The notes under the pieces: generated by a model
Told to the model about the DNA's origin: nothing
The model's input: the letters and a program-made list of their open reading frames with translations, nothing else
Database searches by the model: none
From: Rhodospirillales bacterium
GTDB lineage: Bacteria; Pseudomonadota; Gammaproteobacteria; Burkholderiales; Burkholderiaceae_D
Length of the DNA: 64,000 bases
Reading direction: 5' to 3'
Assembly: GCA_903970305.1 (NCBI GenBank)
Contig: CAJCID010000008.1
Span: 1 to 64,000, forward strand
Program-made: the position numbers and the translations under genes
Shown: in pieces, positions 1 through 64,000 of the stretch
Numbering within the stretch: position 1 is the first letter of the stretch
Layout: every line of letters starts with the position of its first letter

Positions 1-202
1 CCAGACGGTCTTCATCGAGTGCAGCGCCCCGTTTCTCGGCAAGGATTGGCACTGGATGCGTAAGCCGGTCTTTCCGGTCGTCTATCGCGCCCGTCTTGGG
101 CGGCGCTTCGAGGTTCCCGAAGACCGCCGCAACTTCGTCGCCGAACTCGAAACCTACTATCGAGGTCAGCTTGCGCCTCCTGGACCGCCGCCCTCCGCAT
201 GA
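1..202 (+). CDS. Lysophospholipid acyltransferase family protein, C-terminal end (5' truncated)
   Basis: Only the last 66 codons are in the window; the 5' part lies to the left. The frame reads FIECSAPFLGKDWHW, then KPVFPVVYRARLGRRF and VPEDRRNFVAELETYY, which resembles the C-terminal part of LPLAT (PlsC-like) acyltransferases as found in aryl-polyene clusters. The catalytic HX4D region would be upstream and cannot be checked. Its TGA overlaps the ATG of the next gene by 4 nt (ATGA), so it is translationally coupled to the GT2 gene. In E. coli-type APE clusters an acyltransferase and a glycosyltransferase occur as one fused protein, so this pair probably acts together on the polyene head or its lipid anchor. 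The family call rests on a short C-terminus only. Confidence 0.6.
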   Translation, partial: QTVFIECSAPFLGKDWHWMRKPVFPVVYRARLGRRFEVPEDRRNFVAELETYYRGQLAPPGPPPSA

Positions 203-966
203 AGCAGCGCTCGGCCACTCACCTCGTCTTGATTCCCAGCTACAACACCGGTCCGAAGGTCCTCGAGACGCTCAGGAACGCCAGGCAATACTGGAACCCG
301 GTCTGGGTCGTCGTCGATGGCAGTACCGATGGGACCGCAGACCTGCTCCAAGCTGAGGCTGGGCCGGGGACCGACGTGGCGGTCTTGGTGCTCCCTGAAA
401 ACCAGGGCAAAGGCGCGGCGATCCTCGCGGGGCTGCGTGCCGCAGAGGCCGAAGGCTTTACCCATGTCTTGACGATGGATGCCGATGGGCAGCATTCCAG
501 CGCGTCGATTCCCGAATTCATGGCCGCCTCGGCGGCACGTCCTGACGCGATGATCCTGGGCTTGCCCCGCTTTGATGCGAGCGCTCCGACGCTGCGCGTG
601 CGCGGACGCAGGATCTCGAACTGGTGGGCCAATCTGGAGACCTTGTGGATGGGTATCGGCGACTCGCTGTGCGGCTTTCGCGTCTACCCGATCGCTCCGT
701 TACGCGCGGTGATGGAGGAGAGTCGATGGATGCGGCGCTTCGACTTCGATCCCGAAGCCGTGGTGCGTCTGGCCTGGCGCGGGGTGGCACCCCTGAACCG
801 GCCGACCCCGGTGCGCTACTTCACTGCAGCACAAGGCGGTGTTTCGCACTTTCGCTATGGACGCGACAATGTCCTCTTGTCCTGGATGCACGTCCGGCTG
901 GTCCTCGGCTTTCTGTTGCACCTGCCCGAGCTGGTCTGGCGACGCGCTAGAGCATCGCGCCGTTGA
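199..966 (+). CDS. Glycosyltransferase family 2 protein (aryl-polyene cluster)
   Basis: A 255-residue GT-A fold glycosyltransferase. The nucleotide-binding strand VVVDGSTDGT is at residues 37-46 and the metal-binding DADGQH motif at 94-99, as in dolichyl-phosphate mannosyltransferase-like GT2 enzymes. The rest is soluble, apart from a weakly hydrophobic C-terminus (LVLGFLLHLPELVW) that could be a membrane anchor. The start overlaps the upstream acyltransferase by ATGA. It converges on the ketoreductase gene, and the two reading frames share 20 bp at 947-966. The likely role, inferred from context, is transfer of a sugar or related group during assembly of the polyene lipid. The sugar donor cannot be told from sequence. 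Confidence 0.8.
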   Translation: MKQRSATHLVLIPSYNTGPKVLETLRNARQYWNPVWVVVDGSTDGTADLLQAEAGPGTDVAVLVLPENQGKGAAILAGLRAAEAEGFTHVLTMDADGQHSSASIPEFMAASAARPDAMILGLPRFDASAPTLRVRGRRISNWWANLETLWMGIGDSLCGFRVYPIAPLRAVMEESRWMRRFDFDPEAVVRLAWRGVAPLNRPTPVRYFTAAQGGVSHFRYGRDNVLLSWMHVRLVLGFLLHLPELVWRRARASRR

Positions 967-1666
967 TGGAGATCACCTGACCCGAAATATAGGCTGCGCG
1001 CTCGGACACGAGGAATTCCACGAGATGCGCAACCTCCTCGGGCGTGCCCGCCCGCTTCATCGGTACGAGCTGCCCGATACGCTCGGGGCTGAAGGCAGAC
1101 TCGCTCATGCCCGATTCGATGATCCCCGGCGCGACAACGTTGACGGTCACGCCGCGACTGGCCACTTCGAGGGCGAGCGACTTCGATGCGCCGTGCAAGC
1201 CCGCCTTGGCCGCGGCGTAGTTGGTCTGGCCGCGATTACCTGCCTGGGCCGATGCGGATGAGACGGTGACGATGCGACCCCAGCGCGTGGCCAACATCGG
1301 CAGCAACAGTGTCTGGGTGACATTGAAGAAGCCATTCAGGGCCACATCGAGCACCCGGCTCCACTGCTCCCAGCGCATGCCGGCAAGCAGGGCATCGTCG
1401 TGCAGACCGGCGTTGTTCACGAGGATCTGGATCGGACCAGCCTTGAGGAGCTCTTCGAGCGCGGCGATCGTCGCCTCGCGGTCGGTGACGTCAAAGGCAA
1501 GCGCTTCAGCCGAGCACCCTTCGGCCCTGAGCGAGGCGGCCCGCTCCTCCGCCTGCGCAAGACCGGTGTGGGCGTGGACCACCACATGGCAGCCGCCCTG
1601 GGCCAGCGCGCGGCACACCGCCCCGCCGATGGCCCCGCTGCCGCCGGTGACGAGCGCGCGCTTCAT
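947..1666 (-). CDS. 3-oxoacyl-ACP reductase, FabG-like SDR (aryl-polyene cluster)
   Basis: A 239-residue short-chain dehydrogenase that reduces 3-ketoacyl-ACP with NAD(P)H during polyene chain elongation. The Rossmann glycine motif TGGSGAIG is at residues 7-14, NNAG at about 84-87, and the catalytic Ser137, Tyr150 and Lys154 (YAAAK) are all present. The frame is open upstream, but the start at 1666 is right for the family and gives a 4-nt ATGA overlap with the dehydratase gene before it. It is the last gene of the minus-strand operon. It corresponds to the ketoreductase (ApeQ-type) position in described APE clusters. Function is well supported, substrate inferred. Confidence 0.88.
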   Translation of the reverse strand: MKRALVTGGSGAIGGAVCRALAQGGCHVVVHAHTGLAQAEERAASLRAEGCSAEALAFDVTDREATIAALEELLKAGPIQILVNNAGLHDDALLAGMRWEQWSRVLDVALNGFFNVTQTLLLPMLATRWGRIVTVSSASAQAGNRGQTNYAAAKAGLHGASKSLALEVASRGVTVNVVAPGIIESGMSESAFSPERIGQLVPMKRAGTPEEVAHLVEFLVSERAAYISGQVISINGAML

Positions 1667-2115
1667 GCGCTTTGCTCGCCTCTGGGCGGCGCATCGAGGA
1701 CCACTGCCGCGCGACCCCGGAGGATCTCGCTCTTCTGGCAACTCAGGTCGAATTCGTAGAGAACCTTCAAGCCATCGGCGTAGAGCTGGCGGGCCACGAT
1801 GGTCAGCTCGCCAGGCAGATCGTCCAGGCGCGCGACCGTCCAGGCGCATTCGCGCACGACGGCCAGATAGCCCGAGCGCGGGCGGCTGGCGGTCTTCGCG
1901 CAGAGACTACCGTGCAGGGCCATGGCCTGCGCTGCATATTCGATCCCGCAGATGACCGCGAGCCGATCGTGACTGCGCAAGGGATTGGCGGCATCGAGGT
2001 GGGTGTGCGCGACGCACCGGATCGACTCGCCATCCCAGTCGAGCACCCCGTCAAGCAGACACATAGCCCCCGCATGCGGGATCCGTTGGGCGATGTCGCT
2101 GCGCTCGAGCTTCAT
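1663..2115 (-). CDS. FabZ/hotdog-type 3-hydroxyacyl-ACP dehydratase (ApeP-like)
   Basis: A 150-residue single hotdog-domain protein. The N-terminal block QRIPHAGAMCLLDGV has the PHAGAM His-containing motif of the ApeP/FabZ-like dehydratases of aryl-polyene clusters, and CGIEYAAQAMALHG matches the central helix of the fold. It should remove water from 3-hydroxyacyl-ACP to give the trans double bonds of the polyene. It overlaps the ketoreductase start by 4 nt and the preceding synthase-like gene stop by 4 nt, so the three are probably translated together. A second, shorter dehydratase is encoded at 9757-10059. Confidence 0.8.
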   Translation of the reverse strand: MKLERSDIAQRIPHAGAMCLLDGVLDWDGESIRCVAHTHLDAANPLRSHDRLAVICGIEYAAQAMALHGSLCAKTASRPRSGYLAVVRECAWTVARLDDLPGELTIVARQLYADGLKVLYEFDLSCQKSEILRGRAAVVLDAPPRGEQSA

Positions 2116-2906
2116 GTCCGAACGGCGATTGCGAGCCAGTTGCCCGCGATGTAGTCGACCTTGACCGGCTCCATCCAGCCAGCGGCCAGTGCCTCGAGCA
2201 GGGGTAGTCCCCGCGCCGCAGGGTTGCTTTGCCGAAGCGCCTCGAGTTCAGGCATGACCATCGTGGTTGCTTTCTCTGCATCAGCGATGAGTTCAATCTG
2301 GAGTTCGGCGAGAGTGGCGAACGAGGGCCTGGGTGCGAGTACGAGCGCCATGCCGAACGGTGCCGAGATGGGTCTGACCGAGTGCAGCGGTTCCGGATAG
2401 GGCATGTCGTAGACCACGAGAATCACGGCGCGCTCCTCGACTCGCGCCAGCACCGCAGCCTCGAGGAGTCCGGCCGAGAAGCTCGCATCGTAGCAGCACA
2501 GGCTCGTCGAGGGTTCTTGCGAACGCGTCGCGATGCTCCAATAGCCTGCTGGTGCGTTGTGCACCGAATTGTGGAATCGAATCGGTGAGACCTCGCGCTC
2601 GGGCGAGTTCAGAACCTCGATGATCTCGTGGATGGTCGCGCCATCGCCACACGATGAGCTAAAGACTGCCGGCAGCGCGCCCGCCGGCAGGCTTGCGTTC
2701 TCCATGGCCTCGAGCCCGACGGCCAGCGCGAGGTTCACGCTCGCCACGGTGCGGCGCCGCTCCGCCGGTGGTAAGAGTCCGCACAGCGGCACCACCACGG
2801 GTCCCGCTCTGTAGGACTCTCCCGCCCCGAACAGGGCACGCGTCTGGGCCCAGCCATCCAGACCCGGACCGCGCACGCCAACGCCCTCGACATAGACCCG
2901 CATCAT
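2112..2906 (-). CDS. Beta-ketoacyl synthase-like chain length factor (aryl-polyene cluster)
   Basis: A 264-residue protein with a truncated thiolase fold, matching the beta-ketoacyl synthase N-terminal-like proteins of APE clusters. Where active ketosynthases have the catalytic Cys in SxCA, this one reads SLCCYDASFSAGLLEA, and it has no HGT or GHT histidine motifs, so a non-catalytic chain-length-factor role as partner of the adjacent ketosynthase is likely. The start at 2906 is chosen because its ATG overlaps the ketosynthase TGA (ATGA). An in-frame ATG nine codons upstream would overlap further. The function follows the known heterodimer of APE ketosynthase and CLF. Confidence 0.75.
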   Translation of the reverse strand: MMRVYVEGVGVRGPGLDGWAQTRALFGAGESYRAGPVVVPLCGLLPPAERRRTVASVNLALAVGLEAMENASLPAGALPAVFSSSCGDGATIHEIIEVLNSPEREVSPIRFHNSVHNAPAGYWSIATRSQEPSTSLCCYDASFSAGLLEAAVLARVEERAVILVVYDMPYPEPLHSVRPISAPFGMALVLAPRPSFATLAELQIELIADAEKATTMVMPELEALRQSNPAARGLPLLEALAAGWMEPVKVDYIAGNWLAIAVRT

Positions 2907-4096
2907 GGCGCGCGGCCCAGTATCAGGCTGCAATTGCTGCCGCCAAACCCGAACGAGTTCGTCATCGCATATCGGACCTGGGCCTCTTCGTTGTCGATCA
3001 GATAATGACTATGGAGCGCCGGATCGAGCTTGCGGGTGTGCAGGCTGCCGGGCTTTATGCCATGGCGGATGGTGAGCGCGGCGATGATCGCCTCGGTCAC
3101 ACCGGCTGCGCCGAGCGTGTGGCCAGTCCAGCCCTTGGTGGAACTGCAAGCGGTCTGTTTGCCAAAGAGCGCACAAATCGCCAGGTCCTCTGCGGCGTCG
3201 TTGCTCCGCGTCGCCGTCCCGTGCAGATTGATGTAGTCGATCGACCCGGGTCGAAGGCCCGCGCTGGCCAGGGCGCGCTCCATGGCCAGCTTCGCCCCCA
3301 GGCCCTCGGGATGTGGCGTCGACATGTGATAAGCGTCGCTGCTCTCGCCAAAGCCCAACAGATACGGGGCCTCGTCGTCCTCGTTCGCGTGAGGGCGCTC
3401 GAGCAGAACGAATCCGGCGCCCTCACCGATCGAGATCCCGTCCCGGTCCACATCGAAGGGCCGGCAGGGTTGGCTCGAGACGAGTCCGAGCGCGTGAAAG
3501 CCGTACAGGGTTGTCAGGCAGAGCGAATCGGCACCTCCCACCACGGCGGCATCGCAGAGGCCCGCGGTGATCATCCGGGCGGCGTTGCCAAAGACCTTCG
3601 CGGTCGTCGCGCACGCCGAGGAGACGACCACGGCCGGGCCACGAAGGCCCAGGTATCGCTGCACGAAGTGAGCGACCGAGAAGGTGTTCTGGGTCGTCGC
3701 GTAGTGAAAATCAGCGGGCAGTGCGCCGGTCTCGGGGTCGCGCCGCCGATAGGCCAGTTCCGTCTCCAGGATGCCCGAGGTGCTCGTGCCGAGAAACACA
3801 CCGACGCGCCGCGCGCCATAGCGTTCGCGAGCCTGCGCGACGGCGCCAGCAAAGCCATCCTGATCAAGCGCGAGCTGCGCTAACCGGTTGTTGCGGCAGT
3901 CGAAGGACTGGAGATCCGCACGCATTCTGACTTCATCGAGCGCGGCCACCTCGCCCACATAAGTCGGCAGTGTCACCGTTTCAAAGCGGCACGGCAGAAG
4001 TCCGGTACGGCGCGAGACGAGTGCATCGAGCGTGGCGACGAGCCCGACTCCGAGACTATTGGCGAGGCACAGGTGACTAAATCTTAGGGGCTGCAA
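2903..4096 (-). CDS. FabF-type beta-ketoacyl-ACP synthase (aryl-polyene elongation)
   Basis: A 397-residue ketosynthase with all catalytic residues visible: Cys162 in VSSACATT, His292 in LHGTAT, Lys321 and His326 in KGWTGHTLGAAG, and the glycine-rich end FGFGGSNCS. It condenses malonyl-ACP units in polyene elongation with the CLF-like partner it overlaps by 4 nt. I chose the TTG at 4096 because family homology begins at once (QPLRFSHLCLANSLG). The frame stays open to an ATG at 4276, but those 60 extra residues are arginine-rich and unlike ketosynthases. No good Shine-Dalgarno sequence precedes the TTG, so the start is uncertain. It is preceded by the only sizeable gap (4097-4305) in the operon. 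Confidence 0.88.
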   Translation of the reverse strand: MQPLRFSHLCLANSLGVGLVATLDALVSRRTGLLPCRFETVTLPTYVGEVAALDEVRMRADLQSFDCRNNRLAQLALDQDGFAGAVAQARERYGARRVGVFLGTSTSGILETELAYRRRDPETGALPADFHYATTQNTFSVAHFVQRYLGLRGPAVVVSSACATTAKVFGNAARMITAGLCDAAVVGGADSLCLTTLYGFHALGLVSSQPCRPFDVDRDGISIGEGAGFVLLERPHANEDDEAPYLLGFGESSDAYHMSTPHPEGLGAKLAMERALASAGLRPGSIDYINLHGTATRSNDAAEDLAICALFGKQTACSSTKGWTGHTLGAAGVTEAIIAALTIRHGIKPGSLHTRKLDPALHSHYLIDNEEAQVRYAMTNSFGFGGSNCSLILGRAP

Positions 4097-4227
4097 TTTG
4101 GAGACAAGACCAGGTTGGAGGTCCCAAGGTGGGCAGGACGGGTGACCCGACAGGGGGCGCCCACGGGGGCCGTCAGGCAGAAGACGATGTGCACGGCCTA
4201 GTTTAGCAAAGGATCGTTCCCCGCCCC

Positions 4228-4248
4228 GGCCGCGCGCGCCGCGCGGCC
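4228..4248. repeat. Perfect GC-rich hairpin in the only large intra-operon gap
   Basis: The arms GGCCGCGC and GCGCGGCC pair perfectly around a 5-nt loop. The hairpin lies in the 209-bp gap between the deacetylase stop (4306) and the ketosynthase TTG start (4096). No U-tract follows on the minus strand, so it is not a canonical terminator. It could partially attenuate transcription, or reduce message decay, between the two halves of the operon. If the ketosynthase starts at 4276, the hairpin would be inside its coding sequence. Confidence 0.4.
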
Positions 4249-4305
4249 GACTGATGGGGAATCGGACGACCGGCAAGGGCTCCCCGGCCGAATGGTCGTG
4301 TCGTG

Positions 4306-5232
4306 TTATTCGTCGGCAGTGAGCGCGCTTCGAGAAGGTGTTTGACCCTGCGCCGATCGAGGCGAGGGCGGCGCGCCGGGGCCGTTCAGACCGAAGGCTT
4401 CGGGCAAGGAGATCGACACGAGGCCGCGCGCCTTGAGGAGTGCGAGGAGTTCGGGCAGGACCGCCAGGACCACCGGCCGGCCATCGGGCGTCTTCGCGGG
4501 GGTGCCGTCGTGCAAGAGGAGCACGTCGCCTGGCGCCAGCCGGTGCGTCAGGCGCGCCAGAACTCCCTCTGGGTCGCCGCGCACGGCATCAAAGCCGCGC
4601 CGCGTCCAGGACATGTAGTACAGGCCCGTTTGCGCCATGACCCGGTCCAGGAAGGGGTTCCTCAGACCCGCCGGGGCCCGGAAAAAGCGGGGCGCCCGAC
4701 CTGCAGCGCGCGCGATCGTCTGTTGGGCCGCGTCAATCTCGCGTCGCAGACGGCCCGGTCCGAAGCACGCGAAGCTGTAGGGATGACGCTGGCTGTGGTT
4801 TTCGACCGAATGGCCACGCCGGATGATCTCGCTAACCAGGTCCGGATGGGCAGCGGCACGCTCGCCGATGCAAAAGAAACTCGCCTTCGCACCGTAGGCG
4901 TCCAGTGCGTCGAGCACCTCGGTCGTGACTGCCGGGTCCGGCCCATCGTCGAAGGTCAGCGCGATGGCGCCACGCCCTGCGGCCACTGCCGGGAGCCGCT
5001 GGCGGTTCGGACCGAGGATCCGGCTGCGCGGCCAAAGCCCCGCGATTCCGAGGCTGACATGGTTGGCAAGCAGCACCGCGAGCACCCAGGGCCAGAATGC
5101 CGGAAGCGCCGCAAGCAGCGCCAGCGCGGCACCGTGCACTCCCAGGGTAGCCCAGAGGGCGGGCGCAGGCCGCCAAGGGTAGGGCGTCGGACCCTCAGCG
5201 GCAGGCGCAGATTCGGATCGCGTCGTCAGCAT
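4306..5232 (-). CDS. Polysaccharide deacetylase (NodB) family membrane protein inside the APE operon
   Basis: A 308-residue protein. Residues about 25-70 form two hydrophobic segments, followed by a NodB domain: ALTFDDGPDP (motif 1, catalytic Asp pair), GHSVENHSQRHP (motif 2, HxxxH zinc ligands), RFFRAPAG (motif 3) and LLLHDG (motif 5). The family hydrolyses N-acetyl groups or related amides on sugars at the envelope. Here it overlaps the upstream hydrolase by 7 nt, so it is an integral part of the operon. The likely substrate is the sugar or amine part of the polyene lipid, by inference only. The proline- and serine-rich C-terminal tail is not conserved in the family. Confidence 0.85.
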   Translation of the reverse strand: MLTTRSESAPAAEGPTPYPWRPAPALWATLGVHGAALALLAALPAFWPWVLAVLLANHVSLGIAGLWPRSRILGPNRQRLPAVAAGRGAIALTFDDGPDPAVTTEVLDALDAYGAKASFFCIGERAAAHPDLVSEIIRRGHSVENHSQRHPYSFACFGPGRLRREIDAAQQTIARAAGRAPRFFRAPAGLRNPFLDRVMAQTGLYYMSWTRRGFDAVRGDPEGVLARLTHRLAPGDVLLLHDGTPAKTPDGRPVVLAVLPELLALLKARGLVSISLPEAFGLNGPGAPPSPRSAQGQTPSRSALTADE

Positions 5233-5921
5233 GATTCATCGAGAATGGCCATTCCTGGAGGCACGCGAGGAAAGGGTCTGCGCGCAAGTATGCCCGACCA
5301 AAGCTTAGCCCAGGTTGCCCAGTCATGCCCGCCCGGATCGGTCACGACCCTGGAGGGGAGCAGAAGCGGCGCGAGGAGCACTGAGTGGTCGCGAAAGCGA
5401 TCGGCCAGCCCATAGCCAAGGAAGACCAACGGATTGGCGCTCTCGCTTGGGTGCTGCGCTCTGATCCAGGCCAACAGAGCCCGCTCGTCGTCTGCGGGCA
5501 GGCCTATCGGGGGCTGCCAGGACACGAGTCCGCCCGCTCTGAGAATGGCAGCGATGGTGCCGCTTGCGCCCAGGTACGGGGCCAGGAGGATGAGGCCCTC
5601 GAGCACGCCCGGATAGGCCTGTGCATAGAGGAGGCTGCCCATCGCCCCGAGCGACGCGCCGGCCATCCAGATGCGCCGGTAGCCGCGCTCACAGGCCGGC
5701 ACGATCACCTCCTCATGCAGACGCTCGGTGAGCGTTCCGTCGAGATAGAGGTCCTGCTGCGCACCGACGGCAATGCAGTCGATCCATGGATGGCGCACAA
5801 CCAGATCGGCCATGAGCCCATGACGACGAAAGCTCTCGGGTTCGTCATTCACGCCCGGCAGCATCACAACCAGGAGCCGCGTCGTGCCTTCCCGCAGGCC
5901 CGGATCGGCAATGATTTCCAT
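5226..5921 (-). CDS. Alpha/beta hydrolase, esterase-like (aryl-polyene cluster)
   Basis: A 231-residue alpha/beta hydrolase. The nucleophile elbow GASLGAMG places the catalytic Ser at about residue 90, and a histidine in PGGHDWATW near the C-terminus fits the catalytic His. VVMLPGVNDEPESF resembles the oxyanion-hole strand. The start at 5921 is supported by a GGAG ribosome binding site 7 nt upstream (GGAGCGTGAGC). An open frame continues to 6326 in antisense overlap with the MMPL gene and is rejected as coding. It begins 3 bp after the MMPL stop. It may act as a thioesterase or esterase releasing or editing the polyene chain. The canonical APE thioesterase is a different fold, so this would be a substitute. 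Confidence 0.75.
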   Translation of the reverse strand: MEIIADPGLREGTTRLLVVMLPGVNDEPESFRRHGLMADLVVRHPWIDCIAVGAQQDLYLDGTLTERLHEEVIVPACERGYRRIWMAGASLGAMGSLLYAQAYPGVLEGLILLAPYLGASGTIAAILRAGGLVSWQPPIGLPADDERALLAWIRAQHPSESANPLVFLGYGLADRFRDHSVLLAPLLLPSRVVTDPGGHDWATWAKLWSGILARRPFPRVPPGMAILDESC

Positions 5922-5923
5922 GC

Positions 5924-8266
5924 TCACGCTCCAGCGGGTTCCGAAGCGACGCACAAGGCCGAGAACAGAAGGCATAGTACGGCCCCGAGTGCGACGGTCA
6001 CACCAATCCCGTGCAATACCGGGATGACCGAGAACGACAGCGTGCCAAAGCCGATCACCGTACAGATGTTGGCCAGTGCGAGCGAGGCTACCGTACGCTC
6101 CTGTCGGTCGTGCGTGAACTCCTGACGCTCGAAGAACAAGGCGTAGTTCGAGCCGACCGCGACCACGAGCAAAAGACCCACCAGATGAAAGATCGTCAGA
6201 CGCTCGCCTGCCGCGACGAGGACGGCGCTCGTGATGATGACCGCCGCTGCGAGAGGAGCCGTGACCTGCAGGCAACGGCGCAGATTCCGCAGACTCGCCG
6301 CAAGAAGGAGGACGATAACCCCGCAACCGAGAGCCGACAGGAGCTGTGCTTCGCGCAGATAGGTCTCGTAGAGTTGATCGGCCTCGGACTTGAGATTCAA
6401 GAGGACCGCGCCCGTACTCGCACCATCCGGCAGCGCATCCCGGAGGGCCACGCTGTCGCGCACGCCGTGCAGCGGCAGCATGGCGATCCAGGCTCCTTCG
6501 TCGTGGATCAGGAGCGAATCGAGTTTCAGCCCGAGTCCGGTTCCCTCAAAGCTTCGCCGGTCCAGGAGCGGCTCGCCGCGCGCCTTCTCTACATCAGCAA
6601 GGAAGGGCTCGAAAAGATCACTGCGAAACGGCTCGCCCGTCAACGCGCTCTGCAGATTGGCACGCAACACCTCTGTCGAGGGCAGCGCCGCTTGGCGCGC
6701 ACGCTGCGAGCGCTGGCTGGGCAGGACGTCGGCCGGGGAGTCGTAGCCCTCGAGCGCACCATCGTGAATGAGTCCACGAAGTGGACCGCTGAGTGCTTCA
6801 GCCGCCTCGAGCGCCCCCTCCTCGCTCGCGTTGTGGATGACGAGAAGCGATCCCGCGTCCGGCGCGGCAATGTCGCTTCGCAGCGCCGCGTCCGTGTCTT
6901 GAATGTTCTGCGCGGTGGGGCTAAGGCTCGAGAGCCGATCGTCCCAGATGGGGCCGTCCCGGACCAGGAGCATGACGAGCGCGAGGGCCACAGCGAGCGT
7001 AAGGCCCACGCGCCAGCGCACTGTGCGGGCATCCAGCAGGCCGACCAAGGGTTTCAGGAGATGGGAGCCTGCTGCGGTGAAGCTACGGGGCATGAGTCTT
7101 GGGAGCACAAAGCGTGTCACCGCGACCGCCGCGATCAGACCGGCTATCGAGAACAGCCCAAGCTGGGCGAGACCGGTGAAGCTGGAAAACAACAGCGCAG
7201 AAAAGCCGCAGATCGATGTCAGCACCCCGAGCCGCAAGGTCGGCCAGATGCGCGGCAGGGTCAGATCGGGCGACGTGCCTGGAATGGTCTGGGTGAACAG
7301 ATAAATCGCGTAGTCGACGGCCTCCCCGATGAGGGTCGCACCGAATCCAAGGGTGATGCCGTGGACCGAGCCAAATCCCAGACTGACCGCAGCGATGCCG
7401 GCGAGCGCGCCGCTGGCCACGGGCAAGAGTGCGAGAACGAGGACAGGGATCGACCGGTACACGATCAAGAGCAATATTGCCACGAGGCTCGTGGCGAGCA
7501 GCGACAGCCGCGAGGCGTCCCTCTTGATGCGCGCACGGGTTTCCACCGAGATCACTCCCGGACCGCTCGCAAGGAGTCTCGCACGTTCTGCGCCGAGCTC
7601 ACTTTGCGCCTTCGCGAATGCGGCGAGAAGGGCACTCTGGGCCTGTTCCTGGCTGTCGAGGTCGAAGCCGGCGGCGCGCGTCTCGACGACGAGGAGCGCG
7701 CGCGCGCCGCTCGGGGCAAACCACACGCCCTGGTGCTTGATGGGCTGAGGGGTGCTCGAGAGGTGCTCGACCAGCCGCAAGAGCTCCTGGGTCGGATCGT
7801 CGGCCAGCACCCGCTTGGCCAGCGCCCCGGCGGGCGAGGCGAGGAGTTCGAGGTCGTTATCGAGTGCCGCGTGCAGCGCGGTGCTCTCGAAATGACCCGG
7901 CACGACCGCCGGACTCAACAGGTAGCGATGAGTCCAGAGCAGTTCGCGATCTTTGCCCTCTTTGGAGTCATCTCCGTTTTGGACCGAGGCAAAGCGTGGG
8001 TCACCGCCGAGATGCGCGGCAAGCGCTTTGCTCAGCTGAGCGAGCTGGTCCTGGGGCGCACCTTCAATGCCGATCAGAATCAGACGCGAGACGACTCCGT
8101 CGCGCAGCTGTTCGACCAGGAGCTTCTGGGTCGGGCTCGGCGAGCGCGGCAGAAACGCCGAGATGTCGGCCGTGAACCGGGACCGGCTGATGATGAGCCC
8201 GGCCGCAATCAGGCAGATGATCCACAGTACCAGCGCGAGCCTTTTCCTTGGGGCCGGCGGCGTCAT
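5924..8266 (-). CDS. MMPL/RND-family exporter (ApeM-like)
   Basis: A 780-residue inner-membrane protein with the duplicated MMPL layout: one N-terminal TM segment (LALVLWIICLIAAGLII), a large periplasmic domain to about residue 220, a bundle of TM segments (from about residue 225), a TM segment and second periplasmic domain from about 390, and a second TM bundle at the C-terminus. In APE clusters this family is thought to move the polyene lipid across or out of the inner membrane, working with the LolA-like protein. The start at 8266 gives a 4-nt ATGA overlap with the LolA gene. The 49 upstream open codons are Arg/His-rich and not membrane-like, so they were excluded. Confidence 0.88.
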   Translation of the reverse strand: MTPPAPRKRLALVLWIICLIAAGLIISRSRFTADISAFLPRSPSPTQKLLVEQLRDGVVSRLILIGIEGAPQDQLAQLSKALAAHLGGDPRFASVQNGDDSKEGKDRELLWTHRYLLSPAVVPGHFESTALHAALDNDLELLASPAGALAKRVLADDPTQELLRLVEHLSSTPQPIKHQGVWFAPSGARALLVVETRAAGFDLDSQEQAQSALLAAFAKAQSELGAERARLLASGPGVISVETRARIKRDASRLSLLATSLVAILLLIVYRSIPVLVLALLPVASGALAGIAAVSLGFGSVHGITLGFGATLIGEAVDYAIYLFTQTIPGTSPDLTLPRIWPTLRLGVLTSICGFSALLFSSFTGLAQLGLFSIAGLIAAVAVTRFVLPRLMPRSFTAAGSHLLKPLVGLLDARTVRWRVGLTLAVALALVMLLVRDGPIWDDRLSSLSPTAQNIQDTDAALRSDIAAPDAGSLLVIHNASEEGALEAAEALSGPLRGLIHDGALEGYDSPADVLPSQRSQRARQAALPSTEVLRANLQSALTGEPFRSDLFEPFLADVEKARGEPLLDRRSFEGTGLGLKLDSLLIHDEGAWIAMLPLHGVRDSVALRDALPDGASTGAVLLNLKSEADQLYETYLREAQLLSALGCGVIVLLLAASLRNLRRCLQVTAPLAAAVIITSAVLVAAGERLTIFHLVGLLLVVAVGSNYALFFERQEFTHDRQERTVASLALANICTVIGFGTLSFSVIPVLHGIGVTVALGAVLCLLFSALCVASEPAGA

Positions 8267-8871
8267 GGGTCCCTCTGCACGGTCATGACCGAATGGTCGC
8301 CGTCGGCCTCCTGGATCTCGATCGTCTCGATCGTATCGTTGCTTCCGCTGATGGTGACCGATGCGACGAGCGCGTGCATCTTTTCGTCCAGCGGCACGAG
8401 TTGCAGTCGCCAACGCACGGCGTTACCCGACAACTCAAGACGGTAGAAGTGCTCGAGCGTGGCCGTGTCGCCGGCCAGTGTGGCCCGGATGCTCTCCACG
8501 AAGGCCCAGATCTCGGGATAGTCTGCAAGACTTAACGTGCGACGCTCGCGCCCGGCATTGCGCTCAAAGATCAAGCGGTCCTCGTCGACGACGAGGCGCT
8601 CGCTCTTGGGCGTCTCCGTGTTCTTCTCGAGGTGACTCGGTGCCGCATAGACAAGCGTACCCGAGATCTCCAGGGGATCCTTCAGCACACTCATGTACTT
8701 GCGTTCAACGAAGTGCGCGCGCGCGGTCTTGACCGCCGCGAGACTGGCCATCAGGTGCTCGATATCCCAGGTCCCCGCCGCCGCTGACGCAGCACCCTGG
8801 CATAAGCCGTAACCAAGGATGAGACAAGGCAGAACTGCAACTAGAGCCGAACGCTTACTGCCAGAAGTCAT
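8263..8871 (-). CDS. LolA-like outer-membrane lipoprotein carrier homologue (ApeL-like)
   Basis: A 202-residue periplasmic protein. The Sec signal peptide is residues 1 to about 29 (KRSALVAVLPCLILGYGLC, cleavage near ASA). The mature part has the LolA pattern TARAHFVERKYMSVLKDPLEISGTL, then DRLIFERNAGRERRTLSL and LQLVPLD. In APE clusters this LolA homologue is believed to carry the lipid, not lipoproteins, across the periplasm. The start at 8871 is fixed by the signal peptide, and the gene overlaps the acyltransferase 3' end by 17 nt and the MMPL start by 4 nt, so it is made together with the pump. Confidence 0.82.
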   Translation of the reverse strand: MTSGSKRSALVAVLPCLILGYGLCQGAASAAAGTWDIEHLMASLAAVKTARAHFVERKYMSVLKDPLEISGTLVYAAPSHLEKNTETPKSERLVVDEDRLIFERNAGRERRTLSLADYPEIWAFVESIRATLAGDTATLEHFYRLELSGNAVRWRLQLVPLDEKMHALVASVTISGSNDTIETIEIQEADGDHSVMTVQRDP

Positions 8872-9760
8872 AGAAATTGAACCAGTTATAGGGTGCGAGC
8901 CGGCAATAATACTCAAGCCGCTCGGCATAGCGGGACAGGGCCAGATCGACCTGCACGCCGCGTTCGGAGCGCGCTCGTCCGCTGAGATCGGCAAGGAGTT
9001 CAAAATGGATCTCATAGCGGGCCTGACCCTGGTAGAGCCCCGCCATGAGGACGATCGGCCGCTTCAGCATGGCCGCGATCCGGAACGGGCCCAGGGGAAA
9101 GCTCGCATCCGCGCCGAGGAAGGGACGACGCACCTGCTTCTCGCCGAGGAGTGCCCGATCCGCAAGGAGCCCCACCAGTTCGCCCCGCTCGAGGCAGGCT
9201 TCGACCTTGAGCATCGAATCACAATGGCCAAGCCCGATGATCTGCTGGTCCAGGCCAGGCTGGATCGCGCCCAGGACGGCATTGAGCTTGCGCGCGTTCT
9301 CTTCATACATGACCAGATGGACCGGCCCGGTATTGCGTCGCCGGCCGAGCGCACGGACTGCCTCGAAGCTGCCCAGGTGGGCGCCCAGAAGCACGACCCC
9401 CGAACCACTGTTCAGGAGCGCCTCGACCTCCTGGGGACAATGAACCTTGATGTCGAAACCGGCATAGGCCTCGTTGAGAAAAAAAACGCGGTCAAGAATC
9501 GTCGAGGCAAAGGCATGATAGTGGCGAAACTGGTCGGCGAGCCCGGGCCTATGGCCGAGCACGCGTGCGAGGTAGCGCCTGGACGCACGCCTCGCGGCTG
9601 GTGAGAACGCGAGGAAGTAGAGGCTGATCGGGTACAGCAGGAGGCGCGCGGCGGGGCGGCCGATGGTCAGGGCAATCCAGACCATGAAGCGAATGACTCC
9701 CACGGAACTGCGCTCAGGACGGCCGCGCCAGTCCGGGTGTCCGGGCTCGTGCACGCTCAC
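8855..9760 (-). CDS. LpxL/HtrB-like lipid A-type acyltransferase (aryl-polyene cluster)
   Basis: A 301-residue LPLAT-superfamily enzyme. It has the HX4E active site in GAHLGSFEAVR, with an N-terminal membrane segment (IGRPAARLLLYPISLYFLAF) and the Arg-rich dilysine-like region after it. The N-terminal HPDWRGRPERSS resembles the W...ERS motif of acyltransferases in APE and flexirubin clusters. The GTG start at 9760 overlaps the TGA of the dehydratase (GTGA), and the alternative ATG at 9814 is upstream of the homology. The reaction would be acylation of the polyene lipid head group at the inner membrane, inferred from the cluster. Confidence 0.82.
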   Translation of the reverse strand: MSVHEPGHPDWRGRPERSSVGVIRFMVWIALTIGRPAARLLLYPISLYFLAFSPAARRASRRYLARVLGHRPGLADQFRHYHAFASTILDRVFFLNEAYAGFDIKVHCPQEVEALLNSGSGVVLLGAHLGSFEAVRALGRRRNTGPVHLVMYEENARKLNAVLGAIQPGLDQQIIGLGHCDSMLKVEACLERGELVGLLADRALLGEKQVRRPFLGADASFPLGPFRIAAMLKRPIVLMAGLYQGQARYEIHFELLADLSGRARSERGVQVDLALSRYAERLEYYCRLAPYNWFNFYDFWQ

Positions 9761-10059
9761 GGCTCGTGGATCTCGATGGCGCCCTGGAGCACGACACGCT
9801 CCCCGACATGACATTCAAAGCGCGCGCGACCGTTCTCGCGGGATCCCCAGTGAATCTCGAGAGTCTCTCCGGGACGGACCGGGTGGAGGAATTTCGCCGA
9901 GCTCAAGCGATAACCCATCGATGGACAGGTGCCGTGGCGCTCGAGGGTGGCGAACACCGCATCGAGAAGGACGGCACCCGGGATGATCGGGTTTCCCGGG
10001 AAGTGTCCGGCTGCCGTAGGGTGATCGAGGCCGAAGGACTGAGGCTGCCCGGGTCCCAT
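9757..10059 (-). CDS. Hotdog-fold dehydratase, ApeI-like (FabA/FabZ family)
   Basis: A 100-residue small hotdog protein with GHFPGNPIIPGAVLLDAV at residues about 18-35, the FabA/FabZ signature including the catalytic His of GHFPG. It resembles the ApeI-type 3-hydroxyacyl-ACP dehydratase of APE clusters and complements the second dehydratase at 1663-2115. It starts 3 bp after the stop of the AMP-ligase gene and its TGA overlaps the acyltransferase GTG. The protein is at the short end for this fold but covers the whole core. Confidence 0.8.
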   Translation of the reverse strand: MGPGQPQSFGLDHPTAAGHFPGNPIIPGAVLLDAVFATLERHGTCPSMGYRLSSAKFLHPVRPGETLEIHWGSRENGRARFECHVGERVVLQGAIEIHEP

Positions 10060-10062
10060 TGG

Positions 10063-11439
10063 TCAGAGCGCTCCGGATTCGGTCACAAGGCGGGCGAGTG
10101 CGGCCTGCGGTAGCTTCCCCGTCGCGTTACGCGGCAAGGAAGCGACCCGGCACAAAGGTCGGGGGAGGAAGGCGCTGTCGATGCGTGCACGCAGGGCCAT
10201 GAACAACTCCTCGTCGGAGAGGTCCGGTGCGACGACGAAGGCCAGCAGCCGCGTGACCCGATTCCCCGCCTCAAGGGGCATCACAAAGATGCCGTCAATG
10301 ACGCCCGGGATTGAATGGAGCTGATGGTTCAGGTAAGCAAGCGAGGTGCGTTTGCCAGCGATGTTGACCAGATCTGCATGGCGTCCCTGGAGGAGAAAGC
10401 TGCCGTTGGGCAGCAATTCAATCTCGTCTTGCAGGAGCACAGGATCCTCAACAGATCCCCCGGACGCCACGACACCCGCCTCGCTCAGGGCGAGGCGAAT
10501 CCCCGGCAAAGCCGACCAGAACGGTCCCCGCACGGTGCGGCGCACGGCGAGTTGACCTGCCTCCGTGCAGCCATAAATCTCCTGCAAAGGGGCGCAAAAC
10601 CGGGACTCGGCCTCTTGCGCCAGTTCGTCCGCGAGGGGCGCTGTCGCGCACAAGATGAGATCGAGCGGCGGCAGGGTACCGGTCTCGGCAAGCAAGACGC
10701 GCAGGTGGACCGGAGTGGTCACGAGGATCCTGGGCCGGCTGAGTTCGGCTAAGCGGGCCGTGATATCCGCAGGGAAGAGGCGCCTGCTGCTGTCGAGCGC
10801 GAGGCCATGCTGGAGGGGCAAGAGTATGCTCGACTCGAGTCCGTACATGTGTTGCGCGGGGACGGTCGCAAGAAGGCTTGCGCCCTGCAGCTCCCTGATG
10901 CCCAAGGCCAGGCCCGCGGCGCGGCTTCCCTGGACGAGGGAGCCCCAGGTCTTGGCGTGCGGCTGGGGTGCGCCGGTCGAGCCTGACGTGAAGACATGGG
11001 CGACGACCTGCTCTGGCTGATACGCCGGGATCGCTCTGCGCGCGCTCCGGGCTCCCAGCGCCTGGATGCTCCGGCCCGCGCAGTGGCGCACCTCCCTGGC
11101 TTCGGACTCCGGATAGGCCACGCGGCGCAGCGCAACTTGGGCGGCCGCATGGTCTGCCAGACAATACAGGTCCGCATAGCTTGTCTTCAGGTTGGCGATC
11201 AAGGCGGGTGTCTGGTCAGGGGGCAAGAGCGTGATCTGACCGCGCGCGAGTGCGGCGGCGAGACCGACTGCGAACCGGTAGCGGTCCGTACACAGATTCA
11301 AGACGTACGCCGCCTCGGGCAGGCTGGCAGAGAGTAGGGCGACTTCGTCGAGAAACGGGCCCGCTGCGACCGGTTCTCGATCCGTGAAGCCGACGCTCGC
11401 ATCGAGACGGTCTTCGCCCAAAAGCGGCAGGGCGCTCAT
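10063..11439 (-). CDS. AMP-dependent acyl-CoA/acyl-ACP synthetase (ApeH-like)
   Basis: A 458-residue adenylate-forming enzyme. It has the P-loop TSGSTGAPQPHAKT, the core motif YGCTEAGQL, and the C-terminal subdomain lysine in NATGKLPQAAL. Members of this family in APE clusters activate the aromatic or fatty starter acid and load it on the carrier protein. The start at 11439 (MSALPLL) is preferred since the ATG at 11460 would overlap the membrane-protein gene by 14 nt more. The gene lies between the COG4648-type membrane protein and the ApeI-like dehydratase, the usual order. The starter acid is unknown: no tyrosine ammonia-lyase or XanB2-like gene is visible in the window. Confidence 0.85.
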   Translation of the reverse strand: MSALPLLGEDRLDASVGFTDREPVAAGPFLDEVALLSASLPEAAYVLNLCTDRYRFAVGLAAALARGQITLLPPDQTPALIANLKTSYADLYCLADHAAAQVALRRVAYPESEAREVRHCAGRSIQALGARSARRAIPAYQPEQVVAHVFTSGSTGAPQPHAKTWGSLVQGSRAAGLALGIRELQGASLLATVPAQHMYGLESSILLPLQHGLALDSSRRLFPADITARLAELSRPRILVTTPVHLRVLLAETGTLPPLDLILCATAPLADELAQEAESRFCAPLQEIYGCTEAGQLAVRRTVRGPFWSALPGIRLALSEAGVVASGGSVEDPVLLQDEIELLPNGSFLLQGRHADLVNIAGKRTSLAYLNHQLHSIPGVIDGIFVMPLEAGNRVTRLLAFVVAPDLSDEELFMALRARIDSAFLPRPLCRVASLPRNATGKLPQAALARLVTESGAL

Positions 11440-11446
11440 GGCAGCC

Positions 11447-12109
11447 CTAGCCCTTTTCAATCGATGTCGGTTGGGCTTGGACCGCGCGTTCGGTAAAGGC
11501 CCGGATCATCTGGGAAATCGAGGGATGTCGGTAGTTTCGAAAATGCACCGTACGGTAGGCATACTCTGCCAGAAAGACGAATGCAATCAACGGTGCATTG
11601 AGCACGTTCACGAAAAGCGACCAGACCGCAACGGGCGCGGCGAGGAACAGCACGACTGACGCCACCAGTTGTCCCGCGAAAAATGCGGCCCATAAGGCCG
11701 TGACCCGGCGTGTGTAGCCGATCATCTCCCGAGGCAGCTCCGGATCGATGGTTCTGGCCAGCGTCGTGACCAAGGGCACGCGACCCGGCAGGAGCGAGCA
11801 TCCGAAGAGGAACAAGAGGCCGGCGTTGATCAGGGCATGCGGTACGCCCGAGGCGGCGACTAAGCTCGTGTGGGCCGACTGCCAAGACCACGCCAGAGTG
11901 AGCGCGCCGGTCATCACGAGCGGCCAGCGGTACGGGGAAGTCGAGCGCAGTGCGAACACCACGCCAGCAAGAATGAGCTGCGCCGAGATCAGTACGGCCG
12001 CAACTTCCGCCCAGTGGCTCGAACTGGTGAGCGCTGCATGGGTGAGCCAGGGGAAACTCGCGACCAGGGTAGCCGCGATGAGGCGCCCCGTCCACGCCAG
12101 AAGGCGCAC
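11447..12109 (-). CDS. COG4648-type integral membrane protein of aryl-polyene clusters
   Basis: A 220-residue protein with about six hydrophobic segments (for example LIAATLVASFPWLTHAAL, AAVLISAQLILAGVVFAL and ALINAGLLFLFGCSLL). It matches by position and character the predicted membrane protein found between the ACP and ligase genes in APE and related fatty-acid clusters. The conserved acidic and basic block LARTIDPELPREMIGYTRRVTALWA lies between TM segments. No catalytic function is known. It begins directly next to the ACP stop codon and overlaps the next open frame slightly, so it is co-translated. Confidence 0.75.
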   Translation of the reverse strand: MRLLAWTGRLIAATLVASFPWLTHAALTSSSHWAEVAAVLISAQLILAGVVFALRSTSPYRWPLVMTGALTLAWSWQSAHTSLVAASGVPHALINAGLLFLFGCSLLPGRVPLVTTLARTIDPELPREMIGYTRRVTALWAAFFAGQLVASVVLFLAAPVAVWSLFVNVLNAPLIAFVFLAEYAYRTVHFRNYRHPSISQMIRAFTERAVQAQPTSIEKG

Positions 12110-12385
12110 CTACTTCACCCGATTCTGCTGAATGTGCAGATTCAAGTCGCGCAGCGAACTGAAGATCTTCGGATTGTTCTCGTCGTCCGAGCGCAGTTTG
12201 AACCCGTAGGTCTTCGAGATCGCGAGCGCAATTTCGAGAATATCGAGCGAATCCAAACCCAATCCCTCGCCGTAAAGCGCTGCCAGAGGATCGATATCGG
12301 CTGGTTGCACCTCCAGATTTAAGGTGGCAACGATCAATTCGGCCACCTCGAGTTCCTGCACCGCCTGGACATTCAGATTGTTCAT
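12110..12385 (-). CDS. Acyl carrier protein of the aryl-polyene cluster
   Basis: A 91-residue ACP. GLDSLDILE gives the 4'-phosphopantetheine attachment Ser46, followed by the helix-II pattern LEIALAISKTYGFKL. It carries the growing polyene as a thioester for the ketosynthase, reductase and dehydratases encoded downstream. The start at 12385 is preferred since the upstream in-frame ATG (12418) lies at the predicted promoter -10 element. Only one ACP gene is present, while E. coli-type APE clusters usually have two. It is the first gene of the 13-gene minus-strand operon. Confidence 0.9.
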   Translation of the reverse strand: MNNLNVQAVQELEVAELIVATLNLEVQPADIDPLAALYGEGLGLDSLDILEIALAISKTYGFKLRSDDENNPKIFSSLRDLNLHIQQNRVK

Positions 12386-12418
12386 CCTCGTTCTGCAAGC
12401 TCTTGTTTTATGACCCAA

Positions 12419-12447
12419 ATCTTATCTGATCCGGTACCTAACAACAA
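12419..12447 (-). promoter_or_regulatory. Candidate sigma70 promoter of the aryl-polyene operon
   Basis: On the minus strand TTGTTG (12442-12447), a 17-bp spacer and TAAGAT (12419-12424) form a good sigma70 promoter, with a predicted start near 12412 and a 5' leader of about 27 nt ahead of the ACP ATG. This is the only clear promoter for the operon in the 200-bp divergent gap shared with the DUF1223 gene. It is a sequence match only. Confidence 0.6.
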
Positions 12448-12585
12448 GGCGCCGGTCAGCTTCGCACCCGAACAGAGGGCGAAACTTTCTGTCTGCACCG
12501 CCCAAGTGGAAGCTGTGTAAGGTTCGCGCGGTGCGGCCGACCAAACCGAATCGTCGTTTGCTGTACGCCCGAAAGGACCCGCGCC

Positions 12586-13386
12586 ATGAGGATCTCCAAG
12601 CGTTTTGGGGCACTAGTATTGTCAAGCGGTTTGGCACTCGCAAGCGCGGCCGCCGAGCCTGCGAGACCCTGCACAAAGCACAGTCCGGCCCATACGGTGG
12701 CCCTCCTGGAACTCTACACATCGGAGGGTTGCAACAGCTGCCCCCCGGCCGATTCCTTCGTGCGCAGCCTCTACCACTCGCGGTTTACGCCCGATCAGGT
12801 TGTACCCTTGTCGCTCCACGTGGACTACTGGGATTCTCTGGGCTGGCGCGACCGCTTTGCCACCGCCGAATTCACCCAACGTCAGTATTGGCTGTCCTCG
12901 ACGGCGCACGGGCGCTCAGTCTACACGCCCGAGGTGTTCCTCGCCGGTCGCGAGGAACGGGACTGGCGTGATCGAGACTTCGAGAATGCCGTAGCCGCGA
13001 TCAATGCGCGCGTCGCACGCGCGAGCATCGAACTCATCGAGCGGCCTGCGCCTGAAGGCAGCATCTCGGTCAGCGCAACCGCGCGCGTCGCGGCCGCGGA
13101 GAAGGGTGCTCCGCTCGGGCTGTACTTCGCAGTCTACGAGAACGATCTCGTCTCTGAGGTCAAGGCGGGAGAGAACAGCGGCGCGACGCTACGCCATGGT
13201 TTCGTGGTGCGCCAGTGGAGTCCACCCGTGCCGCTCGACGCAGAGGGCGGTGCGGTGCTGAATTGGGACAAGAGACTGCCTGCCGATGCGCACAGCGCGA
13301 GTCTGGGCTTTGTTGCGTTTGTCGAGAATACGCGCACAGGTGAGGTGCTTCAGACCGTTGCCTTGCCGGCCTGCGGCCTGCGCTAG
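12586..13386 (+). CDS. DUF1223 family secreted thioredoxin-like protein
   Basis: A 266-residue protein with a signal peptide (residues 1 to about 22, LVLSSGLALASAAAEP). The family hallmark VALLELYTSEGCNSCPPAD is at about residues 38-57, with a CxxC pair in a thioredoxin-like fold, then SLHVDYWDSLGWRDRF and VYTPEVFLAG. The molecular function of DUF1223 is not established, and periplasmic redox activity is an inference from the CxxC. An AAAGGA ribosome binding site precedes the start. It is transcribed divergently from the APE operon and ends 9 bp before the convergent gamma-glutamyltransferase stop. Confidence 0.85.
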   Translation: MRISKRFGALVLSSGLALASAAAEPARPCTKHSPAHTVALLELYTSEGCNSCPPADSFVRSLYHSRFTPDQVVPLSLHVDYWDSLGWRDRFATAEFTQRQYWLSSTAHGRSVYTPEVFLAGREERDWRDRDFENAVAAINARVARASIELIERPAPEGSISVSATARVAAAEKGAPLGLYFAVYENDLVSEVKAGENSGATLRHGFVVRQWSPPVPLDAEGGAVLNWDKRLPADAHSASLGFVAFVENTRTGEVLQTVALPACGLR

Positions 13387-13395
13387 GCCGCGGGC

Positions 13396-15003
13396 CTAAA
13401 AGCCGCTCGCCTGTCCGTCACGTCGTGAGTCGCTTGCCGCGACATAGCCATCCTCGAGATCGTCCGAGAGTCGCCAGATGAACTGGCCCGAACCGAAGTC
13501 CATGTAGGCGTCGGCGATGTTCTCGATAATGTGGCCGCGTTCGCGCAGCCCCGCAACGGTGGCCGCGGGCATCGTCGCCTCGCAGTCCACCGACATGCCC
13601 TGATTGACCTTCCAGCGCGGGGCATCACACGCCGCCTGCGGCTGTTGGCCGTAACTCAACATGCGCACCAGGGTCTGAATGTGCCCTTGGGGTTGCATAT
13701 TGCCTCCCATGACCCCAAAACTCATTTGCGGTAGCCCCTGGCGGGTCAGGAACGCCGGGATGATCGTATGGAAGGGTCGCTTCCGCGGGGCCACCTGGTT
13801 TGGATGGGAAGGGTCGTGCGAGAATCCGTAGCCGCGATTCTGCAGCGACACACCCGTACCGGGCACGACGACCCCGCTGCCAAAGCCCATGTAGTTCGAC
13901 TGGATGAAACTGATCATCATCCCCGAGGCGTCCGCGGCGGTCAGATAGACGGTGCCACCCGCTGGCGGCAGGCCATGCCGCGCCGTACTGGCGCGCTTTC
14001 GGTCGACGCGCCGCGACCGCTCGAGCAAATAGGCGTCGTCGAGCAACTGGTCTACGCCCACCTCGGTCATCGCAGGAGGATCGGCGACCCACCGGTAGAC
14101 GTCAGCGAAAGCGAGCTTCATCGCTTCGATCTGCAGATGCTGGGAATCGACCGAGTCGACCGGGTGGTTCTCAATACCGAGTGAGCGCAAGATTCCCAGT
14201 GCCATGAGGGCTGCAATCCCCTGGCCGTTGGGGGGGATCTCGTGCAGGGTGTACCCGGCGAATTCCTTCTGGATCGGCACGACCCACTCACTCTGGTAGC
14301 TCGCCAGGTCGTCCAGGGTCATCGAGCCGCCATGCGCTGCGCTATGACGCACCAGCGCCTGGGCGATCTCGCCCCGGTAGAAGGCCTCACCCTGGGTCTT
14401 GGCGATGGCAGCGAGAGTCTTGGCCGCGTCAGAAAAGACGAAGCGCTCGCCCGGCACGGGAGCCCGGCCGCGTGGCATGAAGGCCTCAGCGAATCCGGGC
14501 AGGGCCGCCAGACCCGGAACCTGGGCCTGCCACTTGTGAGCGACGATGTTCGCCACCCCATGCCCCCTCTCGGCCAGTTCGATGGCCGGCTCGAACAGGT
14601 CCGCGAAGGGCAGCTTGCCAAAGCGTTCCGACAGGGCGACCCAACCCGCCACCGCGCCCGGTACGGTAACGCTGTCCCAGCCGCGCATGGGTGGGGTCGC
14701 ACCATACTTTTTTTCGAAATACGCAGGAGTCCAGCTCGAGGGTGCATAGCCGGAGGCGTTCAGTCCGGTCAGGCCCTGACCGTCCCAAAGGATCGCAAAA
14801 CAGTCGCTCCCCAAACCGTTGGAGACCGGCTCGACGACCGTGAGCGTGATCGCGCACGCCAGCGCAGCATCGACTGCATTGCCGCCCCGAGCGAGCATGC
14901 GCACGCCAGCCTGCGACGCAAGCGGATGGGAACTCGCAACGAGGTTGCGCGCAAACACGGGACTACGCAGGGTTGGATATGGATTGCGCCAGTCGAAGCT
15001 CAT
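13396..15003 (-). CDS. Gamma-glutamyltransferase family protein (YwrD-like)
   Basis: A 535-residue Ntn-hydrolase precursor. The predicted autocleavage and catalytic nucleophile is Thr351 in [12 protein letters not shown], giving a large subunit of 350 residues and a small one of 185. Other landmarks are [10 protein letters not shown] near the start and [11 protein letters not shown] in the small subunit. The [13 protein letters not shown] context is typical of the YwrD-like branch rather than of glutathione-specific GGT (TTHxS), so the substrate may differ. No signal peptide is visible, suggesting a cytoplasmic enzyme. It faces the nitroreductase gene across a 174-bp divergent gap. Confidence 0.85.
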
Positions 15004-15177
15004 CTTTGTTCCCGGTCAAACCGATCGCGCAATATACCAATAATCGGCGCGCGAGGTGACCCTCTCCTACAGGGCTCTCCTCCAGGACCAGCGCCCCTGA
15101 AAGCGTCTAGAATAGTTGCGCACGGCGCAAAGGCGCCGCCGAAGCACCGACTCCTTCTCCTTCCGACTGGCACCCAC

Positions 15178-15765
15178 ATGACTCCACTCGACGATCTCGC
15201 GCTCAATACGCTGTTTCGCGACGCACGCACCCACAATGGCTGGTTGGACAAGCCCGTCACCACCGAGCAACTCCACGCCTTGTACGATCTCGTCAAGATG
15301 GGGCCCACTTCGGCCAACTCGAGCCCGGCGCGCTTTGTCTTCGTCACGACGCCCGAGGGCAAGGCCAAACTCGCACCGGCACTCTCGGCAGGAAATCTCG
15401 AGAAGACCATGAAGGCACCGGTGACGGTCATCGTGGCCATGGACATGACCTTCTATGAACATCTGCCCAAGCTTTTTCCGCACGCCGACGCCCGGGTCTG
15501 GTTCGTGGGCAACGAGGAGATGATTCGCATAACGGCCCTGCGCAACTCGAGTCTGCAAGGGGCGTACCTGATTCTCGCTGCCCGGGCTCTGGGTCTGGAC
15601 ACAGGTGCGATGTCCGGATTCGACGCCAAGAAGGTCGATGAGGCTTTTTTCGCCGGGACCTCGTTCAAGTCAAACTTCCTCGTGAATCTGGGCTACGGCG
15701 ATCCCTCCAAGCTTTTTCTGCGCAGTCCGAGGTTTTCATTTGAAGAAGCTGCGCAGATCGTCTGA
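15178..15765 (+). CDS. RutE/HadB-type nitroreductase family protein (malonic semialdehyde reductase-like)
   Basis: A 195-residue FMN-dependent nitroreductase-fold protein. The motifs [17 protein letters not shown] and [17 protein letters not shown] fit the RutE branch, whose characterised members reduce malonic semialdehyde to 3-hydroxypropionate with NAD(P)H. The rest of the Rut pathway is absent nearby, so the physiological substrate is uncertain. There is no strong Shine-Dalgarno sequence before the ATG. The longer frame from 14242 is antisense to the gamma-glutamyltransferase and was excluded. The next gene begins inside its last 26 bp. Confidence 0.85.
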
Positions 15766-16369
15766 GGGCGCGCTCCCTGAGCTCACCACCGAGCGGCTCA
15801 TCCTGCGGCATACGCGACCGACACAGGCGCTTCAGACCGCGGCCTTCTTTGCGCGCAATCGCGAACATTTCCAGCGCTGGGATCCGCCGGCACCGGCGAA
15901 CTTCTACTCGCTGGAGTTCTGGCAGGGCAATCTCGCACGCGCCGTGGACGATTTCCATGCCGATCGTGCCGTGCGCTTTGATCTGCTTGATCTCCTGCGC
16001 AACGATGGGCTCGTCGTTGGGCGCATCGGATTCTCTCAGGTCGTGCGCGGCGCGTTTCAGAGCTGTATGCTCGGCTACCAGATCGACGCGTCCTATGAGG
16101 GCCGGGGACTCATGACCGAGGGACTGTCGGCGGCTATCGACTACATGTTTACGGTGCGCGGGCTGCACCGGGTGCAGGCCAATCATCTCGCGGAGAACGA
16201 GCGCAGCGCGCGGGTGCTGGCGCGCGTCGGCTTCGAGCGCGAGGGGATGGCACGGGACTACCTGTTCATCAACGGTCGCTGGCGGGACCACGTCCTCAAT
16301 GCGCGGCTGAACCGCGAGTTTAACGCCGCGCGTCTGACCGAGCGGATCCCCGAGACCGGCACGACCTAG
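15740..16369 (+). CDS. GNAT acetyltransferase, RimJ/RimL family
   Basis: A 209-residue GNAT. The N-terminal [15 protein letters not shown], the acetyl-CoA pocket [17 protein letters not shown] and the C-terminal [32 protein letters not shown] are the RimJ/RimL pattern of N-alpha-acetyltransferases acting on ribosomal proteins or small amines. The start lies 26 bp inside the nitroreductase gene, so co-expression is likely. Its stop overlaps the convergent CoA-transferase stop by 4 bp. The target cannot be named from sequence. Confidence 0.82.
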
Positions 16370-17670
16370 CGCCGCTCGTCGTATTGCGAGGGCTTCAGGA
16401 GGTCTTCGAGCAGTTCCTCGTTGTGCTGGCCCAAAAGGGGGGGTGCGAGCGCATAGACCGGGGGCGTGCCGCTCATCTTGATCGGATTGCCCACCAGTTT
16501 GACGGTGCCAGCCAAGGGGTGCGGCAGGTCCACGCGCAGTCCGCGTGCCTGGACCTGAGGGTTGGCGAACACCTCGTCGAGATTGTTGATCGGTCCGCAG
16601 GGAACGCCCACGGCCTCGAGGGCGTCGATCCAGGCGCGCTTTTCGCGTTGGATCAGGATCGCCTCCAACAGCGGGACCAGTTCCTCTCGGTTGCGAACGC
16701 GTTCGGGATTGGTCGCAAAGCGGGCGTCGCTCGCCAGCCCGGCGTGACCGAGGACCTCGCAAAACTTCTGGAACTGTCCATCATTGCCCACTGCGACAAC
16801 GATATGCCCATCGCGGCATGGGAAGGTCTGATAGGGCACGATATTGGCATGGGCGTTGCCAGTGCGACCCGGCACACGTCCGGTGGCAAGATAGCTCGTA
16901 TTCAGATTCGCGAGATTGGCGACCATCACATCCAAAAGCGCCAGATCAAGGTGTTGACCCTCTCCAGTGCGCTGACGGTGATACAGGGCCGAGACCACGG
17001 CCAAGCCAGCATAGACGCCGGTAAAGAGGTCCGAGATGGCCACGCCGGCCTTTTGCGGCCCTCCGTGTGCCGCGTCCTTCTCCCCGGTCACGGACATGAA
17101 TCCCGAGAGGGCCTGGATGATGAAGTCGTAGCCTGCTCGATGCCTCCACGGCCCGGTCTGGCCAAAACCCGTGATCGAGCAATAGATGAGTGAGGGCTTT
17201 TGCACCTTCAACGAGGCGTAGTCGAGGCCATACTTGGCGAGTTGTCCGAACTTGTAGTTCTCGATGAGTACATCGGAGCGCGCCACAAGCCGCCTGATCT
17301 CGGCTTGTCCCTGGCGCGTCGAGAGATCGATCGTGACCGACTTCTTGCCCCGGTTGGCTGCCAGGTAGTAGGCTGCCTCACCGGTGTCCTGGCCGGCCGC
17401 ATCCTTCAAAAATGGTGGACCCCAGGAACGGGTGTCATCCCCTGTGCCGGGGCGTTCGACCTTGATCACCTCGGCTCCCATGTCGGCCAGCAATTGGCCG
17501 CACCAGGGCCCCGCCAGAACGCGCGAGAGATCGAGCACCCGAACGCCGGTTAGTGCGCCCGGCAGTGCACCCGGTAATGAGCCGGTATGCGCGCCGGTTT
17601 GTGCGCCGGTTTGTGCGCCCGTTTGTGCGCCCGCTTGCGTTGCGGCTTGGTCAGCAGGTTCAGTCATCAA
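16366..17670 (-). CDS. Class III CoA-transferase (CaiB/BaiF family) with repeated N-terminus
   Basis: A 434-residue family III CoA-transferase. The core starts at about residue 41 with LTGVRVLDLSRVLAGPWCGQ, and the conserved region GVAISDLFTGVYAGLA holds the likely catalytic Asp. The usual protein is about 395-400 residues, and the excess is an N-terminal segment of four-residue repeats, (T/P)GA(Q/L/H), encoded by a 12-bp minisatellite. Whether the repeat is translated depends on the start: a start inside it would restore the usual length, but no ATG lies there. The substrate acid is unknown. It is divergent from ugpB. Confidence 0.85.
   Translation of the reverse strand: MMTEPADQAATQAGAQTGAQTGAQTGAHTGSLPGALPGALTGVRVLDLSRVLAGPWCGQLLADMGAEVIKVERPGTGDDTRSWGPPFLKDAAGQDTGEAAYYLAANRGKKSVTIDLSTRQGQAEIRRLVARSDVLIENYKFGQLAKYGLDYASLKVQKPSLIYCSITGFGQTGPWRHRAGYDFIIQALSGFMSVTGEKDAAHGGPQKAGVAISDLFTGVYAGLAVVSALYHRQRTGEGQHLDLALLDVMVANLANLNTSYLATGRVPGRTGNAHANIVPYQTFPCRDGHIVVAVGNDGQFQKFCEVLGHAGLASDARFATNPERVRNREELVPLLEAILIQREKRAWIDALEAVGVPCGPINNLDEVFANPQVQARGLRVDLPHPLAGTVKLVGNPIKMSGTPPVYALAPPLLGQHNEELLEDLLKPSQYDERR
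17548..17643. repeat. 12-bp coding minisatellite, eight units
   Basis: Eight consecutive 12-bp units with consensus ggtttgtgcgcc on the plus strand. Two adjacent units at 17596-17619 are identical and the flanking ones are diverged. The unit is a multiple of three and, on the minus strand, encodes repeats such as TGAQ and PGAL near the CoA-transferase N-terminus. Gain or loss of units by slippage would keep the frame. Confidence 0.9.
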
Positions 17671-17724
17671 GGTCTCCGATCAGGGCTGGCTATAATCACG
17701 GCTTTGCAAACAGAAGGATACACA

Positions 17725-19083
17725 ATGCGATTACCCGTTCTTGCACGGCTCGCCGGTCTCGTCTTGGGCCTGTGCAGCGTTCCCGTCTTTGCGGCTACCG
17801 AGATCGTGGTGTGGCACGCCATGAACGGCGTGGCCGGCGAGACGTTCGCAGACCTCGTGAACCGATTCAACACCGAGCAGAAGGCCGTGCATGTCACTCT
17901 CGAATACAAGGGGGACGCCAAGGTCACCGTCGATGCAGCGGCTGCCGCAGCCCATACAGCGCAGGCTCCTGACTTAGTCGAAGTTCAAGATGAAGTGACT
18001 GAGCGACTGCTCGCGGTACCGGGTGCGGTGCGCCCCATGTACGAGATCCTGCCCCTGGTCAAGTCGCCCGACTTCAATTTCCTCATTCCCTCGTCGGTGA
18101 GTTTCATGAAGGATGCGAAGGGTAGACTCTACGGATTCCCGTATCGCGCGTCGGTACCGGTTCTCCTCTACAACCGCGACGCCTACCAGAAATATGGACT
18201 CGATCCAGACCAACCCCCGCGCACCTGGCACGACCTGCAGAATCAGTTGGTCACTCTGCAGGCCCAAGGTTATGGCTACTCCTGCGCCTACACCACCAGT
18301 GAGCAGTCCTGGATCCATGTCGAGAATCTGGCGACCTGGCATGGCGAATCCTTCGCTTCGAAGAACAACGGTCTCGAAGGCTCCGGCGCGGTGTTGACGT
18401 TCAACGATCTGTTGCATGTGCGGCACATCGCGATTCTGGAGAGCTGGAGCAAGGCCAAGCTGTTCCAGTACTTCGGACACGAGCGCGAGGCTGACGAGAA
18501 GTTCACTTCCGGAGAGTGCGCAACCCTGACCACCGGCAGCGATGCCTTAGGTGAGGTCCTCGCGCACGCCACGTTCAAGGTCGGTGTGGCGCCCATGCCG
18601 TTCTACGAGGAAGGTGCGCATCAACCCAGCAACACCCTCGTCAATGGATCGGCGTTCTGGGCGATGGCCGGCAAGAAGCCTGACGAGTACAAGGCCGACG
18701 CCGAGTTCCTCGCGTTCCTGGCGACCCCGGTTGTGGCTGCAGAGTGGACCCAGAAGACCGGTGCCCTGCCTTTGACCACTGCGGCGTTGCGCGCCTCGGC
18801 CAATTCCACTGCCTACGCCAGCGCTCCGGGCATGGCCGGGGTGATGGAGCTGGCCGCGCTGCCCGGCGGGTCGGCCGCGCGGGGTGTGCGGCTGCCCAAC
18901 TTTGACAAGGTGCGCGATGCGATCGATGCGGAGCTCGAAACCGTCTGGGCCGGACAGAAGCCGGCCAAGGAAGCGCTTGACGACGCAGTGCGCGAAGGGG
19001 ACCTCGCCATGCACGCTCCCGTCCCACAGGCCAAGGCCCCGGCCAAGTCGGGCGAGAAGAAGCCAGCCAAGAAGGTGACGTGA
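17725..19083 (+). CDS. ugpB: sn-Glycerol-3-phosphate ABC transporter substrate-binding protein
   Basis: A 452-residue periplasmic binding protein. The signal peptide is residues 1 to about 23 (VLARLAGLVLGLCSVPVFA), then the extracellular solute-binding family 1 pattern: IVVWHAMNGVAGETFADLVNRFN, YKGDAKVTVDAAAAA, and GFPYRASVPVLLYNRD. UgpB binds sn-glycerol-3-phosphate and phosphodiesters. The C-terminus has an extra Lys/Ala-rich tail (APAKSGEKKPAKK). The upstream open frame (from 17587) is excluded by the signal peptide. The gene couples directly to ugpQ by GTGA. The permease (ugpA, ugpE) and ATPase (ugpC) genes are missing from the window. Confidence 0.88.
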   Translation: MRLPVLARLAGLVLGLCSVPVFAATEIVVWHAMNGVAGETFADLVNRFNTEQKAVHVTLEYKGDAKVTVDAAAAAAHTAQAPDLVEVQDEVTERLLAVPGAVRPMYEILPLVKSPDFNFLIPSSVSFMKDAKGRLYGFPYRASVPVLLYNRDAYQKYGLDPDQPPRTWHDLQNQLVTLQAQGYGYSCAYTTSEQSWIHVENLATWHGESFASKNNGLEGSGAVLTFNDLLHVRHIAILESWSKAKLFQYFGHEREADEKFTSGECATLTTGSDALGEVLAHATFKVGVAPMPFYEEGAHQPSNTLVNGSAFWAMAGKKPDEYKADAEFLAFLATPVVAAEWTQKTGALPLTTAALRASANSTAYASAPGMAGVMELAALPGGSAARGVRLPNFDKVRDAIDAELETVWAGQKPAKEALDDAVREGDLAMHAPVPQAKAPAKSGEKKPAKKVT

Positions 19084-19850
19084 ATTCGCAGCGCTGGCCC
19101 TATCCGAGGGTGATCGCCCACCGGGGCGGCGGGGTGCTGGCTCCGGAGAACACCCTTGCCGCGCTGCGCGCAGGTTGGCGGCGCGGCTTTCGGGCGGCCG
19201 AGTTCGATGTGATGCTGGCGTCTGACGGGGTTGCGGTGCTGATGCACGATCCCGAGTTCGGCCGTACCGTAACCGGCGCGGGTCAGGTTGCCCAGACGCC
19301 GTCGGCCCTTCTGCAGAAGATGGACGCGGGCAGCTGGTTTGGCCCGACCTTCGCTGAGGAGCCCGTGCCGTTGTTCGAGGACGTGCTCGGGTTCTGCCGC
19401 GCTCATGGCATCTTCATGAACATCGAGATCAAGCCTGCCCCCGGCCACGACGAGCGCACCGGCAGCGTCGTGGCCCATCTTGTCGCGCGGTTCTGTGAGG
19501 AGACTCCGGAGCTCTCGCCAACGCCGCTCTTGTCCTCGTTTAGTTCGACCGCACTCGAGAGCGCCCAAAGGGCAGCCCCGCACCTTGCGCGCGGGCATCT
19601 GTTCGACAGGGTTCCCAAAGACTGGCGGTCCCGCCTCGAGGCCTTGGGATGCCGGGCTTTGCATTGCGACCATCGGTATCTGGTCCAGCAGGATGTGGAC
19701 GAGATCAGAGCGGCCGGGTTTGGCGTGTTCTGCTACACGGTCAATGATCCCGAGCGGGCCCGCGAACTGCTGGCCTGGGGCGTCGATGCGTTTTGTACCG
19801 ACAGGATCGATCTGATCGGTCCGGACTTCGGGGGCCGCAACCTTAGTTGA
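19080..19850 (+). CDS. ugpQ: Glycerophosphodiester phosphodiesterase
   Basis: A 256-residue GDPD-family enzyme that hydrolyses glycerophosphodiesters to sn-glycerol-3-phosphate and an alcohol. The hallmark HRGGGVLAPENTLAAL at about residues 12-27 carries the catalytic His and the Arg and Glu ligands, and a second His in LMHDPEFGRTVTG follows. No signal peptide is seen, consistent with the cytoplasmic UgpQ form. The GTG start at 19080 overlaps the ugpB stop (GTGA). It overlaps the convergent DUF1857 gene by 8 bp. Confidence 0.88.
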   Translation: MNSQRWPYPRVIAHRGGGVLAPENTLAALRAGWRRGFRAAEFDVMLASDGVAVLMHDPEFGRTVTGAGQVAQTPSALLQKMDAGSWFGPTFAEEPVPLFEDVLGFCRAHGIFMNIEIKPAPGHDERTGSVVAHLVARFCEETPELSPTPLLSSFSSTALESAQRAAPHLARGHLFDRVPKDWRSRLEALGCRALHCDHRYLVQQDVDEIRAAGFGVFCYTVNDPERARELLAWGVDAFCTDRIDLIGPDFGGRNLS

Positions 19851-20325
19851 TCGCGCCGTCCAGGCGTCCTTCGTCGGCCAGCTGGCGGATGCGCCGGATC
19901 GTGTCGATATCCGCCTCCTCATAGGCGCTCTTGCGAAAGTCGTCGTAGAGCGCGTCGACTGAGCCCTCTGCGGCGTTCGGGCCGCTGTCGTACTCGAAGC
20001 GAACGAAAAGCGCTCCCTTGGCAGGCTCCTCGATGCTCATTGTGAGCGTCGCCGCGGGCATCTCCGCTTGCGCCTGGGCGTCATAGCGGATCCACTCAAA
20101 CGGCGCGAAGGTCACGCGATCAGTGATGCGCAACTCGCCGAAGCGAAGCTCGCGCCGCATCCCATCGGGTAGTCGTTCGATGATCTCGCACGAATCCAGG
20201 CCAATCACGAACGACACCGGATGCTCGGCCCGCCAGACCAGGCCGCGCCAAAGCTGCTCGCGCGTCAGAGGGTCGATCCAGGGACTCAAGGGATCGTTGA
20301 TCTCGATCAGATGGTTGAATTTCAT
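19843..20325 (-). CDS. DUF1857 (SRPBCC-like) family protein
   Basis: A 160-residue protein with the START-like pattern of DUF1857: MKFNHLIEINDPLSPWIDPLTREQ at the start, LWRGLVWRAEHP, then ELRFGELRITDRVTF and the C-terminal FVRFEYDSG. The family belongs to the SRPBCC ligand-binding superfamily, and its role in bacteria is not known. The start at 20325 gives the family N-terminus; 14 upstream codons are open. It lies just downstream of glpK on the same strand, so it may be co-transcribed. Confidence 0.75.
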   Translation of the reverse strand: MKFNHLIEINDPLSPWIDPLTREQLWRGLVWRAEHPVSFVIGLDSCEIIERLPDGMRRELRFGELRITDRVTFAPFEWIRYDAQAQAEMPAATLTMSIEEPAKGALFVRFEYDSGPNAAEGSVDALYDDFRKSAYEEADIDTIRRIRQLADEGRLDGAIN

Positions 20326-20372
20326 GGCTCGGTATTCAATAGTGCCTGAATCGATCTGGGCGTGCACCTCTC

Positions 20373-21878
20373 CTATTGAGCCTCGGGCCGGTCCTTGGAA
20401 AGCGTTCGCCTGACCGCTCGACGCCAGAGCTCGAGCTGTTCTTCAGCCCAGTCGCGCGTGGCAACCGGGGTGAAGATGCGATCGGTGGCTGCGGCGCGCC
20501 GAGTCGCCACGAGCGCAGGTGCGGACTCCCAGACGCCCAAGGCGAGCGCCGCCAAATCGGCGGCCCCGAGTGCCGTCGTCTCCTGGACGGCCGGCCGGAC
20601 CACCGGCACACCGAGGAGATCCGCCTGGAGCTGCATCAAGAGATTATTCGCGGTCGCACCGCCATCGACACGCAATTCTGCAAAGTGCTGACCCGCATCG
20701 GCCTGCATAGCCAGGAGAAGTTCGGCCGACTGCAACGCGATGGCCTCCAATGCCGCGCGGGCGATATGCGCCCGATTGGTGCCGCGCGTGAGGCCCACGA
20801 GCGCGCCCCGCGCCTCGGTGTCCCAGTAGGGCGAACCAAGACCTGTGAACGCCGGCACCAGATGGACTCCCGCGCTGTCTTTCACACTCGCTGCGAGCGG
20901 CTCAACCTCGGCTGCGCTCTGGATGATCTGGAGTTCGTCGCGTAGCCACTGCACGGCCGATCCCGCGGAAAAGACGCTCCCCTCGAGCGCATATTCAGGC
21001 GCCAGAGCAGGCTGCGCGGCCGCGGTGGTAAGCAGCCCGTGGCGCGACTGGACCGCGAGGCCGCCGGTGTGCATCAACATGAAGCAGCCCGTTCCATAGG
21101 TGTTCTTGACCTGGCCGGATGCGATGCAGCCCTGCCCGAAAAGTGCGGCCTGCTGATCGCCGGCGACGCCTGCGATCGGCACAGGACCGCCCAGCCACTT
21201 GGGTAAAGCGACGCCGAAGTCGCCCGAGGAGGGTCTGACCTCGGGCAGGAGCTCCTTGGGAATGTCAAAGGCCTCTGCCAGATCGTGCGCCCAAGACCCT
21301 TCATGGATGTCAAAGAGCATCGTGCGCGAGGCGTTGCTCGGATCGGTCGCATGGAGCCCTCCGGTGAGTTTCCAGATGAGCCAGGAATCGACGGTACCGA
21401 AGGCCAACTCGCCCCGTGACGCGCGCTGCCGTGCCGACGGGACGGAATCAAGCAGCCAGACGATCTTGCTGGCCGAAAAGTAGGGATCGAAAACGAGGCC
21501 GGTCTTGCTCTGCACCGTCGGCAAGAGCCCCCGGTCCTTTTGTGCCGTACACCAGGCCGCACCGCGCCGGTCCTGCCAGACGATGGCATTGTGGATCGGA
21601 TCTCCGGTGGAGCGCTCCCAGATCAGGGTCGTCTCGCGTTGGTTGGTCACGCCGATGCCGGCCAGGTCGGACGCGGCGAGTCCGGCGTCGCGTAGTGCCC
21701 GGCGCGCGCAGTCGAGTTGCGTCGTCCAGATCTCCACCGGATCATGCTCGACCCACCCCGGCTCGGGATAAATCTGGCGAATAGGCTGTTGGGCGATTGC
21801 GCGCACCTGGCCAGTTTCATCGAACACGATCGCACGCGAACTGGTCGTTCCCTGGTCCAAGGAGAGTAAGTAAGGCAC
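20373..21878 (-). CDS. glpK: Glycerol kinase
   Basis: A 501-residue FGGY-family kinase that makes sn-glycerol-3-phosphate from glycerol and ATP. The N-terminal phosphate-binding motif [16 protein letters not shown] is at residues about 5-20, followed by [14 protein letters not shown] and [11 protein letters not shown], and the adenosine motif [16 protein letters not shown]. The GTG start at 21878 has the strong ribosome binding site TGGAGG 5 nt upstream. The 31 codons upstream of it are open but unlike the family. It shares the 143-bp divergent gap with alaS and complements ugpB-ugpQ in glycerophosphodiester use. Confidence 0.9.
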
Positions 21879-21961
21879 GGATCCTCCAGAAATCGAGTCG
21901 GAACGGCTGCCGCAGGCCGTTCCCGGGTGGGCTCTGGCCAGGCCGCCTGGGGGCATGGCGT

Positions 21962-21967
21962 TATAAT
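21962..21967 (+). promoter_or_regulatory. Candidate -10 box (TATAAT) of alaS
   Basis: A perfect TATAAT consensus lies 55 bp upstream of the alaS ATG in the divergent glpK-alaS gap. No convincing -35 sequence is spaced 16-18 bp ahead, so the match is to the -10 only. Confidence 0.4.
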
Positions 21968-22021
21968 TCATTGGTTACCTGCACTGCAACCGCTTCGTTT
22001 AATGATGGGTCATCCAACTCG

Positions 22022-24658
22022 ATGAAAGCTGCCGACATCCGCGAGAAGTTCCTGCGCTTCTTCGAATCGAAGGGCCACACCGTGGTGCGCTCTTCACCCC
22101 TGGTCCCTGCCAACGACCCGACTCTGCTGTTCACCAATTCTGGCATGGTGCAGTTCAAGGACGTCTTTCTCGGCACCGATCGTCGCAATTATGTGCGAGC
22201 CGTCTCCGTACAACGCTGCCTGCGGGCCGGGGGCAAGCATAACGACCTGGAAAACGTCGGTTACACCGCGCGCCACCATACCTTCTTCGAGATGCTTGGC
22301 AACTGGTCTTTCGGAGATTACTTCAAACGCGACGCCCTTGTCTGGGCCTGGGAGCTTCTGACCACGGTCTACGGGCTTGAGCCGGACAAGCTCTGGGCTA
22401 CGGTTTACCAGACCGACGACGAGTCTTACGACATCTGGACCAAAGTCATCGGGCTGCCTGCCGATCGCGTCGTGCGCATTGGCGACAACAAGGGCGAGCC
22501 TTATGCCTCGGACAACTTCTGGCAGATGGCCGATACCGGGCCCTGCGGCCCGTCTTCGGAGATCTTCTATGACCACGGCCCCTCGGTCTGGGGTGGGCCC
22601 CCAGGCAGTCCCGAGGCCGAGGGCGATCGCTACATCGAGATCTGGAACAACGTGTTCATGCAGTTCGACCGCCAGATCGATCCACAGACCGGTGAGGCGG
22701 TGTTCCTGCCCTTGCCCAAACCCTGTGTCGACACCGGGATGGGGTTGGAGCGGCTGGCTGCGGTTTTGCAGCATGTCCACAGCAACTATGAGATCGACTT
22801 GTTTCAGCGCCTGATTGCTGCCGCAGCCCGCGAGACGCACACGGCGGATCTGAGCAACGACTCCCTGAAGGTCATCGCCGACCATATCCGGGCTTGCGCC
22901 TTTCTCGTCGTCGACGGAGTCATCCCGGCCAACGAGGGACGGGGCTATGTGCTGCGCCGCATTGTGCGGCGTGCGCTGCGGCATGGCCACAAGCTCGGTC
23001 AGAGCCAGCCCTTTTTCTACAAGCTCGTGGGCGATCTGGCCACCGAGATGGGCGCGGCCTATCCAGAACTCGCCGCGGATGCGGAGAGGGTCGCGCAGGT
23101 GCTCAGGCAAGAGGAGGAGCGCTTTGCGATCACGCTCGAGAACGGGATGAAGGTGCTCGAGAGCGCGCTCGCAGCGCTCGACCCGAATGCGGCGCGCGTG
23201 CTCGACGGCGAAACCGCCTTCACGCTCTACGACACCTATGGCTTTCCGGTCGACTTGACGGCCGATGTCGTGCGCGAAAGGGGCCTGGTGGTTGACATGG
23301 CCGGCTTTGATCGGGCCATGGGCCGGCAGCGGCGCCAGGCCCAGGCCGCGGGCAAATTCAAGGCGCTCGCGAGCCTGGACTACTCGGGTGAGAAGACACG
23401 CTTCGTCGGCTACGAGGTGTTAAGCGCTCCCGGACGCGTCGTCGCCCTCTACGTGGGTGGCCTGAGTGTGCCCCAGATTCTCGAAGGCGAGGAGGGGATC
23501 GTAGTGCTCGACACGACCCCGTTCTATGCAGAATCAGGCGGCCAGGTGGGCGATTCGGGCCGTCTCATCGGCTCGCTGGGCTCCTTCGCCGTAGTCGATA
23601 CCCAGAAAGTGCAGGCCGACGTATTCGGCCACCAGGGCAAACAGGTCACCGGGGAGTTGCGGATCGGAGCCGTCGTCGAGGCCGAAGTCGATCGGGCGCG
23701 CCGCGCGCGCTCGATGCGCAATCATTCGGCGACTCACCTCATGCACAAGGCGCTACGCGAAGTACTGGGCAAACATGTCCAGCAGAAGGGCTCGCTGGTC
23801 GACCCCGAGAAGACGCGTTTCGACTTCGCGCATGACGCACCGATGACTTCCGAAGAGATCCGGCGAGTCGAGGAGCTGGTCAATGCGGAGATCCTGGAGA
23901 ACGTCGCCACGCGTGCGGCGGTGATGAGCTACGACGAAGCCGTATCCGGTGGGGCGGTCGCGCTCTTTGGCGAGAAATACGGCGACGTCGTCCGGGTGCT
24001 CGACATCGGCAGCTCGCGCGAACTCTGTGGGGGCACGCACGTCGAGCGCACCGGGGACATTGGTCTGTTCAAGGTCACCTCCGAGACCGGCGTCGCTTCA
24101 GGGATCCGGCGCATCGAGGCCGTCACCGGAGAGGGCGCGTTGGCCCTTGTGCAGGAACTCGACACCCACGTCCGGGATGCGGCCGCGGCCCTGAAGACTG
24201 CGCCTGACGAACTCGCGTCCCGCATCGGCCAGGTCCTCGAACACGTCAAGTCTCTTGAGCGCGAGCTCGGTCGTCTGCAGTCCCGCCTGGCCGCCGCGCA
24301 AGGTAACGAATTGATCGAGCGCGCCGTCGACGTGAAAGGAATCAAGGTGCTGGCCGCGACCCTCGAGGATGCCGACGTGAAGACCTTGCGAGAAACCATG
24401 GATCGTCTGAAGGAGAAGCTCAAGACGGCCGCGATCGTCCTGGGCGCCGTGCACGACGGCAAGGTTTCATTGATCGCTGGCGTGACGGCGGATTCGGTTG
24501 GGCGCATCAAAGCGGGTGATCTCGTGAACTTCGTCGCGCAGCAAGTCGGGGGCAAGGGCGGAGGGAAACCCGACATGGCGCAGGCCGGCGGCAGCGAGCC
24601 AGGCAAGCTCAGTGCCGCCTTGGCGAGTGTCACGGACTGGGCCGAGGCCCGTCTGTGA
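22022..24658 (+). CDS. alaS: Alanyl-tRNA synthetase
   Basis: An 878-residue class II synthetase with the full domain order: catalytic domain ([20 protein letters not shown] near the start, motif 2 and motif 3 within the first 250 residues), tRNA-recognition region, editing domain with [17 protein letters not shown] (HxxxH) and CGGTHVE zinc-binding motifs, and the C-terminal C-Ala domain ending at VTDWAEARL. It charges tRNA-Ala and edits mischarged Ser and Gly. The length is typical. The upstream open frame from 21797 is excluded since the ATG at 22022 begins the conserved N-terminus. Confidence 0.95.
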
Positions 24659-24673
24659 TGGGGGTGCGCGCTC

Positions 24674-25210
24674 GTGCATGAGCTCGTCATCCGCCGGGTC
24701 GAGGCAGACGACGCGGCTGCACTGGCGCGCGTACACGCTTACCCGAGCGTCGTCGCCAATACACTGCAGGTGCCTTTTCCGAGCGTGGCGAGCTGGAGCG
24801 AACGTCTGGCGAAATTTGGCAAGGAGGACATCGTGCTCGTCGGTGTCGCCGATGGAATGGTCGTTGCCAGCGCCGGACTGCATCTGAATGCGAGCCGCAG
24901 ACGCAGCCATGCCGCCTGGCTGGGTATTTCGGTTCAGGACGATTGGCAGGGCCAGGGCATCGGCCAGGCGCTTTTGACTGAGCTCGTGCGATTGGCCGAT
25001 AGCTGGTTGAATCTACAGCGCATCGAGCTGACCCTATTTACCGACAATCAGAGGGCCCTCGCCCTGTATCAGAAGTACGGGTTTGAAGTCGAGGGGACGC
25101 ACCGCGCCTACGCGCTGCGCGAGGGGAGCTTCGAAGATGTTCTGATGATGGCGCGGCTGCACCCGGAACTGAAACGGCAGCGAATCCAACGGGAAAAGGA
25201 AGATCGATGA
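24674..25210 (+). CDS. GNAT N-acetyltransferase (AaaT/YhhY-like)
   Basis: A 178-residue GNAT. It has VIRRVEADDAAALARVHAYP at the N-terminus, the acetyl-CoA loop VQDDWQGQGIGQALL and NQRALALYQKYGFEVEGTHRAYALREG, close to the pattern of the YhhY/AaaT L-amino-acid N-acyltransferases. The start is a GTG 15 bp after the alaS stop. Its TGA overlaps the ATG of the following lipoprotein (ATGA). The substrate is probably an amino acid, by family. Confidence 0.8.
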   Translation: MHELVIRRVEADDAAALARVHAYPSVVANTLQVPFPSVASWSERLAKFGKEDIVLVGVADGMVVASAGLHLNASRRRSHAAWLGISVQDDWQGQGIGQALLTELVRLADSWLNLQRIELTLFTDNQRALALYQKYGFEVEGTHRAYALREGSFEDVLMMARLHPELKRQRIQREKEDR

Positions 25211-25434
25211 AACCCGCGGTGTTGGGCAGAGCTGCAGGCATGACGAGCGCAGTGCTGGTTCTGGCAAGCCTTGCCGGCTGTGGAACGGTCCTCGCCGCCG
25301 CCGACACGGTGGGGACCGTGGCAGTCGGTGCGGCCGGCCTTGCTGCAGATGCCGCGCTTGGCACGGTCAAGGTCGCCGGGCAGATCGTGGGTAAAGCCAG
25401 CGATGCCGTGCTCGACTCTTCGGCATCCCACTAG
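25207..25434 (+). CDS. Small predicted lipoprotein
   Basis: A 75-residue protein. Positive residues, a hydrophobic stretch (TSAVLVLASLA) and a lipobox LAGC with the Cys at about residue 24 predict signal peptidase II processing. The mature part is a low-complexity run of Ala, Val, Gly, Thr and Asp (AADTVGTVAVGAAGLAADAA), the pattern seen in small proteobacterial lipoproteins of unknown role. It is translationally coupled to the GNAT and is followed 8 bp later by the Nudix gene. I make no functional call. Confidence 0.7.
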   Translation: MKPAVLGRAAGMTSAVLVLASLAGCGTVLAAADTVGTVAVGAAGLAADAALGTVKVAGQIVGKASDAVLDSSASH

Positions 25435-25442
25435 AGCGTCCC

Positions 25443-25991
25443 GTGACCGAAAGCGCCGCCTATCACTTTTGTCCGCGCTGTGCCCACGCTTTGGTCAGGC
25501 GCCTGAACGCGGGTCGCGAGCGCAGCCTGTGTCCCGACTGCGGCTGGGTCCATTGGGACAATCCGCTGCCGGTGCTCGCCGCACTCGTCGAATACGAGGG
25601 TAAGATCCTCCTGGCCCGTAACGCCGCCTGGGCCGAGCGCATCTTCGCCCTGATCACCGGCTTCATGGAACGGGGGGAAACTCCGGAAGAAGGGTTGGCG
25701 CGCGAACTCAAGGAAGAGACGAACCTGGACCTCCAGCAATCATCGCTCATCGGCGTCTACGAGTTCCAGCGCAAGAACGAAGTGATCATCGCCTACCACG
25801 TCGAAGCCACGGGGACGGTACAATTGAGTGAGGAACTGGTCGACTACCGGCTCGTCGCCCCGGAGCGCCTGCGGCCTTGGAGAATGGGCACCGGACTGGC
25901 GATGGCTGATTGGATGCGTGCACGCAATCTCCCGGTCGAATTCATCGACCTGCCTGCCCGGATCGAACTGCATGACCCTAAGGCCGATTGA
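25443..25991 (+). CDS. Nudix hydrolase with N-terminal zinc ribbon (NADH pyrophosphatase-like)
   Basis: A 182-residue protein. A CxxC-x17-CxxC zinc ribbon (FCPRCAH, LCPDCGW) precedes a Nudix domain with box GFMERGETPEEGLARELKEE. The catalytic Arg-Glu-x-x-Glu-Glu core is intact, but the usual Gly after the REUXEEX block is Asn. The layout resembles NudC and its single-domain relatives, which cleave NAD(H)-like pyrophosphates. It starts with GTG and has no signal peptide. The substrate is uncertain. Confidence 0.8.
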   Translation: MTESAAYHFCPRCAHALVRRLNAGRERSLCPDCGWVHWDNPLPVLAALVEYEGKILLARNAAWAERIFALITGFMERGETPEEGLARELKEETNLDLQQSSLIGVYEFQRKNEVIIAYHVEATGTVQLSEELVDYRLVAPERLRPWRMGTGLAMADWMRARNLPVEFIDLPARIELHDPKAD

Positions 25992-26018
25992 GTTTGCGCC
26001 TGCTTGCGAGGAAACGAG

Positions 26019-26255
26019 ATGTCGGTAATCGAATTTGACAAGGAAGTCGACGCCACGGGGCTGAACTGCCCGCTACCGATCCTGCGCGCGAAAAAGGCGC
26101 TCACGGACATGGAAAAGGGGCAGGTTCTGAAGGTCATCTCGACCGATCCGGGCTCGGTGAGGGATTTCCAGGCCTTCGCGCGCCAGACTGGCAATGAACT
26201 GCTAAAGCAGATCGAGGCCGAAGGGGGCTGGGTGCACGTCCTGCGTCGGCGCTAG
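26019..26255 (+). CDS. tusA: TusA/SirA family sulfurtransferase
   Basis: A 78-residue protein with DATGLNCPLPILRAKKAL, where the CPxP cysteine carries a persulfide. The family passes sulfur to the TusBCD relay for tRNA thiolation (with MnmA, encoded at 41823-42956) or to other sulfur pathways. The start at 26019 has an AGGA ribosome binding site. The five upstream open codons are not conserved. It lies downstream of the Nudix gene and converges on an NTF2-like gene. Confidence 0.85.
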   Translation: MSVIEFDKEVDATGLNCPLPILRAKKALTDMEKGQVLKVISTDPGSVRDFQAFARQTGNELLKQIEAEGGWVHVLRRR

Positions 26256-26266
26256 GGACACGACGC

Positions 26267-26291
26267 GGGGGCGCAGCGTTGCGCTGCCCCC
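26267..26291. terminator. GC-rich hairpin between convergent tusA and NTF2-like genes
   Basis: GGGGGC and AGCG pair with CGCT and GCCCCC, with a 2-nt bulge and a 3-nt loop, giving a 10-bp stem. It lies between two convergent genes and has no U-tract on either strand, so it is a probable but non-canonical termination structure. Confidence 0.4.
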
Positions 26292-26299
26292 TATGCCGA

Positions 26300-26686
26300 T
26301 CAATCGAGCGGTTCGACGAGATGGGCCCGTCCGGGCGGCGCGGGATAGGGTTCGGGCCAAAATTCGACCAGCTTTGTGATCTTGCCGTCCTGGATCGTGA
26401 AAAACGAGAGGGCCCGCGCAGACTGCACCCCGTCGGTGACAGTGACGTCTGAGACCGCTTCCCCGTCCCCGCCGACGATGCGGTTGATCGTGAAACGCCA
26501 GGGTCCCTTTGCCGGGTACTCGCGATTCATACGCGCGAACTGGCGCCCGCCACGGATGCGCTCCTTCGACTGCGGCCACTCCAATAGAAAATTCTCATCG
26601 AGGACTGCTCTGACCTGATCGAAGTCATTGGTCGCCATGAGCGACCAAAATTGGCGTACGACCTCGGTGGTGGCGGACTGGATCAC
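26300..26686 (-). CDS. NTF2-like/SnoaL-type protein
   Basis: A 128-residue protein with the cone-shaped NTF2-like fold pattern: TEVVRQFWSLMATNDFDQVRAVLDENF, then FTIQDGKITKLVEFWPEP at the C-terminal strand. No catalytic residues can be assigned. The family covers ketosteroid isomerase-like enzymes and ligand carriers. It is read in the same direction as the valS gene beyond the 345-bp gap and faces tusA. I do not recognise a specific member. Confidence 0.65.
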   Translation of the reverse strand: MIQSATTEVVRQFWSLMATNDFDQVRAVLDENFLLEWPQSKERIRGGRQFARMNREYPAKGPWRFTINRIVGGDGEAVSDVTVTDGVQSARALSFFTIQDGKITKLVEFWPEPYPAPPGRAHLVEPLD

Positions 26687-27031
26687 AGGGCGAATCTCCT
26701 TGGGCGGTAACTCTCATCAGAGGCAACGCCTGAACAGTCTCGAACGCCCTGGGTGCGAGAGTACCAATCGGGGCAGGACCGGACCGATTTCGCTCTCGAA
26801 GATGTCACCGTCCCTGAGGTGAACACCCCGGACCCGGAGAAGGCCGCGCGCCGGGCGTGTGCTCTCCCGGGCTTGAAGGTCTTTAAGTCCAGGGTGGGAG
26901 CTTGGATCATTCGCTGTGCCGAGGGTTCTGCGCAGACCCAGGTTTGCGTGCTGCCCAAAAAGTGCAATCCCGATGAAGCCTCGCACCATGAGTTCTCGTG
27001 CGTCCTCATCTGGATTTCTCTCCGGGTCGGA
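26687..27031. other. 345-bp gap without a recognised gene
   Basis: This stretch lies between valS (stop at 27032) and the NTF2-like gene, both on the minus strand. Short open frames exist on both strands, including one that runs on into valS antisense, but none has a homologue I recognise, a good ribosome binding site or a usable boundary. It probably holds the NTF2-like promoter. Confidence 0.5.
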
Positions 27032-29887
27032 TCAGGCGCAGCCGAGCTTCGTGGCCTGCTCGCGCAGCTGCTCGCGCGTCGCGATGAACTGTGCGAGTCG
27101 CTCACGCTCCTGCAGGACGACTGCGGCCGGGGCGCGATCGACGAAGGAGGCATTGCCGAGTTTTGCCTCGGCCTTGGTGATCTCGCCGTCAATGCGAAGC
27201 CTTTCACGGCCGACGCGTTCACATTCAGCCTTCAGATCGATCTCGACTTCGAGCATCAGACTGTAATCGCGCACGATTTGGACCGGAGCGGCCGTCTCGG
27301 TCGGCAGCGCAGCGGCCACCGAGACATCGGACAGGCGCGCGAGCGCTTTCAGGTAAGGGGCGTAGAGCGGTACCTCGGCCCGCAGGGGCTCGCCCGCTGC
27401 AGCCACCACCAGGGGCACGCGTTGGCCAGGCGCGAGACCCATCGCACCGCGCAGGTTGCGCACCCCGTCGACCACCATCTTGAGCGAGTCGACCCAGCGT
27501 TCGGCTTCCGGATCGATTTTCTCGCTTTGGGCGACGGGGTAGGTCTGCACCATGATCGAGTCACCACGGACATCCAAGCTCCGGCCGGCAAGCGGCGCAA
27601 CCTTCTGCCAGAGCTCTTCAGTGATGAAGGGAATGATGGGGTGAGCGAGGCGCAGCACGGTCTCGAGAACCCGCAAGAGGGTGCGGCGCGTCGCACGCTG
27701 CCGGGCTGCATCGCCGGTCTGGATCTGGACCTTGGCCAGTTCGAGATACCAGTCGCAATACTCGTCCCAGACGAACTGATAGATTGCCTGGGCGACGTTA
27801 TCGAAGCGGTACTGTGCAAATCCGTCGGCAACCGCACTCTCGGTGCGCTGTAGGAGACTCACGATCCACCGATCGGGGGGGCTGAAGTCGAGACCGTCGC
27901 CCTCCGCGCGCGCGCCGGCTTCAGGGTCGGACAGTCCGCAGTCCTGGCCCTCGGTGTTCATCAGCACGAAGCGCGTCGCATTCCACAACTTGTTGCAGAA
28001 GTTGCGATACCCTTCACAGCGCGACAGATCGAAGTTCAGGGTGCGTGCGAAGGTCGCCTGCGAGGCATACGTGAAGCGCAACGCATCGGCGCCGAACGAG
28101 GGGATGCCCTCGGGATAATGGCTCTTCAGGTACTTGGCGACTTTGGCCTTGTGGCTCTCGAGCATGAGCCCGCGAGTCGACTTCTCGAGCAGCGCATCCA
28201 AGGTCGTGCCGTCGATGAGATCGATCGGGTCGAGCGTGTTGCCCTTGGACTTGGACATTTTCTGTCCTTCGGCATCGCGCACCAGGGCATTGATGTAGAC
28301 ATCCCGAAACGGTACCTGGTCGGTGAAATGCAAGGTCATCATGATCATCCGGGCCACCCAGAAGAAGATGATGTCAAAGCCCGTGACGAGGGTCGAGGAC
28401 GGCAGAAACAGTTCGAGCTCCGGCGTCTTCTTGGGCCAGCCCAGCGTGCTAAAGGGCACGAGTGCCGAACTGAACCAGGTGTCCAGGACGTCCGGGTCGC
28501 GCACGAGAGGACCTGCATCTTCTGCCTGAAGGGCCTGGGCCTCGGCCTCTTTGGCGCTACGCGCAACATAAATTCGGCCCGACGCGCTATGCCAGGCAGG
28601 AATCTGGTGGCCCCACCAGAGCTGGCGGGATATGCACCAATCCTGGATGTTCTCGAGCCAGTGGTTATAGGTGCTCGTCCAATGCTCTGGATGAAAGCGG
28701 ATGGCGCCGCTCGCGACCGCCTCGAGCCCGCGCTCGGCCAAGCCGTCCATCTTCACGAACCACTGGTCGGTGAGCATCGGCTCGACGATCACCTCGGTGC
28801 GCTCCGAGCGCGGTACCTTCAGCTTGTGCGGTTTCTCCGAGACCAGCAGGCCTTGCTGCGCCAAATCCGCGAGCACGCGCTGGCGCGCCTCAAAACGGTC
28901 CAGCCCCCGATAGGCGAGGGGAGCCGCATCATTGATGCGGGCGTCGAGCGTGAAGATGTTGATGGCCTCAAGACCGTGTCGCTGGCCGATGGCCCAGTCA
29001 TTCATGTCGTGGGCGGGCGTGATCTTCACACAACCGGTGCCAAAAGCCGGATCGACATACGCATCGGCGATGATGGGAATGGTCCGCTCCGACAGGGGCA
29101 ACTGGACTCTCTTGCCCACCAGATCACGGTAGCGGGGATCGTCGGGATGCACGGCGATAGCCACATCACCAAGCATGGTTTCGGGTCGGGTGGTCGCGAT
29201 CACGAGCGAACCCTGAGCCCCATCGAGGGGGTAGCGGATCTCCCAGAGGGAGCCCTGCTCCTCCTCGCTTTGTACCTCCAGATCGGAGACTGCCGTGCCC
29301 AGAACGGGATCCCAGTTCACGAGACGTTTGCCCCGATAGATGAGTCCCTGCTCGAAAAGCCGCACAAAGACTTCGACAACGGCTTCGGACATGCGCTCGT
29401 CCATGGTGAAGTAACCGCCGCGTTGGCCTTCGGTATCGGCAAATTCCCAGTTGCACGAGCTGCCGAGCCGGCGTAGCTGGCCAGTGATCGTCGATCCGGA
29501 CTCTTGCTTCCATTCCCAGACCCGGGCGACGAAGGCCTCGCGACCCAGGTCGCGCCGGTTCTGACCGGCATCCTTGAGCTGTCGCTCCACCACGATCTGC
29601 GTGGCGATGCCGGCGTGGTCCGTGCCGACTACCCAGTTGGTGTTGTCACCTTTCATCCGGTGATAGCGAATCAAGGAATCCATGAGGGTCTGCTGGAACG
29701 CGTGGCCCATATGGAGCGTTCCGGTCACGTTCGGCGGGGGCAGCTGGATGCAATAGGCCGGGCGCGTGCGCTCGGTATTCGAGCGGAAATAGCCCCGTTC
29801 CTCCCAGATGGGATACCAGTACGCCTCGATGGCTCGGGGATCGAAGCTTTTGGGCAGTTCTGTGGACGGTTGCGAAGATGTGGACAT
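27032..29887 (-). CDS. valS: Valyl-tRNA synthetase
   Basis: A 951-residue class I synthetase. HIGH is HMGH in [16 protein letters not shown], the KMSKS loop is QKMSKSKGN, and the C-terminal anticodon-binding and coiled-coil regions follow ([26 protein letters not shown], the tRNA-binding coiled coil). It charges tRNA-Val and edits threonine. The start at 29887 gives the family N-terminus ([23 protein letters not shown]), and 51 upstream codons are open but not conserved. A TAGAAT sequence 32 bp upstream could be its -10 box. Confidence 0.95.
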
Positions 29888-30302
29888 GCGCTTGCTACAA
29901 ATCGGGGATCGGACCCTCCATTCTAAGGGCTCTTGCGCCAGTGTTGTCCGCCAGGACGCCAAGAGTGCAAACGGCTCTGGCAGGCGTTGCGGTGGCCGGA
30001 TTGCGCAAATCCGCCCGAGAGGGCCACCCCGGGGACCCAATCGCAGGCACGATAAGGGGGCCCGCTAGGGATCATCTGCCACCGCACGATCGGACTCTGC
30101 AGAAAGATGACTGCCTGCAGGCGCGGACGAAATTAGCTCAAATGTGTCATGGAGAAGCTCCTCCTTACTCGGGAAAATAGGCCACGGCTGGCCTGACGCG
30201 ATCTTGGACAAATTGACTCGATTCCAGGAACAAGAAGGGTCTGCTCGCACCGCCGCAGCGTGGATCTGGCCGCGGTCCGACACCAATCCGAGCGGAGATG
30301 AT
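29888..30302. other. 415-bp divergent gap between valS and the LuxR-type gene
   Basis: No gene, tRNA or structured RNA was recognised. It should contain the promoters of both flanking genes. The minus-strand TAGAAT (29920-29925) is the best -10 candidate and lacks a good -35. I found no T-box-like or aminoacyl-tRNA-sensing structure. Confidence 0.5.
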
Positions 30303-31361
30303 GTGACAGATGACAACAAAGCAGGCAAGACGGGCACCGCAGTGATCGGACGCGTGTTACGCGCGGGTCCGCTGGCACAGGTTCCGATACGCGCGAAGGA
30401 ACGCCCGGCGCTGCGCAAGCTCTGGGTCGATGCGGTCGAGGCGGCCCTCGACCTCGAGACTCCTGGAGACTTCATGTCCTGGCTGCACGAGTTCGTCCGA
30501 CCGGTTCTGCACTACGAATTCGTGGTCTGCGGGACGGGGGTCTTCTCGCCTCACTCGGTTCTGACGGATCGCCTTCTGGTCAGGGGTTTTCCGCGGCCGG
30601 CGCTCGATGTCCTGCGCGATGCCCAGGGAGTCATTACGCTGCCCCGTGGGCGCCGGCAGCGCGAGCGCATCCTGCGCCCGGTGGAGCTGAGAAGTCTCGA
30701 AGAGGAAGTGGGGCGCCACCGCGGACCGTCGCAATCCGGGGTGCTTGGGACGCTCGCGGTCTTGGACCGCGCCGAGGTGGGCTGTCGCTTCGGTAGTTAC
30801 TTCCTGTTCGGCAGGCTGCGTGATCTACCCGGACCGAGCCAGCAGTACTTCGCAGGTATTCTGGGTCCGATCATGCACGCGGCATTGGGTCACACCCTCG
30901 ATGCCGAGCCGGCCCTGCGACCGAAGCTGTCTGCCGGGGTGCGCCTGACCCGGCGCGAGACCGAGCTTCTGGGCGCGCTCGTGGCTGGGCAGACCACTCC
31001 GGAGATCGCCGCGGCGAGCCATCGCAGCATACACACCATCTCCAATCAGATCCGGGCGATCTTACGCAAGCTCGATGCAAGCACGCGCACCGAGGCGATT
31101 GCTTTGGCCTTGAGTCTTGGGCTCGTGCGTCCGCAGCGCAAGCCTGACGCGACGCGCGTCATCGCCGCGCAGGTCCTGGCGCTCTATGAAGTTGCAAGGC
31201 CCTCTTCACCGCCTGCTGCGCGTAACCCCTGCGGTAGTGAGGGCTTCCCCGGTCTCGTCATGACGAAAGCAGCCCACGAAATGGTCATTGACGATACCCA
31301 CGGCCTGAAGATAGGCGTAGACGATGGTCGAGCCGACGAATTTGAACCCGAGCTTCTTTAG
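30303..31361 (+). CDS. LuxR-family transcriptional regulator with extended C-terminus
   Basis: About 352 residues from GTG 30303, chosen for its GGAG ribosome binding site 5 nt upstream; a longer open frame reaches back to 30144. The N-terminal 220 residues are a sensor-like domain without a family I can name. The C-terminal helix-turn-helix is GerE/LuxR type (LTRRETELLGALVAGQTTPEIAA, then NQIRAILRKLDASTRTEAI). After the HTH some 78 residues remain, and the last 52 are encoded by the 156 bp that overlap tag antisense. LuxR proteins normally end soon after the HTH, so a native stop may have been lost. The effector is unknown. Confidence 0.75.
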   Translation: MTDDNKAGKTGTAVIGRVLRAGPLAQVPIRAKERPALRKLWVDAVEAALDLETPGDFMSWLHEFVRPVLHYEFVVCGTGVFSPHSVLTDRLLVRGFPRPALDVLRDAQGVITLPRGRRQRERILRPVELRSLEEEVGRHRGPSQSGVLGTLAVLDRAEVGCRFGSYFLFGRLRDLPGPSQQYFAGILGPIMHAALGHTLDAEPALRPKLSAGVRLTRRETELLGALVAGQTTPEIAAASHRSIHTISNQIRAILRKLDASTRTEAIALALSLGLVRPQRKPDATRVIAAQVLALYEVARPSSPPAARNPCGSEGFPGLVMTKAAHEMVIDDTHGLKIGVDDGRADEFEPELL

Positions 31362-31814
31362 GTCTTTCGAGATCTGATCGGAAAGTGGCGTCGTGGCCGG
31401 GGTCTCTCCGGTCTTCTTCCAGCGGTTTCGGATGGGTGCGAAGTTGACGTAGGACCACAGAAAGGGGTCTAGACCTCCCGATCGCTCACGCAACTCGAGA
31501 TAAACGCGTGCATTCTGGATTACCGCTGCGACCTTCAATCGATTTCGGATAATGCCCGAATCCGCCAGCAGTGCCGCAACCTTCTTGTCCCCATAGCGCG
31601 CGATCTTCTCGGGATTCCAGCCGTCGAAGACCTTGGCGTAATGCGCCCTCTTGTTCAGCACGGTCTCCCAACTCAGCCCCGCCTGTGCGCCTTCCAGATT
31701 GAGCATCTCGAACAGACGCGTCTCGTCATGGCACGGCGTCCCCCATTCCTCGTCGTGGTACTCGACATAGAGGGCGTTGCGGGGATTGACCCAAGCGCAG
31801 CGCACGAGCGGCAT
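31206..31814 (-). CDS. tag: DNA-3-methyladenine glycosylase I
   Basis: A 202-residue Tag-family glycosylase from the start at 31814 (VRCAWVN at the N-terminus, as in E. coli Tag), with an alternative ATG at 31847. RCAWVN, EYHDEEWG, GLSWETVLNKR and DHFVGCFRHDE supply the Cys and His zinc ligands and the base-binding residues. It removes 3-methyladenine from alkylated DNA. The 3' end overlaps the LuxR-type gene by 156 bp in the opposite sense. It is 39-40 bp downstream of the DUF2486 gene. Confidence 0.88.
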   Translation of the reverse strand: MPLVRCAWVNPRNALYVEYHDEEWGTPCHDETRLFEMLNLEGAQAGLSWETVLNKRAHYAKVFDGWNPEKIARYGDKKVAALLADSGIIRNRLKVAAVIQNARVYLELRERSGGLDPFLWSYVNFAPIRNRWKKTGETPATTPLSDQISKDLKKLGFKFVGSTIVYAYLQAVGIVNDHFVGCFRHDETGEALTTAGVTRSRR

Positions 31815-31852
31815 CTCGATCTTCGTCGAGGAGGACAGTGGCGCCATCGGCG

Positions 31853-32335
31853 CTAGGGGCGGTTCGCCCGGATCCGTGAGATTTCCTGGGCCACGGCACG
31901 CTGCACGGCATCCTTCAATGTCTCGCGCACAGAAAGCTTGAGTTCCTCGCCAAGTCCGCTTAGGGCCTGCTCCAATAGCGAGCCGACCGTTGCGCGCAGG
32001 CGCTGATCGATGACGGTATCGATGCGGGATTGTAGACTGCGCAGGATCCTCTCGGTCACCTGGGTCTCAAGCGCTGCCAGGGCGGCGCTCGGGATGGTCT
32101 CCTTGGCGCCAGCACCATGCACTGCAGCACCATGCGCTGCGTTGCCCGCCTGGATCGGGCTGGCCGCCACAGCCACCGGGGGCGCTGCCACCGGAGCCGG
32201 GGCGATGACGGGACGCTCCGGGTGGGAGCCGCCCGCGCCTGGCGTTGTGCGCATACCGCTTGGAATCTGTCCCGGCACCAGGATGTCGGTCAAGACGGGC
32301 AATTCCTCGGGCGGGAGGTTCTGTATCGGGCTCAA
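31853..32335 (-). CDS. DUF2486 family protein
   Basis: A 160-residue protein with a low-complexity Pro/Ala/Val-rich middle (about residues 35-75) and a helical C-terminal half (LETQVTERILRSLQSRID, EELKLSVRETLKDAVQR). DUF2486 proteins sit beside holC in Burkholderiales, and this position (ATGA overlap with holC) fits. Function is unknown. The helical half could form a coiled coil or bind a partner, by inference. Confidence 0.7.
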   Translation of the reverse strand: MSPIQNLPPEELPVLTDILVPGQIPSGMRTTPGAGGSHPERPVIAPAPVAAPPVAVAASPIQAGNAAHGAAVHGAGAKETIPSAALAALETQVTERILRSLQSRIDTVIDQRLRATVGSLLEQALSGLGEELKLSVRETLKDAVQRAVAQEISRIRANRP

Positions 32336-32760
32336 GCGCGTGCTCCGGTGATGTCGTGCGATGTCAGGGGATAGCCGCGCTCCTTGTAAAACTTCCAGCG
32401 CGCGCGCGCGGCCAAACGGTCGTCCTCGTCGGACGTCACGACCTCGATCAAGCGCTCGAAACGACTGAAGAACTCACAACCTTCGCCGTCCAGATTGACA
32501 AGAACATCGTGATGAGCCGTGGTCGGTGCCACGTCGGTCAAAAGGATCGGGGTTTGTGCGGCGAGCGGATCGGCGGCGAAGCAATGCGGCAGGAAGTCCA
32601 GCGACGTGAACGTCCACAGTTCCCGATCCAGATCAGCAAGAAGTTTGTGATCGCGACCGAAAATGACGAGCTGACTTCCCGAGCCGTGCGCCTTGCGGAC
32701 CAGCCGGCAGATATAGCCAAGCTTATCGGGGGCGTTGAAATGAAAGTCGATCCGGGTCAT
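32332..32760 (-). CDS. holC: DNA polymerase III subunit chi
   Basis: A 142-residue chi subunit. TRIDFHFNAPDKLGYICRLVRKAH is the conserved N-terminus, and LTDVAPTTAHHDVLVNLDGE and VVTSDEDDRLAARARWKFYKERGY follow. Chi with psi links the clamp loader to single-strand-binding protein. The gene is downstream of pepA, the usual order in proteobacteria, with an 82-bp gap in which I see nothing else. It overlaps DUF2486 by 4 nt. Confidence 0.92.
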   Translation of the reverse strand: MTRIDFHFNAPDKLGYICRLVRKAHGSGSQLVIFGRDHKLLADLDRELWTFTSLDFLPHCFAADPLAAQTPILLTDVAPTTAHHDVLVNLDGEGCEFFSRFERLIEVVTSDEDDRLAARARWKFYKERGYPLTSHDITGARA

Positions 32761-32842
32761 GGCAGGCCACCGGTTGACACCGATCTTGATCGAGATTCCG
32801 TTTGCGAGCGCTGGGCCACGACACCGTCCCCGTGATGCCGCG

Positions 32843-34324
32843 TTATTGGACCCGGCTCTTCAGGAACTCGGTGAGCAAGGGTACCGGACGGCCCGACCCC
32901 CCCTTGGCTGCACCGCTCTTCCAGGCGGTACCTGCGATATCCAGATGGGCCCAGCGATAGCTCTTGGTGAAACGGGCCAGAAAACAGGCTGCGGTGATGG
33001 CGCCACCCGCGCGGCCACCGATATTGGCCATGTCGGCGAAGTTCGACTTCAGCAAATCCTGGTATTCCTCCTCGACCGGCAGACGCCACGCGGGATCCAG
33101 TGCGCGCTGTCCGGCGGCAAGGAGTTCGTCCGCCAGGGCATCGTCAGGCGAGAAGAGCCCGGAATTGATGTGGCCCAAGGCCACCACGCAAGCGCCCGTC
33201 AGCGTGGCGATATCGATGACGGCGGCTGGCTTGAATCGGCCGGCATAGGTCAGCGCATCGCACAAGATGAGCCGGCCCTCGGCGTCGGTGTTCAAGATCT
33301 CGATCGTCTGGCCGGACATGCTGGTGACGATATCGCCCGGTTTGATCGCGCCGCCCGAGGGCATGTTCTCGCAGGTCGGAATGACTCCAACCACATTGAT
33401 CTTCAGCTTCAGTTCAGCGATGGCGCGCAGGGTGCCCAGTACCGAGGCTGCGCCACACATGTCGAATTTCATCTCGTCCATCGCTTCGCCAGGCTTGAGC
33501 GAGATGCCGCCCGTGTCGAAGGTGATGCCCTTGCCAACCAGTGCGATCGGGGCTTGTTTCGCCGCTGCGCCCTGGTAGTGCAAGACGATCAGTTTCGGAG
33601 GCTCATCAGAGCCTTGCGAGACCGCGAGAAAGGATCCCATCTTCAGGGCCTGCATCTGCTTGCGCTCGAGCACCTCGACCTTCATCTTCCAGTCACGCCC
33701 CAGTTTTTTCGCGGTTTCGGCGAGATAGCTAGGAGTACAGATGTTGCCCGGAAGGTTACCGAGGGTCTTGGTCAGATCGACGCCGTTGGCGAGTGCGACA
33801 CCTTCGGCCACACCCTGACCGGTTTCCTTCGAGGTGCTCTTATCAACTGGGAAGATGACCTTCTGGAGTCGGATGGGATCTTCTTTCTTGCTCTTGAGTT
33901 GATCGAACCGATAGACCGATTCGCGCGACAGGCAGACTGCGGTGCGGACGTTCTCGAGGAGACTGCGGCCCGGCACCGGGACTTCGGCCAGTGTGAACAG
34001 CAGATCCTCTGCGCCGGTCGCGATCACGCCGCGCAGCGCCGCGCGCACCGCCTCCGTGTACGCCTTCTCACCCAATTCGCCGTGTTTGCCCAAACCGACG
34101 AGAAGCACGCGCTCAGCCTGGATCCCGGTGAGTCCCGTGAGGAGCAGGGACGAGCCGCGCACGCCGCGTTGATCGCCACGCTTGATGGCCTTCGAAAGAT
34201 TGCCGCCCGAGGCCGCATCGATGCTGGTGCCCGACGGGGTAAGTTTGCCATCCGCATAGACGCCGACCACAACGCAGGAGGATTTGAGTTTTTCCGGGGT
34301 TCCTGCTTTTGTGCTAAATTCCAT
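32843..34324 (-). CDS. pepA: Leucyl aminopeptidase (cytosol aminopeptidase, M17)
   Basis: A 493-residue M17 aminopeptidase. The signature [14 protein letters not shown] supplies two-metal ligands, and [17 protein letters not shown] and [13 protein letters not shown] are the conserved Lys and Asp blocks. It releases N-terminal residues from peptides, and in some bacteria it also acts as an XerCD accessory DNA-binding protein. The typical hexameric subunit length is kept. It is divergent from lptF and has a strong promoter just upstream. Confidence 0.95.
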
Positions 34325-34355
34325 TGAGTTTCCAAAGAAGACGATGTGTCCGCGG

Positions 34356-34385
34356 ATTATCTTTGATGCGCGGGTAGTAAGTCAA
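34356..34385 (-). promoter_or_regulatory. Candidate sigma70 promoter of pepA
   Basis: On the minus strand TTGACT (34380-34385), an 18-bp spacer and GATAAT (34356-34361) form a near-consensus sigma70 promoter. The expected start is near 34349, about 25 nt ahead of the pepA ATG at 34324. Confidence 0.65.
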
Positions 34386-34435
34386 AGCTTGCATCCCGTC
34401 TTCGACGTCCAAGGACCCTACCGAAGCGCGGGCCT

Positions 34436-35551
34436 ATGATCTTCAAACGCTCGCTGGTGCGAGAGCTGGCCAACGCAGCCAGCGCGATATTCATCACCCT
34501 GCTCACGATTGTCCTGACTTTCGCGCTGGTGCGCCTTCTCGGTCAGGCGGCTTCGGGCCAGGTGGCCAATGAGTCCGTGCTTGCGCTCATCACGTTTGCT
34601 GCGCTGAACAATCTGCCGGTCCTTCTGCAATTGACCGTGTTCATCGCGATTCTTCTGGCCTTCACACGCAGTTATCGTGACTCCGAGATGGTGGTGTGGC
34701 TTTCCGCAGGACTCGGATTGACGCGCTGGCTGGGACCGGTCTTTCGCTTCACCACGCCGGTGGCGATCATGGTCGCGGTGTTATCGTTGGTCGTCACGCC
34801 CTGGGCGAATCGCCAATCGAGTGAGTTTCGCGCGCGTTTCGAACAGCGCACCGACGTGGCCCGCGTCGCGCCCGGTCAGTTCCGCGAGTCGGCCGATGGC
34901 GACAAGGTGTACTTCATCGAGGGCTACACGGGCAACCGCGGCACGGTCGGCAATATTTTCGTGAGTTCACTGCAGCACGGTCGCTTAGGCGTCATGGTGT
35001 CGCAGACGGGCAATATCGAGAGGGCCCCGAACGGCGACGAGTTTCTGGTGATGCGCAACGGAAGGCGCTATGAAGGGACCCCTGGACAAAGCGACTACAA
35101 GGTCATGTCCTTTGATCGCTATGGCGTGCGGATCGAATCCCAGCCGGTCGACTTCACGACCGACGATTCGATGAAGATCCGCTCGACCCTGGAGCTCTTC
35201 GCACTCCAGACGCCGCGCGCGCTGGGCGAACTGGTCTGGCGCATCGGCCTGCCCCTGTCCGTGTTTTGTCTGGCCCTACTGGCCATTCCCCTGTCGTTTG
35301 TGAATCCCCGCGCGGGGCGCTCGGCCAATCTGATGATTGCGCTTCTGGTGTACTTCACTTACACCAATGGCTTGACTCTTGTGCAGAATTACACGACCCA
35401 AGGTCGGTTGTCGTTTTCGATCGCCTGGTGGATCGTCCACCTGGTGGTCTTTCTGATTGCGCTGACGATGCTGGATTGGCGCAATCGCCTGCATCGGCCA
35501 TGGCGTTCCTGGATGAACATGCTGCTGGTACGTCTTAAGGGAGCGACGTGA
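34436..35551 (+). CDS. lptF: LPS export permease LptF
   Basis: A 371-residue inner-membrane protein with the YjgP/YjgQ topology: three N-terminal TM segments (IFITLLTIVLTFALVRLL and following), a periplasmic jellyroll domain (about residues 135-275), and three C-terminal TM segments. LptF with LptG and LptB pulls LPS out of the inner membrane. It begins the lptF-lptG pair and its TGA overlaps the lptG GTG. It is divergent from pepA, as in many proteobacteria. Confidence 0.92.
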   Translation: MIFKRSLVRELANAASAIFITLLTIVLTFALVRLLGQAASGQVANESVLALITFAALNNLPVLLQLTVFIAILLAFTRSYRDSEMVVWLSAGLGLTRWLGPVFRFTTPVAIMVAVLSLVVTPWANRQSSEFRARFEQRTDVARVAPGQFRESADGDKVYFIEGYTGNRGTVGNIFVSSLQHGRLGVMVSQTGNIERAPNGDEFLVMRNGRRYEGTPGQSDYKVMSFDRYGVRIESQPVDFTTDDSMKIRSTLELFALQTPRALGELVWRIGLPLSVFCLALLAIPLSFVNPRAGRSANLMIALLVYFTYTNGLTLVQNYTTQGRLSFSIAWWIVHLVVFLIALTMLDWRNRLHRPWRSWMNMLLVRLKGAT

Positions 35552-36675
35552 AGATCCTGATCGTCCAGCGCTATCTGGCCCGCGAGATACTGGTCGCCGT
35601 GATCTTTGTGCTGATCGCCTTTCTTGGCTTGTTCGCTTTCTTCGATCTGGTGGCTGAACTAAGCGATGTGGGCAAGAACGGTTACCGGATCGAGCAGGCT
35701 GCAGTCATCGTGCTGTTGGGCCTGCCCGGGCGCGCCTACGAGCTCCTGCCGATCGCATCACTCATCGGCACGATCTATGCCCTGGCCCAGCTTGCCTCGC
35801 ATTCGGAGTTCACGATTTTGCGTGTCGCGGGGCTGTCCACCAGCCACGCCGCGCGTATGGTCCTGTTTCCGGGACTTGCCTTGGTCTTGCTCACCTATGT
35901 GCTCGGCGAGCTGGTGACACCGCGGGCCGAGACGGCGACCCAGCGCTTTCGTGCAAAGATCGCCCGAGGCACGCTCGCGCAGGGTTTTCGCACGGGCCTT
36001 TGGGTCAAGGACACAGGCGTTGGCTCGGATGGGGGTAAGCTCGTGCGCTTTGTGAATATCGGCGAAGTCAAACCGGACAACAGTCTCTCAAGGGTGAAGA
36101 TCTACGAGTTCGACGATGCGCTCAAGCTCCAGTCGATCAGCCTGGCTGCGGTTGGCGAATACCTGCCACCGGCCGCCTGGCGTCTTAAGGACGTGACGGA
36201 GACCCATTTCATCGACTCGAAGAAGACCGGATCGCCTGACCAGATCGTCGTGTCACAGGAGGGCCAGCGCCTGTGGCTCTCGGAATTGAACCCGGCGATC
36301 CTCGGCGTACTTCTGGTCTCGCCCGAGCACATGGCGGCCCTGGACCTGGACCACTACATCCGGCACCTGGAGGACAACAAGCAGACTGCGAACCGCTACC
36401 AGATCGCCTTCTGGAAAAAGATCATCTATCCGTTCGCCGTACTCGTGATGATGGCGCTCGCGCTGCCCTTCGCCTACCTGCATGTGCGCGCCGGTGGCAC
36501 GAGCCTGAAGATATTCGCGGGCATCATGATCGGGATCGGTTTCTATCTGCTCAACAGCCTGTTCTCGCACCTGGGACTGCTCAACACCTGGCCGCCGATC
36601 GTATCGGCGTCGCTGCCAAGCGCAGTCGCGCTTGCCGCGGCGCTGGTTGCCTTGCGCCTGGTCGAGCGCACCTAG
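35548..36675 (+). CDS. lptG: LPS export permease LptG
   Basis: A 375-residue partner of LptF. The N-terminus (YLAREILVAVIFVLIAFLGLFAF) and VAGLSTSHAARMV match LptG, a periplasmic domain follows, and the C-terminal TM segments begin at WKKIIYPFAVLVMMALALPFAYLHVRAG. The GTG start at 35548 overlaps the lptF stop (GTGA). It is the second gene of the pair and is followed 13 bp later by the CbiX-like gene. Confidence 0.92.
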   Translation: MKILIVQRYLAREILVAVIFVLIAFLGLFAFFDLVAELSDVGKNGYRIEQAAVIVLLGLPGRAYELLPIASLIGTIYALAQLASHSEFTILRVAGLSTSHAARMVLFPGLALVLLTYVLGELVTPRAETATQRFRAKIARGTLAQGFRTGLWVKDTGVGSDGGKLVRFVNIGEVKPDNSLSRVKIYEFDDALKLQSISLAAVGEYLPPAAWRLKDVTETHFIDSKKTGSPDQIVVSQEGQRLWLSELNPAILGVLLVSPEHMAALDLDHYIRHLEDNKQTANRYQIAFWKKIIYPFAVLVMMALALPFAYLHVRAGGTSLKIFAGIMIGIGFYLLNSLFSHLGLLNTWPPIVSASLPSAVALAAALVALRLVERT

Positions 36676-36688
36676 GCCGGACTTTCAC

Positions 36689-37078
36689 ATGGACCAGGGC
36701 CTCATCCTGTTTGCGCATGGCGCTCGCGATCCGCGCTGGGCCGAGCCGTTCGAGCGCCTGGCAGTGCGGATCGGCGAACTGGCGCGGAATACGAGGATCG
36801 CTCTCGCCTATCTGGAGACGATGCAACCCAGTCTCGCGGCGGCTTGCGCGGACCTGATCGCCCTGGGCTGTGAGGAACTGGTCATCGTGCCGATATTTCT
36901 AGGTCAGGGCGGCCATGTCCGGCTCGATCTGCCCGAGCAGATCAAGGCTGTGCGGCAGGCGCATCCCGGGATTTCGATCAGGGCGAGCGCGGCCGCCGGA
37001 GAGGACGCTGGCGTGATCGAGGCGATTGCGAAGTATTCCCTGGCCCAGCTTTCCCGAGTCAATCCGCAGGAACCTTGA
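36689..37078 (+). CDS. cbiX: CbiX/SirB-type chelatase, single domain
   Basis: A 129-residue protein with the class II chelatase pattern. FAHGARDPRWAEPF gives the metal-binding His at about residue 10, and FLGQGGHVRLDLP gives the second His. The single-domain form inserts Co2+ or Fe2+ into sirohydrochlorin-type tetrapyrroles in siroheme or cobalamin synthesis. The start at 36689 fits the family. Genes for the rest of the pathway are not nearby, but a cobalamin adenosyltransferase is at 59127. Confidence 0.85.
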   Translation: MDQGLILFAHGARDPRWAEPFERLAVRIGELARNTRIALAYLETMQPSLAAACADLIALGCEELVIVPIFLGQGGHVRLDLPEQIKAVRQAHPGISIRASAAAGEDAGVIEAIAKYSLAQLSRVNPQEP

Positions 37079-37166
37079 ACAAGGTGGGCCTCGCCCCTTG
37101 TCTTGGACAACAAATCTCTAGACGGAGCGAAAACGATCCGCTAATATCCAGCACACTTTTGGCGCG

Positions 37167-37195
37167 TTGATCAAACAAGACTGCACAGGCATAGT
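37167..37195 (+). promoter_or_regulatory. Candidate promoter for a short RNA or tiny ORF
   Basis: TTGATC (37167-37172), a 17-bp spacer and CATAGT (37190-37195) resemble a sigma70 promoter, with an expected start near 37202. The terminator at 37250-37280 is only 50-80 nt downstream, so the transcript would be about 80 nt. Confidence 0.4.
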
Positions 37196-37207
37196 GCGCG
37201 CGACGGA

Positions 37208-37285
37208 ATGACACGGAGGAGGAGGGGCGGCTTAGGCCGCCGCTTTTTGGGCGCGCAGCTTAACCGCTGCGCGCCTTTTTCTTGA
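37208..37285 (+). CDS. Candidate 25-residue arginine-rich peptide (tiny ORF)
   Basis: An ATG at 37208 opens a frame of 25 codons (MTRRRRGGLGRRFLGAQ at its start) ending with TGA at 37283-37285. It overlaps both hairpins, and no good ribosome binding site precedes it (GACGGA directly before ATG), so the region may be a non-coding RNA. I do not recognise a family. Confidence 0.25.
   Translation: MTRRRRGGLGRRFLGAQLNRCAPFS
37226..37248 (+). repeat. Perfect 6-bp hairpin followed by T5
   Basis: GGCGGC and GCCGCC pair around the loop TTAG and are followed two bases later by TTTTT. It is terminator-like on the plus strand, and a stronger hairpin follows at once. Confidence 0.6.
37250..37280 (+). 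terminator. Strong rho-independent terminator (plus strand)
   Basis: The arms GGCGCGCAGC and GCTGCGCGCC form a perfect 10-bp stem around the loop TTAACC and are followed by TTTTT. It is the most canonical terminator in the window. It ends plus-strand transcripts after the lptFG-cbiX operon or from the nearby candidate promoter. Confidence 0.8.
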
Positions 37286-37328
37286 TGCGAAGCCGATTGC
37301 GAAACGGCGGCCCGGCACCAGCTCATCC

Positions 37329-37784
37329 TCACTCGTGTTTCGATCGGAAGCTGTCATGGCACTCCTTGCAGGTCTTGGCGGTATCACCGAAGGCGGCCTT
37401 GATGGCCGCCCGATCCCCCTCCTTGGCGAGGGCGGCAAGCTTTTCGGTCTGCGAGACGAGCTGATCCTGAAGCTGCTTGAACTTCACCGGATTCTTCCAG
37501 ATTTCCGGCTTGGCGTGCGAACCGGCGTCCGACCCGACAGGGAAGGCGCCCCAGGGTAGCTTCGCCATCGTTGCGACCAGATTGGCGTTGGCGGTGACTT
37601 CGGCCGCATCAAAGGCGATCTCGCCCTTCAAGGCGCGGCTGATGAGGGTGAAGTGATGACTCATGATCGAAAACGCCCCCTGGCGGTAGTCGATGGCATC
37701 GCCGACTTTGGTGAATTGCGCCTCGGCCGCAAAGGCGACCAGGGCGCCCGAAAGCACCGCAATCACCGCCGTTTTTCCATTCAT
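37329..37784 (-). CDS. Cytochrome c' (class II c-type cytochrome)
   Basis: A 151-residue periplasmic haem protein. Residues 1 to about 21 are a signal peptide (VIAVLSGALVAFAAEA), the mature part is four-helix-bundle-like (GAFSIMSHHFTLISRALKGE, with PVGSDAGSHAKPEIWKNP), and the haem motif CKECH is near the C-terminus as in cytochrome c' and cytochrome c-556. It may bind NO or transfer electrons. The start at 37784 has a GGAGAG ribosome binding site; an upstream ATG at 37799 is possible. It is read in the same direction as purB, 73 bp downstream of it. Confidence 0.85.
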   Translation of the reverse strand: MNGKTAVIAVLSGALVAFAAEAQFTKVGDAIDYRQGAFSIMSHHFTLISRALKGEIAFDAAEVTANANLVATMAKLPWGAFPVGSDAGSHAKPEIWKNPVKFKQLQDQLVSQTEKLAALAKEGDRAAIKAAFGDTAKTCKECHDSFRSKHE

Positions 37785-37857
37785 CGTCACTCTCTCCATG
37801 GAAGTCCTCTTTCGGCACGCACCGTTGGCCTCGAGCCCCGGAAGTCGTGTCTTGTGG

Positions 37858-39363
<1,506 letters not shown>

Positions 39364-39425
39364 TCAGGTTCGGGTCGCAGGTCATTTCCTCTTCCTCCCC
39401 CTTTGATCATGCTGCACCCATCTTG

Positions 39426-40034
39426 ATGAAACTGATTGGATCCCTCGCCAGCCCGTACGTGCGCAAGGTACGAGTCGTCATGGCCGAAAAGAAATTGGAT
39501 TATGAGTTCGTGCTCGAGGATGTCTGGGCGGATGGCACGACCATCGGTGACGCCAATCCTCTGGGCAAGGTGCCCACGCTCATCATCGAGGAATCCGGCG
39601 CCGTGTTCGACTCGCGCGTGATCGTCGAATACCTCGATACGCTGACCCCGGTGGGCAAGCTCATCCCGGCATCGGGGCGGGAGCGCGCCGAGGTCAAGTG
39701 CTGGGAAGCGCTCGCGGACGGTCTGCTTGATGCCGCCATTTTGGTGCGTCTGGAGAACTCGCTCAGGTCCCCCGCGGAGCGCAATGCCAAATGGTTGGCC
39801 AGGCAAGCCTCCAAGATGGCGCGGGCATTGGACGCGATGGCCAATGGCCTCGCCGAGAACGCCTGGTGCAACGGCACCCACTACACACTGGCGGACATCG
39901 CCGTGGGCTGTGCATTGGGCTGGCTTGAGTTCCGCTTCCCGGACAACCCGTGGCGCAAGGACTATCCGAATCTCGCGCGCCTGTCTGACAAACTGGCTGA
40001 ACGGACGTCTTTCAAGGACACCCAACCGGCGTAG
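39426..40034 (+). CDS. Glutathione S-transferase (YibF-like)
   Basis: A 202-residue GST. The N-terminal thioredoxin-like domain has SPYVRKVRVVMAEKKLDYEFV and PLGKVPTLIIEESGAVFDSRVIVEYL (glutathione-binding, cis-Pro and Ser/Glu-Ser positions). The C-terminal helical domain carries TLADIAVGCALGWLEFRFP. The start at 39426 is the family N-terminus, and the open frame from 39309 extends into the purB promoter region. The substrate is unknown. Confidence 0.85.
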   Translation: MKLIGSLASPYVRKVRVVMAEKKLDYEFVLEDVWADGTTIGDANPLGKVPTLIIEESGAVFDSRVIVEYLDTLTPVGKLIPASGRERAEVKCWEALADGLLDAAILVRLENSLRSPAERNAKWLARQASKMARALDAMANGLAENAWCNGTHYTLADIAVGCALGWLEFRFPDNPWRKDYPNLARLSDKLAERTSFKDTQPA

Positions 40035-40056
40035 CGCCAGCCGCGGCGATGGATGA

Positions 40057-40085
40057 CCCTCCACTTTGCGCCGCAAGGTGGAGGG
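40057..40085. terminator. Hairpin between convergent GST and glutamate-synthase-like genes
   Basis: CCCTCCACTT pairs with AAGGTGGAGGG with one bulged G around an 8-nt loop. It sits between convergent genes at 40034 and 40104 and is not followed by a U-tract on either strand. Confidence 0.45.
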
Positions 40086-40103
40086 AATTGCGCGCCGCGT
40101 CGT

Positions 40104-41732
40104 TCAATGCGCTGCCAAAAAACTGTCGGCGCGCGCCATCGGCCAGTAGCGTTCGAAGACCGTCTGCTCAAAACGGCCCTCCAGTAGACTTCCTGGCTTG
40201 ACGAATTTGGCGAGCGTCGAGAGCAGCCTGACTTCATGCTCGCTGATGCGCCGCACGATATGATCCGGGCTGATCTCGCTTGGATGCGACAGACCGGCGG
40301 CCCCGATCAATTCGGCCAAAGCGGCCATCGTCTGGCGGTGGAACTGGTAGACGCGCTCGGCCTTGTCTTCGACGACCAGGGCGCGCTGACGCAATGCGTT
40401 TTGCGTCGTGACTCCAGTCGGGCAGCGGTCCGTATGGCACGACTGCGATTGGATGCATCCCAAGGCGAACATGAAGCCGCGCGCCGAATTGCACCAGTCC
40501 GCTCCCATTGCAAGAGTGCGGGCGATGTCGAAAGCCGTGATGATCTTGCCCGAGGCGCCAAGAAAGATCTGGTCGCGCAGGTTCAGACCCACGAGCGTGT
40601 TGTGCACGAGTTGCAGACCTTCGGAAAGCGGTGTGCCCACATGATCGGTGAATTCGACCGGTGCAGCACCCGTGCCCCCCTCCTTGCCATCGACGACGAT
40701 GAAGTCAGGCGTGATGTTGGTCTCAAGCATCGCTTTGGCGAGCGCGAAAAACTCCCAAGGGTGACCGATACACAGCTTAAAGCCGACTGGCTTGCCACCC
40801 GAGAGGCTGCGCAGGCGCTCGATGAAGTGCATCATCTCGATCGGCGTGGAAAAGGCGCTGTGCGAGGCTGGCGAGATGCAGTCCTCGCCCATGGCGACGC
40901 CACGCGCCTCGGCAATCTCCTCGGAGACCTTGACACCCGGCAGGACGCCCCCGTGCCCGGGCTTGGCCCCCTGCGAGAGCTTGATCTCGATCATCTTGAC
41001 CTGCTTGTGCGTCGCATTCTTGACGAAGTTCTCCTCGGAGAAGGAGCCGTCGGGCAAGCGGCAGCCGAAGTAGCCCGAACCGATCTCCCAGATCAGATCG
41101 CCCCCCTTCTCGCGATGGTAGCGGCTGATGCTTCCCTCGCCCGTGTCATGGGCGAACCCGCCGCGGCGCGCACCCTCGTTCAAGGCCCGGATCGCATTGG
41201 CAGAGAGCGCACCAAAACTCATCGCCGAGATGTTGAACACCGACGCGGAGTAAGGTTGCGTGACGCCGGGCTTGGGTGCGCCGCCAGCGGTCAGTCCGAT
41301 CTGGTTGCGAAAGTCCGAGTGCGACACGCGCGCGGGCGACATCGAGTGGTTCATCCATTCGAATCCCGGGGCGTACACGTCGTATTGTGTGCCGAAGGGC
41401 CGCTTGTCGAGCTGCCGTTTGGCGCGCTGGTAGACGATCGATCGCTGATTGCGCGAGAACGGCATCGCCTCGGTATCGCTCTCGATGAAGTACTGGCGCA
41501 TCTCGGGCCGGATGTATTCGAGAAGAAACCGAAAGTGCGCAAGCACCGGGTAGTTGCGCCGGATCGCGTGCCGCTTCTGCGTCAGATCCCACGCACCCAA
41601 AGCCGTCAGGGCCGCGCTCACGCAGCCGAGCGGTAACATCCACCACCAGCGCTGGGCGAGCAACGCTGCGGCGAGCGTGAACAGTGCGCAGATCGCCATG
41701 AAGAAAAAGCGGGATGGAACGAATGCAGTCAT
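40104..41732 (-). CDS. FMN-binding glutamate synthase domain protein with N-terminal membrane anchor
   Basis: A 542-residue protein. The first 50 residues contain two TM segments (FFFMAICALFTLAAALL and MLPLGCVSAALTALGAW). The rest is the glutamate synthase FMN-binding barrel, with SAMSFGALSANAIRALNEGARRGG, VDGKEGGTGAAPVEF, the FMN-phosphate region and QSCHTDRCPTGVTTQN (Cys-rich Fe-S cluster). No glutaminase domain is present, so it is a stand-alone GltB-barrel protein. Its reaction is not established. Close proteins are annotated as FMN-binding glutamate synthase family. Confidence 0.88.
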   Translation of the reverse strand: MTAFVPSRFFFMAICALFTLAAALLAQRWWWMLPLGCVSAALTALGAWDLTQKRHAIRRNYPVLAHFRFLLEYIRPEMRQYFIESDTEAMPFSRNQRSIVYQRAKRQLDKRPFGTQYDVYAPGFEWMNHSMSPARVSHSDFRNQIGLTAGGAPKPGVTQPYSASVFNISAMSFGALSANAIRALNEGARRGGFAHDTGEGSISRYHREKGGDLIWEIGSGYFGCRLPDGSFSEENFVKNATHKQVKMIEIKLSQGAKPGHGGVLPGVKVSEEIAEARGVAMGEDCISPASHSAFSTPIEMMHFIERLRSLSGGKPVGFKLCIGHPWEFFALAKAMLETNITPDFIVVDGKEGGTGAAPVEFTDHVGTPLSEGLQLVHNTLVGLNLRDQIFLGASGKIITAFDIARTLAMGADWCNSARGFMFALGCIQSQSCHTDRCPTGVTTQNALRQRALVVEDKAERVYQFHRQTMAALAELIGAAGLSHPSEISPDHIVRRISEHEVRLLSTLAKFVKPGSLLEGRFEQTVFERYWPMARADSFLAAH

Positions 41733-41822
41733 GGCGCGTGGTCCGAAAAGTGAGTGCCCTGCGCGAAGACTATCACCGCACCTGCGCCTGGCAAAGGTGC
41801 CGAAAGGCGGGACCCGCGCCCT

Positions 41823-42956
41823 CTAGGGGAGCACCGCGAGCGGTGCAGGTTTTTGCTGCAGCGCACTGGTCGAGGCGATCACCCCGCCACCCAAACACAC
41901 CTCCTCCTGATACAGCACCGCCGACTGTCCGGGCGTCGCGGCCCATTGCGGCGCATCGAATTCGAGGCGAAAGGTCTCATCCAAGACCTCCAGGACAGCG
42001 GGCGAGTCTGCCTGGCGGTAGCGGGTCTTGCTGGCGTACCGTCCCGCCGGCGGGGCGTATCCCGCAATCCAGCTGACCGTATCGGCAACCAGGCTCTCCG
42101 AGAGAAGCGCCGGATGATCGTGCCCTTGAGCAACAAGCAGTGTATTGGAGCCCATGTCCTTGCCGGCCACGAACCAGGGCAGGCTTGTGCCGTCCTTGTC
42201 CTGGCGGCCGCGCTGGCCCCCGATGCCGATGCCCTTGCGTTGTCCAAGCGTATAGAAGGCCAGACCGATGTGCTCACCCACGGTCTCGCCCTCAACGGTC
42301 CTCATGGGACCCGGCCGGGTCGGTAGATAGCGTCCGAGAAACTCCCGGAAGGGCCGCTCGCCGATGAAGCAGATGCCCGTCGAATCCTTTTTTGCCGCGT
42401 TGTGCAGGCCGATCCGCGCCGCGAGTGCGCGCACTTCGCTCTTCTTGAGCGCGCCAAGAGGAAACAGCGTACGCGCCAGCTGCGCCTGGTTCAGGCGATG
42501 CAGGAAGTAGCTTTGGTCCTTGCTGGCGTCAAGCGCCTTGAGCAACTGGAACTGACCGTCGAACTCGCGCACGCGCGCATAGTGGCCGGTTGCAATCGTG
42601 CTCGCGCCAAGCCCGAGCGCATGATCCAAGAAGGCCTTGAACTTGATCTCGGCGTTGCACAGTACATCCGGATTGGGCGTGCGTCCCAGACTGTATTCCC
42701 GCAGAAAATCGGCAAACACCCGCTCCCGGTACTCCGCCGCGAAGTTCACAGCCTCGATCTCGATGCCGATCACGTCGGCCACCGAGGTGGCATCAATCAG
42801 ATCCTGGCGGCTTGAGCAATACTCATCGTTGTCATCGTCCTCCCAGTTCTTCATGAACAGCCCAATGACCTCGTAGCCACTGTGCTTGAGCAGGTACGCC
42901 GCGACCGAGGAGTCCACCCCGCCCGACAGGCCAACCACGACGCGGGGCTTGGCCAT
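41823..42956 (-). CDS. mnmA: tRNA-specific 2-thiouridylase
   Basis: A 377-residue MnmA. The PP-loop [18 protein letters not shown] is at about residues 7-24, the catalytic Cys is in [12 protein letters not shown], and the second Cys is in [10 protein letters not shown]. It inserts sulfur at U34 of tRNA-Lys, tRNA-Glu and tRNA-Gln with persulfide delivered through the Tus relay (a TusA-type gene is at 26019). It lies 2 bp after nudJ on the same strand. Confidence 0.95.
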
Positions 42957-42958
42957 GT

Positions 42959-43477
42959 TCAGCCTTCTGCCGAGCGTGGAGCCACGGTGCGCACGATCCC
43001 CGCCAGCGCGCTCGGGTCAGTCTGCAAGAGTGCGAGCGGATAGGGTTGTTTGCCGGCCTGATGATCGGTCACGCAGCGTAAGACGAGCGGACTGCGGTGC
43101 TGTGGAGCGAGCGCCGTCAATTCTGCAGGGGTCAGCCAAAGGGCGCGCACGATTCCCTGATCCAGCACCGCGCCGAGCTGGGCTTGTCCGACCGTGCCGA
43201 CAAAGGCAAAGGGCAGGTACGTGATCAGTTCCCCCGACGTGCTCGAGGGCGAGCATGCGAGGTAGACCCCCTGCAGTCCCTCGGGTCTGAACTCGCGGGC
43301 GGTCTCTTCAAGAGTCTCACGGATGGCCGCGGCCACGAGGGACTCGCCCGGCTCGAGGTGTCCGGCTGGCTGGTTGTACCGTAGACCCAGCGCAGTTTCT
43401 TCTTCGACGACGAGATAGCGCCCGCCTTCGCAGACGATTGCAGCGACGGTCACACTGGGAGCGAAGGGACGGGACAT
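42959..43477 (-). CDS. nudJ: Nudix hydrolase, NudJ-like phosphatase
   Basis: A 172-residue Nudix protein with the box [20 protein letters not shown], where all catalytic acids are present. [23 protein letters not shown] and [13 protein letters not shown] fit NudJ, which dephosphorylates thiamine pyrophosphate and other nucleotide pyrophosphates. It precedes mnmA, as in E. coli where nudJ (ymfB) and mnmA are neighbours. It is divergent from the pntA gene across 181 bp. Confidence 0.88.
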
Positions 43478-43658
43478 CGCGCTATTTTACCGCGTCCGCC
43501 GATCGGGCTTGCGGCTGCGGGGCCGTTGGCCGCCGTAGTTGCTGTGATAACATCGGTCGCGCATTCGGGGGGTCGCCCTGGCCACCTCCCGGCCTAGATT
43601 GGTGGTGCGCGGCCTGACTGCGAGGCCCGCAGCTTGGCCCGTTATTCAGGAGGAGCGG

Positions 43659-44801
43659 ATGAGAATCGGCATCCCAAAGGAAAGCCGTCCGGGGGAGACG
43701 CGGGTTGCTGCGACACCTGAGACCGTCAAGAAACTCGTCGCTGCGAAACATGAGGTCTGGGTGGAAGCCGGGGCAGGACTGTCGAGCAGCGTCACGGATG
43801 CGGCCTACGAGGCGGCCGGGGGACACATCGGCAGCCGCGCCCAGGCCCTTGGAGCCGAGTTGGTCTTGAAGGTCCGCGCCCCGGATGCCGATGAGCTCAC
43901 CCTGATGCAACCCGGCACGGCGCTCATCGGCATGCTCGATCGCTTCGACAGCCAGGGCCTTGAACGGCTTGCGCAAGCCCAGCTCATCGCCTTCGCCCTC
44001 GAGGCCGCCCCGCGCACCACGCGTGCCCAGTCGATGGACGTCTTGTCCTCGCAGGCCAATATCGCCGGCTACAAGGCGGTGATCCTGGCCGCCAATGTCT
44101 ATCAACGTTTCATGCCCATGCTCATGACCGCTGCCGGGACGGTCAAGGCCGCGCGGGTGGTCGTGATGGGAGCTGGCGTCGCCGGGCTGCAGGCGATCGC
44201 CACCGCCAAGAGGCTCGGTGCGGTCATCGAAGCCTCGGATGTGCGCCCCGCGGTCAAGGAGCAGATCGAATCCCTCGGCGCGAAGTTCATCGATGTGCCC
44301 TTTGAGACCGACGAGGAACGCGAAATCGCCAAGGGCGTGGGCGGATATGCCCGGCCCATGCCCGAGAGCTGGATGAAGCGCCAGAGCCTGGCCGTGGCCG
44401 AACGGGTCAAGCAGGCCGATATCGTCATCACCACGGCCTTGATTCCCGGGCGGCGCGCTCCGGTCCTGATCACCGAGGAGATGGTGCAGTCGATGAAACC
44501 GGGTTCCGTGATTGTCGACCTGGCCGTCGAGCAGGGTGGTAACTGCCCGCTCACCGAACTGGGCAAGACCGTCACCAAGCATGGCGTACACATCGTGGGT
44601 GAGCCGAATCTGGCGGCCCTCGTGGCGGCCGACGCCTCTTCGCTCTACGCCCGCAATGTCTTCGATTTTCTGAAGCTGATCGTCGATGCCGAGGCGAAAC
44701 TGGTCGTCAACCTCGACGACGACATCGTCGCGGCGTGCCTCATGTGCCGCGACGGCCGCTTAAAGGGCGCCGACGCGCCGAAACCGGCAAGCGCCGCTTA
44801 G
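43659..44801 (+). CDS. pntAA: NAD(P) transhydrogenase subunit alpha, part 1 (PntAA-type)
   Basis: A 380-residue domain I (NAD(H)-binding) subunit. MRIGIPKESRPGETRVAATPE begins the family, the alanine-dehydrogenase-like Rossmann motif is VMGAGVAGLQAIATAKRLGA, and GYARPMPESWMKRQ and ASSLYARNVFDFL follow. The start has an AGGAGG ribosome binding site. The three-gene form (alpha1, alpha2, beta) is typical of many proteobacteria. The complex couples hydride transfer from NADH to NADP+ to proton import. Confidence 0.93.
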   Translation: MRIGIPKESRPGETRVAATPETVKKLVAAKHEVWVEAGAGLSSSVTDAAYEAAGGHIGSRAQALGAELVLKVRAPDADELTLMQPGTALIGMLDRFDSQGLERLAQAQLIAFALEAAPRTTRAQSMDVLSSQANIAGYKAVILAANVYQRFMPMLMTAAGTVKAARVVVMGAGVAGLQAIATAKRLGAVIEASDVRPAVKEQIESLGAKFIDVPFETDEEREIAKGVGGYARPMPESWMKRQSLAVAERVKQADIVITTALIPGRRAPVLITEEMVQSMKPGSVIVDLAVEQGGNCPLTELGKTVTKHGVHIVGEPNLAALVAADASSLYARNVFDFLKLIVDAEAKLVVNLDDDIVAACLMCRDGRLKGADAPKPASAA

Positions 44802-44848
44802 GGTGCCCCTGATGCGAGCACACCCATCCTTTTTGCGAGGAGTCTTCG

Positions 44849-45148
44849 ATGATTGATCCAACCATCCAGAATCTGACCATCTTCGTACTGGCGATCTTCG
44901 TGGGTTACCACGTCGTCTGGACGGTGACGCCTGCACTTCACACACCGCTGATGTCGGTGACCAATGCGATCTCGGGGATCATCATCGTCGGTGCGATCTT
45001 GCAGACCGTCGATCTGGACGGTCCGATCTCGCTCACGAGCGTCCTCGGGGCGCTGGCGGTGCTGCTCGCCTCGATCAACATCTTCGGCGGCTTTCTCGTC
45101 ACGCAGCGCATGCTGGAGATGTTCAAGAAGAAGGAAAAGAAAGCGTGA
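44849..45148 (+). CDS. pntAB: NAD(P) transhydrogenase subunit alpha, part 2 (membrane)
   Basis: A 99-residue membrane subunit with three TM segments ([34 protein letters not shown] and [18 protein letters not shown]), supplying the alpha half of the proton channel (domain II). It ends in the conserved basic cluster [17 protein letters not shown]. It lies 47 bp after alpha part 1 and 10 bp before the beta gene. Confidence 0.93.
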
Positions 45149-45158
45149 GGTCGATCCC

Positions 45159-46538
45159 ATGACGCCCCTGCTTGCCAACCTGACGCTGATCGCCTATCTC
45201 GTCTCGGCAGTCCTGTTCATCCTCGCCCTAAAGGGGCTGTCCTCGCCCGTGACATCGCGCCGGGGCAATCTCTTCGGGATGATCGGCATGGTCATCGCCG
45301 TGCTCACGACGCTGTTCGTGGCGGACCGACCCGTGCCGTGGCTCATCGGTGGCGCGATGTTGATCGGAGCGACGATCGGATCGGTCGCGGCCCGACGCGT
45401 GCAGATGACGCGCATGCCCGAATTGGTTGCCCTGATGCACTCCTTGGTCGGGCTCTCGGCCGTGCTGATCGCAGTCGCCTCGCTCTATCACCTGGGCGAG
45501 GAGCATACCGGTGCGCAGAAGGTGGAACTGTTCATCGGGGCATTCATCGGCGCGATCACCTTCACAGCCTCGGTCATTGCCTACGGCAAGCTCTCGGGCA
45601 AAGTATCGGGCAAGCCCGTCTTGTTTGGTGGTCAGCACCTGCTGAACCTGGTCCTGGCCGTTTCGATGCTGGGCTTTGGACTCACTTACTTTCTCACGGA
45701 CAGCCAGGCGGCGTTTCTGGTCATGCTGGCCATCGCGCTCGTGCTCGGCGTGACGCTCATCATCCCGATCGGCGGGGCCGACATGCCGGTGGTGATCTCG
45801 ATGCTCAACAGCTACTCGGGATGGGCTGCGGCGGGGATCGGCTTCACGCTGAACAACTCCGTGCTGATCATTGCCGGATCCTGCGTCGGATCGTCCGGTG
45901 CGATCCTGTCCTACATCATGTGCACCGCGATGAACCGCTCGATCGTCTCGGTGCTCCTGGGTGGCTTCGGGGCCGACACCTCGGCAGCAGGCGCCGCCGA
46001 CGCGGGCCCGAAGAACTACAAAAGCGGAAGCCCTGAAGATGCGGCCTTCCTCATGACCAATGCCGACACCGTCATCATTGTGCCGGGCTACGGACTCGCT
46101 GTGGCGCGCGCCCAGCACGCGCTCAAGGAACTCTCGACCAAGCTCACCGAGCATGGTGTGACCGTCAAGTACGCCATCCATCCGGTCGCTGGCCGCATGC
46201 CCGGCCACATGAACGTGCTGCTCGCTGAGGCCGAGGTGCCCTACGATCAGGTCTTCGAGATGGAGGACATCAACAGCGAGTTTGCCCAGGCGGACGTGGC
46301 GCTGATCCTGGGCGCGAACGACGTCGTCAATCCGGCCGCAAAGAACGATCCCAAGTCGCCCATCGCCGGGATGCCGATCCTCGAGGCCTACAAGGCGAAG
46401 ACCGTGATCGTCAACAAGCGTTCGATGGCCGCAGGCTATGCGGGTCTGGACAATGAACTCTTCTACATGGACAAGACGATGATGGTCTTCGGTGACGCAA
46501 AGAAGGTCATCGAGGACATGGTCAAGGCGGTCGAATAG
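45159..46538 (+). CDS. pntB: NAD(P) transhydrogenase subunit beta
   Basis: A 459-residue subunit. About eight N-terminal TM segments form the rest of the proton channel, and the soluble domain III (from about residue 280) binds NADP(H) with [19 protein letters not shown] and [22 protein letters not shown], then [12 protein letters not shown]. The start at 45159 is the family N-terminus ([20 protein letters not shown]). It is the last gene of the pnt operon. Confidence 0.95.
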
Positions 46539-46582
46539 GCCCCCGGCCTGCGAGGCGCGCGCGGGCCTCTGTTGGGAAAGGG

Positions 46583-48235
46583 TCAGGCGCCTGGCAAGAC
46601 GTGGTCGCGAAACGTCTCGCGCAGCTTGGTCTTCAGCAGCTTGCCCGTCGCCGTATGCGGCAACTCCCCTACGAAGACGACATCGTCCGGCAACCACCAC
46701 TTGGCCACCTTGTCCGAGAGAAAATGCAGCAATTCCTCGCGCCCTAGTGCGGAACCGGGCTTCTTGATCGCAATCAAGAGCGGCCTTTCCTGCCACTTCG
46801 GATGGGCGATCCCGATCACGGCCGCCTCGGCCACATCCGGATGCCCCATCGCCGCGTTCTCCAGATCGATCGAGGAGATCCACTCGCCACCCGACTTGAT
46901 CACATCCTTGGACCGGTCCACCAGCTGCAAGAAGCCTTCGGGATCGATCGTGGCCACGTCGCCCGTGTCGAAAAAGCCCTCGCCATCGAGCACCGCTCCA
47001 CCTTCCCCCTTGAAGTAGCCGCTCGAGATCCAGGGGCCACGCACCAGCAATCGTCCAAAGGCCTTGCCATCGTGGGGCAGGACCTTGCCGTCCTCGCCGA
47101 CGATCTTCAGTTCCACCCCCCAGATCCCGCGCCCCTGCTTGGCGCGGATCTTGAACTGTTCGGCCAAGGGGAGCTCCGCGTGGTGCGGCAGGAGCGTCCC
47201 GATCGTGCCCAGGGGACTGAGTTCAGTCATGCCCCAGCCTTGGGTGAGTTCGCAGTCGAACAGGCGATGACAGCGCTCGATCATTGCGAGCGATGGTGCT
47301 GATCCGCCCACGGTGATGCTCTTCAGGCGCAACTCCTTCGCGTCGATCTCCGGGTGCTCGTCGAGATACTGGAACAGCATCAGCCAGACAGTCGGGACCC
47401 CCTGGGCGAAGTTGGTGTGTTCGGCACGCATCAGTTCGTAGACGCTCTTGCCGTCGAGGTAGGGCCCGGGCAGTACGAGCTTTGCACCCACCATCGCTGC
47501 CGCATAGATCACACCCCAGGCGTTCGCGTGGAACAAGGGTACGACCAGCATGATCGAGGAGGAAGACGAGAGCGCCAGCACATCGGTCGCGCACGCCGCA
47601 AGCGAATGGAGCACGGTCGAGCGATGCGAGTAGAGCACCCCCTTCGGATTACCGGTGGTGCCGGAGGTGTAGCACAGCGAGGAGGCGGTACGCTCATCAA
47701 AGGTCGGCCAGACATAGTCGGGCTCCTCTGCGACGAGCAATTCCTCGTAACACAGCGTCGGTGGCAGACTGTCGAGAGTGGGCATGTGGGCACGATCGGT
47801 GAGCGCCACGAAGTGGCGCACAGTGGGCAGATGCGGGGCGAGTTCGGCCACGAGCGGCGCAAACCCGATATCAAAGCACAACACCGTATCCTCGGCGTGG
47901 TTCAGGATGTACCGGATCTGCTCGGAGAACAGGCGCGGATTCACCGTGTGCAGGATGGCACCCATCCCCGAGACCCCGTAGTAGAGCTCCATGTGCCGGT
48001 GCGTGTTCCACGCCAGTGTCGCCAAGCGATCTCCGGCCACCACACCGAGTGCGGTGAGGGCGCGGGCGAGCTGCTTTGCGCGTGCATGGATGGTCCGGTA
48101 GCTGCTGCGCTGGATCGTTCCTTCCAGTGTGCGTGAGACGATCTCGCGATCGGGATGAAAGCGCGCGGCGTGCTCGATGAGCGACGAGATCAGCAAGGGG
48201 CGGTCCTGCATCAATCCGAACATGAGTGTCTCCAT
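46583..48235 (-). CDS. Long-chain fatty-acid-CoA ligase-type AMP-binding protein
   Basis: A 550-residue adenylate-forming ligase. The P-loop is [20 protein letters not shown], with core motifs [11 protein letters not shown] and [15 protein letters not shown] and the C-terminal lysine in [13 protein letters not shown]. It makes an acyl-CoA from a free acid with ATP. The medium-length pattern (about 540-550) is shared with many fatty-acid and aromatic-acid ligases, so the chain length cannot be named. The start may be the ATG at 48235 or the second one at 48223 ([11 protein letters not shown]). Confidence 0.85.
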
Positions 48236-48544
48236 GGCTAGGACGGGCAGGTTGTTCCTCCCGGTCTCGGTCTCATTTCTCGAGCGGAACTCGATGCGGT
48301 TCCTAGGCGCCGGTTGATTTCCGGTTCAATGGTGTTGCGACCTGGCCTCAGCGTTCTGGGCAATGTAGCATAGAGATTCTGCCGCGCCCACGCGTGGTCA
48401 TGCTGCGCTGCGCAGAAAACGCCTGGGGGGACGCAGCGTCCAAGCGGGCGAGGGCTGAGTGTGCCCGACAGAGCACGCTGCAAGTCAACACATCGCATCT
48501 GAAGAGGCAGGGCGAGACGACTTTCCGTACCGTGAGAGGGTGCG
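48236..48544. other. 309-bp gap between the CoA ligase and the oxidoreductase
   Basis: Both flanking genes are on the minus strand, so the promoter of the CoA ligase is expected here. I see no gene, RNA or clear promoter match. Several short open frames extend into the oxidoreductase and are shadows. Confidence 0.5.
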
Positions 48545-50164
48545 TTAGCTCCGACCGTCGCGCAGGATTTCGCGTGCTGCGTTGCGGCCGGGCAGACCCG
48601 TCACCCCCCCGCCTGGATGCGTGCCCGATCCGCACAGATAGAGCGCCTTGATGGGTGACCGATAGTTGGCGTAGCCCAGGATCGGTCGGGCCGAAAAGAG
48701 CTGGTCGAGTGCCAGCACCCCATGAAAGATATCCCCATTGGTGAGTCCAAACTTGCGTTCGAGATCGAGCGGCGTATGGATCTGGCGCGCGAGGATCGAA
48801 GAGCGGAAATTCGGCGCAAAACGGGTCACGGTGGCCACCGCCGCGTCGGCAGCCGCCTCGCGTGCCTCGTCCCAGCCTCCGGGGAATTGGAGCGGATCGA
48901 GTCTTGGCGAGAAGTGCTGACAAAACAGACTCGCCACGTGCTGTCCGGGCGGAGCGAGAGTGGGGTCGACGGTGCTTGGGATCAGCACTTCGACGACAGG
49001 CTCCCGGCTAAAGCCCCACTGACGCGCGTCAGCGAAGGCCCGTTCCATGTAGGCCAGGGAGGGGGCGAGGATGATCCCCGAGGAGTGATGTGCAGCCGCC
49101 TCGCTTCCGGGTAGGGCCGTGAAGTCGGGTAGTTCCGAGAGAGCGACATTCATGCGCAGCGTCCCCGAACCCGAGCGGTACTGAGCGATCCGGTTGCGAA
49201 ATGTCTCGGGAAGACACTCCGGCGCCACGAGCGTCTCGAAGAGCATCTTCGGGGTCACATTGGCCACAACGCGCCGCGCAGTGACGCTCGTGCCGTCCTC
49301 GAGCAAGACACCCTGCGCCCGGCCGCCCTCGATCAGGATGCGCGCGACCGGTGCCTCGACTGAGAGCTCGACGCCGCGCAGACGAGCCTCAGCCGCCATC
49401 GCCTGGGTGATCGCGCCCATGCCGCCGATCGCGTGCCCCCAGATTCCCGGCTTGCCATTGACTCCGCCAAAGACATGATGGAGCAGTACGTAGGCGGACC
49501 CCGCGGCGTAGGGGCTGGCAAAGTTGCCCACGATGGCGTCGAATCCCAGCACGGCCTTAAGCGGCGCCGATTCAAACCAGTCATCGAGAAGATCGCCGGC
49601 ACTGCGCCCGAAGAAGGCGAGCAGTTCTCTCTTTTCCTCAAGATCGATCTGGGTCATCAGCCGGCCCAGCTTGATTCCGGAGATCCAGTCGGCAAGCGAC
49701 GCCAGACTGCGCTCGCCCACGTTGGGCGGTGTCTTCTGAAGGAGCGCGCGCAACACCGCTACCGAGCGGTCGAGCATCGCGTAATACGCGGGCAGTCGCT
49801 CGGCGTCCCTCTTGGAAAACTTGGCGACCTCGTTTTGGGTCTCGGCCAGCGATCCGCCAAGCTTCAGGTATCGGCCATCGGTCAAGGGCAGGAAGTTCGA
49901 GAAGGGACGCTCCACGATCGACAGGCCGTGTTCGGCCAGCCGCAGGTCGCGGATCACACCCTCATCCAGAAGACTGACGGTGTAGCTCGCTGTGGAGTTC
50001 CGAAAACCAGGATGGAACTCCTCGGTGACCGCAGCACCCCCAAGGATCGCGCGGCGTTCGAGGACGCGCACCTTCCACCCCTTTTGTGCGAGGTCGCAGG
50101 CGCAGACGAGCCCGTTGTGGCCGCCGCCGATGATGAGCGCGTCGTACTGGAAGGATTCGGTCAT
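48545..50164 (-). CDS. FAD/NAD(P)-dependent oxidoreductase, PYROXD2/phytoene-desaturase-like
   Basis: A 539-residue flavoprotein. The ADP-binding GxGxxG-type motif DALIIGGGHNGLVCACDLAQKG is at about residues 8-29, RRAILGGAAVTEEFHPGF follows, and the C-terminal FAD-binding loop is LYLCGSGTHPGGGVTGLPGRNA. These are typical of the PYROXD2/CrtI-like NAD(P)/FAD-dependent oxidoreductases. The reaction is unknown for this branch. No carotenoid gene is nearby, so I do not link it to the polyene cluster. Confidence 0.82.
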   Translation of the reverse strand: MTESFQYDALIIGGGHNGLVCACDLAQKGWKVRVLERRAILGGAAVTEEFHPGFRNSTASYTVSLLDEGVIRDLRLAEHGLSIVERPFSNFLPLTDGRYLKLGGSLAETQNEVAKFSKRDAERLPAYYAMLDRSVAVLRALLQKTPPNVGERSLASLADWISGIKLGRLMTQIDLEEKRELLAFFGRSAGDLLDDWFESAPLKAVLGFDAIVGNFASPYAAGSAYVLLHHVFGGVNGKPGIWGHAIGGMGAITQAMAAEARLRGVELSVEAPVARILIEGGRAQGVLLEDGTSVTARRVVANVTPKMLFETLVAPECLPETFRNRIAQYRSGSGTLRMNVALSELPDFTALPGSEAAAHHSSGIILAPSLAYMERAFADARQWGFSREPVVEVLIPSTVDPTLAPPGQHVASLFCQHFSPRLDPLQFPGGWDEAREAAADAAVATVTRFAPNFRSSILARQIHTPLDLERKFGLTNGDIFHGVLALDQLFSARPILGYANYRSPIKALYLCGSGTHPGGGVTGLPGRNAAREILRDGRS

Positions 50165-50308
50165 CGTGCTGCTGCTGGCAGACCGAGCGGGGGATGTTTT
50201 GGGATGGACACAGAATCGCTTGAGAAAACAAGTGCCTCGGGGGGGCCGAGGAGGCTCGATGGTACACGAGCGTAGAGCACCCTTCCAGAGAAAGTGGTGC
50301 GGCGCCGG

Positions 50309-51034
50309 CTAGTGCGCGAGCAGCGCCCACAGAAGCGGCGTGATACCCGCGGTCAGAAGACCGTTCAGCCCCATGGCGAGTCCGGCAAAGGCACCCATCT
50401 CCTCGCTGACCTGAAACGCCCGGGCCGTACCGATGCCGTGCGCGGCGCAACCGAGAGCGAAGCCGCGGATCCAGTGCGCTTCGATGCGCATCATTCCTGC
50501 GAGGAGGGGACGGCCGAGGACGGCGCCCGTGATGCCGGTCGAAATCACCAATACAGCAGTGAGCGAGGGCAGCCCCCCGATCTTTTCAGAGATGCCCATG
50601 GCGATCGGTGTGGTCACCGACTTCGGCGCAAGCGAAAGGATGGTCAGGCGCGAGGCTCCCAAGAGATAGGCCAGGCCCGTGCCAGAGAGGATCGCGGTCA
50701 AGGCACCGGCGAGAAGACCTGCGAGCAGCGGCAGGGCCAGACGCTTCAATTTGTCCCACTGCAGGTAGAGCGGCACGGCCAGCGCGACCGTGGCTGGTCC
50801 CAGAAGGAAGTGCACGAATTGGGCTCCGGCGAAATACGTGGGGTAGGGGGTATGCGTGGCCACCAGCAGCGTCACCAGGACCGCGACCGAGATCGCCACC
50901 GGATTGGCGAGCGGGCTAAAGCCGCTGCGCGCGTAGATCAGGTAGGCGAACTGGTAGGCCAAGAGCGTGACGGTCAGCCCGAGGAGGGGCGTGGCCGCGA
51001 GATAGACCCAGATCTGGCTCAGCTCGGGCGTCAC
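50309..51034 (-). CDS. lrgB: LrgB/CidB-family membrane protein
   Basis: A 241-residue protein with about eight hydrophobic segments (ATPLLGLTVTLLAYQFAYL, VAISVAVLVTLLVA, ALPLLAGLLAGALTAILS) and the LrgB signature LAPKSVTTPIAMGISEKIGGLPSLTAV. The plant homologue PLGG1 carries glycolate and glycerate, and the Bacillus PftAB pair carries pyruvate. The GTG start at 51034 overlaps the lrgA TGA (GTGA), so the pair forms one transport unit, here beside the glycolate oxidase genes. Confidence 0.9.
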   Translation of the reverse strand: MTPELSQIWVYLAATPLLGLTVTLLAYQFAYLIYARSGFSPLANPVAISVAVLVTLLVATHTPYPTYFAGAQFVHFLLGPATVALAVPLYLQWDKLKRLALPLLAGLLAGALTAILSGTGLAYLLGASRLTILSLAPKSVTTPIAMGISEKIGGLPSLTAVLVISTGITGAVLGRPLLAGMMRIEAHWIRGFALGCAAHGIGTARAFQVSEEMGAFAGLAMGLNGLLTAGITPLLWALLAH

Positions 51035-51408
51035 GGTGCGTCCTCGCCCCCCCTTTTCGCGTCACGCGTCTCGATCCAGCGATGCACGCGCGCGACGGTC
51101 GCCGCTGTGACGACGAGTGTGAGTGCCGTGCTGAGCACGATCGAGACGACGATGGGCATCCATTCTTCGCGGACCCGGTCCGCATACAGCATGACTCCCA
51201 CTCCGGCGGGCACGAACAGGAGCGAGAGATGGCGCAGCAACTCCTGGGCGGTGTCCTTCATGCGCTCGGCCTCGCCCTGCCGCAGCAGCAGATAGACAAA
51301 GAGAAGCGCCATGCCGAAAACAGGTCCTGGGATCGGCGCGTGCAGGCCATAGGAGATCGACTCACCGAGCAACTGGAAAACAAGAAGGGTCGTGAGTGTA
51401 CGCAGCAT
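51031..51408 (-). CDS. lrgA: LrgA/CidA-family holin-like membrane protein
   Basis: A 125-residue protein with four TM segments (LTTLLVFQLLGESISYGL, PGPVFGMALLFVYLLLR, LSLLFVPAGVGVMLYAD, IVVSIVLSTALTLVVTA). The PGPVFGMALL and FVPAGVGVMLY blocks match LrgA and CidA. It is the regulatory or pore partner of LrgB. The start ATG is 9-10 bp after the glcF stop, so it probably belongs to the same operon as glcFED. Confidence 0.88.
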   Translation of the reverse strand: MLRTLTTLLVFQLLGESISYGLHAPIPGPVFGMALLFVYLLLRQGEAERMKDTAQELLRHLSLLFVPAGVGVMLYADRVREEWMPIVVSIVLSTALTLVVTAATVARVHRWIETRDAKRGGEDAP

Positions 51409-51417
51409 CTCGACTCC

Positions 51418-52689
51418 TCAAGGGTTCGGGGTCTGGCCCGAGTGGCCGATGAGTTCATCGACGAGTTCGATCCAATGCCGTACGGGCAGACTGGTGCCTG
51501 CCTGGAGGTGGATCAGGCAGCCGATGTTGGCTGAGACGATCAACTGCGCACCGGTTGCGCCCAAGGCGCGCAGCTTGTTCTCGCGCAGGGTATGGGACAG
51601 TTTCGGCTGGAGCACGGAGTAGGTGCCGGCCGAGCCGCAGCACAGGTGACTGTCGGCACAGAGCGTCGCATCGATCCCGAAGCTTTTCAGGAGATCCTCG
51701 ACCAGGCCGTGGATCTGCTGGCCGTGCTGCAACGTACAAGGCGGATGAAAGACCACGCGCCGCCCCTCCTCCCGGGCGCTTTGCGCGAGCCTTCTGAAGA
51801 CGCCGTCCGCACGGCTGCGCTCGGCGGCCAGGACCTCCGAGAGATCGCGCGCGGCATCCGAGACGCGCCGGGCCCGCTCGGCATAGAGCGCGTCGCCCGC
51901 GAGCAGGAGACCGTAGTCCTTCACCTGCACTGCGCAACCGGAAGCATTGATGACGATCGCCTCAGCCCCTCCATCGAGCAGGGGGATCCATGCGTCGATG
52001 TTCTGCCGCATCTCGGCGAGTGCCCCGGTCTCGTCCTCGAGGTGATGGCGCAACGCGCCACAACACCCCGCGCGTTTGGCGGGGACCAGTTCGATGCCCA
52101 GGGCATCGAACACCCTCCGGGTGGCCGAGTTGATCGACGGGGACAGCGCCGGCTGCACGCAGCCCGACAAAAGAATCATGCGGCGCGCGTGGGTGCGGCG
52201 CGGAATCGTGCCGGTGCTGCGAACTTGGGGGATCTTTTCCTTGAGTGCCGTGCCGAGGAGCGGTCGCACCGCACGCCCGAGAGCTATAGCCGGGTCGAAC
52301 AGAACGCGCCGTGTCAAGCCTTCGCGCAGCAGAAACCGCACGAAACGTTCGCGCCTCGGACGCTCGGCGCCGACCTGCTCCTCGACGATGTGCCGGCCGA
52401 TTTCGACCAGCCGTCCATAGCGTACGCCCGACGGACAGGTTGTTTCGCAGTTCCGGCAGGTCAGACACCGGTCCAGGTGGCCTAGGGTCTTGGTCGTCGC
52501 CGGCGTGCCTTCGAGGACCTGTTTGATCAGGTAGATGCGTCCGCGCGGGCCGTCGAGCTCATCGCCAAGCAGCTGGTATGTCGGGCAGGTCGCCGTACAA
52601 AATCCGCAATGCACGCACTTGCGCAGGATGGCATCGGCCTCGTCGCCCTCGGAGGTGCCGCGAATGAAGTCAGCCAGATCGGTTTGCAT
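51418..52689 (-). CDS. glcF: Glycolate oxidase iron-sulfur subunit
   Basis: A 423-residue subunit. Two [4Fe-4S] clusters are bound by CVHCGFCTATCP and CLTCRNCETTCP in the N-terminal third. Two CCG domains (AGCCGALRHHLED and HLCCGSAGTYS with their partner Cys blocks) follow. It passes electrons from GlcDE to the quinone pool. It follows glcE on the minus strand after a 44-bp gap. Confidence 0.93.
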   Translation of the reverse strand: MQTDLADFIRGTSEGDEADAILRKCVHCGFCTATCPTYQLLGDELDGPRGRIYLIKQVLEGTPATTKTLGHLDRCLTCRNCETTCPSGVRYGRLVEIGRHIVEEQVGAERPRRERFVRFLLREGLTRRVLFDPAIALGRAVRPLLGTALKEKIPQVRSTGTIPRRTHARRMILLSGCVQPALSPSINSATRRVFDALGIELVPAKRAGCCGALRHHLEDETGALAEMRQNIDAWIPLLDGGAEAIVINASGCAVQVKDYGLLLAGDALYAERARRVSDAARDLSEVLAAERSRADGVFRRLAQSAREEGRRVVFHPPCTLQHGQQIHGLVEDLLKSFGIDATLCADSHLCCGSAGTYSVLQPKLSHTLRENKLRALGATGAQLIVSANIGCLIHLQAGTSLPVRHWIELVDELIGHSGQTPNP

Positions 52690-52733
52690 CGATTTAAGGG
52701 CGGTACAAGAGCCTGGTGCGGCTCGGAGTCGGT

Positions 52734-53795
52734 CTAGACCGCATCGACGCGGCCGCGATTGAAGATCCCGTGGGGATCGAAGGCCTTCTTCAGGCGTGCC
52801 TCGATGGCCGCCTGGGTCGGGCTTGGCCGGGTGAACACGCCCGCTTGAGCCTTCACTTCCGGCGCCGCCCGAAACAAGGTTGCGTGTCCGCCCAACTCTG
52901 CCGCTCGGGCGCGCACCTGGGCTCCAGGAAGCTCGCTACTGAGCCAACGCAGGCTTCCGAGCCACTCATAGCATTCACTGCCAGAAAGGCCCAGCGCGGT
53001 GGTCGAGGCGGGAAGTGCGAGACGCCACAGAGGCCGAGGATCCTTGAAGAAGGGCGCCCGATGGTCGCGCAGATCCTCCCAGAAGGCGTTGGCCTCATCG
53101 GCTTCAACGACCGCTCCACCCAGGCGCGCCGCACCCGCTGCGACCGAGGCGCTCGATCCGGACAGGCGCACTGTCAAAACCTCGCCCACCCAGGCGCTCG
53201 CCGTGATCGGTGCCGGCAGGGCTCTCCAATCGGACATCTTCAGGAGCGCTGCGCGTGCCGACAGGTCAAAGCGCAGCGTCGTGGACACTGCGGGGCGCGG
53301 CAGGACCTTCAAGGAGACCTCGAGAATGACCCCGAGGGTACCGAGCGAGCCGGCAAGGACCCTGGACACATCAAAGCCGGCGACGTTCTTCATCACCTGC
53401 CCGCCAAAACGCAGAACCTGCCCTTGGCCATCGAGCAGGTGTGCGCCCAGGATGAAGTCGCGCACGGCGCCCCGCGCACTGCGGCCAGGCCCGCTCAGAC
53501 CGCTCGCCACGACGCCCCCAAGAGTTGTGCCCGAGGCGAATTCGGGCGGCTCGAAAGGAAGAAACTGGCCACGTTGCTCGAGCGCCTCGGCGACCTCGGC
53601 AAGCGGCGTTCCGGCACGAGCCGAAAAGACCAGTTCGCTCGGGGCATACGAGGTGATACCCGCGTGGGAGCGCGTGTCGAGCACCGTGCCTGCGAGGCTT
53701 TGGCCGTAGAAATCCTTCGTGCCGCCACCGCGGATCCGCAAAGCCTTGCCCGAGGCCGCGGCGGCGCGCACCGCTTCGACCAGTGAATCAATCAT
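52734..53795 (-). CDS. glcE: Glycolate oxidase FAD-binding subunit GlcE
   Basis: A 353-residue FAD-linked subunit. ALRIRGGGTKDFYG, ISYAPSELVFSARAGTPLAEV (using the related ITSYAPSEL form) and FASGTTLGGVVASGLSGPGR are the FAD_binding_4 signature of GlcE, and GQVMKNVAGFDVSRVLAGSLGTLG is also conserved. It dimerises with GlcD. It lies 25 bp downstream of glcD on the minus strand, so the transcription order is glcD-glcE-glcF. Confidence 0.92.
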   Translation of the reverse strand: MIDSLVEAVRAAAASGKALRIRGGGTKDFYGQSLAGTVLDTRSHAGITSYAPSELVFSARAGTPLAEVAEALEQRGQFLPFEPPEFASGTTLGGVVASGLSGPGRSARGAVRDFILGAHLLDGQGQVLRFGGQVMKNVAGFDVSRVLAGSLGTLGVILEVSLKVLPRPAVSTTLRFDLSARAALLKMSDWRALPAPITASAWVGEVLTVRLSGSSASVAAGAARLGGAVVEADEANAFWEDLRDHRAPFFKDPRPLWRLALPASTTALGLSGSECYEWLGSLRWLSSELPGAQVRARAAELGGHATLFRAAPEVKAQAGVFTRPSPTQAAIEARLKKAFDPHGIFNRGRVDAV

Positions 53796-53820
53796 TGGTG
53801 GGTGCTCGCAAAGCCCATGG

Positions 53821-55314
53821 CTAAAAGCGTTCCAGCTCGGCGAAGGGAACCTTGCCGCGATGAACCTTCATTGCGCCGTACTCGGCGCAACGATGCAGGG
53901 TCGGGATGAGCTTTTGCGGGTTCAAGAGACCCACTTCGTCAAAGGCGTGCTTGACTGCGCTAAAGGCCGCAAGTTCGGGCTGCGTAAACTGGCTGCACAT
54001 CTGGTTGATCTTTTCGATGCCCACTCCGTGTTCACCGGTGATGGTTCCGCCCATGGCCACGCACAGTTCCAGGATTTCGGCGCCGAACGCGTCGGCCCTC
54101 TCGAGCTCGCCCGGCTGGTTCGCATCGAACAGGATAAGCGGGTGCAGATTGCCATCGCCGGCATGAAACACGTTCATGCAGCGCAATCCATAGCGCTGCT
54201 CCATGCCGGCGATCGCTCGCAGCACCGCGCCGACCCGGCTGCGCGGAATGGTTCCGTCCATGCAGTAATAATCGGGAGAGACGCGACCTGCCGCAGGGAA
54301 AGCGTTCTTGCGCCCGGCCCAAAAGCGTAGCCGCTCGGATTCGTTTTGCGAGACCTGGCAGCGGGTGGCACCGGCTGCCTTGAGAATCGCCTCCATATGC
54401 TCGATCTCGTGCGCCACTTCCTCGGGAGTGCCATCCGATTCGGCCAGAAGGATGGCCTGTGCGTCGAGGTCGTAGCCGGCGTTCACGAACGGTTCCACCG
54501 CGCGCGCAGCGGCCTGGTCCATCATCTCCAAGCCCGCCGGTATGAGCCCGGCGGCGATGATGTCCGCGACCGCTTGGCTGGCGCGCTCGACGTCATCGAA
54601 CGAGGCCATGACCACCTGCGCCAGAAGCGGTTTGGGGATGAGCTTGACGGTCACCTCGGTGACGACGAGGAGCAGGCCCTCGGAGCCGATGACGAGCGAG
54701 AGCAGGTCAAGTCCCGGCGTATCGGGGGCGGCCCCGCCGAGTTCGACCACTTCACCGGTGGAGATGACGCCCCTTATCCCCAGTACATTGTGGACCGTGA
54801 GCCCATACTTCAGACAGTGCACGCCGCCGGAGTTCTCGGCGACATTACCGCCGATCGTGCAGGCAATCTGGGAAGAGGGGTCGGGCGCGTAATAGAGTCC
54901 ATGCGGGCGGGCGGCCTCGGAGATGGCGAGATTACGGACACCCGGCTGGACTCGCGCCGTACAGCTCTTGGGGTCGAGTTCAAGGATCCGGTTCAGACGG
55001 GCAAGGCTGAGCAGCACCCCTTCCGCATGCGGCATGGCGCCTCCCGAGAGTCCCGTTCCAGCACCGCGCGCCACAACCGGCAGCCCCAGGTCGTGGCAAA
55101 TTCTGATGACCGCGATGACCTCAGCCTCGGTGGCCGGCAGAACGACGATGAGAGGTAGGGCGCGATACATCGTGAGTCCATCGCACTCATAGGGGCGCGT
55201 GTCCTCTGTTGCGAACAGGACGGCGCCCTCGGGCAGAACGGTTCGGAGCGCGGCCACGGCGCGCGCCTGCTTGTTCGGATCGATGGCCCGGGTGGGCTCC
55301 AAGGGTGCGTTCAT
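53821..55314 (-). CDS. glcD: Glycolate oxidase subunit GlcD
   Basis: A 497-residue FAD subunit. RGAGTGLSGGAMPHAEGVLLSL is the FAD-binding signature, with CTIGGNVAENSGGVHCLKYGLT and GSEGLLLVVTEVTVKL, and the C-terminal HAGDGNLHPLILFD holds the catalytic His and metal ligands, followed by GEHGVGIEK. It oxidises glycolate (and often D-lactate) to the keto acid. The start at 55314 is the family N-terminus, and 31 upstream codons are open but not conserved. Confidence 0.93.
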   Translation of the reverse strand: MNAPLEPTRAIDPNKQARAVAALRTVLPEGAVLFATEDTRPYECDGLTMYRALPLIVVLPATEAEVIAVIRICHDLGLPVVARGAGTGLSGGAMPHAEGVLLSLARLNRILELDPKSCTARVQPGVRNLAISEAARPHGLYYAPDPSSQIACTIGGNVAENSGGVHCLKYGLTVHNVLGIRGVISTGEVVELGGAAPDTPGLDLLSLVIGSEGLLLVVTEVTVKLIPKPLLAQVVMASFDDVERASQAVADIIAAGLIPAGLEMMDQAAARAVEPFVNAGYDLDAQAILLAESDGTPEEVAHEIEHMEAILKAAGATRCQVSQNESERLRFWAGRKNAFPAAGRVSPDYYCMDGTIPRSRVGAVLRAIAGMEQRYGLRCMNVFHAGDGNLHPLILFDANQPGELERADAFGAEILELCVAMGGTITGEHGVGIEKINQMCSQFTQPELAAFSAVKHAFDEVGLLNPQKLIPTLHRCAEYGAMKVHRGKVPFAELERF

Positions 55315-55459
55315 AGGGCCAAGGTAGCACGAGCGCGCAGTCCGGGAAAGCGCAGGATCATTGCACAGGCAGCGCGCGCAGTCCTCTTGCAGGGCGCAGC
55401 GCGCCACGGGGTGCTCAAGGGACTCCCGGAAATGGCGCTGCCCGGAGCCGCTTTCTCCC

Positions 55460-56875
55460 TTAATCCAGAGAGACGATCTTGCCCGGATTGAGCAGATTCT
55501 TGGGATCGAAGGCGCGCTTGAGCGAGCGCATCAGATCGAGCGCATCCTCACCGTGCTCCTCGAGCAGGAAGTCCATCTTGTGCAGGCCCACGCCATGCTC
55601 GCCGGTGCAGGTGCCTTGCATCTGGATGGCGCGCGAGACCATGCGCTGGTTGATCGCCTCGGCTTCCTCATGATCCTCGGGCCGCGCCGGATCGACAAGC
55701 AGCATCACATGATAGTTGCCGTCGCCGACGTGACCGACGATCATCGAAGGGAGCCGCGATGCCTCGAGTTCGGCGGTGGTCGTTGCGATGCTTTCGGCGA
55801 GCTTTGAGATCGGCACGCACACGTCGGTCGTGATCGCGCGGGTTCCCGCCTTCATCTGGAGCCCCGCGAAGTAGGCATTGTGGCGCGCCGTCCAGAGTTT
55901 GGTCCGGTCCTCAGGATTGGTCGCCCATTGGAAATCCATACCGCCGAATTCCTTGGTCAAGGCCTCTACGCTTTCGGCCTGCTCGCGCACGCTCGCCAAA
56001 GAGCCATGGAATTCAAACAGGAGCAACGGGGTCTCGTTCAAGGAGAGTTTGCTGTGCGCATTGACCGCCTTCACGCAGGCGCGATCAAGCAGTTCCACGC
56101 GCGCCACGGGAATGCCCATCTGAATGGTCGCGATCACGCTTTGGACCGCCTGATCGACGGTGGGGAAGTTGCACACGGCCGCCGAGATGGCTTCAGGCTG
56201 GGGATAGAGCCGCACCGTGACTTCCGTGATGATACCGAGCGTGCCTTCGCTGCCTACGAAAATACGGGTCAGATCGTAACCGGCGGAAGACTTGCGCGCG
56301 CGCCTGGAGGTCTTGACGACCTTGCCCTGGGCGGTCACGACCGTGAGGGAAAGCACGTTCTCCCGCATCGTTCCATAACGCACGGCATTGGTTCCCGAGG
56401 CGCGGGTCGCGCTCATGCCACCCAATGAGGCATCGGCACCGGGATCGATGGGAAAGAAGAGCCCCGTATCCCGGATCGCCTGGTTGAGCTGCTTGCGCGT
56501 CACACCTGCCTGGACAGTCGCTGAAAGATCCTCCGCGTCCACCGCGAGCACCGCGTTCATCCGGGACAGATCGATCGTCACGCCGCCCTTCACGGCCAGC
56601 AGATGCCCTTCGAGCGAAGAGCCCGAACCGTATGCGATCAGAGGGACTTCGAAGGCATCGCAGAGCTTGACGGTGGCCACGACGTCCTCGGTCGATTGCG
56701 CGAACACGACCGCGTCAGGAAGCATCGGATCGTAGGCCGACTCGTCCCGCCCATGATGCTCGCGTACCGCCTGACTTGTCGAAAACCGCTCACCGAAATG
56801 GGCGGAGAGCGCCTCCAAGAAGGCCTGTGGCAGGGGGCGCGTAAAGGCAATCGGATTGGGGGTAGGGTGGTTCAT
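55460..56875 (-). CDS. FAD-linked D-2-hydroxyacid dehydrogenase, D-lactate dehydrogenase (cytochrome)-like
   Basis: A 471-residue paralogue of GlcD. The FAD-binding site is AYGSGSSLEGHLLAVKGGVTIDL, with DPGADASLGGMSATRASGTNAVRYGTM and GSEGTLGIITEVTVRL, and the C-terminal VGHVGDGNYHVMLLVDP and GEHGVGLHK are conserved. The D-lactate dehydrogenase (Dld2/LDHD-like) branch is most likely. It lies 145 bp upstream of glcD on the same strand. Whether it shares the operon is unclear. Confidence 0.87.
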   Translation of the reverse strand: MNHPTPNPIAFTRPLPQAFLEALSAHFGERFSTSQAVREHHGRDESAYDPMLPDAVVFAQSTEDVVATVKLCDAFEVPLIAYGSGSSLEGHLLAVKGGVTIDLSRMNAVLAVDAEDLSATVQAGVTRKQLNQAIRDTGLFFPIDPGADASLGGMSATRASGTNAVRYGTMRENVLSLTVVTAQGKVVKTSRRARKSSAGYDLTRIFVGSEGTLGIITEVTVRLYPQPEAISAAVCNFPTVDQAVQSVIATIQMGIPVARVELLDRACVKAVNAHSKLSLNETPLLLFEFHGSLASVREQAESVEALTKEFGGMDFQWATNPEDRTKLWTARHNAYFAGLQMKAGTRAITTDVCVPISKLAESIATTTAELEASRLPSMIVGHVGDGNYHVMLLVDPARPEDHEEAEAINQRMVSRAIQMQGTCTGEHGVGLHKMDFLLEEHGEDALDLMRSLKRAFDPKNLLNPGKIVSLD

Positions 56876-57009
56876 GCGACGTCGTCTCCAGGGCTCCGCT
56901 GATCAAGCCCTTGGCTCGGGCTTGCCGGATCGCGAATCGCCAGTTTAGACCCATTCTGTGCCCCGGTGCGCACCGACGCCGGCAGGCCCGCCGAGCGAGG
57001 ATCGCCGGC

Positions 57010-57411
57010 TTAGGCCGAACCCAGCGAGAAGAGCAGCGCGACCGACAGCGCCAGCCCGCAGGAATAGGTCCCAATCGCCCCCGCAAAGCGCAGTGGATTG
57101 GGTTTGTCCATCGAGGGGGCGAGGAGCAAACCGGCTGCCAGGAGGTATCGGCACACCGTGATGGCCACCATGGTCCAGACGACCCAGGGGGCAGGATTGT
57201 GGCTGCCCAGATACAAAAGGAGCACCGCGATGAAACCGACGTTCTCTGCAGTGTTGCCATGCGCCCGGACGCACTTCGACAAAAGGCTGACCGGATCCTT
57301 CGGATCACCCGTCAGGATCGACGTACGAAAGCGTACGGTCGACACGCCCAACCCGAGGCCAAACAGCAACAGCCCCAGCGCGGCCACGCAAGTCAACGCG
57401 ATCGAATTCAT
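57010..57411 (-). CDS. MAPEG family membrane protein
   Basis: A 133-residue protein with four TM segments (TCVAALGLLLFGLGLGVST, GFIAVLLLYLGSHN, VWTMVAITVCRYLLAAGLLL and AIGTYSCGLALSVALLFSLG). The loop KCVRAHGNTAENVGFIAV is the MAPEG glutathione-binding signature (RxxxNxxE-like). The bacterial members are poorly characterised. The start at 57411 is the first good ATG in this frame. Confidence 0.85.
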   Translation of the reverse strand: MNSIALTCVAALGLLLFGLGLGVSTVRFRTSILTGDPKDPVSLLSKCVRAHGNTAENVGFIAVLLLYLGSHNPAPWVVWTMVAITVCRYLLAAGLLLAPSMDKPNPLRFAGAIGTYSCGLALSVALLFSLGSA

Positions 57412-57498
57412 GATTGCCCCCTTTCATCGTGTGCGTGGAGATGAGCCGGTTAGCCCGGTCCCACCGGATCCGGATTGGCGAACAGGAAAGCGACGGCC

Positions 57499-58008
57499 CT
57501 AGCTCTTTCGGTGGGACTCGAGGTGAATCTCGGGCGGATGCGTCAGGGTCTGAAAAATGACGCAGTAGCGTTCGGTCAGTCGCAAGAGCGTGGCGAGCTG
57601 CTCCCCGGACGCGTCGCTGTCGAGGGCAAACTTCAGGCGGATCGAGCGAAATCCGACGGGTACATCCTTGACCACTCCGAGCGTGCCGCGCACATCGAGA
57701 TCACCCTCGGCACTGACCACGGCATCGCGCAAGCTGATTCCCAAGGCGGTGGCGACGGCGCCCAGCGTGACGCCTGCGCAGGCGACAAGCGCTTCAAGCA
57801 GCATGTCGCCCGAGCACGCGTTCTCGGGGTTCCCCCCGGCCGATGGATGCAGGCCGGCTTGCACGAGCCCCTTACCGGTCTCGATCTTGCAGCGCAGACC
57901 CTCTCCGAGCCGACCCTCAGCGCGTAGCGTAATCAGGGCCGCGTCGGCATCCGCTCGGTAACGCTCCTTGAGCGGGGCTTGGAGCGTGCGCAATTCTTCT
58001 GCATTCAT
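57499..58008 (-). CDS. OsmC/Ohr-like peroxiredoxin family protein
   Basis: A 169-residue OsmC-family protein. The two-Cys pattern is ACSGDMLLEALVACAGVTLGAVA, with an active-site Cys near residue 65, and a later Cys in ERYCVIFQTL. Such proteins reduce organic hydroperoxides or have related thiol activities. It lies upstream of the MAPEG gene, with 87 bp between, on the same strand. Confidence 0.85.
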   Translation of the reverse strand: MNAEELRTLQAPLKERYRADADAALITLRAEGRLGEGLRCKIETGKGLVQAGLHPSAGGNPENACSGDMLLEALVACAGVTLGAVATALGISLRDAVVSAEGDLDVRGTLGVVKDVPVGFRSIRLKFALDSDASGEQLATLLRLTERYCVIFQTLTHPPEIHLESHRKS

Positions 58009-58400
58009 AGGCGACTCGCTTTAGGGATGAGGGTAATGGACCGTCGCAGCATGGATTCCAAGCTTCGGCTGTTAGGCCGTAGCCCGGGGTCATCCGCATC
58101 ATAGCTCGGGCGACCCGGGCAGCGGGGGAGCTCCCGCGATCTTAGAGAATCTTCTCGAGGAGGCGGTTGGGATAGGTTTCGTTCTCCCAGTACATACTCC
58201 GTTGGGCCTCGATCGATGAATCCGCCGCTTGGACCATTTCGCCCTACAGCCAAAGGGCCCCTATACTGTCTCGTCAGAAACTCATCTGGCTCGCCCGCGC
58301 AGCGCGGCGCCTCGTGTCATCGCAACTCGCGCATCGGCACTCGCCGACCCGAATTTCATTCACGATACTGATCGCAACTGACCTCTCGAGCAGACTTGAC
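58009..58400. other. 392-bp divergent gap before the DUF922 gene
   Basis: Between the OsmC start (58008, minus strand) and the DUF922 start (58401, plus strand) I see one plausible small ORF (58142-58237, minus strand). A plus-strand TATACT (58262-58267) could be a -10 box for the DUF922 gene but has no good -35. Nothing else was recognised. Confidence 0.5.
58142..58237 (-). CDS. Candidate 31-residue small protein
   Basis: The frame starts at 58237 with MVQAADSSIEAQRSMYWE and continues NETYPNRLLEKIL before TAA at 58142-58144. The sequence is not low-complexity and the codon use is GC3-rich like the neighbouring genes. An AGGG lies 4 nt before the ATG. It is too short for normal gene callers. 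I do not recognise a family. Confidence 0.4.
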   Translation of the reverse strand: MVQAADSSIEAQRSMYWENETYPNRLLEKIL

Positions 58401-58979
58401 ATGCTGGCGCACCTTAAACCTCGGGCCTGCGCTGTGCTCCTCCTCCTGCTTGTCTCCTCGATCGCCCATGCGCGACTCGAAGAGGGACTCATCTATACGC
58501 CCTATCCCGTGTACAACGAGGCTGCTCGACCCCTCGGGCGCCTCTTGGCGGATGCTTCCCCTTTCCATCAGGACGGGCGCAACTTCATGGGTAACACCAA
58601 ATATCAAATCCGCTGGCACTTCCGCCTGGATGCAGACGCGAGCGGACGCTGCCGGATCTCGCAACTCGAGACTCAGTTGGCCTCGACGATCAGCCTGCCC
58701 CGACTCGTCGGGGGGACGAACGAGCGCATGCGTTCCTTCGTCCAGATACTGACCGAATTGCGCATCCACGAACTCGGACACGTCGCCATCGCGAGCGAGG
58801 CGGCCGGTGCGATCGATCAGAGTTTGGCCGCGATGCCTCAAATGGCCAGCTGCGCGGCCCTGGAGTCGGCTGCGAATGCCGCGGGCTACGTGCTTCTGAA
58901 AGCCTGTGAAGGCCGCCAAAGGGAATACGACCGGGTGACCGACCATGGTCGGCTGCAGAGTGTCTGGTCAGGACACTGA
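58401..58979 (+). CDS. DUF922 family secreted zinc-protease-like protein
   Basis: A 192-residue protein. A signal peptide (residues 1 to about 24, ACAVLLLLLVSSIAHA) is followed by a domain with the zinc motif RIHELGHVAIASEAA (HExxH). The N-terminal YTPYPVYNEAARPLGRLLAD and NTKYQIRWHFRLDA match DUF922, a family of predicted periplasmic or secreted Zn-dependent proteases. The start at 58401 is set by the signal peptide, and 29 upstream codons are open. The substrate is unknown. Confidence 0.8.
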   Translation: MLAHLKPRACAVLLLLLVSSIAHARLEEGLIYTPYPVYNEAARPLGRLLADASPFHQDGRNFMGNTKYQIRWHFRLDADASGRCRISQLETQLASTISLPRLVGGTNERMRSFVQILTELRIHELGHVAIASEAAGAIDQSLAAMPQMASCAALESAANAAGYVLLKACEGRQREYDRVTDHGRLQSVWSGH

Positions 58980-59126
58980 TCCACGCTGGCCTCGCGGCCC
59001 TGGCCAAGCTCGCAAGCCAGGCTCGCAAGCCCTCCCCAGGGTCCAGAACTTGTTACACTCGCAGGATCCCGTTGGATCCGCGCAGGCTTGGTCTGAACGG
59101 TCAATGGGGGATGAGGAGCAGAGGCT

Positions 59127-59717
59127 GTGGGCAAACGCTTGACGCAGATCGCCACCCGTACCGGGGATGATGGAACCACGGGCCTGGGTGACGGCTCGCG
59201 CACCGACAAGGACAGCCTGCGCATCACTGTCCTGGGCGACATCGACGAACTGAACAGCGTCATCGGCCTGCTGCGCACTGAAGCCCTCCCCGCAGAGATC
59301 GACAATGCGCTCTCGGACATCCAGCACGATCTGTTCGATCTTGGCGGCGAGCTTTCGATCCCAGGATATACGATGCTCGGGCCTACCCAGGTGGCAAGAC
59401 TCGACGAGTGGCTTGAAGAGTACAACGCGGGCCTGCCCAGGCTTGCCGAATTCATCCTGCCCGGAGGCAGTCGCGCGGCCGCGCTCGCCCACCTTGCGCG
59501 CACGGTATGCCGCCGCTCCGAGCGCGCTTTGGTGGCCCTGGCCCGGACCGAGCCGGTACAAGATGCCGCGCGCCAATATGTGAACCGCCTCTCCGATCTT
59601 CTCTTTGTTCTAAGCCGCGTCTTGAACCGCCATGCCGGAGGGCAGGACGTGCAGTGGCAACAGAGAAAGAACGCCGATTCCTCCCCGGAAGCCGGAACCG
59701 ACGGGACGACCGGCTAG
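59127..59717 (+). CDS. ATP:cob(I)alamin adenosyltransferase, PduO type
   Basis: A 196-residue PduO-type enzyme. The N-terminal TRTGDDGTTGLGDGSRTDKD binds ATP, and LGDIDELNSVIGLLRTE and ARTVCRRSERALVAL are the conserved helical blocks. It makes adenosylcobalamin from cob(I)alamin and ATP. The start is GTG at 59127 after a GAGGAG ribosome binding site. It overlaps the convergent aroG by 4 bp. The C-terminus past HAGGQDVQW is a polar tail. Confidence 0.92.
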   Translation: MGKRLTQIATRTGDDGTTGLGDGSRTDKDSLRITVLGDIDELNSVIGLLRTEALPAEIDNALSDIQHDLFDLGGELSIPGYTMLGPTQVARLDEWLEEYNAGLPRLAEFILPGGSRAAALAHLARTVCRRSERALVALARTEPVQDAARQYVNRLSDLLFVLSRVLNRHAGGQDVQWQQRKNADSSPEAGTDGTTG

Positions 59718-60832
59718 AATACTGCCAGGCGTTCTGCGCCGCCCCGCGAGGTTCGGGTCGTCGCCAAGAGGCGCCGTCGCTCGCGCACCGCTTCGGCCAG
59801 ACGCTGCAGGCAGGCGACGCTTGCATCCCAACCCAGGCAGCCATCGGTGAGGCTCTGGCCGTAGGTCAGCGCGACCCCTTCGAGCAGGTCCTGCCGGCCT
59901 GCGACCAGATGGCTTTCGATCATCACGCCGATGATGCGGGACTCGCCTGCGGCAATCTGGGCGGCGATGTTGTCGCAGACGTGGGTCTGGTTTTCCGGAT
60001 TCTTCTGGCTGTTTGCGTGGCTCGCGTCAATCATCAGACGCTCTGCGAGTCCCCCCGAGGCGATCTGAGCACAGGCTGCAGCAACGCTTGCTGCGTCGAA
60101 ATTGGGGACCTTGCCTCCCCTTAGGATCAGATGGCAGTCGTCGTTACCGTTGGTCGAGACAATTGCCGAATGTCCGCCCTTGGTGACCGACAGGAAATGG
60201 TGCGGCTGGGACGCTGCCTTGATCGCGTCGATCGCGATTCGCACGTTGCCATCGGTGCCGTTCTTAAAGCCCACCGGACAGGACAGACCTGATGCGAGTT
60301 CGCGGTGGACCTGGGATTCGGTCGTGCGCGCCCCGATGGCGCCCCAACTGACGAGGTCCGCGATGTACTGGGGTGTGATCATGTCGAGGTACTCGCAGCC
60401 CGCCGGCAGACCCATCTCGTTGATGTCGAGCAGCAACTCCCGAGCCATGCGCAGACCTTTGTTGATCTGGAAACTTCCATCCAGGTCGGGATCGTTGATG
60501 AGACCCTTCCAGCCTACGGTCGTGCGCGGCTTCTCGAAGTACACACGCATGACGATCTCCAGATCGCCGGCGTACTCGGCGCGCTTTTCAGCGAGCCTTT
60601 GAGCATAGTCGCGGGCGGCATGCACATCGTGGATCGAGCAGGGGCCGATCACGACCAAGAGACGGTCATCTTCTCTCTGCAGGATCCCATGGATGTTCTG
60701 GCGCGCCTGATAAGTTGTCGCGGACGCCTTCTCCGTGCAGGGAAACTCGCGCACGAGATGGGACGGAGGCGATAACTCTTTGATCTCCCGGATCCTGAGG
60801 TCATCGGTGTTATGGGGCATCGGGTTCTCCAC
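59714..60832 (-). CDS. aroG: 3-Deoxy-7-phosphoheptulonate synthase (DAHP synthase, type I)
   Basis: A 372-residue type I-alpha DAHP synthase, the first enzyme of aromatic amino-acid synthesis, joining phosphoenolpyruvate and erythrose 4-phosphate. IGPCSIHDVHAARDYA, MRVYFEKPRTTVGWKGLINDP and GARTTESQVHRELASGLS are the family signatures, with GGHSAIV and DASHANSQKNP near the active site. The start is 60832 or 60820 (MPHNTDD). Expression is very probably controlled by the Phe/Tyr-rich attenuator at 60850-60991. Confidence 0.94.
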   Translation of the reverse strand: MENPMPHNTDDLRIREIKELSPPSHLVREFPCTEKASATTYQARQNIHGILQREDDRLLVVIGPCSIHDVHAARDYAQRLAEKRAEYAGDLEIVMRVYFEKPRTTVGWKGLINDPDLDGSFQINKGLRMARELLLDINEMGLPAGCEYLDMITPQYIADLVSWGAIGARTTESQVHRELASGLSCPVGFKNGTDGNVRIAIDAIKAASQPHHFLSVTKGGHSAIVSTNGNDDCHLILRGGKVPNFDAASVAAACAQIASGGLAERLMIDASHANSQKNPENQTHVCDNIAAQIAAGESRIIGVMIESHLVAGRQDLLEGVALTYGQSLTDGCLGWDASVACLQRLAEAVRERRRLLATTRTSRGGAERLAVF

Positions 60833-60849
60833 TTCATTTTGAACAGGTC

Positions 60850-60882
60850 AAAAAAAACCGCCAGGTTTGAGCCTGGCGGTTT
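60850..60882 (-). terminator. Rho-independent terminator of the aroG leader (attenuator)
   Basis: On the minus strand AAACCGCCAGG pairs perfectly with CCTGGCGGTTT (11 bp, 6-nt loop), followed by a run of eight T residues. It lies between the leader peptide and the aroG start. The first arm can instead pair with CTGGCGGT at the end of the leader ORF (60924-60931). Confidence 0.9.
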
Positions 60883-60910
60883 CGGGATTCGGGTTGCAGA
60901 ACTTCGCGCG

Positions 60911-60991
60911 CTAACCTCTCTCCACCGCCAGTTGGCCGGGAAAGTAGAAGTAGCTGTAAAAGAAGGCGCCTTGGCGCAACGTTTTTTGCAT
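60911..60991 (-). CDS. Phe/Tyr-rich aroG leader peptide
   Basis: A 26-residue ORF from ATG 60991 to TAG 60911-60913, beginning MQKTLRQGA. Residues 10-17 are FFYSYFYF: seven aromatic residues in eight positions. It resembles leader peptides of pheA and other aromatic operons. Ribosome stalling at the Phe and Tyr codons would leave the antiterminator segment free. The ORF is too short for most gene callers and lacks a good Shine-Dalgarno sequence. The predicted promoter places its ATG only a few nt after the transcript start. Confidence 0.85.
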   Translation of the reverse strand: MQKTLRQGAFFYSYFYFPGQLAVERG

Positions 60992-61000
60992 GGTGCCAGG

Positions 61001-61030
61001 ATAGTAACCCTCCGATCGCCCGTCTGGCAA
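61001..61030 (-). promoter_or_regulatory. Candidate promoter of the aroG leader
   Basis: On the minus strand TTGCCA (61025-61030), an 18-bp spacer and TACTAT (61001-61006) fit a sigma70 promoter. The predicted transcript start, near 60994, is only about 3 nt ahead of the leader-peptide ATG, so the leader message would be nearly leaderless. Confidence 0.55.
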
Positions 61031-61126
61031 GTCGATCTGTGTGTCGATCTTTCAGACCCAGGTTCCGGGCCGCCCGTGCCCACCTGTTCGGTCTTGCTCG
61101 CAATGAGCGATCCTGGATCAGTTCGC

Positions 61127-61175
61127 TTGAAGCGACCCCTTGAAGCGACCCTTGAAGCGACCCTTGAAGCGACCC
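61127..61175. repeat. Tandem repeat, four units of ttgaagcgaccc
   Basis: Four head-to-tail units of a 12-bp sequence (the first is 13 bp, with one extra c). The array is 80 bp upstream of the gene at 61255 and about 100 bp from the aroG promoter. The repeats are not in a recognised coding frame and could affect local transcription. Confidence 0.85.
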
Positions 61176-61254
61176 TGTCTGCCGCCGGGTCTTCCTCGAA
61201 AGCCCCGCTGAAGTCGTTATGCTTCGGGTGGACTGCTATTCTGAGGAGGAGGAG

Positions 61255-62181
61255 ATGGCGACCGAATTCAGCCTCGATGAGGCTCTACGACGGGTTGCGA
61301 CGATTGGCGAATGCCACTGGACCAAGGCGTGGTTCGCCGCGGGCCGACTGGTGCGGCGTGTGCCCGCCCTGCGCGGCGCGGTCCTCGAGGCCGTCCGGAA
61401 TTCAGACTGGGAGTCTGCGCCCCAGTGCACCGGACCGGTTGTCGATGGGATGCTAAGGCCAGAGCGATTCGCCGCGGGCCGGGGATTGCGGCTCATTGCA
61501 CGCGGGCTTTTTCCGGCGGCGTATGTGGCTGCGCACGACTGGGTTGGCGAGGCGCGCACGCCCGCAGAGGGATTTGCTCGATTGGTCGATACGCTCAAGG
61601 CGCGCGCGGTCAACGAGTCTGGCCACCTTGGTCATGGCTTTTCGATCTGGGCCGGATATGCCGACTTAGCCGAATCCGGTCTCTTGCACGACGCCCCGCG
61701 TCGCACGCGCATGGCGACCGAGCGCTTTGCCGAATTTGTCGCCCAGGCCCTGCCGGGCTTCCCGGTCGGCGAAAACGACTGGGCCGTGGCCCCGTTTGGC
61801 GAGGCGGCCCCGCGCAGGCTCTCCCAGGTCTTGGACCAGGTTCTCGAGGGACCCGGATTTTTCGGGCATAACCTCATCCTCTTGTCGCACGCCTTGCGCT
61901 ATCGCCCCAAGCTTTCGGATGACCACTGGCACCGGCTGCTTGCCCAGGCCGAGGCTGCGGCGCAGGACGCGCTCTCCGAAAACACTGGTGGCAGGCCGGA
62001 GACTGCCGGGCACTCGGAGGATCTTGACTCGGCCGACCTCGAAGCGGCCCTCGCGCGCCACTTAAGGCGCAAGCCCGGCAACGTGCATCGCGTCACACTT
62101 TGCGATGCGACCCTGACGCTGGTCGAAGTCGCGAATCCGCGCCAGCAGGGTGCCTTGGTCGAACTGCTCGATGCGCTCTGA
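61255..62181 (+). CDS. Uncharacterised protein, no family recognised
   Basis: A 308-residue predicted cytoplasmic protein without a signal peptide or TM segment. The AGGAGGAGG run just upstream supports the start at 61255, and an in-frame ATG at 61219 is possible. It has many conserved-looking His and Trp residues (GECHWTKAWFAAGRLVRR, ESGHLGHGFSIWAGYADLAE and FFGHNLILLSHALRYRP), which could bind a metal or cofactor. It is divergent from aroG and converges on tldD. I could not assign it. Confidence 0.7.
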   Translation: MATEFSLDEALRRVATIGECHWTKAWFAAGRLVRRVPALRGAVLEAVRNSDWESAPQCTGPVVDGMLRPERFAAGRGLRLIARGLFPAAYVAAHDWVGEARTPAEGFARLVDTLKARAVNESGHLGHGFSIWAGYADLAESGLLHDAPRRTRMATERFAEFVAQALPGFPVGENDWAVAPFGEAAPRRLSQVLDQVLEGPGFFGHNLILLSHALRYRPKLSDDHWHRLLAQAEAAAQDALSENTGGRPETAGHSEDLDSADLEAALARHLRRKPGNVHRVTLCDATLTLVEVANPRQQGALVELLDAL

Positions 62182-62190
62182 TGAACCCGA

Positions 62191-63657
62191 TCAGTGATCG
62201 CCGGTGCCGCCCACGGTCAGGCCATCGACCCGAAGCGTGGGCTGACCCAGGCCCACCGGCACGCTTTGACCATCCTTGCCGCAAGTGCCCACACCCCCAT
62301 CCAGGCGCATGTCGTTGCCGATCATCGACACATGGGTGAGGACATCGGGACCGTTGCCCACGAGCGTGGCGCCTTTCACCGGATAGGTGATCTTGCCCTT
62401 TTCGATACGGTAGGCTTCGGTCGTCGAGAAGACGAACTTGCCGTTGGTGATGTCGACCTGGCCGCCGCCAAAATTCACTGCATAAAGGCCGTCCTCGACC
62501 GAGGCGATGATCTCCGCCGGATCGCGCTGGCCGTTGAGCATATACGTGTTGGTCATGCGCGGCATGGGCAGGTGGGCGTAGGACTCGCGCCGGCCGTTGC
62601 CGGTCACGGCGGTCTTCATCAGGCGCGCATTGAGCGTGTCTTGCATGTAGCCCTTCAAAATCCCGTTCTCGATCAAGACGGTGCATTGCGTGGCATTGCC
62701 TTCGTCGTCCATGTTGAGCGAGCCGCGCCGTTGGGGCAGCGTGCCATCGTCGACGATCGTGATGTCGGGTGCGGCGACGCGTTGGCCGACGCGTCCGGCA
62801 AAGGCTGAGGAACCCTTCCGGTTGAAGTCGCCCTCCAGTCCGTGTCCGATCGCCTCGTGCAAGAGGATGCCCGGCCAGCCGGGACCCAGAACGACGGTCG
62901 TCGGGCCTGCCGGCGCGGGTCGCGCTTCCAGATTGATGAGGGCTTCGTCGACGGCCTCGGCGCTATAGCCGGCTAGGACTTCGTCCGTGAAGGCGGCGTA
63001 GTCGTAGCGCCCGCCACCGCCTGCGCTACCCTGTTCGCGGCGCCCGCCCTGCTCGACGATGACCGAGAGCGACAGGCGCACCAGCGGACGAACATCCGCG
63101 GCGAGCACGCCATCGCTGCGCGCGATCAACACGACATCATATTCCCCGGTCAAGGAAGCCATGACCTGGCGCACCCGAGGGTCGCGCTGGCGTGCCATCT
63201 GCTCGATCTTCTCGAGCAGCTGCACCTTCGCCGTCGAATCGAGCGATCCCAGGGGATCCGTCTTCACATAAAGGCCCCGCGAACGGCCCTTCGCGGCGTG
63301 GGCACCCACGCGCGCGCGTCCCGCGCCCTGGGCGGCGATGCTGCGGGTCGCCTGTGCGGCAGCCCGAAGCGCCGCGACGCTGATCTCGTCCGAATAAGAA
63401 AACGCCTGGCGCTCGCCGCAGACCGCGCGCACCCCGACGCCTTGGTCGATGCCAAAGCTGCCTGACTTGACAATCCCCTCCTCCAGATTCCAGCTTTCGA
63501 AGCGGGTGTATTGGAAGTACAGATCGGCGTAGTTGACCTTGTGCTGGAAGATCTCGCCCAGCGCGTGACCCAGATCATCCTCGGTGAGGCCATACGGGGT
63601 CAACAGCAGTGACTTGGCAGTCGAAAGAGCGGCAATGTCGGGTTCAATGAGTTTCAT
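62191..63657 (-). CDS. tldD: Metalloprotease TldD
   Basis: A 488-residue TldD with the zinc motif LLHEAIGHGLEGDFN and the conserved GDGGVGTCGKDGQSVPVG-like end, where GGVGTCGKDGQSVPVGLGQPT is visible. With TldE (not in the window) it degrades peptides in toxin and antitoxin processing (CcdA) and microcin B17 maturation. The order tldD next to a carbon-nitrogen hydrolase is known in Burkholderiales. It lies 16 bp after the hydrolase stop. Confidence 0.93.
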   Translation of the reverse strand: MKLIEPDIAALSTAKSLLLTPYGLTEDDLGHALGEIFQHKVNYADLYFQYTRFESWNLEEGIVKSGSFGIDQGVGVRAVCGERQAFSYSDEISVAALRAAAQATRSIAAQGAGRARVGAHAAKGRSRGLYVKTDPLGSLDSTAKVQLLEKIEQMARQRDPRVRQVMASLTGEYDVVLIARSDGVLAADVRPLVRLSLSVIVEQGGRREQGSAGGGGRYDYAAFTDEVLAGYSAEAVDEALINLEARPAPAGPTTVVLGPGWPGILLHEAIGHGLEGDFNRKGSSAFAGRVGQRVAAPDITIVDDGTLPQRRGSLNMDDEGNATQCTVLIENGILKGYMQDTLNARLMKTAVTGNGRRESYAHLPMPRMTNTYMLNGQRDPAEIIASVEDGLYAVNFGGGQVDITNGKFVFSTTEAYRIEKGKITYPVKGATLVGNGPDVLTHVSMIGNDMRLDGGVGTCGKDGQSVPVGLGQPTLRVDGLTVGGTGDH

Positions 63658-63673
63658 CTTTGGGGGTCTCGGT

Positions 63674-64000
63674 TCAGAGCGTTCGGTGCTTCAAGGCGGG
63701 CAGATCGGAGCGTACGGTTTGCAAGTAGATGGGGTCGATCTGCCCAAGAACGACCCCTTCGCCTTCAGGCAGGCAGGACTGTATCTCGCCCCAGGGATCG
63801 ATCAGCATACTGTGGCCCCAGGTCCGGCGTCCCGTGGGGTGGACCCCGCCTTGCGCTGCGGCTAAGACATAGCACTGGTTTTCGATGGCGCGCGCTCGCA
63901 GGAGCACCTCCCAGTGGGCTTTGCCGGTCACAAAAGTAAATGCCGAGGGCACGACAACCAGATCGACCGTGCCCAGCGCTCGGTAGAGCTCAGGGAAGCG
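63674..64000 (-). CDS. Carbon-nitrogen hydrolase (nitrilase superfamily), 3' part
   Basis: Only the last 108 residues are in the window. They start with RFPELYRALG, the segment that normally follows the catalytic Cys in CYDxRFPELY, so the catalytic residue lies just outside the window edge. VVPSAFTFVTGKAHWEVLLRARAIE, AAAQGGVHPTGRRTWGHSMLIDPWGEI and the end SDLPALKHRTL fit the omega-amidase/NIT-like branch. It is upstream of tldD on the same strand. The substrate cannot be named from this part. Confidence 0.85.
   Translation of the reverse strand, partial: RFPELYRALGTVDLVVVPSAFTFVTGKAHWEVLLRARAIENQCYVLAAAQGGVHPTGRRTWGHSMLIDPWGEIQSCLPEGEGVVLGQIDPIYLQTVRSDLPALKHRTL

Follow-up and report, generated by a model that had tools for sequence, protein, structure and literature searches.

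A candidate Phe/Tyr transcription attenuator in the aroG leader of Burkholderiales and other proteobacteria

DAHP synthase catalyses the first step of the shikimate pathway, and in Escherichia coli its gene aroG is under the control of the TyrR repressor. In the 64,000-nt stretch of contig CAJCID010000008.1 analysed here (the window), aroG is preceded by a short ORF rich in phenylalanine and tyrosine codons, raising the question of whether translation of this leader governs transcription of the gene. A sequence-only reading of the window had proposed such a Phe/Tyr attenuator, consisting of a 26-codon leader ORF with seven Phe/Tyr codons in eight positions, a perfect 11-bp rho-independent terminator and, at the ORF end, an 8-nt repeat able to pair with the first terminator arm. 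All three elements were recovered, and the attenuator reading was supported by the conservation of the leader ORF and its pairing, by covariation and by RNA folds. That reading did not include the hairpin between segments 1 and 2, the absence of a Shine-Dalgarno sequence, the occurrence beyond Burkholderiales or the Trp codons carried by about half of the leaders in relatives. Overall, the aroG leader is very probably a ribosome-mediated transcription attenuator sensing the charging of Phe- and Tyr-tRNA.

Organisation of the aroG leader

The features of the locus are listed from aroG outwards.

59714..60820, minus strand: aroG, encoding DAHP synthase, the putatively regulated gene (NCBIfam NF006723, AroG equivalog)
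60850..60857, minus strand: U-run of the intrinsic terminator, eight U's (sequence)
60855..60865, minus strand: segment 4, second terminator arm, CCTGGCGGTTT (sequence and folds)
60872..60882, minus strand: segment 3, first terminator arm, AAACCGCCAGG (sequence and folds)
60911..60991, minus strand: leader ORF, 26 codons and a TAG stop, MQKTLRQGAFFYSYFYFPGQLAVERG (ORF, with similar aromatic-rich leaders in relatives)
60924..60931, minus strand: segment 2, CTGGCGGT, repeating 8 nt of arm 4 within the ORF tail, predicted partner of arm 3 as antiterminator (sequence and folds)
60934..60944, minus strand: segment 1, forming the 5' side of the predicted 1:2 hairpin and sharing bases with the last aromatic codon (MFE fold)
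60941..60964, minus strand: control codons 10-17, FFYSYFYF, with four Phe and three Tyr (7/8 aromatic)
61001..61030, minus strand: candidate sigma-70 promoter, -35 box TTGCCA (61030-61025), 18-bp spacer, -10 box TACTAT (61006-61001) (promoter scan)

The aroG product scored 587.5 bits against the AroG equivalog model (cut-off 568), and its ATG at 60820 is preceded by GGAGA. Across all six reading frames of the window, no stretch other than the aromatic run of the leader ORF reached seven Phe/Tyr per eight codons, and no such stretch occurred in 60 first-order Markov random windows. The leader ORF possessed no Shine-Dalgarno sequence, the match being no better than in shuffled sequences. The candidate promoter, which sits just outside the interval of the earlier reading (ending at 60991), was the sole promoter-like site within 60700-61250 (9/12 matches; shuffle mean 0.1). 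It ends 9 nt ahead of the leader ATG, and transcription is predicted from usual promoter spacing to start about 3 nt before this ATG; the same arrangement recurs in leaders L005 and L132. About 100 bp upstream of the promoter lies a tandem array (61126-61176) of 4.2 copies of the 12-bp unit CTTGAAGCGACC with 97% matches, and a 320-aa ORF on the opposite strand (61219-62181, plus strand), lacking a Pfam match, occupies the region between aroG and tldD.

The whole terminator (60882-60850) comprises a stem of 11 Watson-Crick pairs closed by the loop CTCAAA and followed by the U-run. A simple terminator scan did not pick it up, apparently because greedy stem extension eats into the U-run. With the aroG ATG just 29 bp beyond the U-run, there is hardly any room for a second promoter. 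The 8-nt match of segment 2 to arm 4 had a chance frequency of 0.8% in randomised leaders.

Conservation and covariation among relatives

The aroG genes of relatives were found by protein searches, and the DNA upstream was then scanned for the leader and terminator. Among 36 genomes searched from the window's family, one lacked aroG and another ended at a contig end, leaving 34 assessable genomes, of which 32 carried an aromatic-codon leader and a CCGCC/GGCGG terminator ahead of the main aroG. Both were also present before aroG in 6/20 genomes of the order that belong to other families. Named genomes with the element belonged to Burkholderia, Paraburkholderia, Caballeronia, Bordetella, Cupriavidus, Massilia and Janthinobacterium and, beyond Burkholderiales, to Xanthomonas, Stenotrophomonas, Dyella, Rhodanobacter, Bradyrhizobium, Devosia and Mesorhizobium, so that it spans three classes (beta-, gamma- and alphaproteobacteria). 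No leader was found in other named genomes, including those of Thauera, Azoarcus, Chitinimonas, Methylotenera, Photobacterium, Pantoea and Dickeya, nor in the upstream regions of aroG paralogs with about 50% identity (0/18), and no Ralstonia aroG was present among the matches listed, which were plasmid records. The two family genomes possessing aroG with no leader in the 600 bases upstream were L017 (G013) and L113 (G010); L017 has a small genome (~2.2 Mb), with an apparent tldD-like gene end directly upstream of aroG.

Among 66 representative leaders, 35 contained Phe and Tyr codons only and 30 contained Trp codons as well. Leaders of the latter kind in Xanthomonas and Bradyrhizobium (L073, L075, L091) carry codons for all three aromatic amino acids, each of which may be sensed by a single leader. 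In some Xanthomonas and Bradyrhizobium leaders, the stop codon lies more than 20 nt past segment 2, farther than in the window, so that segment 2 would not be fully covered by a ribosome that has reached the stop. Based on a strict test, the promoter spacing that predicts a leaderless start was seen in only 6 of the 66 representatives (1.0 expected), and Massilia-type and other leaders seem to carry longer untranslated leaders. A universal leaderless promoter was rejected, the position profile showing no single -10 box common to all lineages.

The GGCGG core of segment 2 was found 3' of the aromatic codons in 60/65 representatives, compared with 7.3 expected from shuffling. It occurred in all three leader codon frames, eight of the 60 core-bearing representatives having it in a different frame, and its distance from the last aromatic codon was most commonly 11 nt (28/60), as in the window, followed by 17 nt (16/60). 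A distance of 11 nt approximates the reach of the ribosome's leading edge. Beside the core, segments 2, 3 and 4 change jointly by lineage (T/A/T, A/T/A or C/G/C), at a site that is the second codon position in the commonest frame, so that the amino acid changes too. Matching changes in the three segments adjoining the core can be seen in L015, L046, L048, L058, L063 and L129. Pairing between segment 2 and arm 3 exceeded that of shuffles, which ignore phylogeny, at positions -1 (p = 0.001), -3 (p = 0.0006) and +1 (p = 0.0005). These covariation figures use an unbiased anchor; the first test, in which the segment 2 register was picked by pairing score, was biased. On the sequences compared, segment 2 is evidently kept as RNA, even where it falls in other reading frames.

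This bears on the possibility that the leader encodes a small protein conserved for its own function, with the terminator doing no more than balancing leader against aroG transcript levels. Such a role would fit the peptide tail SSPxAVEKR, kept in much of the window's family, and the trpL leader peptide of Sinorhizobium meliloti has a role in trans (PMC7298713). However, the leader peptides diverge greatly between families and had no match in NCBIfam or Pfam, and the conserved tail overlaps RNA segments 1 and 2, the second of which persists in other codon frames; a small-protein function is thus considered very improbable.

The specificity of the element was also assessed with an unbiased DNA pattern representing segments 2, 3 and 4 (TGGCGG-N-CCGCCA-N-TGGCGGTTTT), blind to ORFs and genes. 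Across 60 genomes it gave nine matches, one per genome, all directly upstream of aroG by coordinates, and the reversed control pattern gave none. The alternative in which the hairpin simply terminates transcription arriving from upstream, next to a coincidental F/Y-rich ORF, appears even less plausible than a small protein: a strong intrinsic terminator does lie just upstream of aroG, but its U-run faces aroG only, the next identified minus-strand gene upstream (TldD, 62191-63657) ends more than 1.2 kb away, and conservation extends jointly to the leader, segment 2 and terminator, with the three-segment pattern confined, in the genomes searched, to the region ahead of aroG.

Alternative folds and the proposed regulatory steps

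The full leader folded with a z-score of -3.5, and none of 200 shuffles was equally stable. When the RNA ended just past arm 3 and its 5' part was removed, mimicking a ribosome positioned over the aromatic codons, segment 2 paired with arm 3 (-26.3 kcal/mol), the pairing that the sequence-only reading had proposed from the repeat. Once arm 4 was added, the terminator formed and segment 2 went into the 1:2 hairpin in the fold of the window leader. The predicted folds of the window leader thus give the complete set of alternatives of classical attenuators (1:2, 2:3 and 3:4). Among the representatives, 51/65 were predicted to lock the GGCGG core into an upstream hairpin, with a mean z-score of only -0.64.

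Simulated ribosome positions were compared across 87 leaders. Arm 3 formed on average 6.8 pairs with upstream RNA when the ribosome was stalled mid-run and 4.5 when it was at the stop (p = 4e-11), with a mean of 4.6 when no ribosome was present. At equilibrium with arm 4 present, the terminator dominated nearly all simulated states; antitermination must accordingly be kinetic, since with every segment in place the terminator fold is the more stable one. Control of the terminator by a riboswitch or a protein, with no need for a ribosome, would draw on the alternative folds that the window leader adopts without translation, but the window had no match in Rfam and conservation concerns an ORF containing aromatic codons in a run rather than a structured aptamer, making this about as improbable as the plain terminator.

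From the four-segment anatomy, conservation and covariation observed here, we infer the following steps for the ribosome-mediated attenuator. RNA polymerase would start just ahead of the leader ATG, and a ribosome would translate the leader. With plentiful Phe and Tyr, it would pass codons 10-17, reach the stop and cover segment 2, allowing segments 3 and 4 to form the terminator and preventing aroG transcription. If charged Phe- or Tyr-tRNA were scarce, the ribosome would stall within the aromatic run, melting the 1:2 hairpin and freeing segment 2, whose GGCGG core in the window starts 11 nt beyond the final aromatic codon; segment 2 would then capture segment 3 ahead of the synthesis of segment 4, and transcription would continue into aroG. 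If translation did not occur, segment 2 would be held by the 1:2 hairpin and termination would be the default.

In Ralstonia solanacearum, aroG1- and aroG2-lacZ fusions with about 600 bp of upstream DNA dropped 2-3 fold in the presence of 1 mM Phe in strains deleted for the other aroG, a repression reported without a mechanism (PMC6379268). This effect is suggestive as circumstantial support for the attenuator, and may have another cause. An unlikely additional function is that the terminated leader RNA of about 140 nt, probably leaderless, could, like rnTrpL of Sinorhizobium, serve in trans as a small RNA or as an mRNA for the peptide, coupling aromatic amino acid supply to other genes.

Relation to known attenuators and significance

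The aroG leader displays the traits of an attenuator: a short ORF rich in codons for pathway products, an intrinsic terminator between this ORF and the gene, and a 2:3 antiterminator that is exclusive with 3:4 and covaries (relative to shuffles that ignore phylogeny). Judged from its sequence and that of its relatives, it appears to be a real, conserved and well-formed Phe/Tyr attenuator. Attenuation of this kind is known, and the family seems uncatalogued: no description of this aroG attenuator was found in the literature searched, although older attenuator surveys may contain it.

Among known systems, pheA and pheST are Phe attenuators of enterobacteria. They share with the aroG leader a Phe-rich leader peptide, antiterminator and terminator alternatives and the sensing of tRNA charging, but differ in the gene and leader sequence, whereas the aroG leader mixes Phe and Tyr codons and has segment 2 within the leader ORF. 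The pheA attenuator is listed in PMC1183508. The trpLE(G) attenuator of S. meliloti (rnTrpL) is ribosome-dependent and leaderless, its RNA beginning at the leader ATG (PMC7298713), and for the window's aroG leader promoter spacing places the predicted start no more than about 3 nt from the ATG; the S. meliloti system differs in its Trp codons, its target trpE and its demonstrated role in trans. Compared by description only, the uORFC-13-1 motif upstream of aroF in Acholeplasma, a candidate Phe-sensing uORF with a terminator (PMC8632094), resembles the aroG leader in combining these two elements ahead of a DAHP synthase gene, but it is described as encoding at least one Phe and has been reported only from Acholeplasma and unidentified environmental sequences.

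The element suggests that attenuation controls aroG in many beta-, gamma- and alphaproteobacteria, in contrast to the TyrR control of E. coli. It is also a candidate cause of the Phe repression of Ralstonia aroG. The family could enter Rfam and help annotate short ORFs, and the shift between leaders with Phe and Tyr codons only and those also containing Trp codons offers a natural test of which amino acids are sensed in each lineage.
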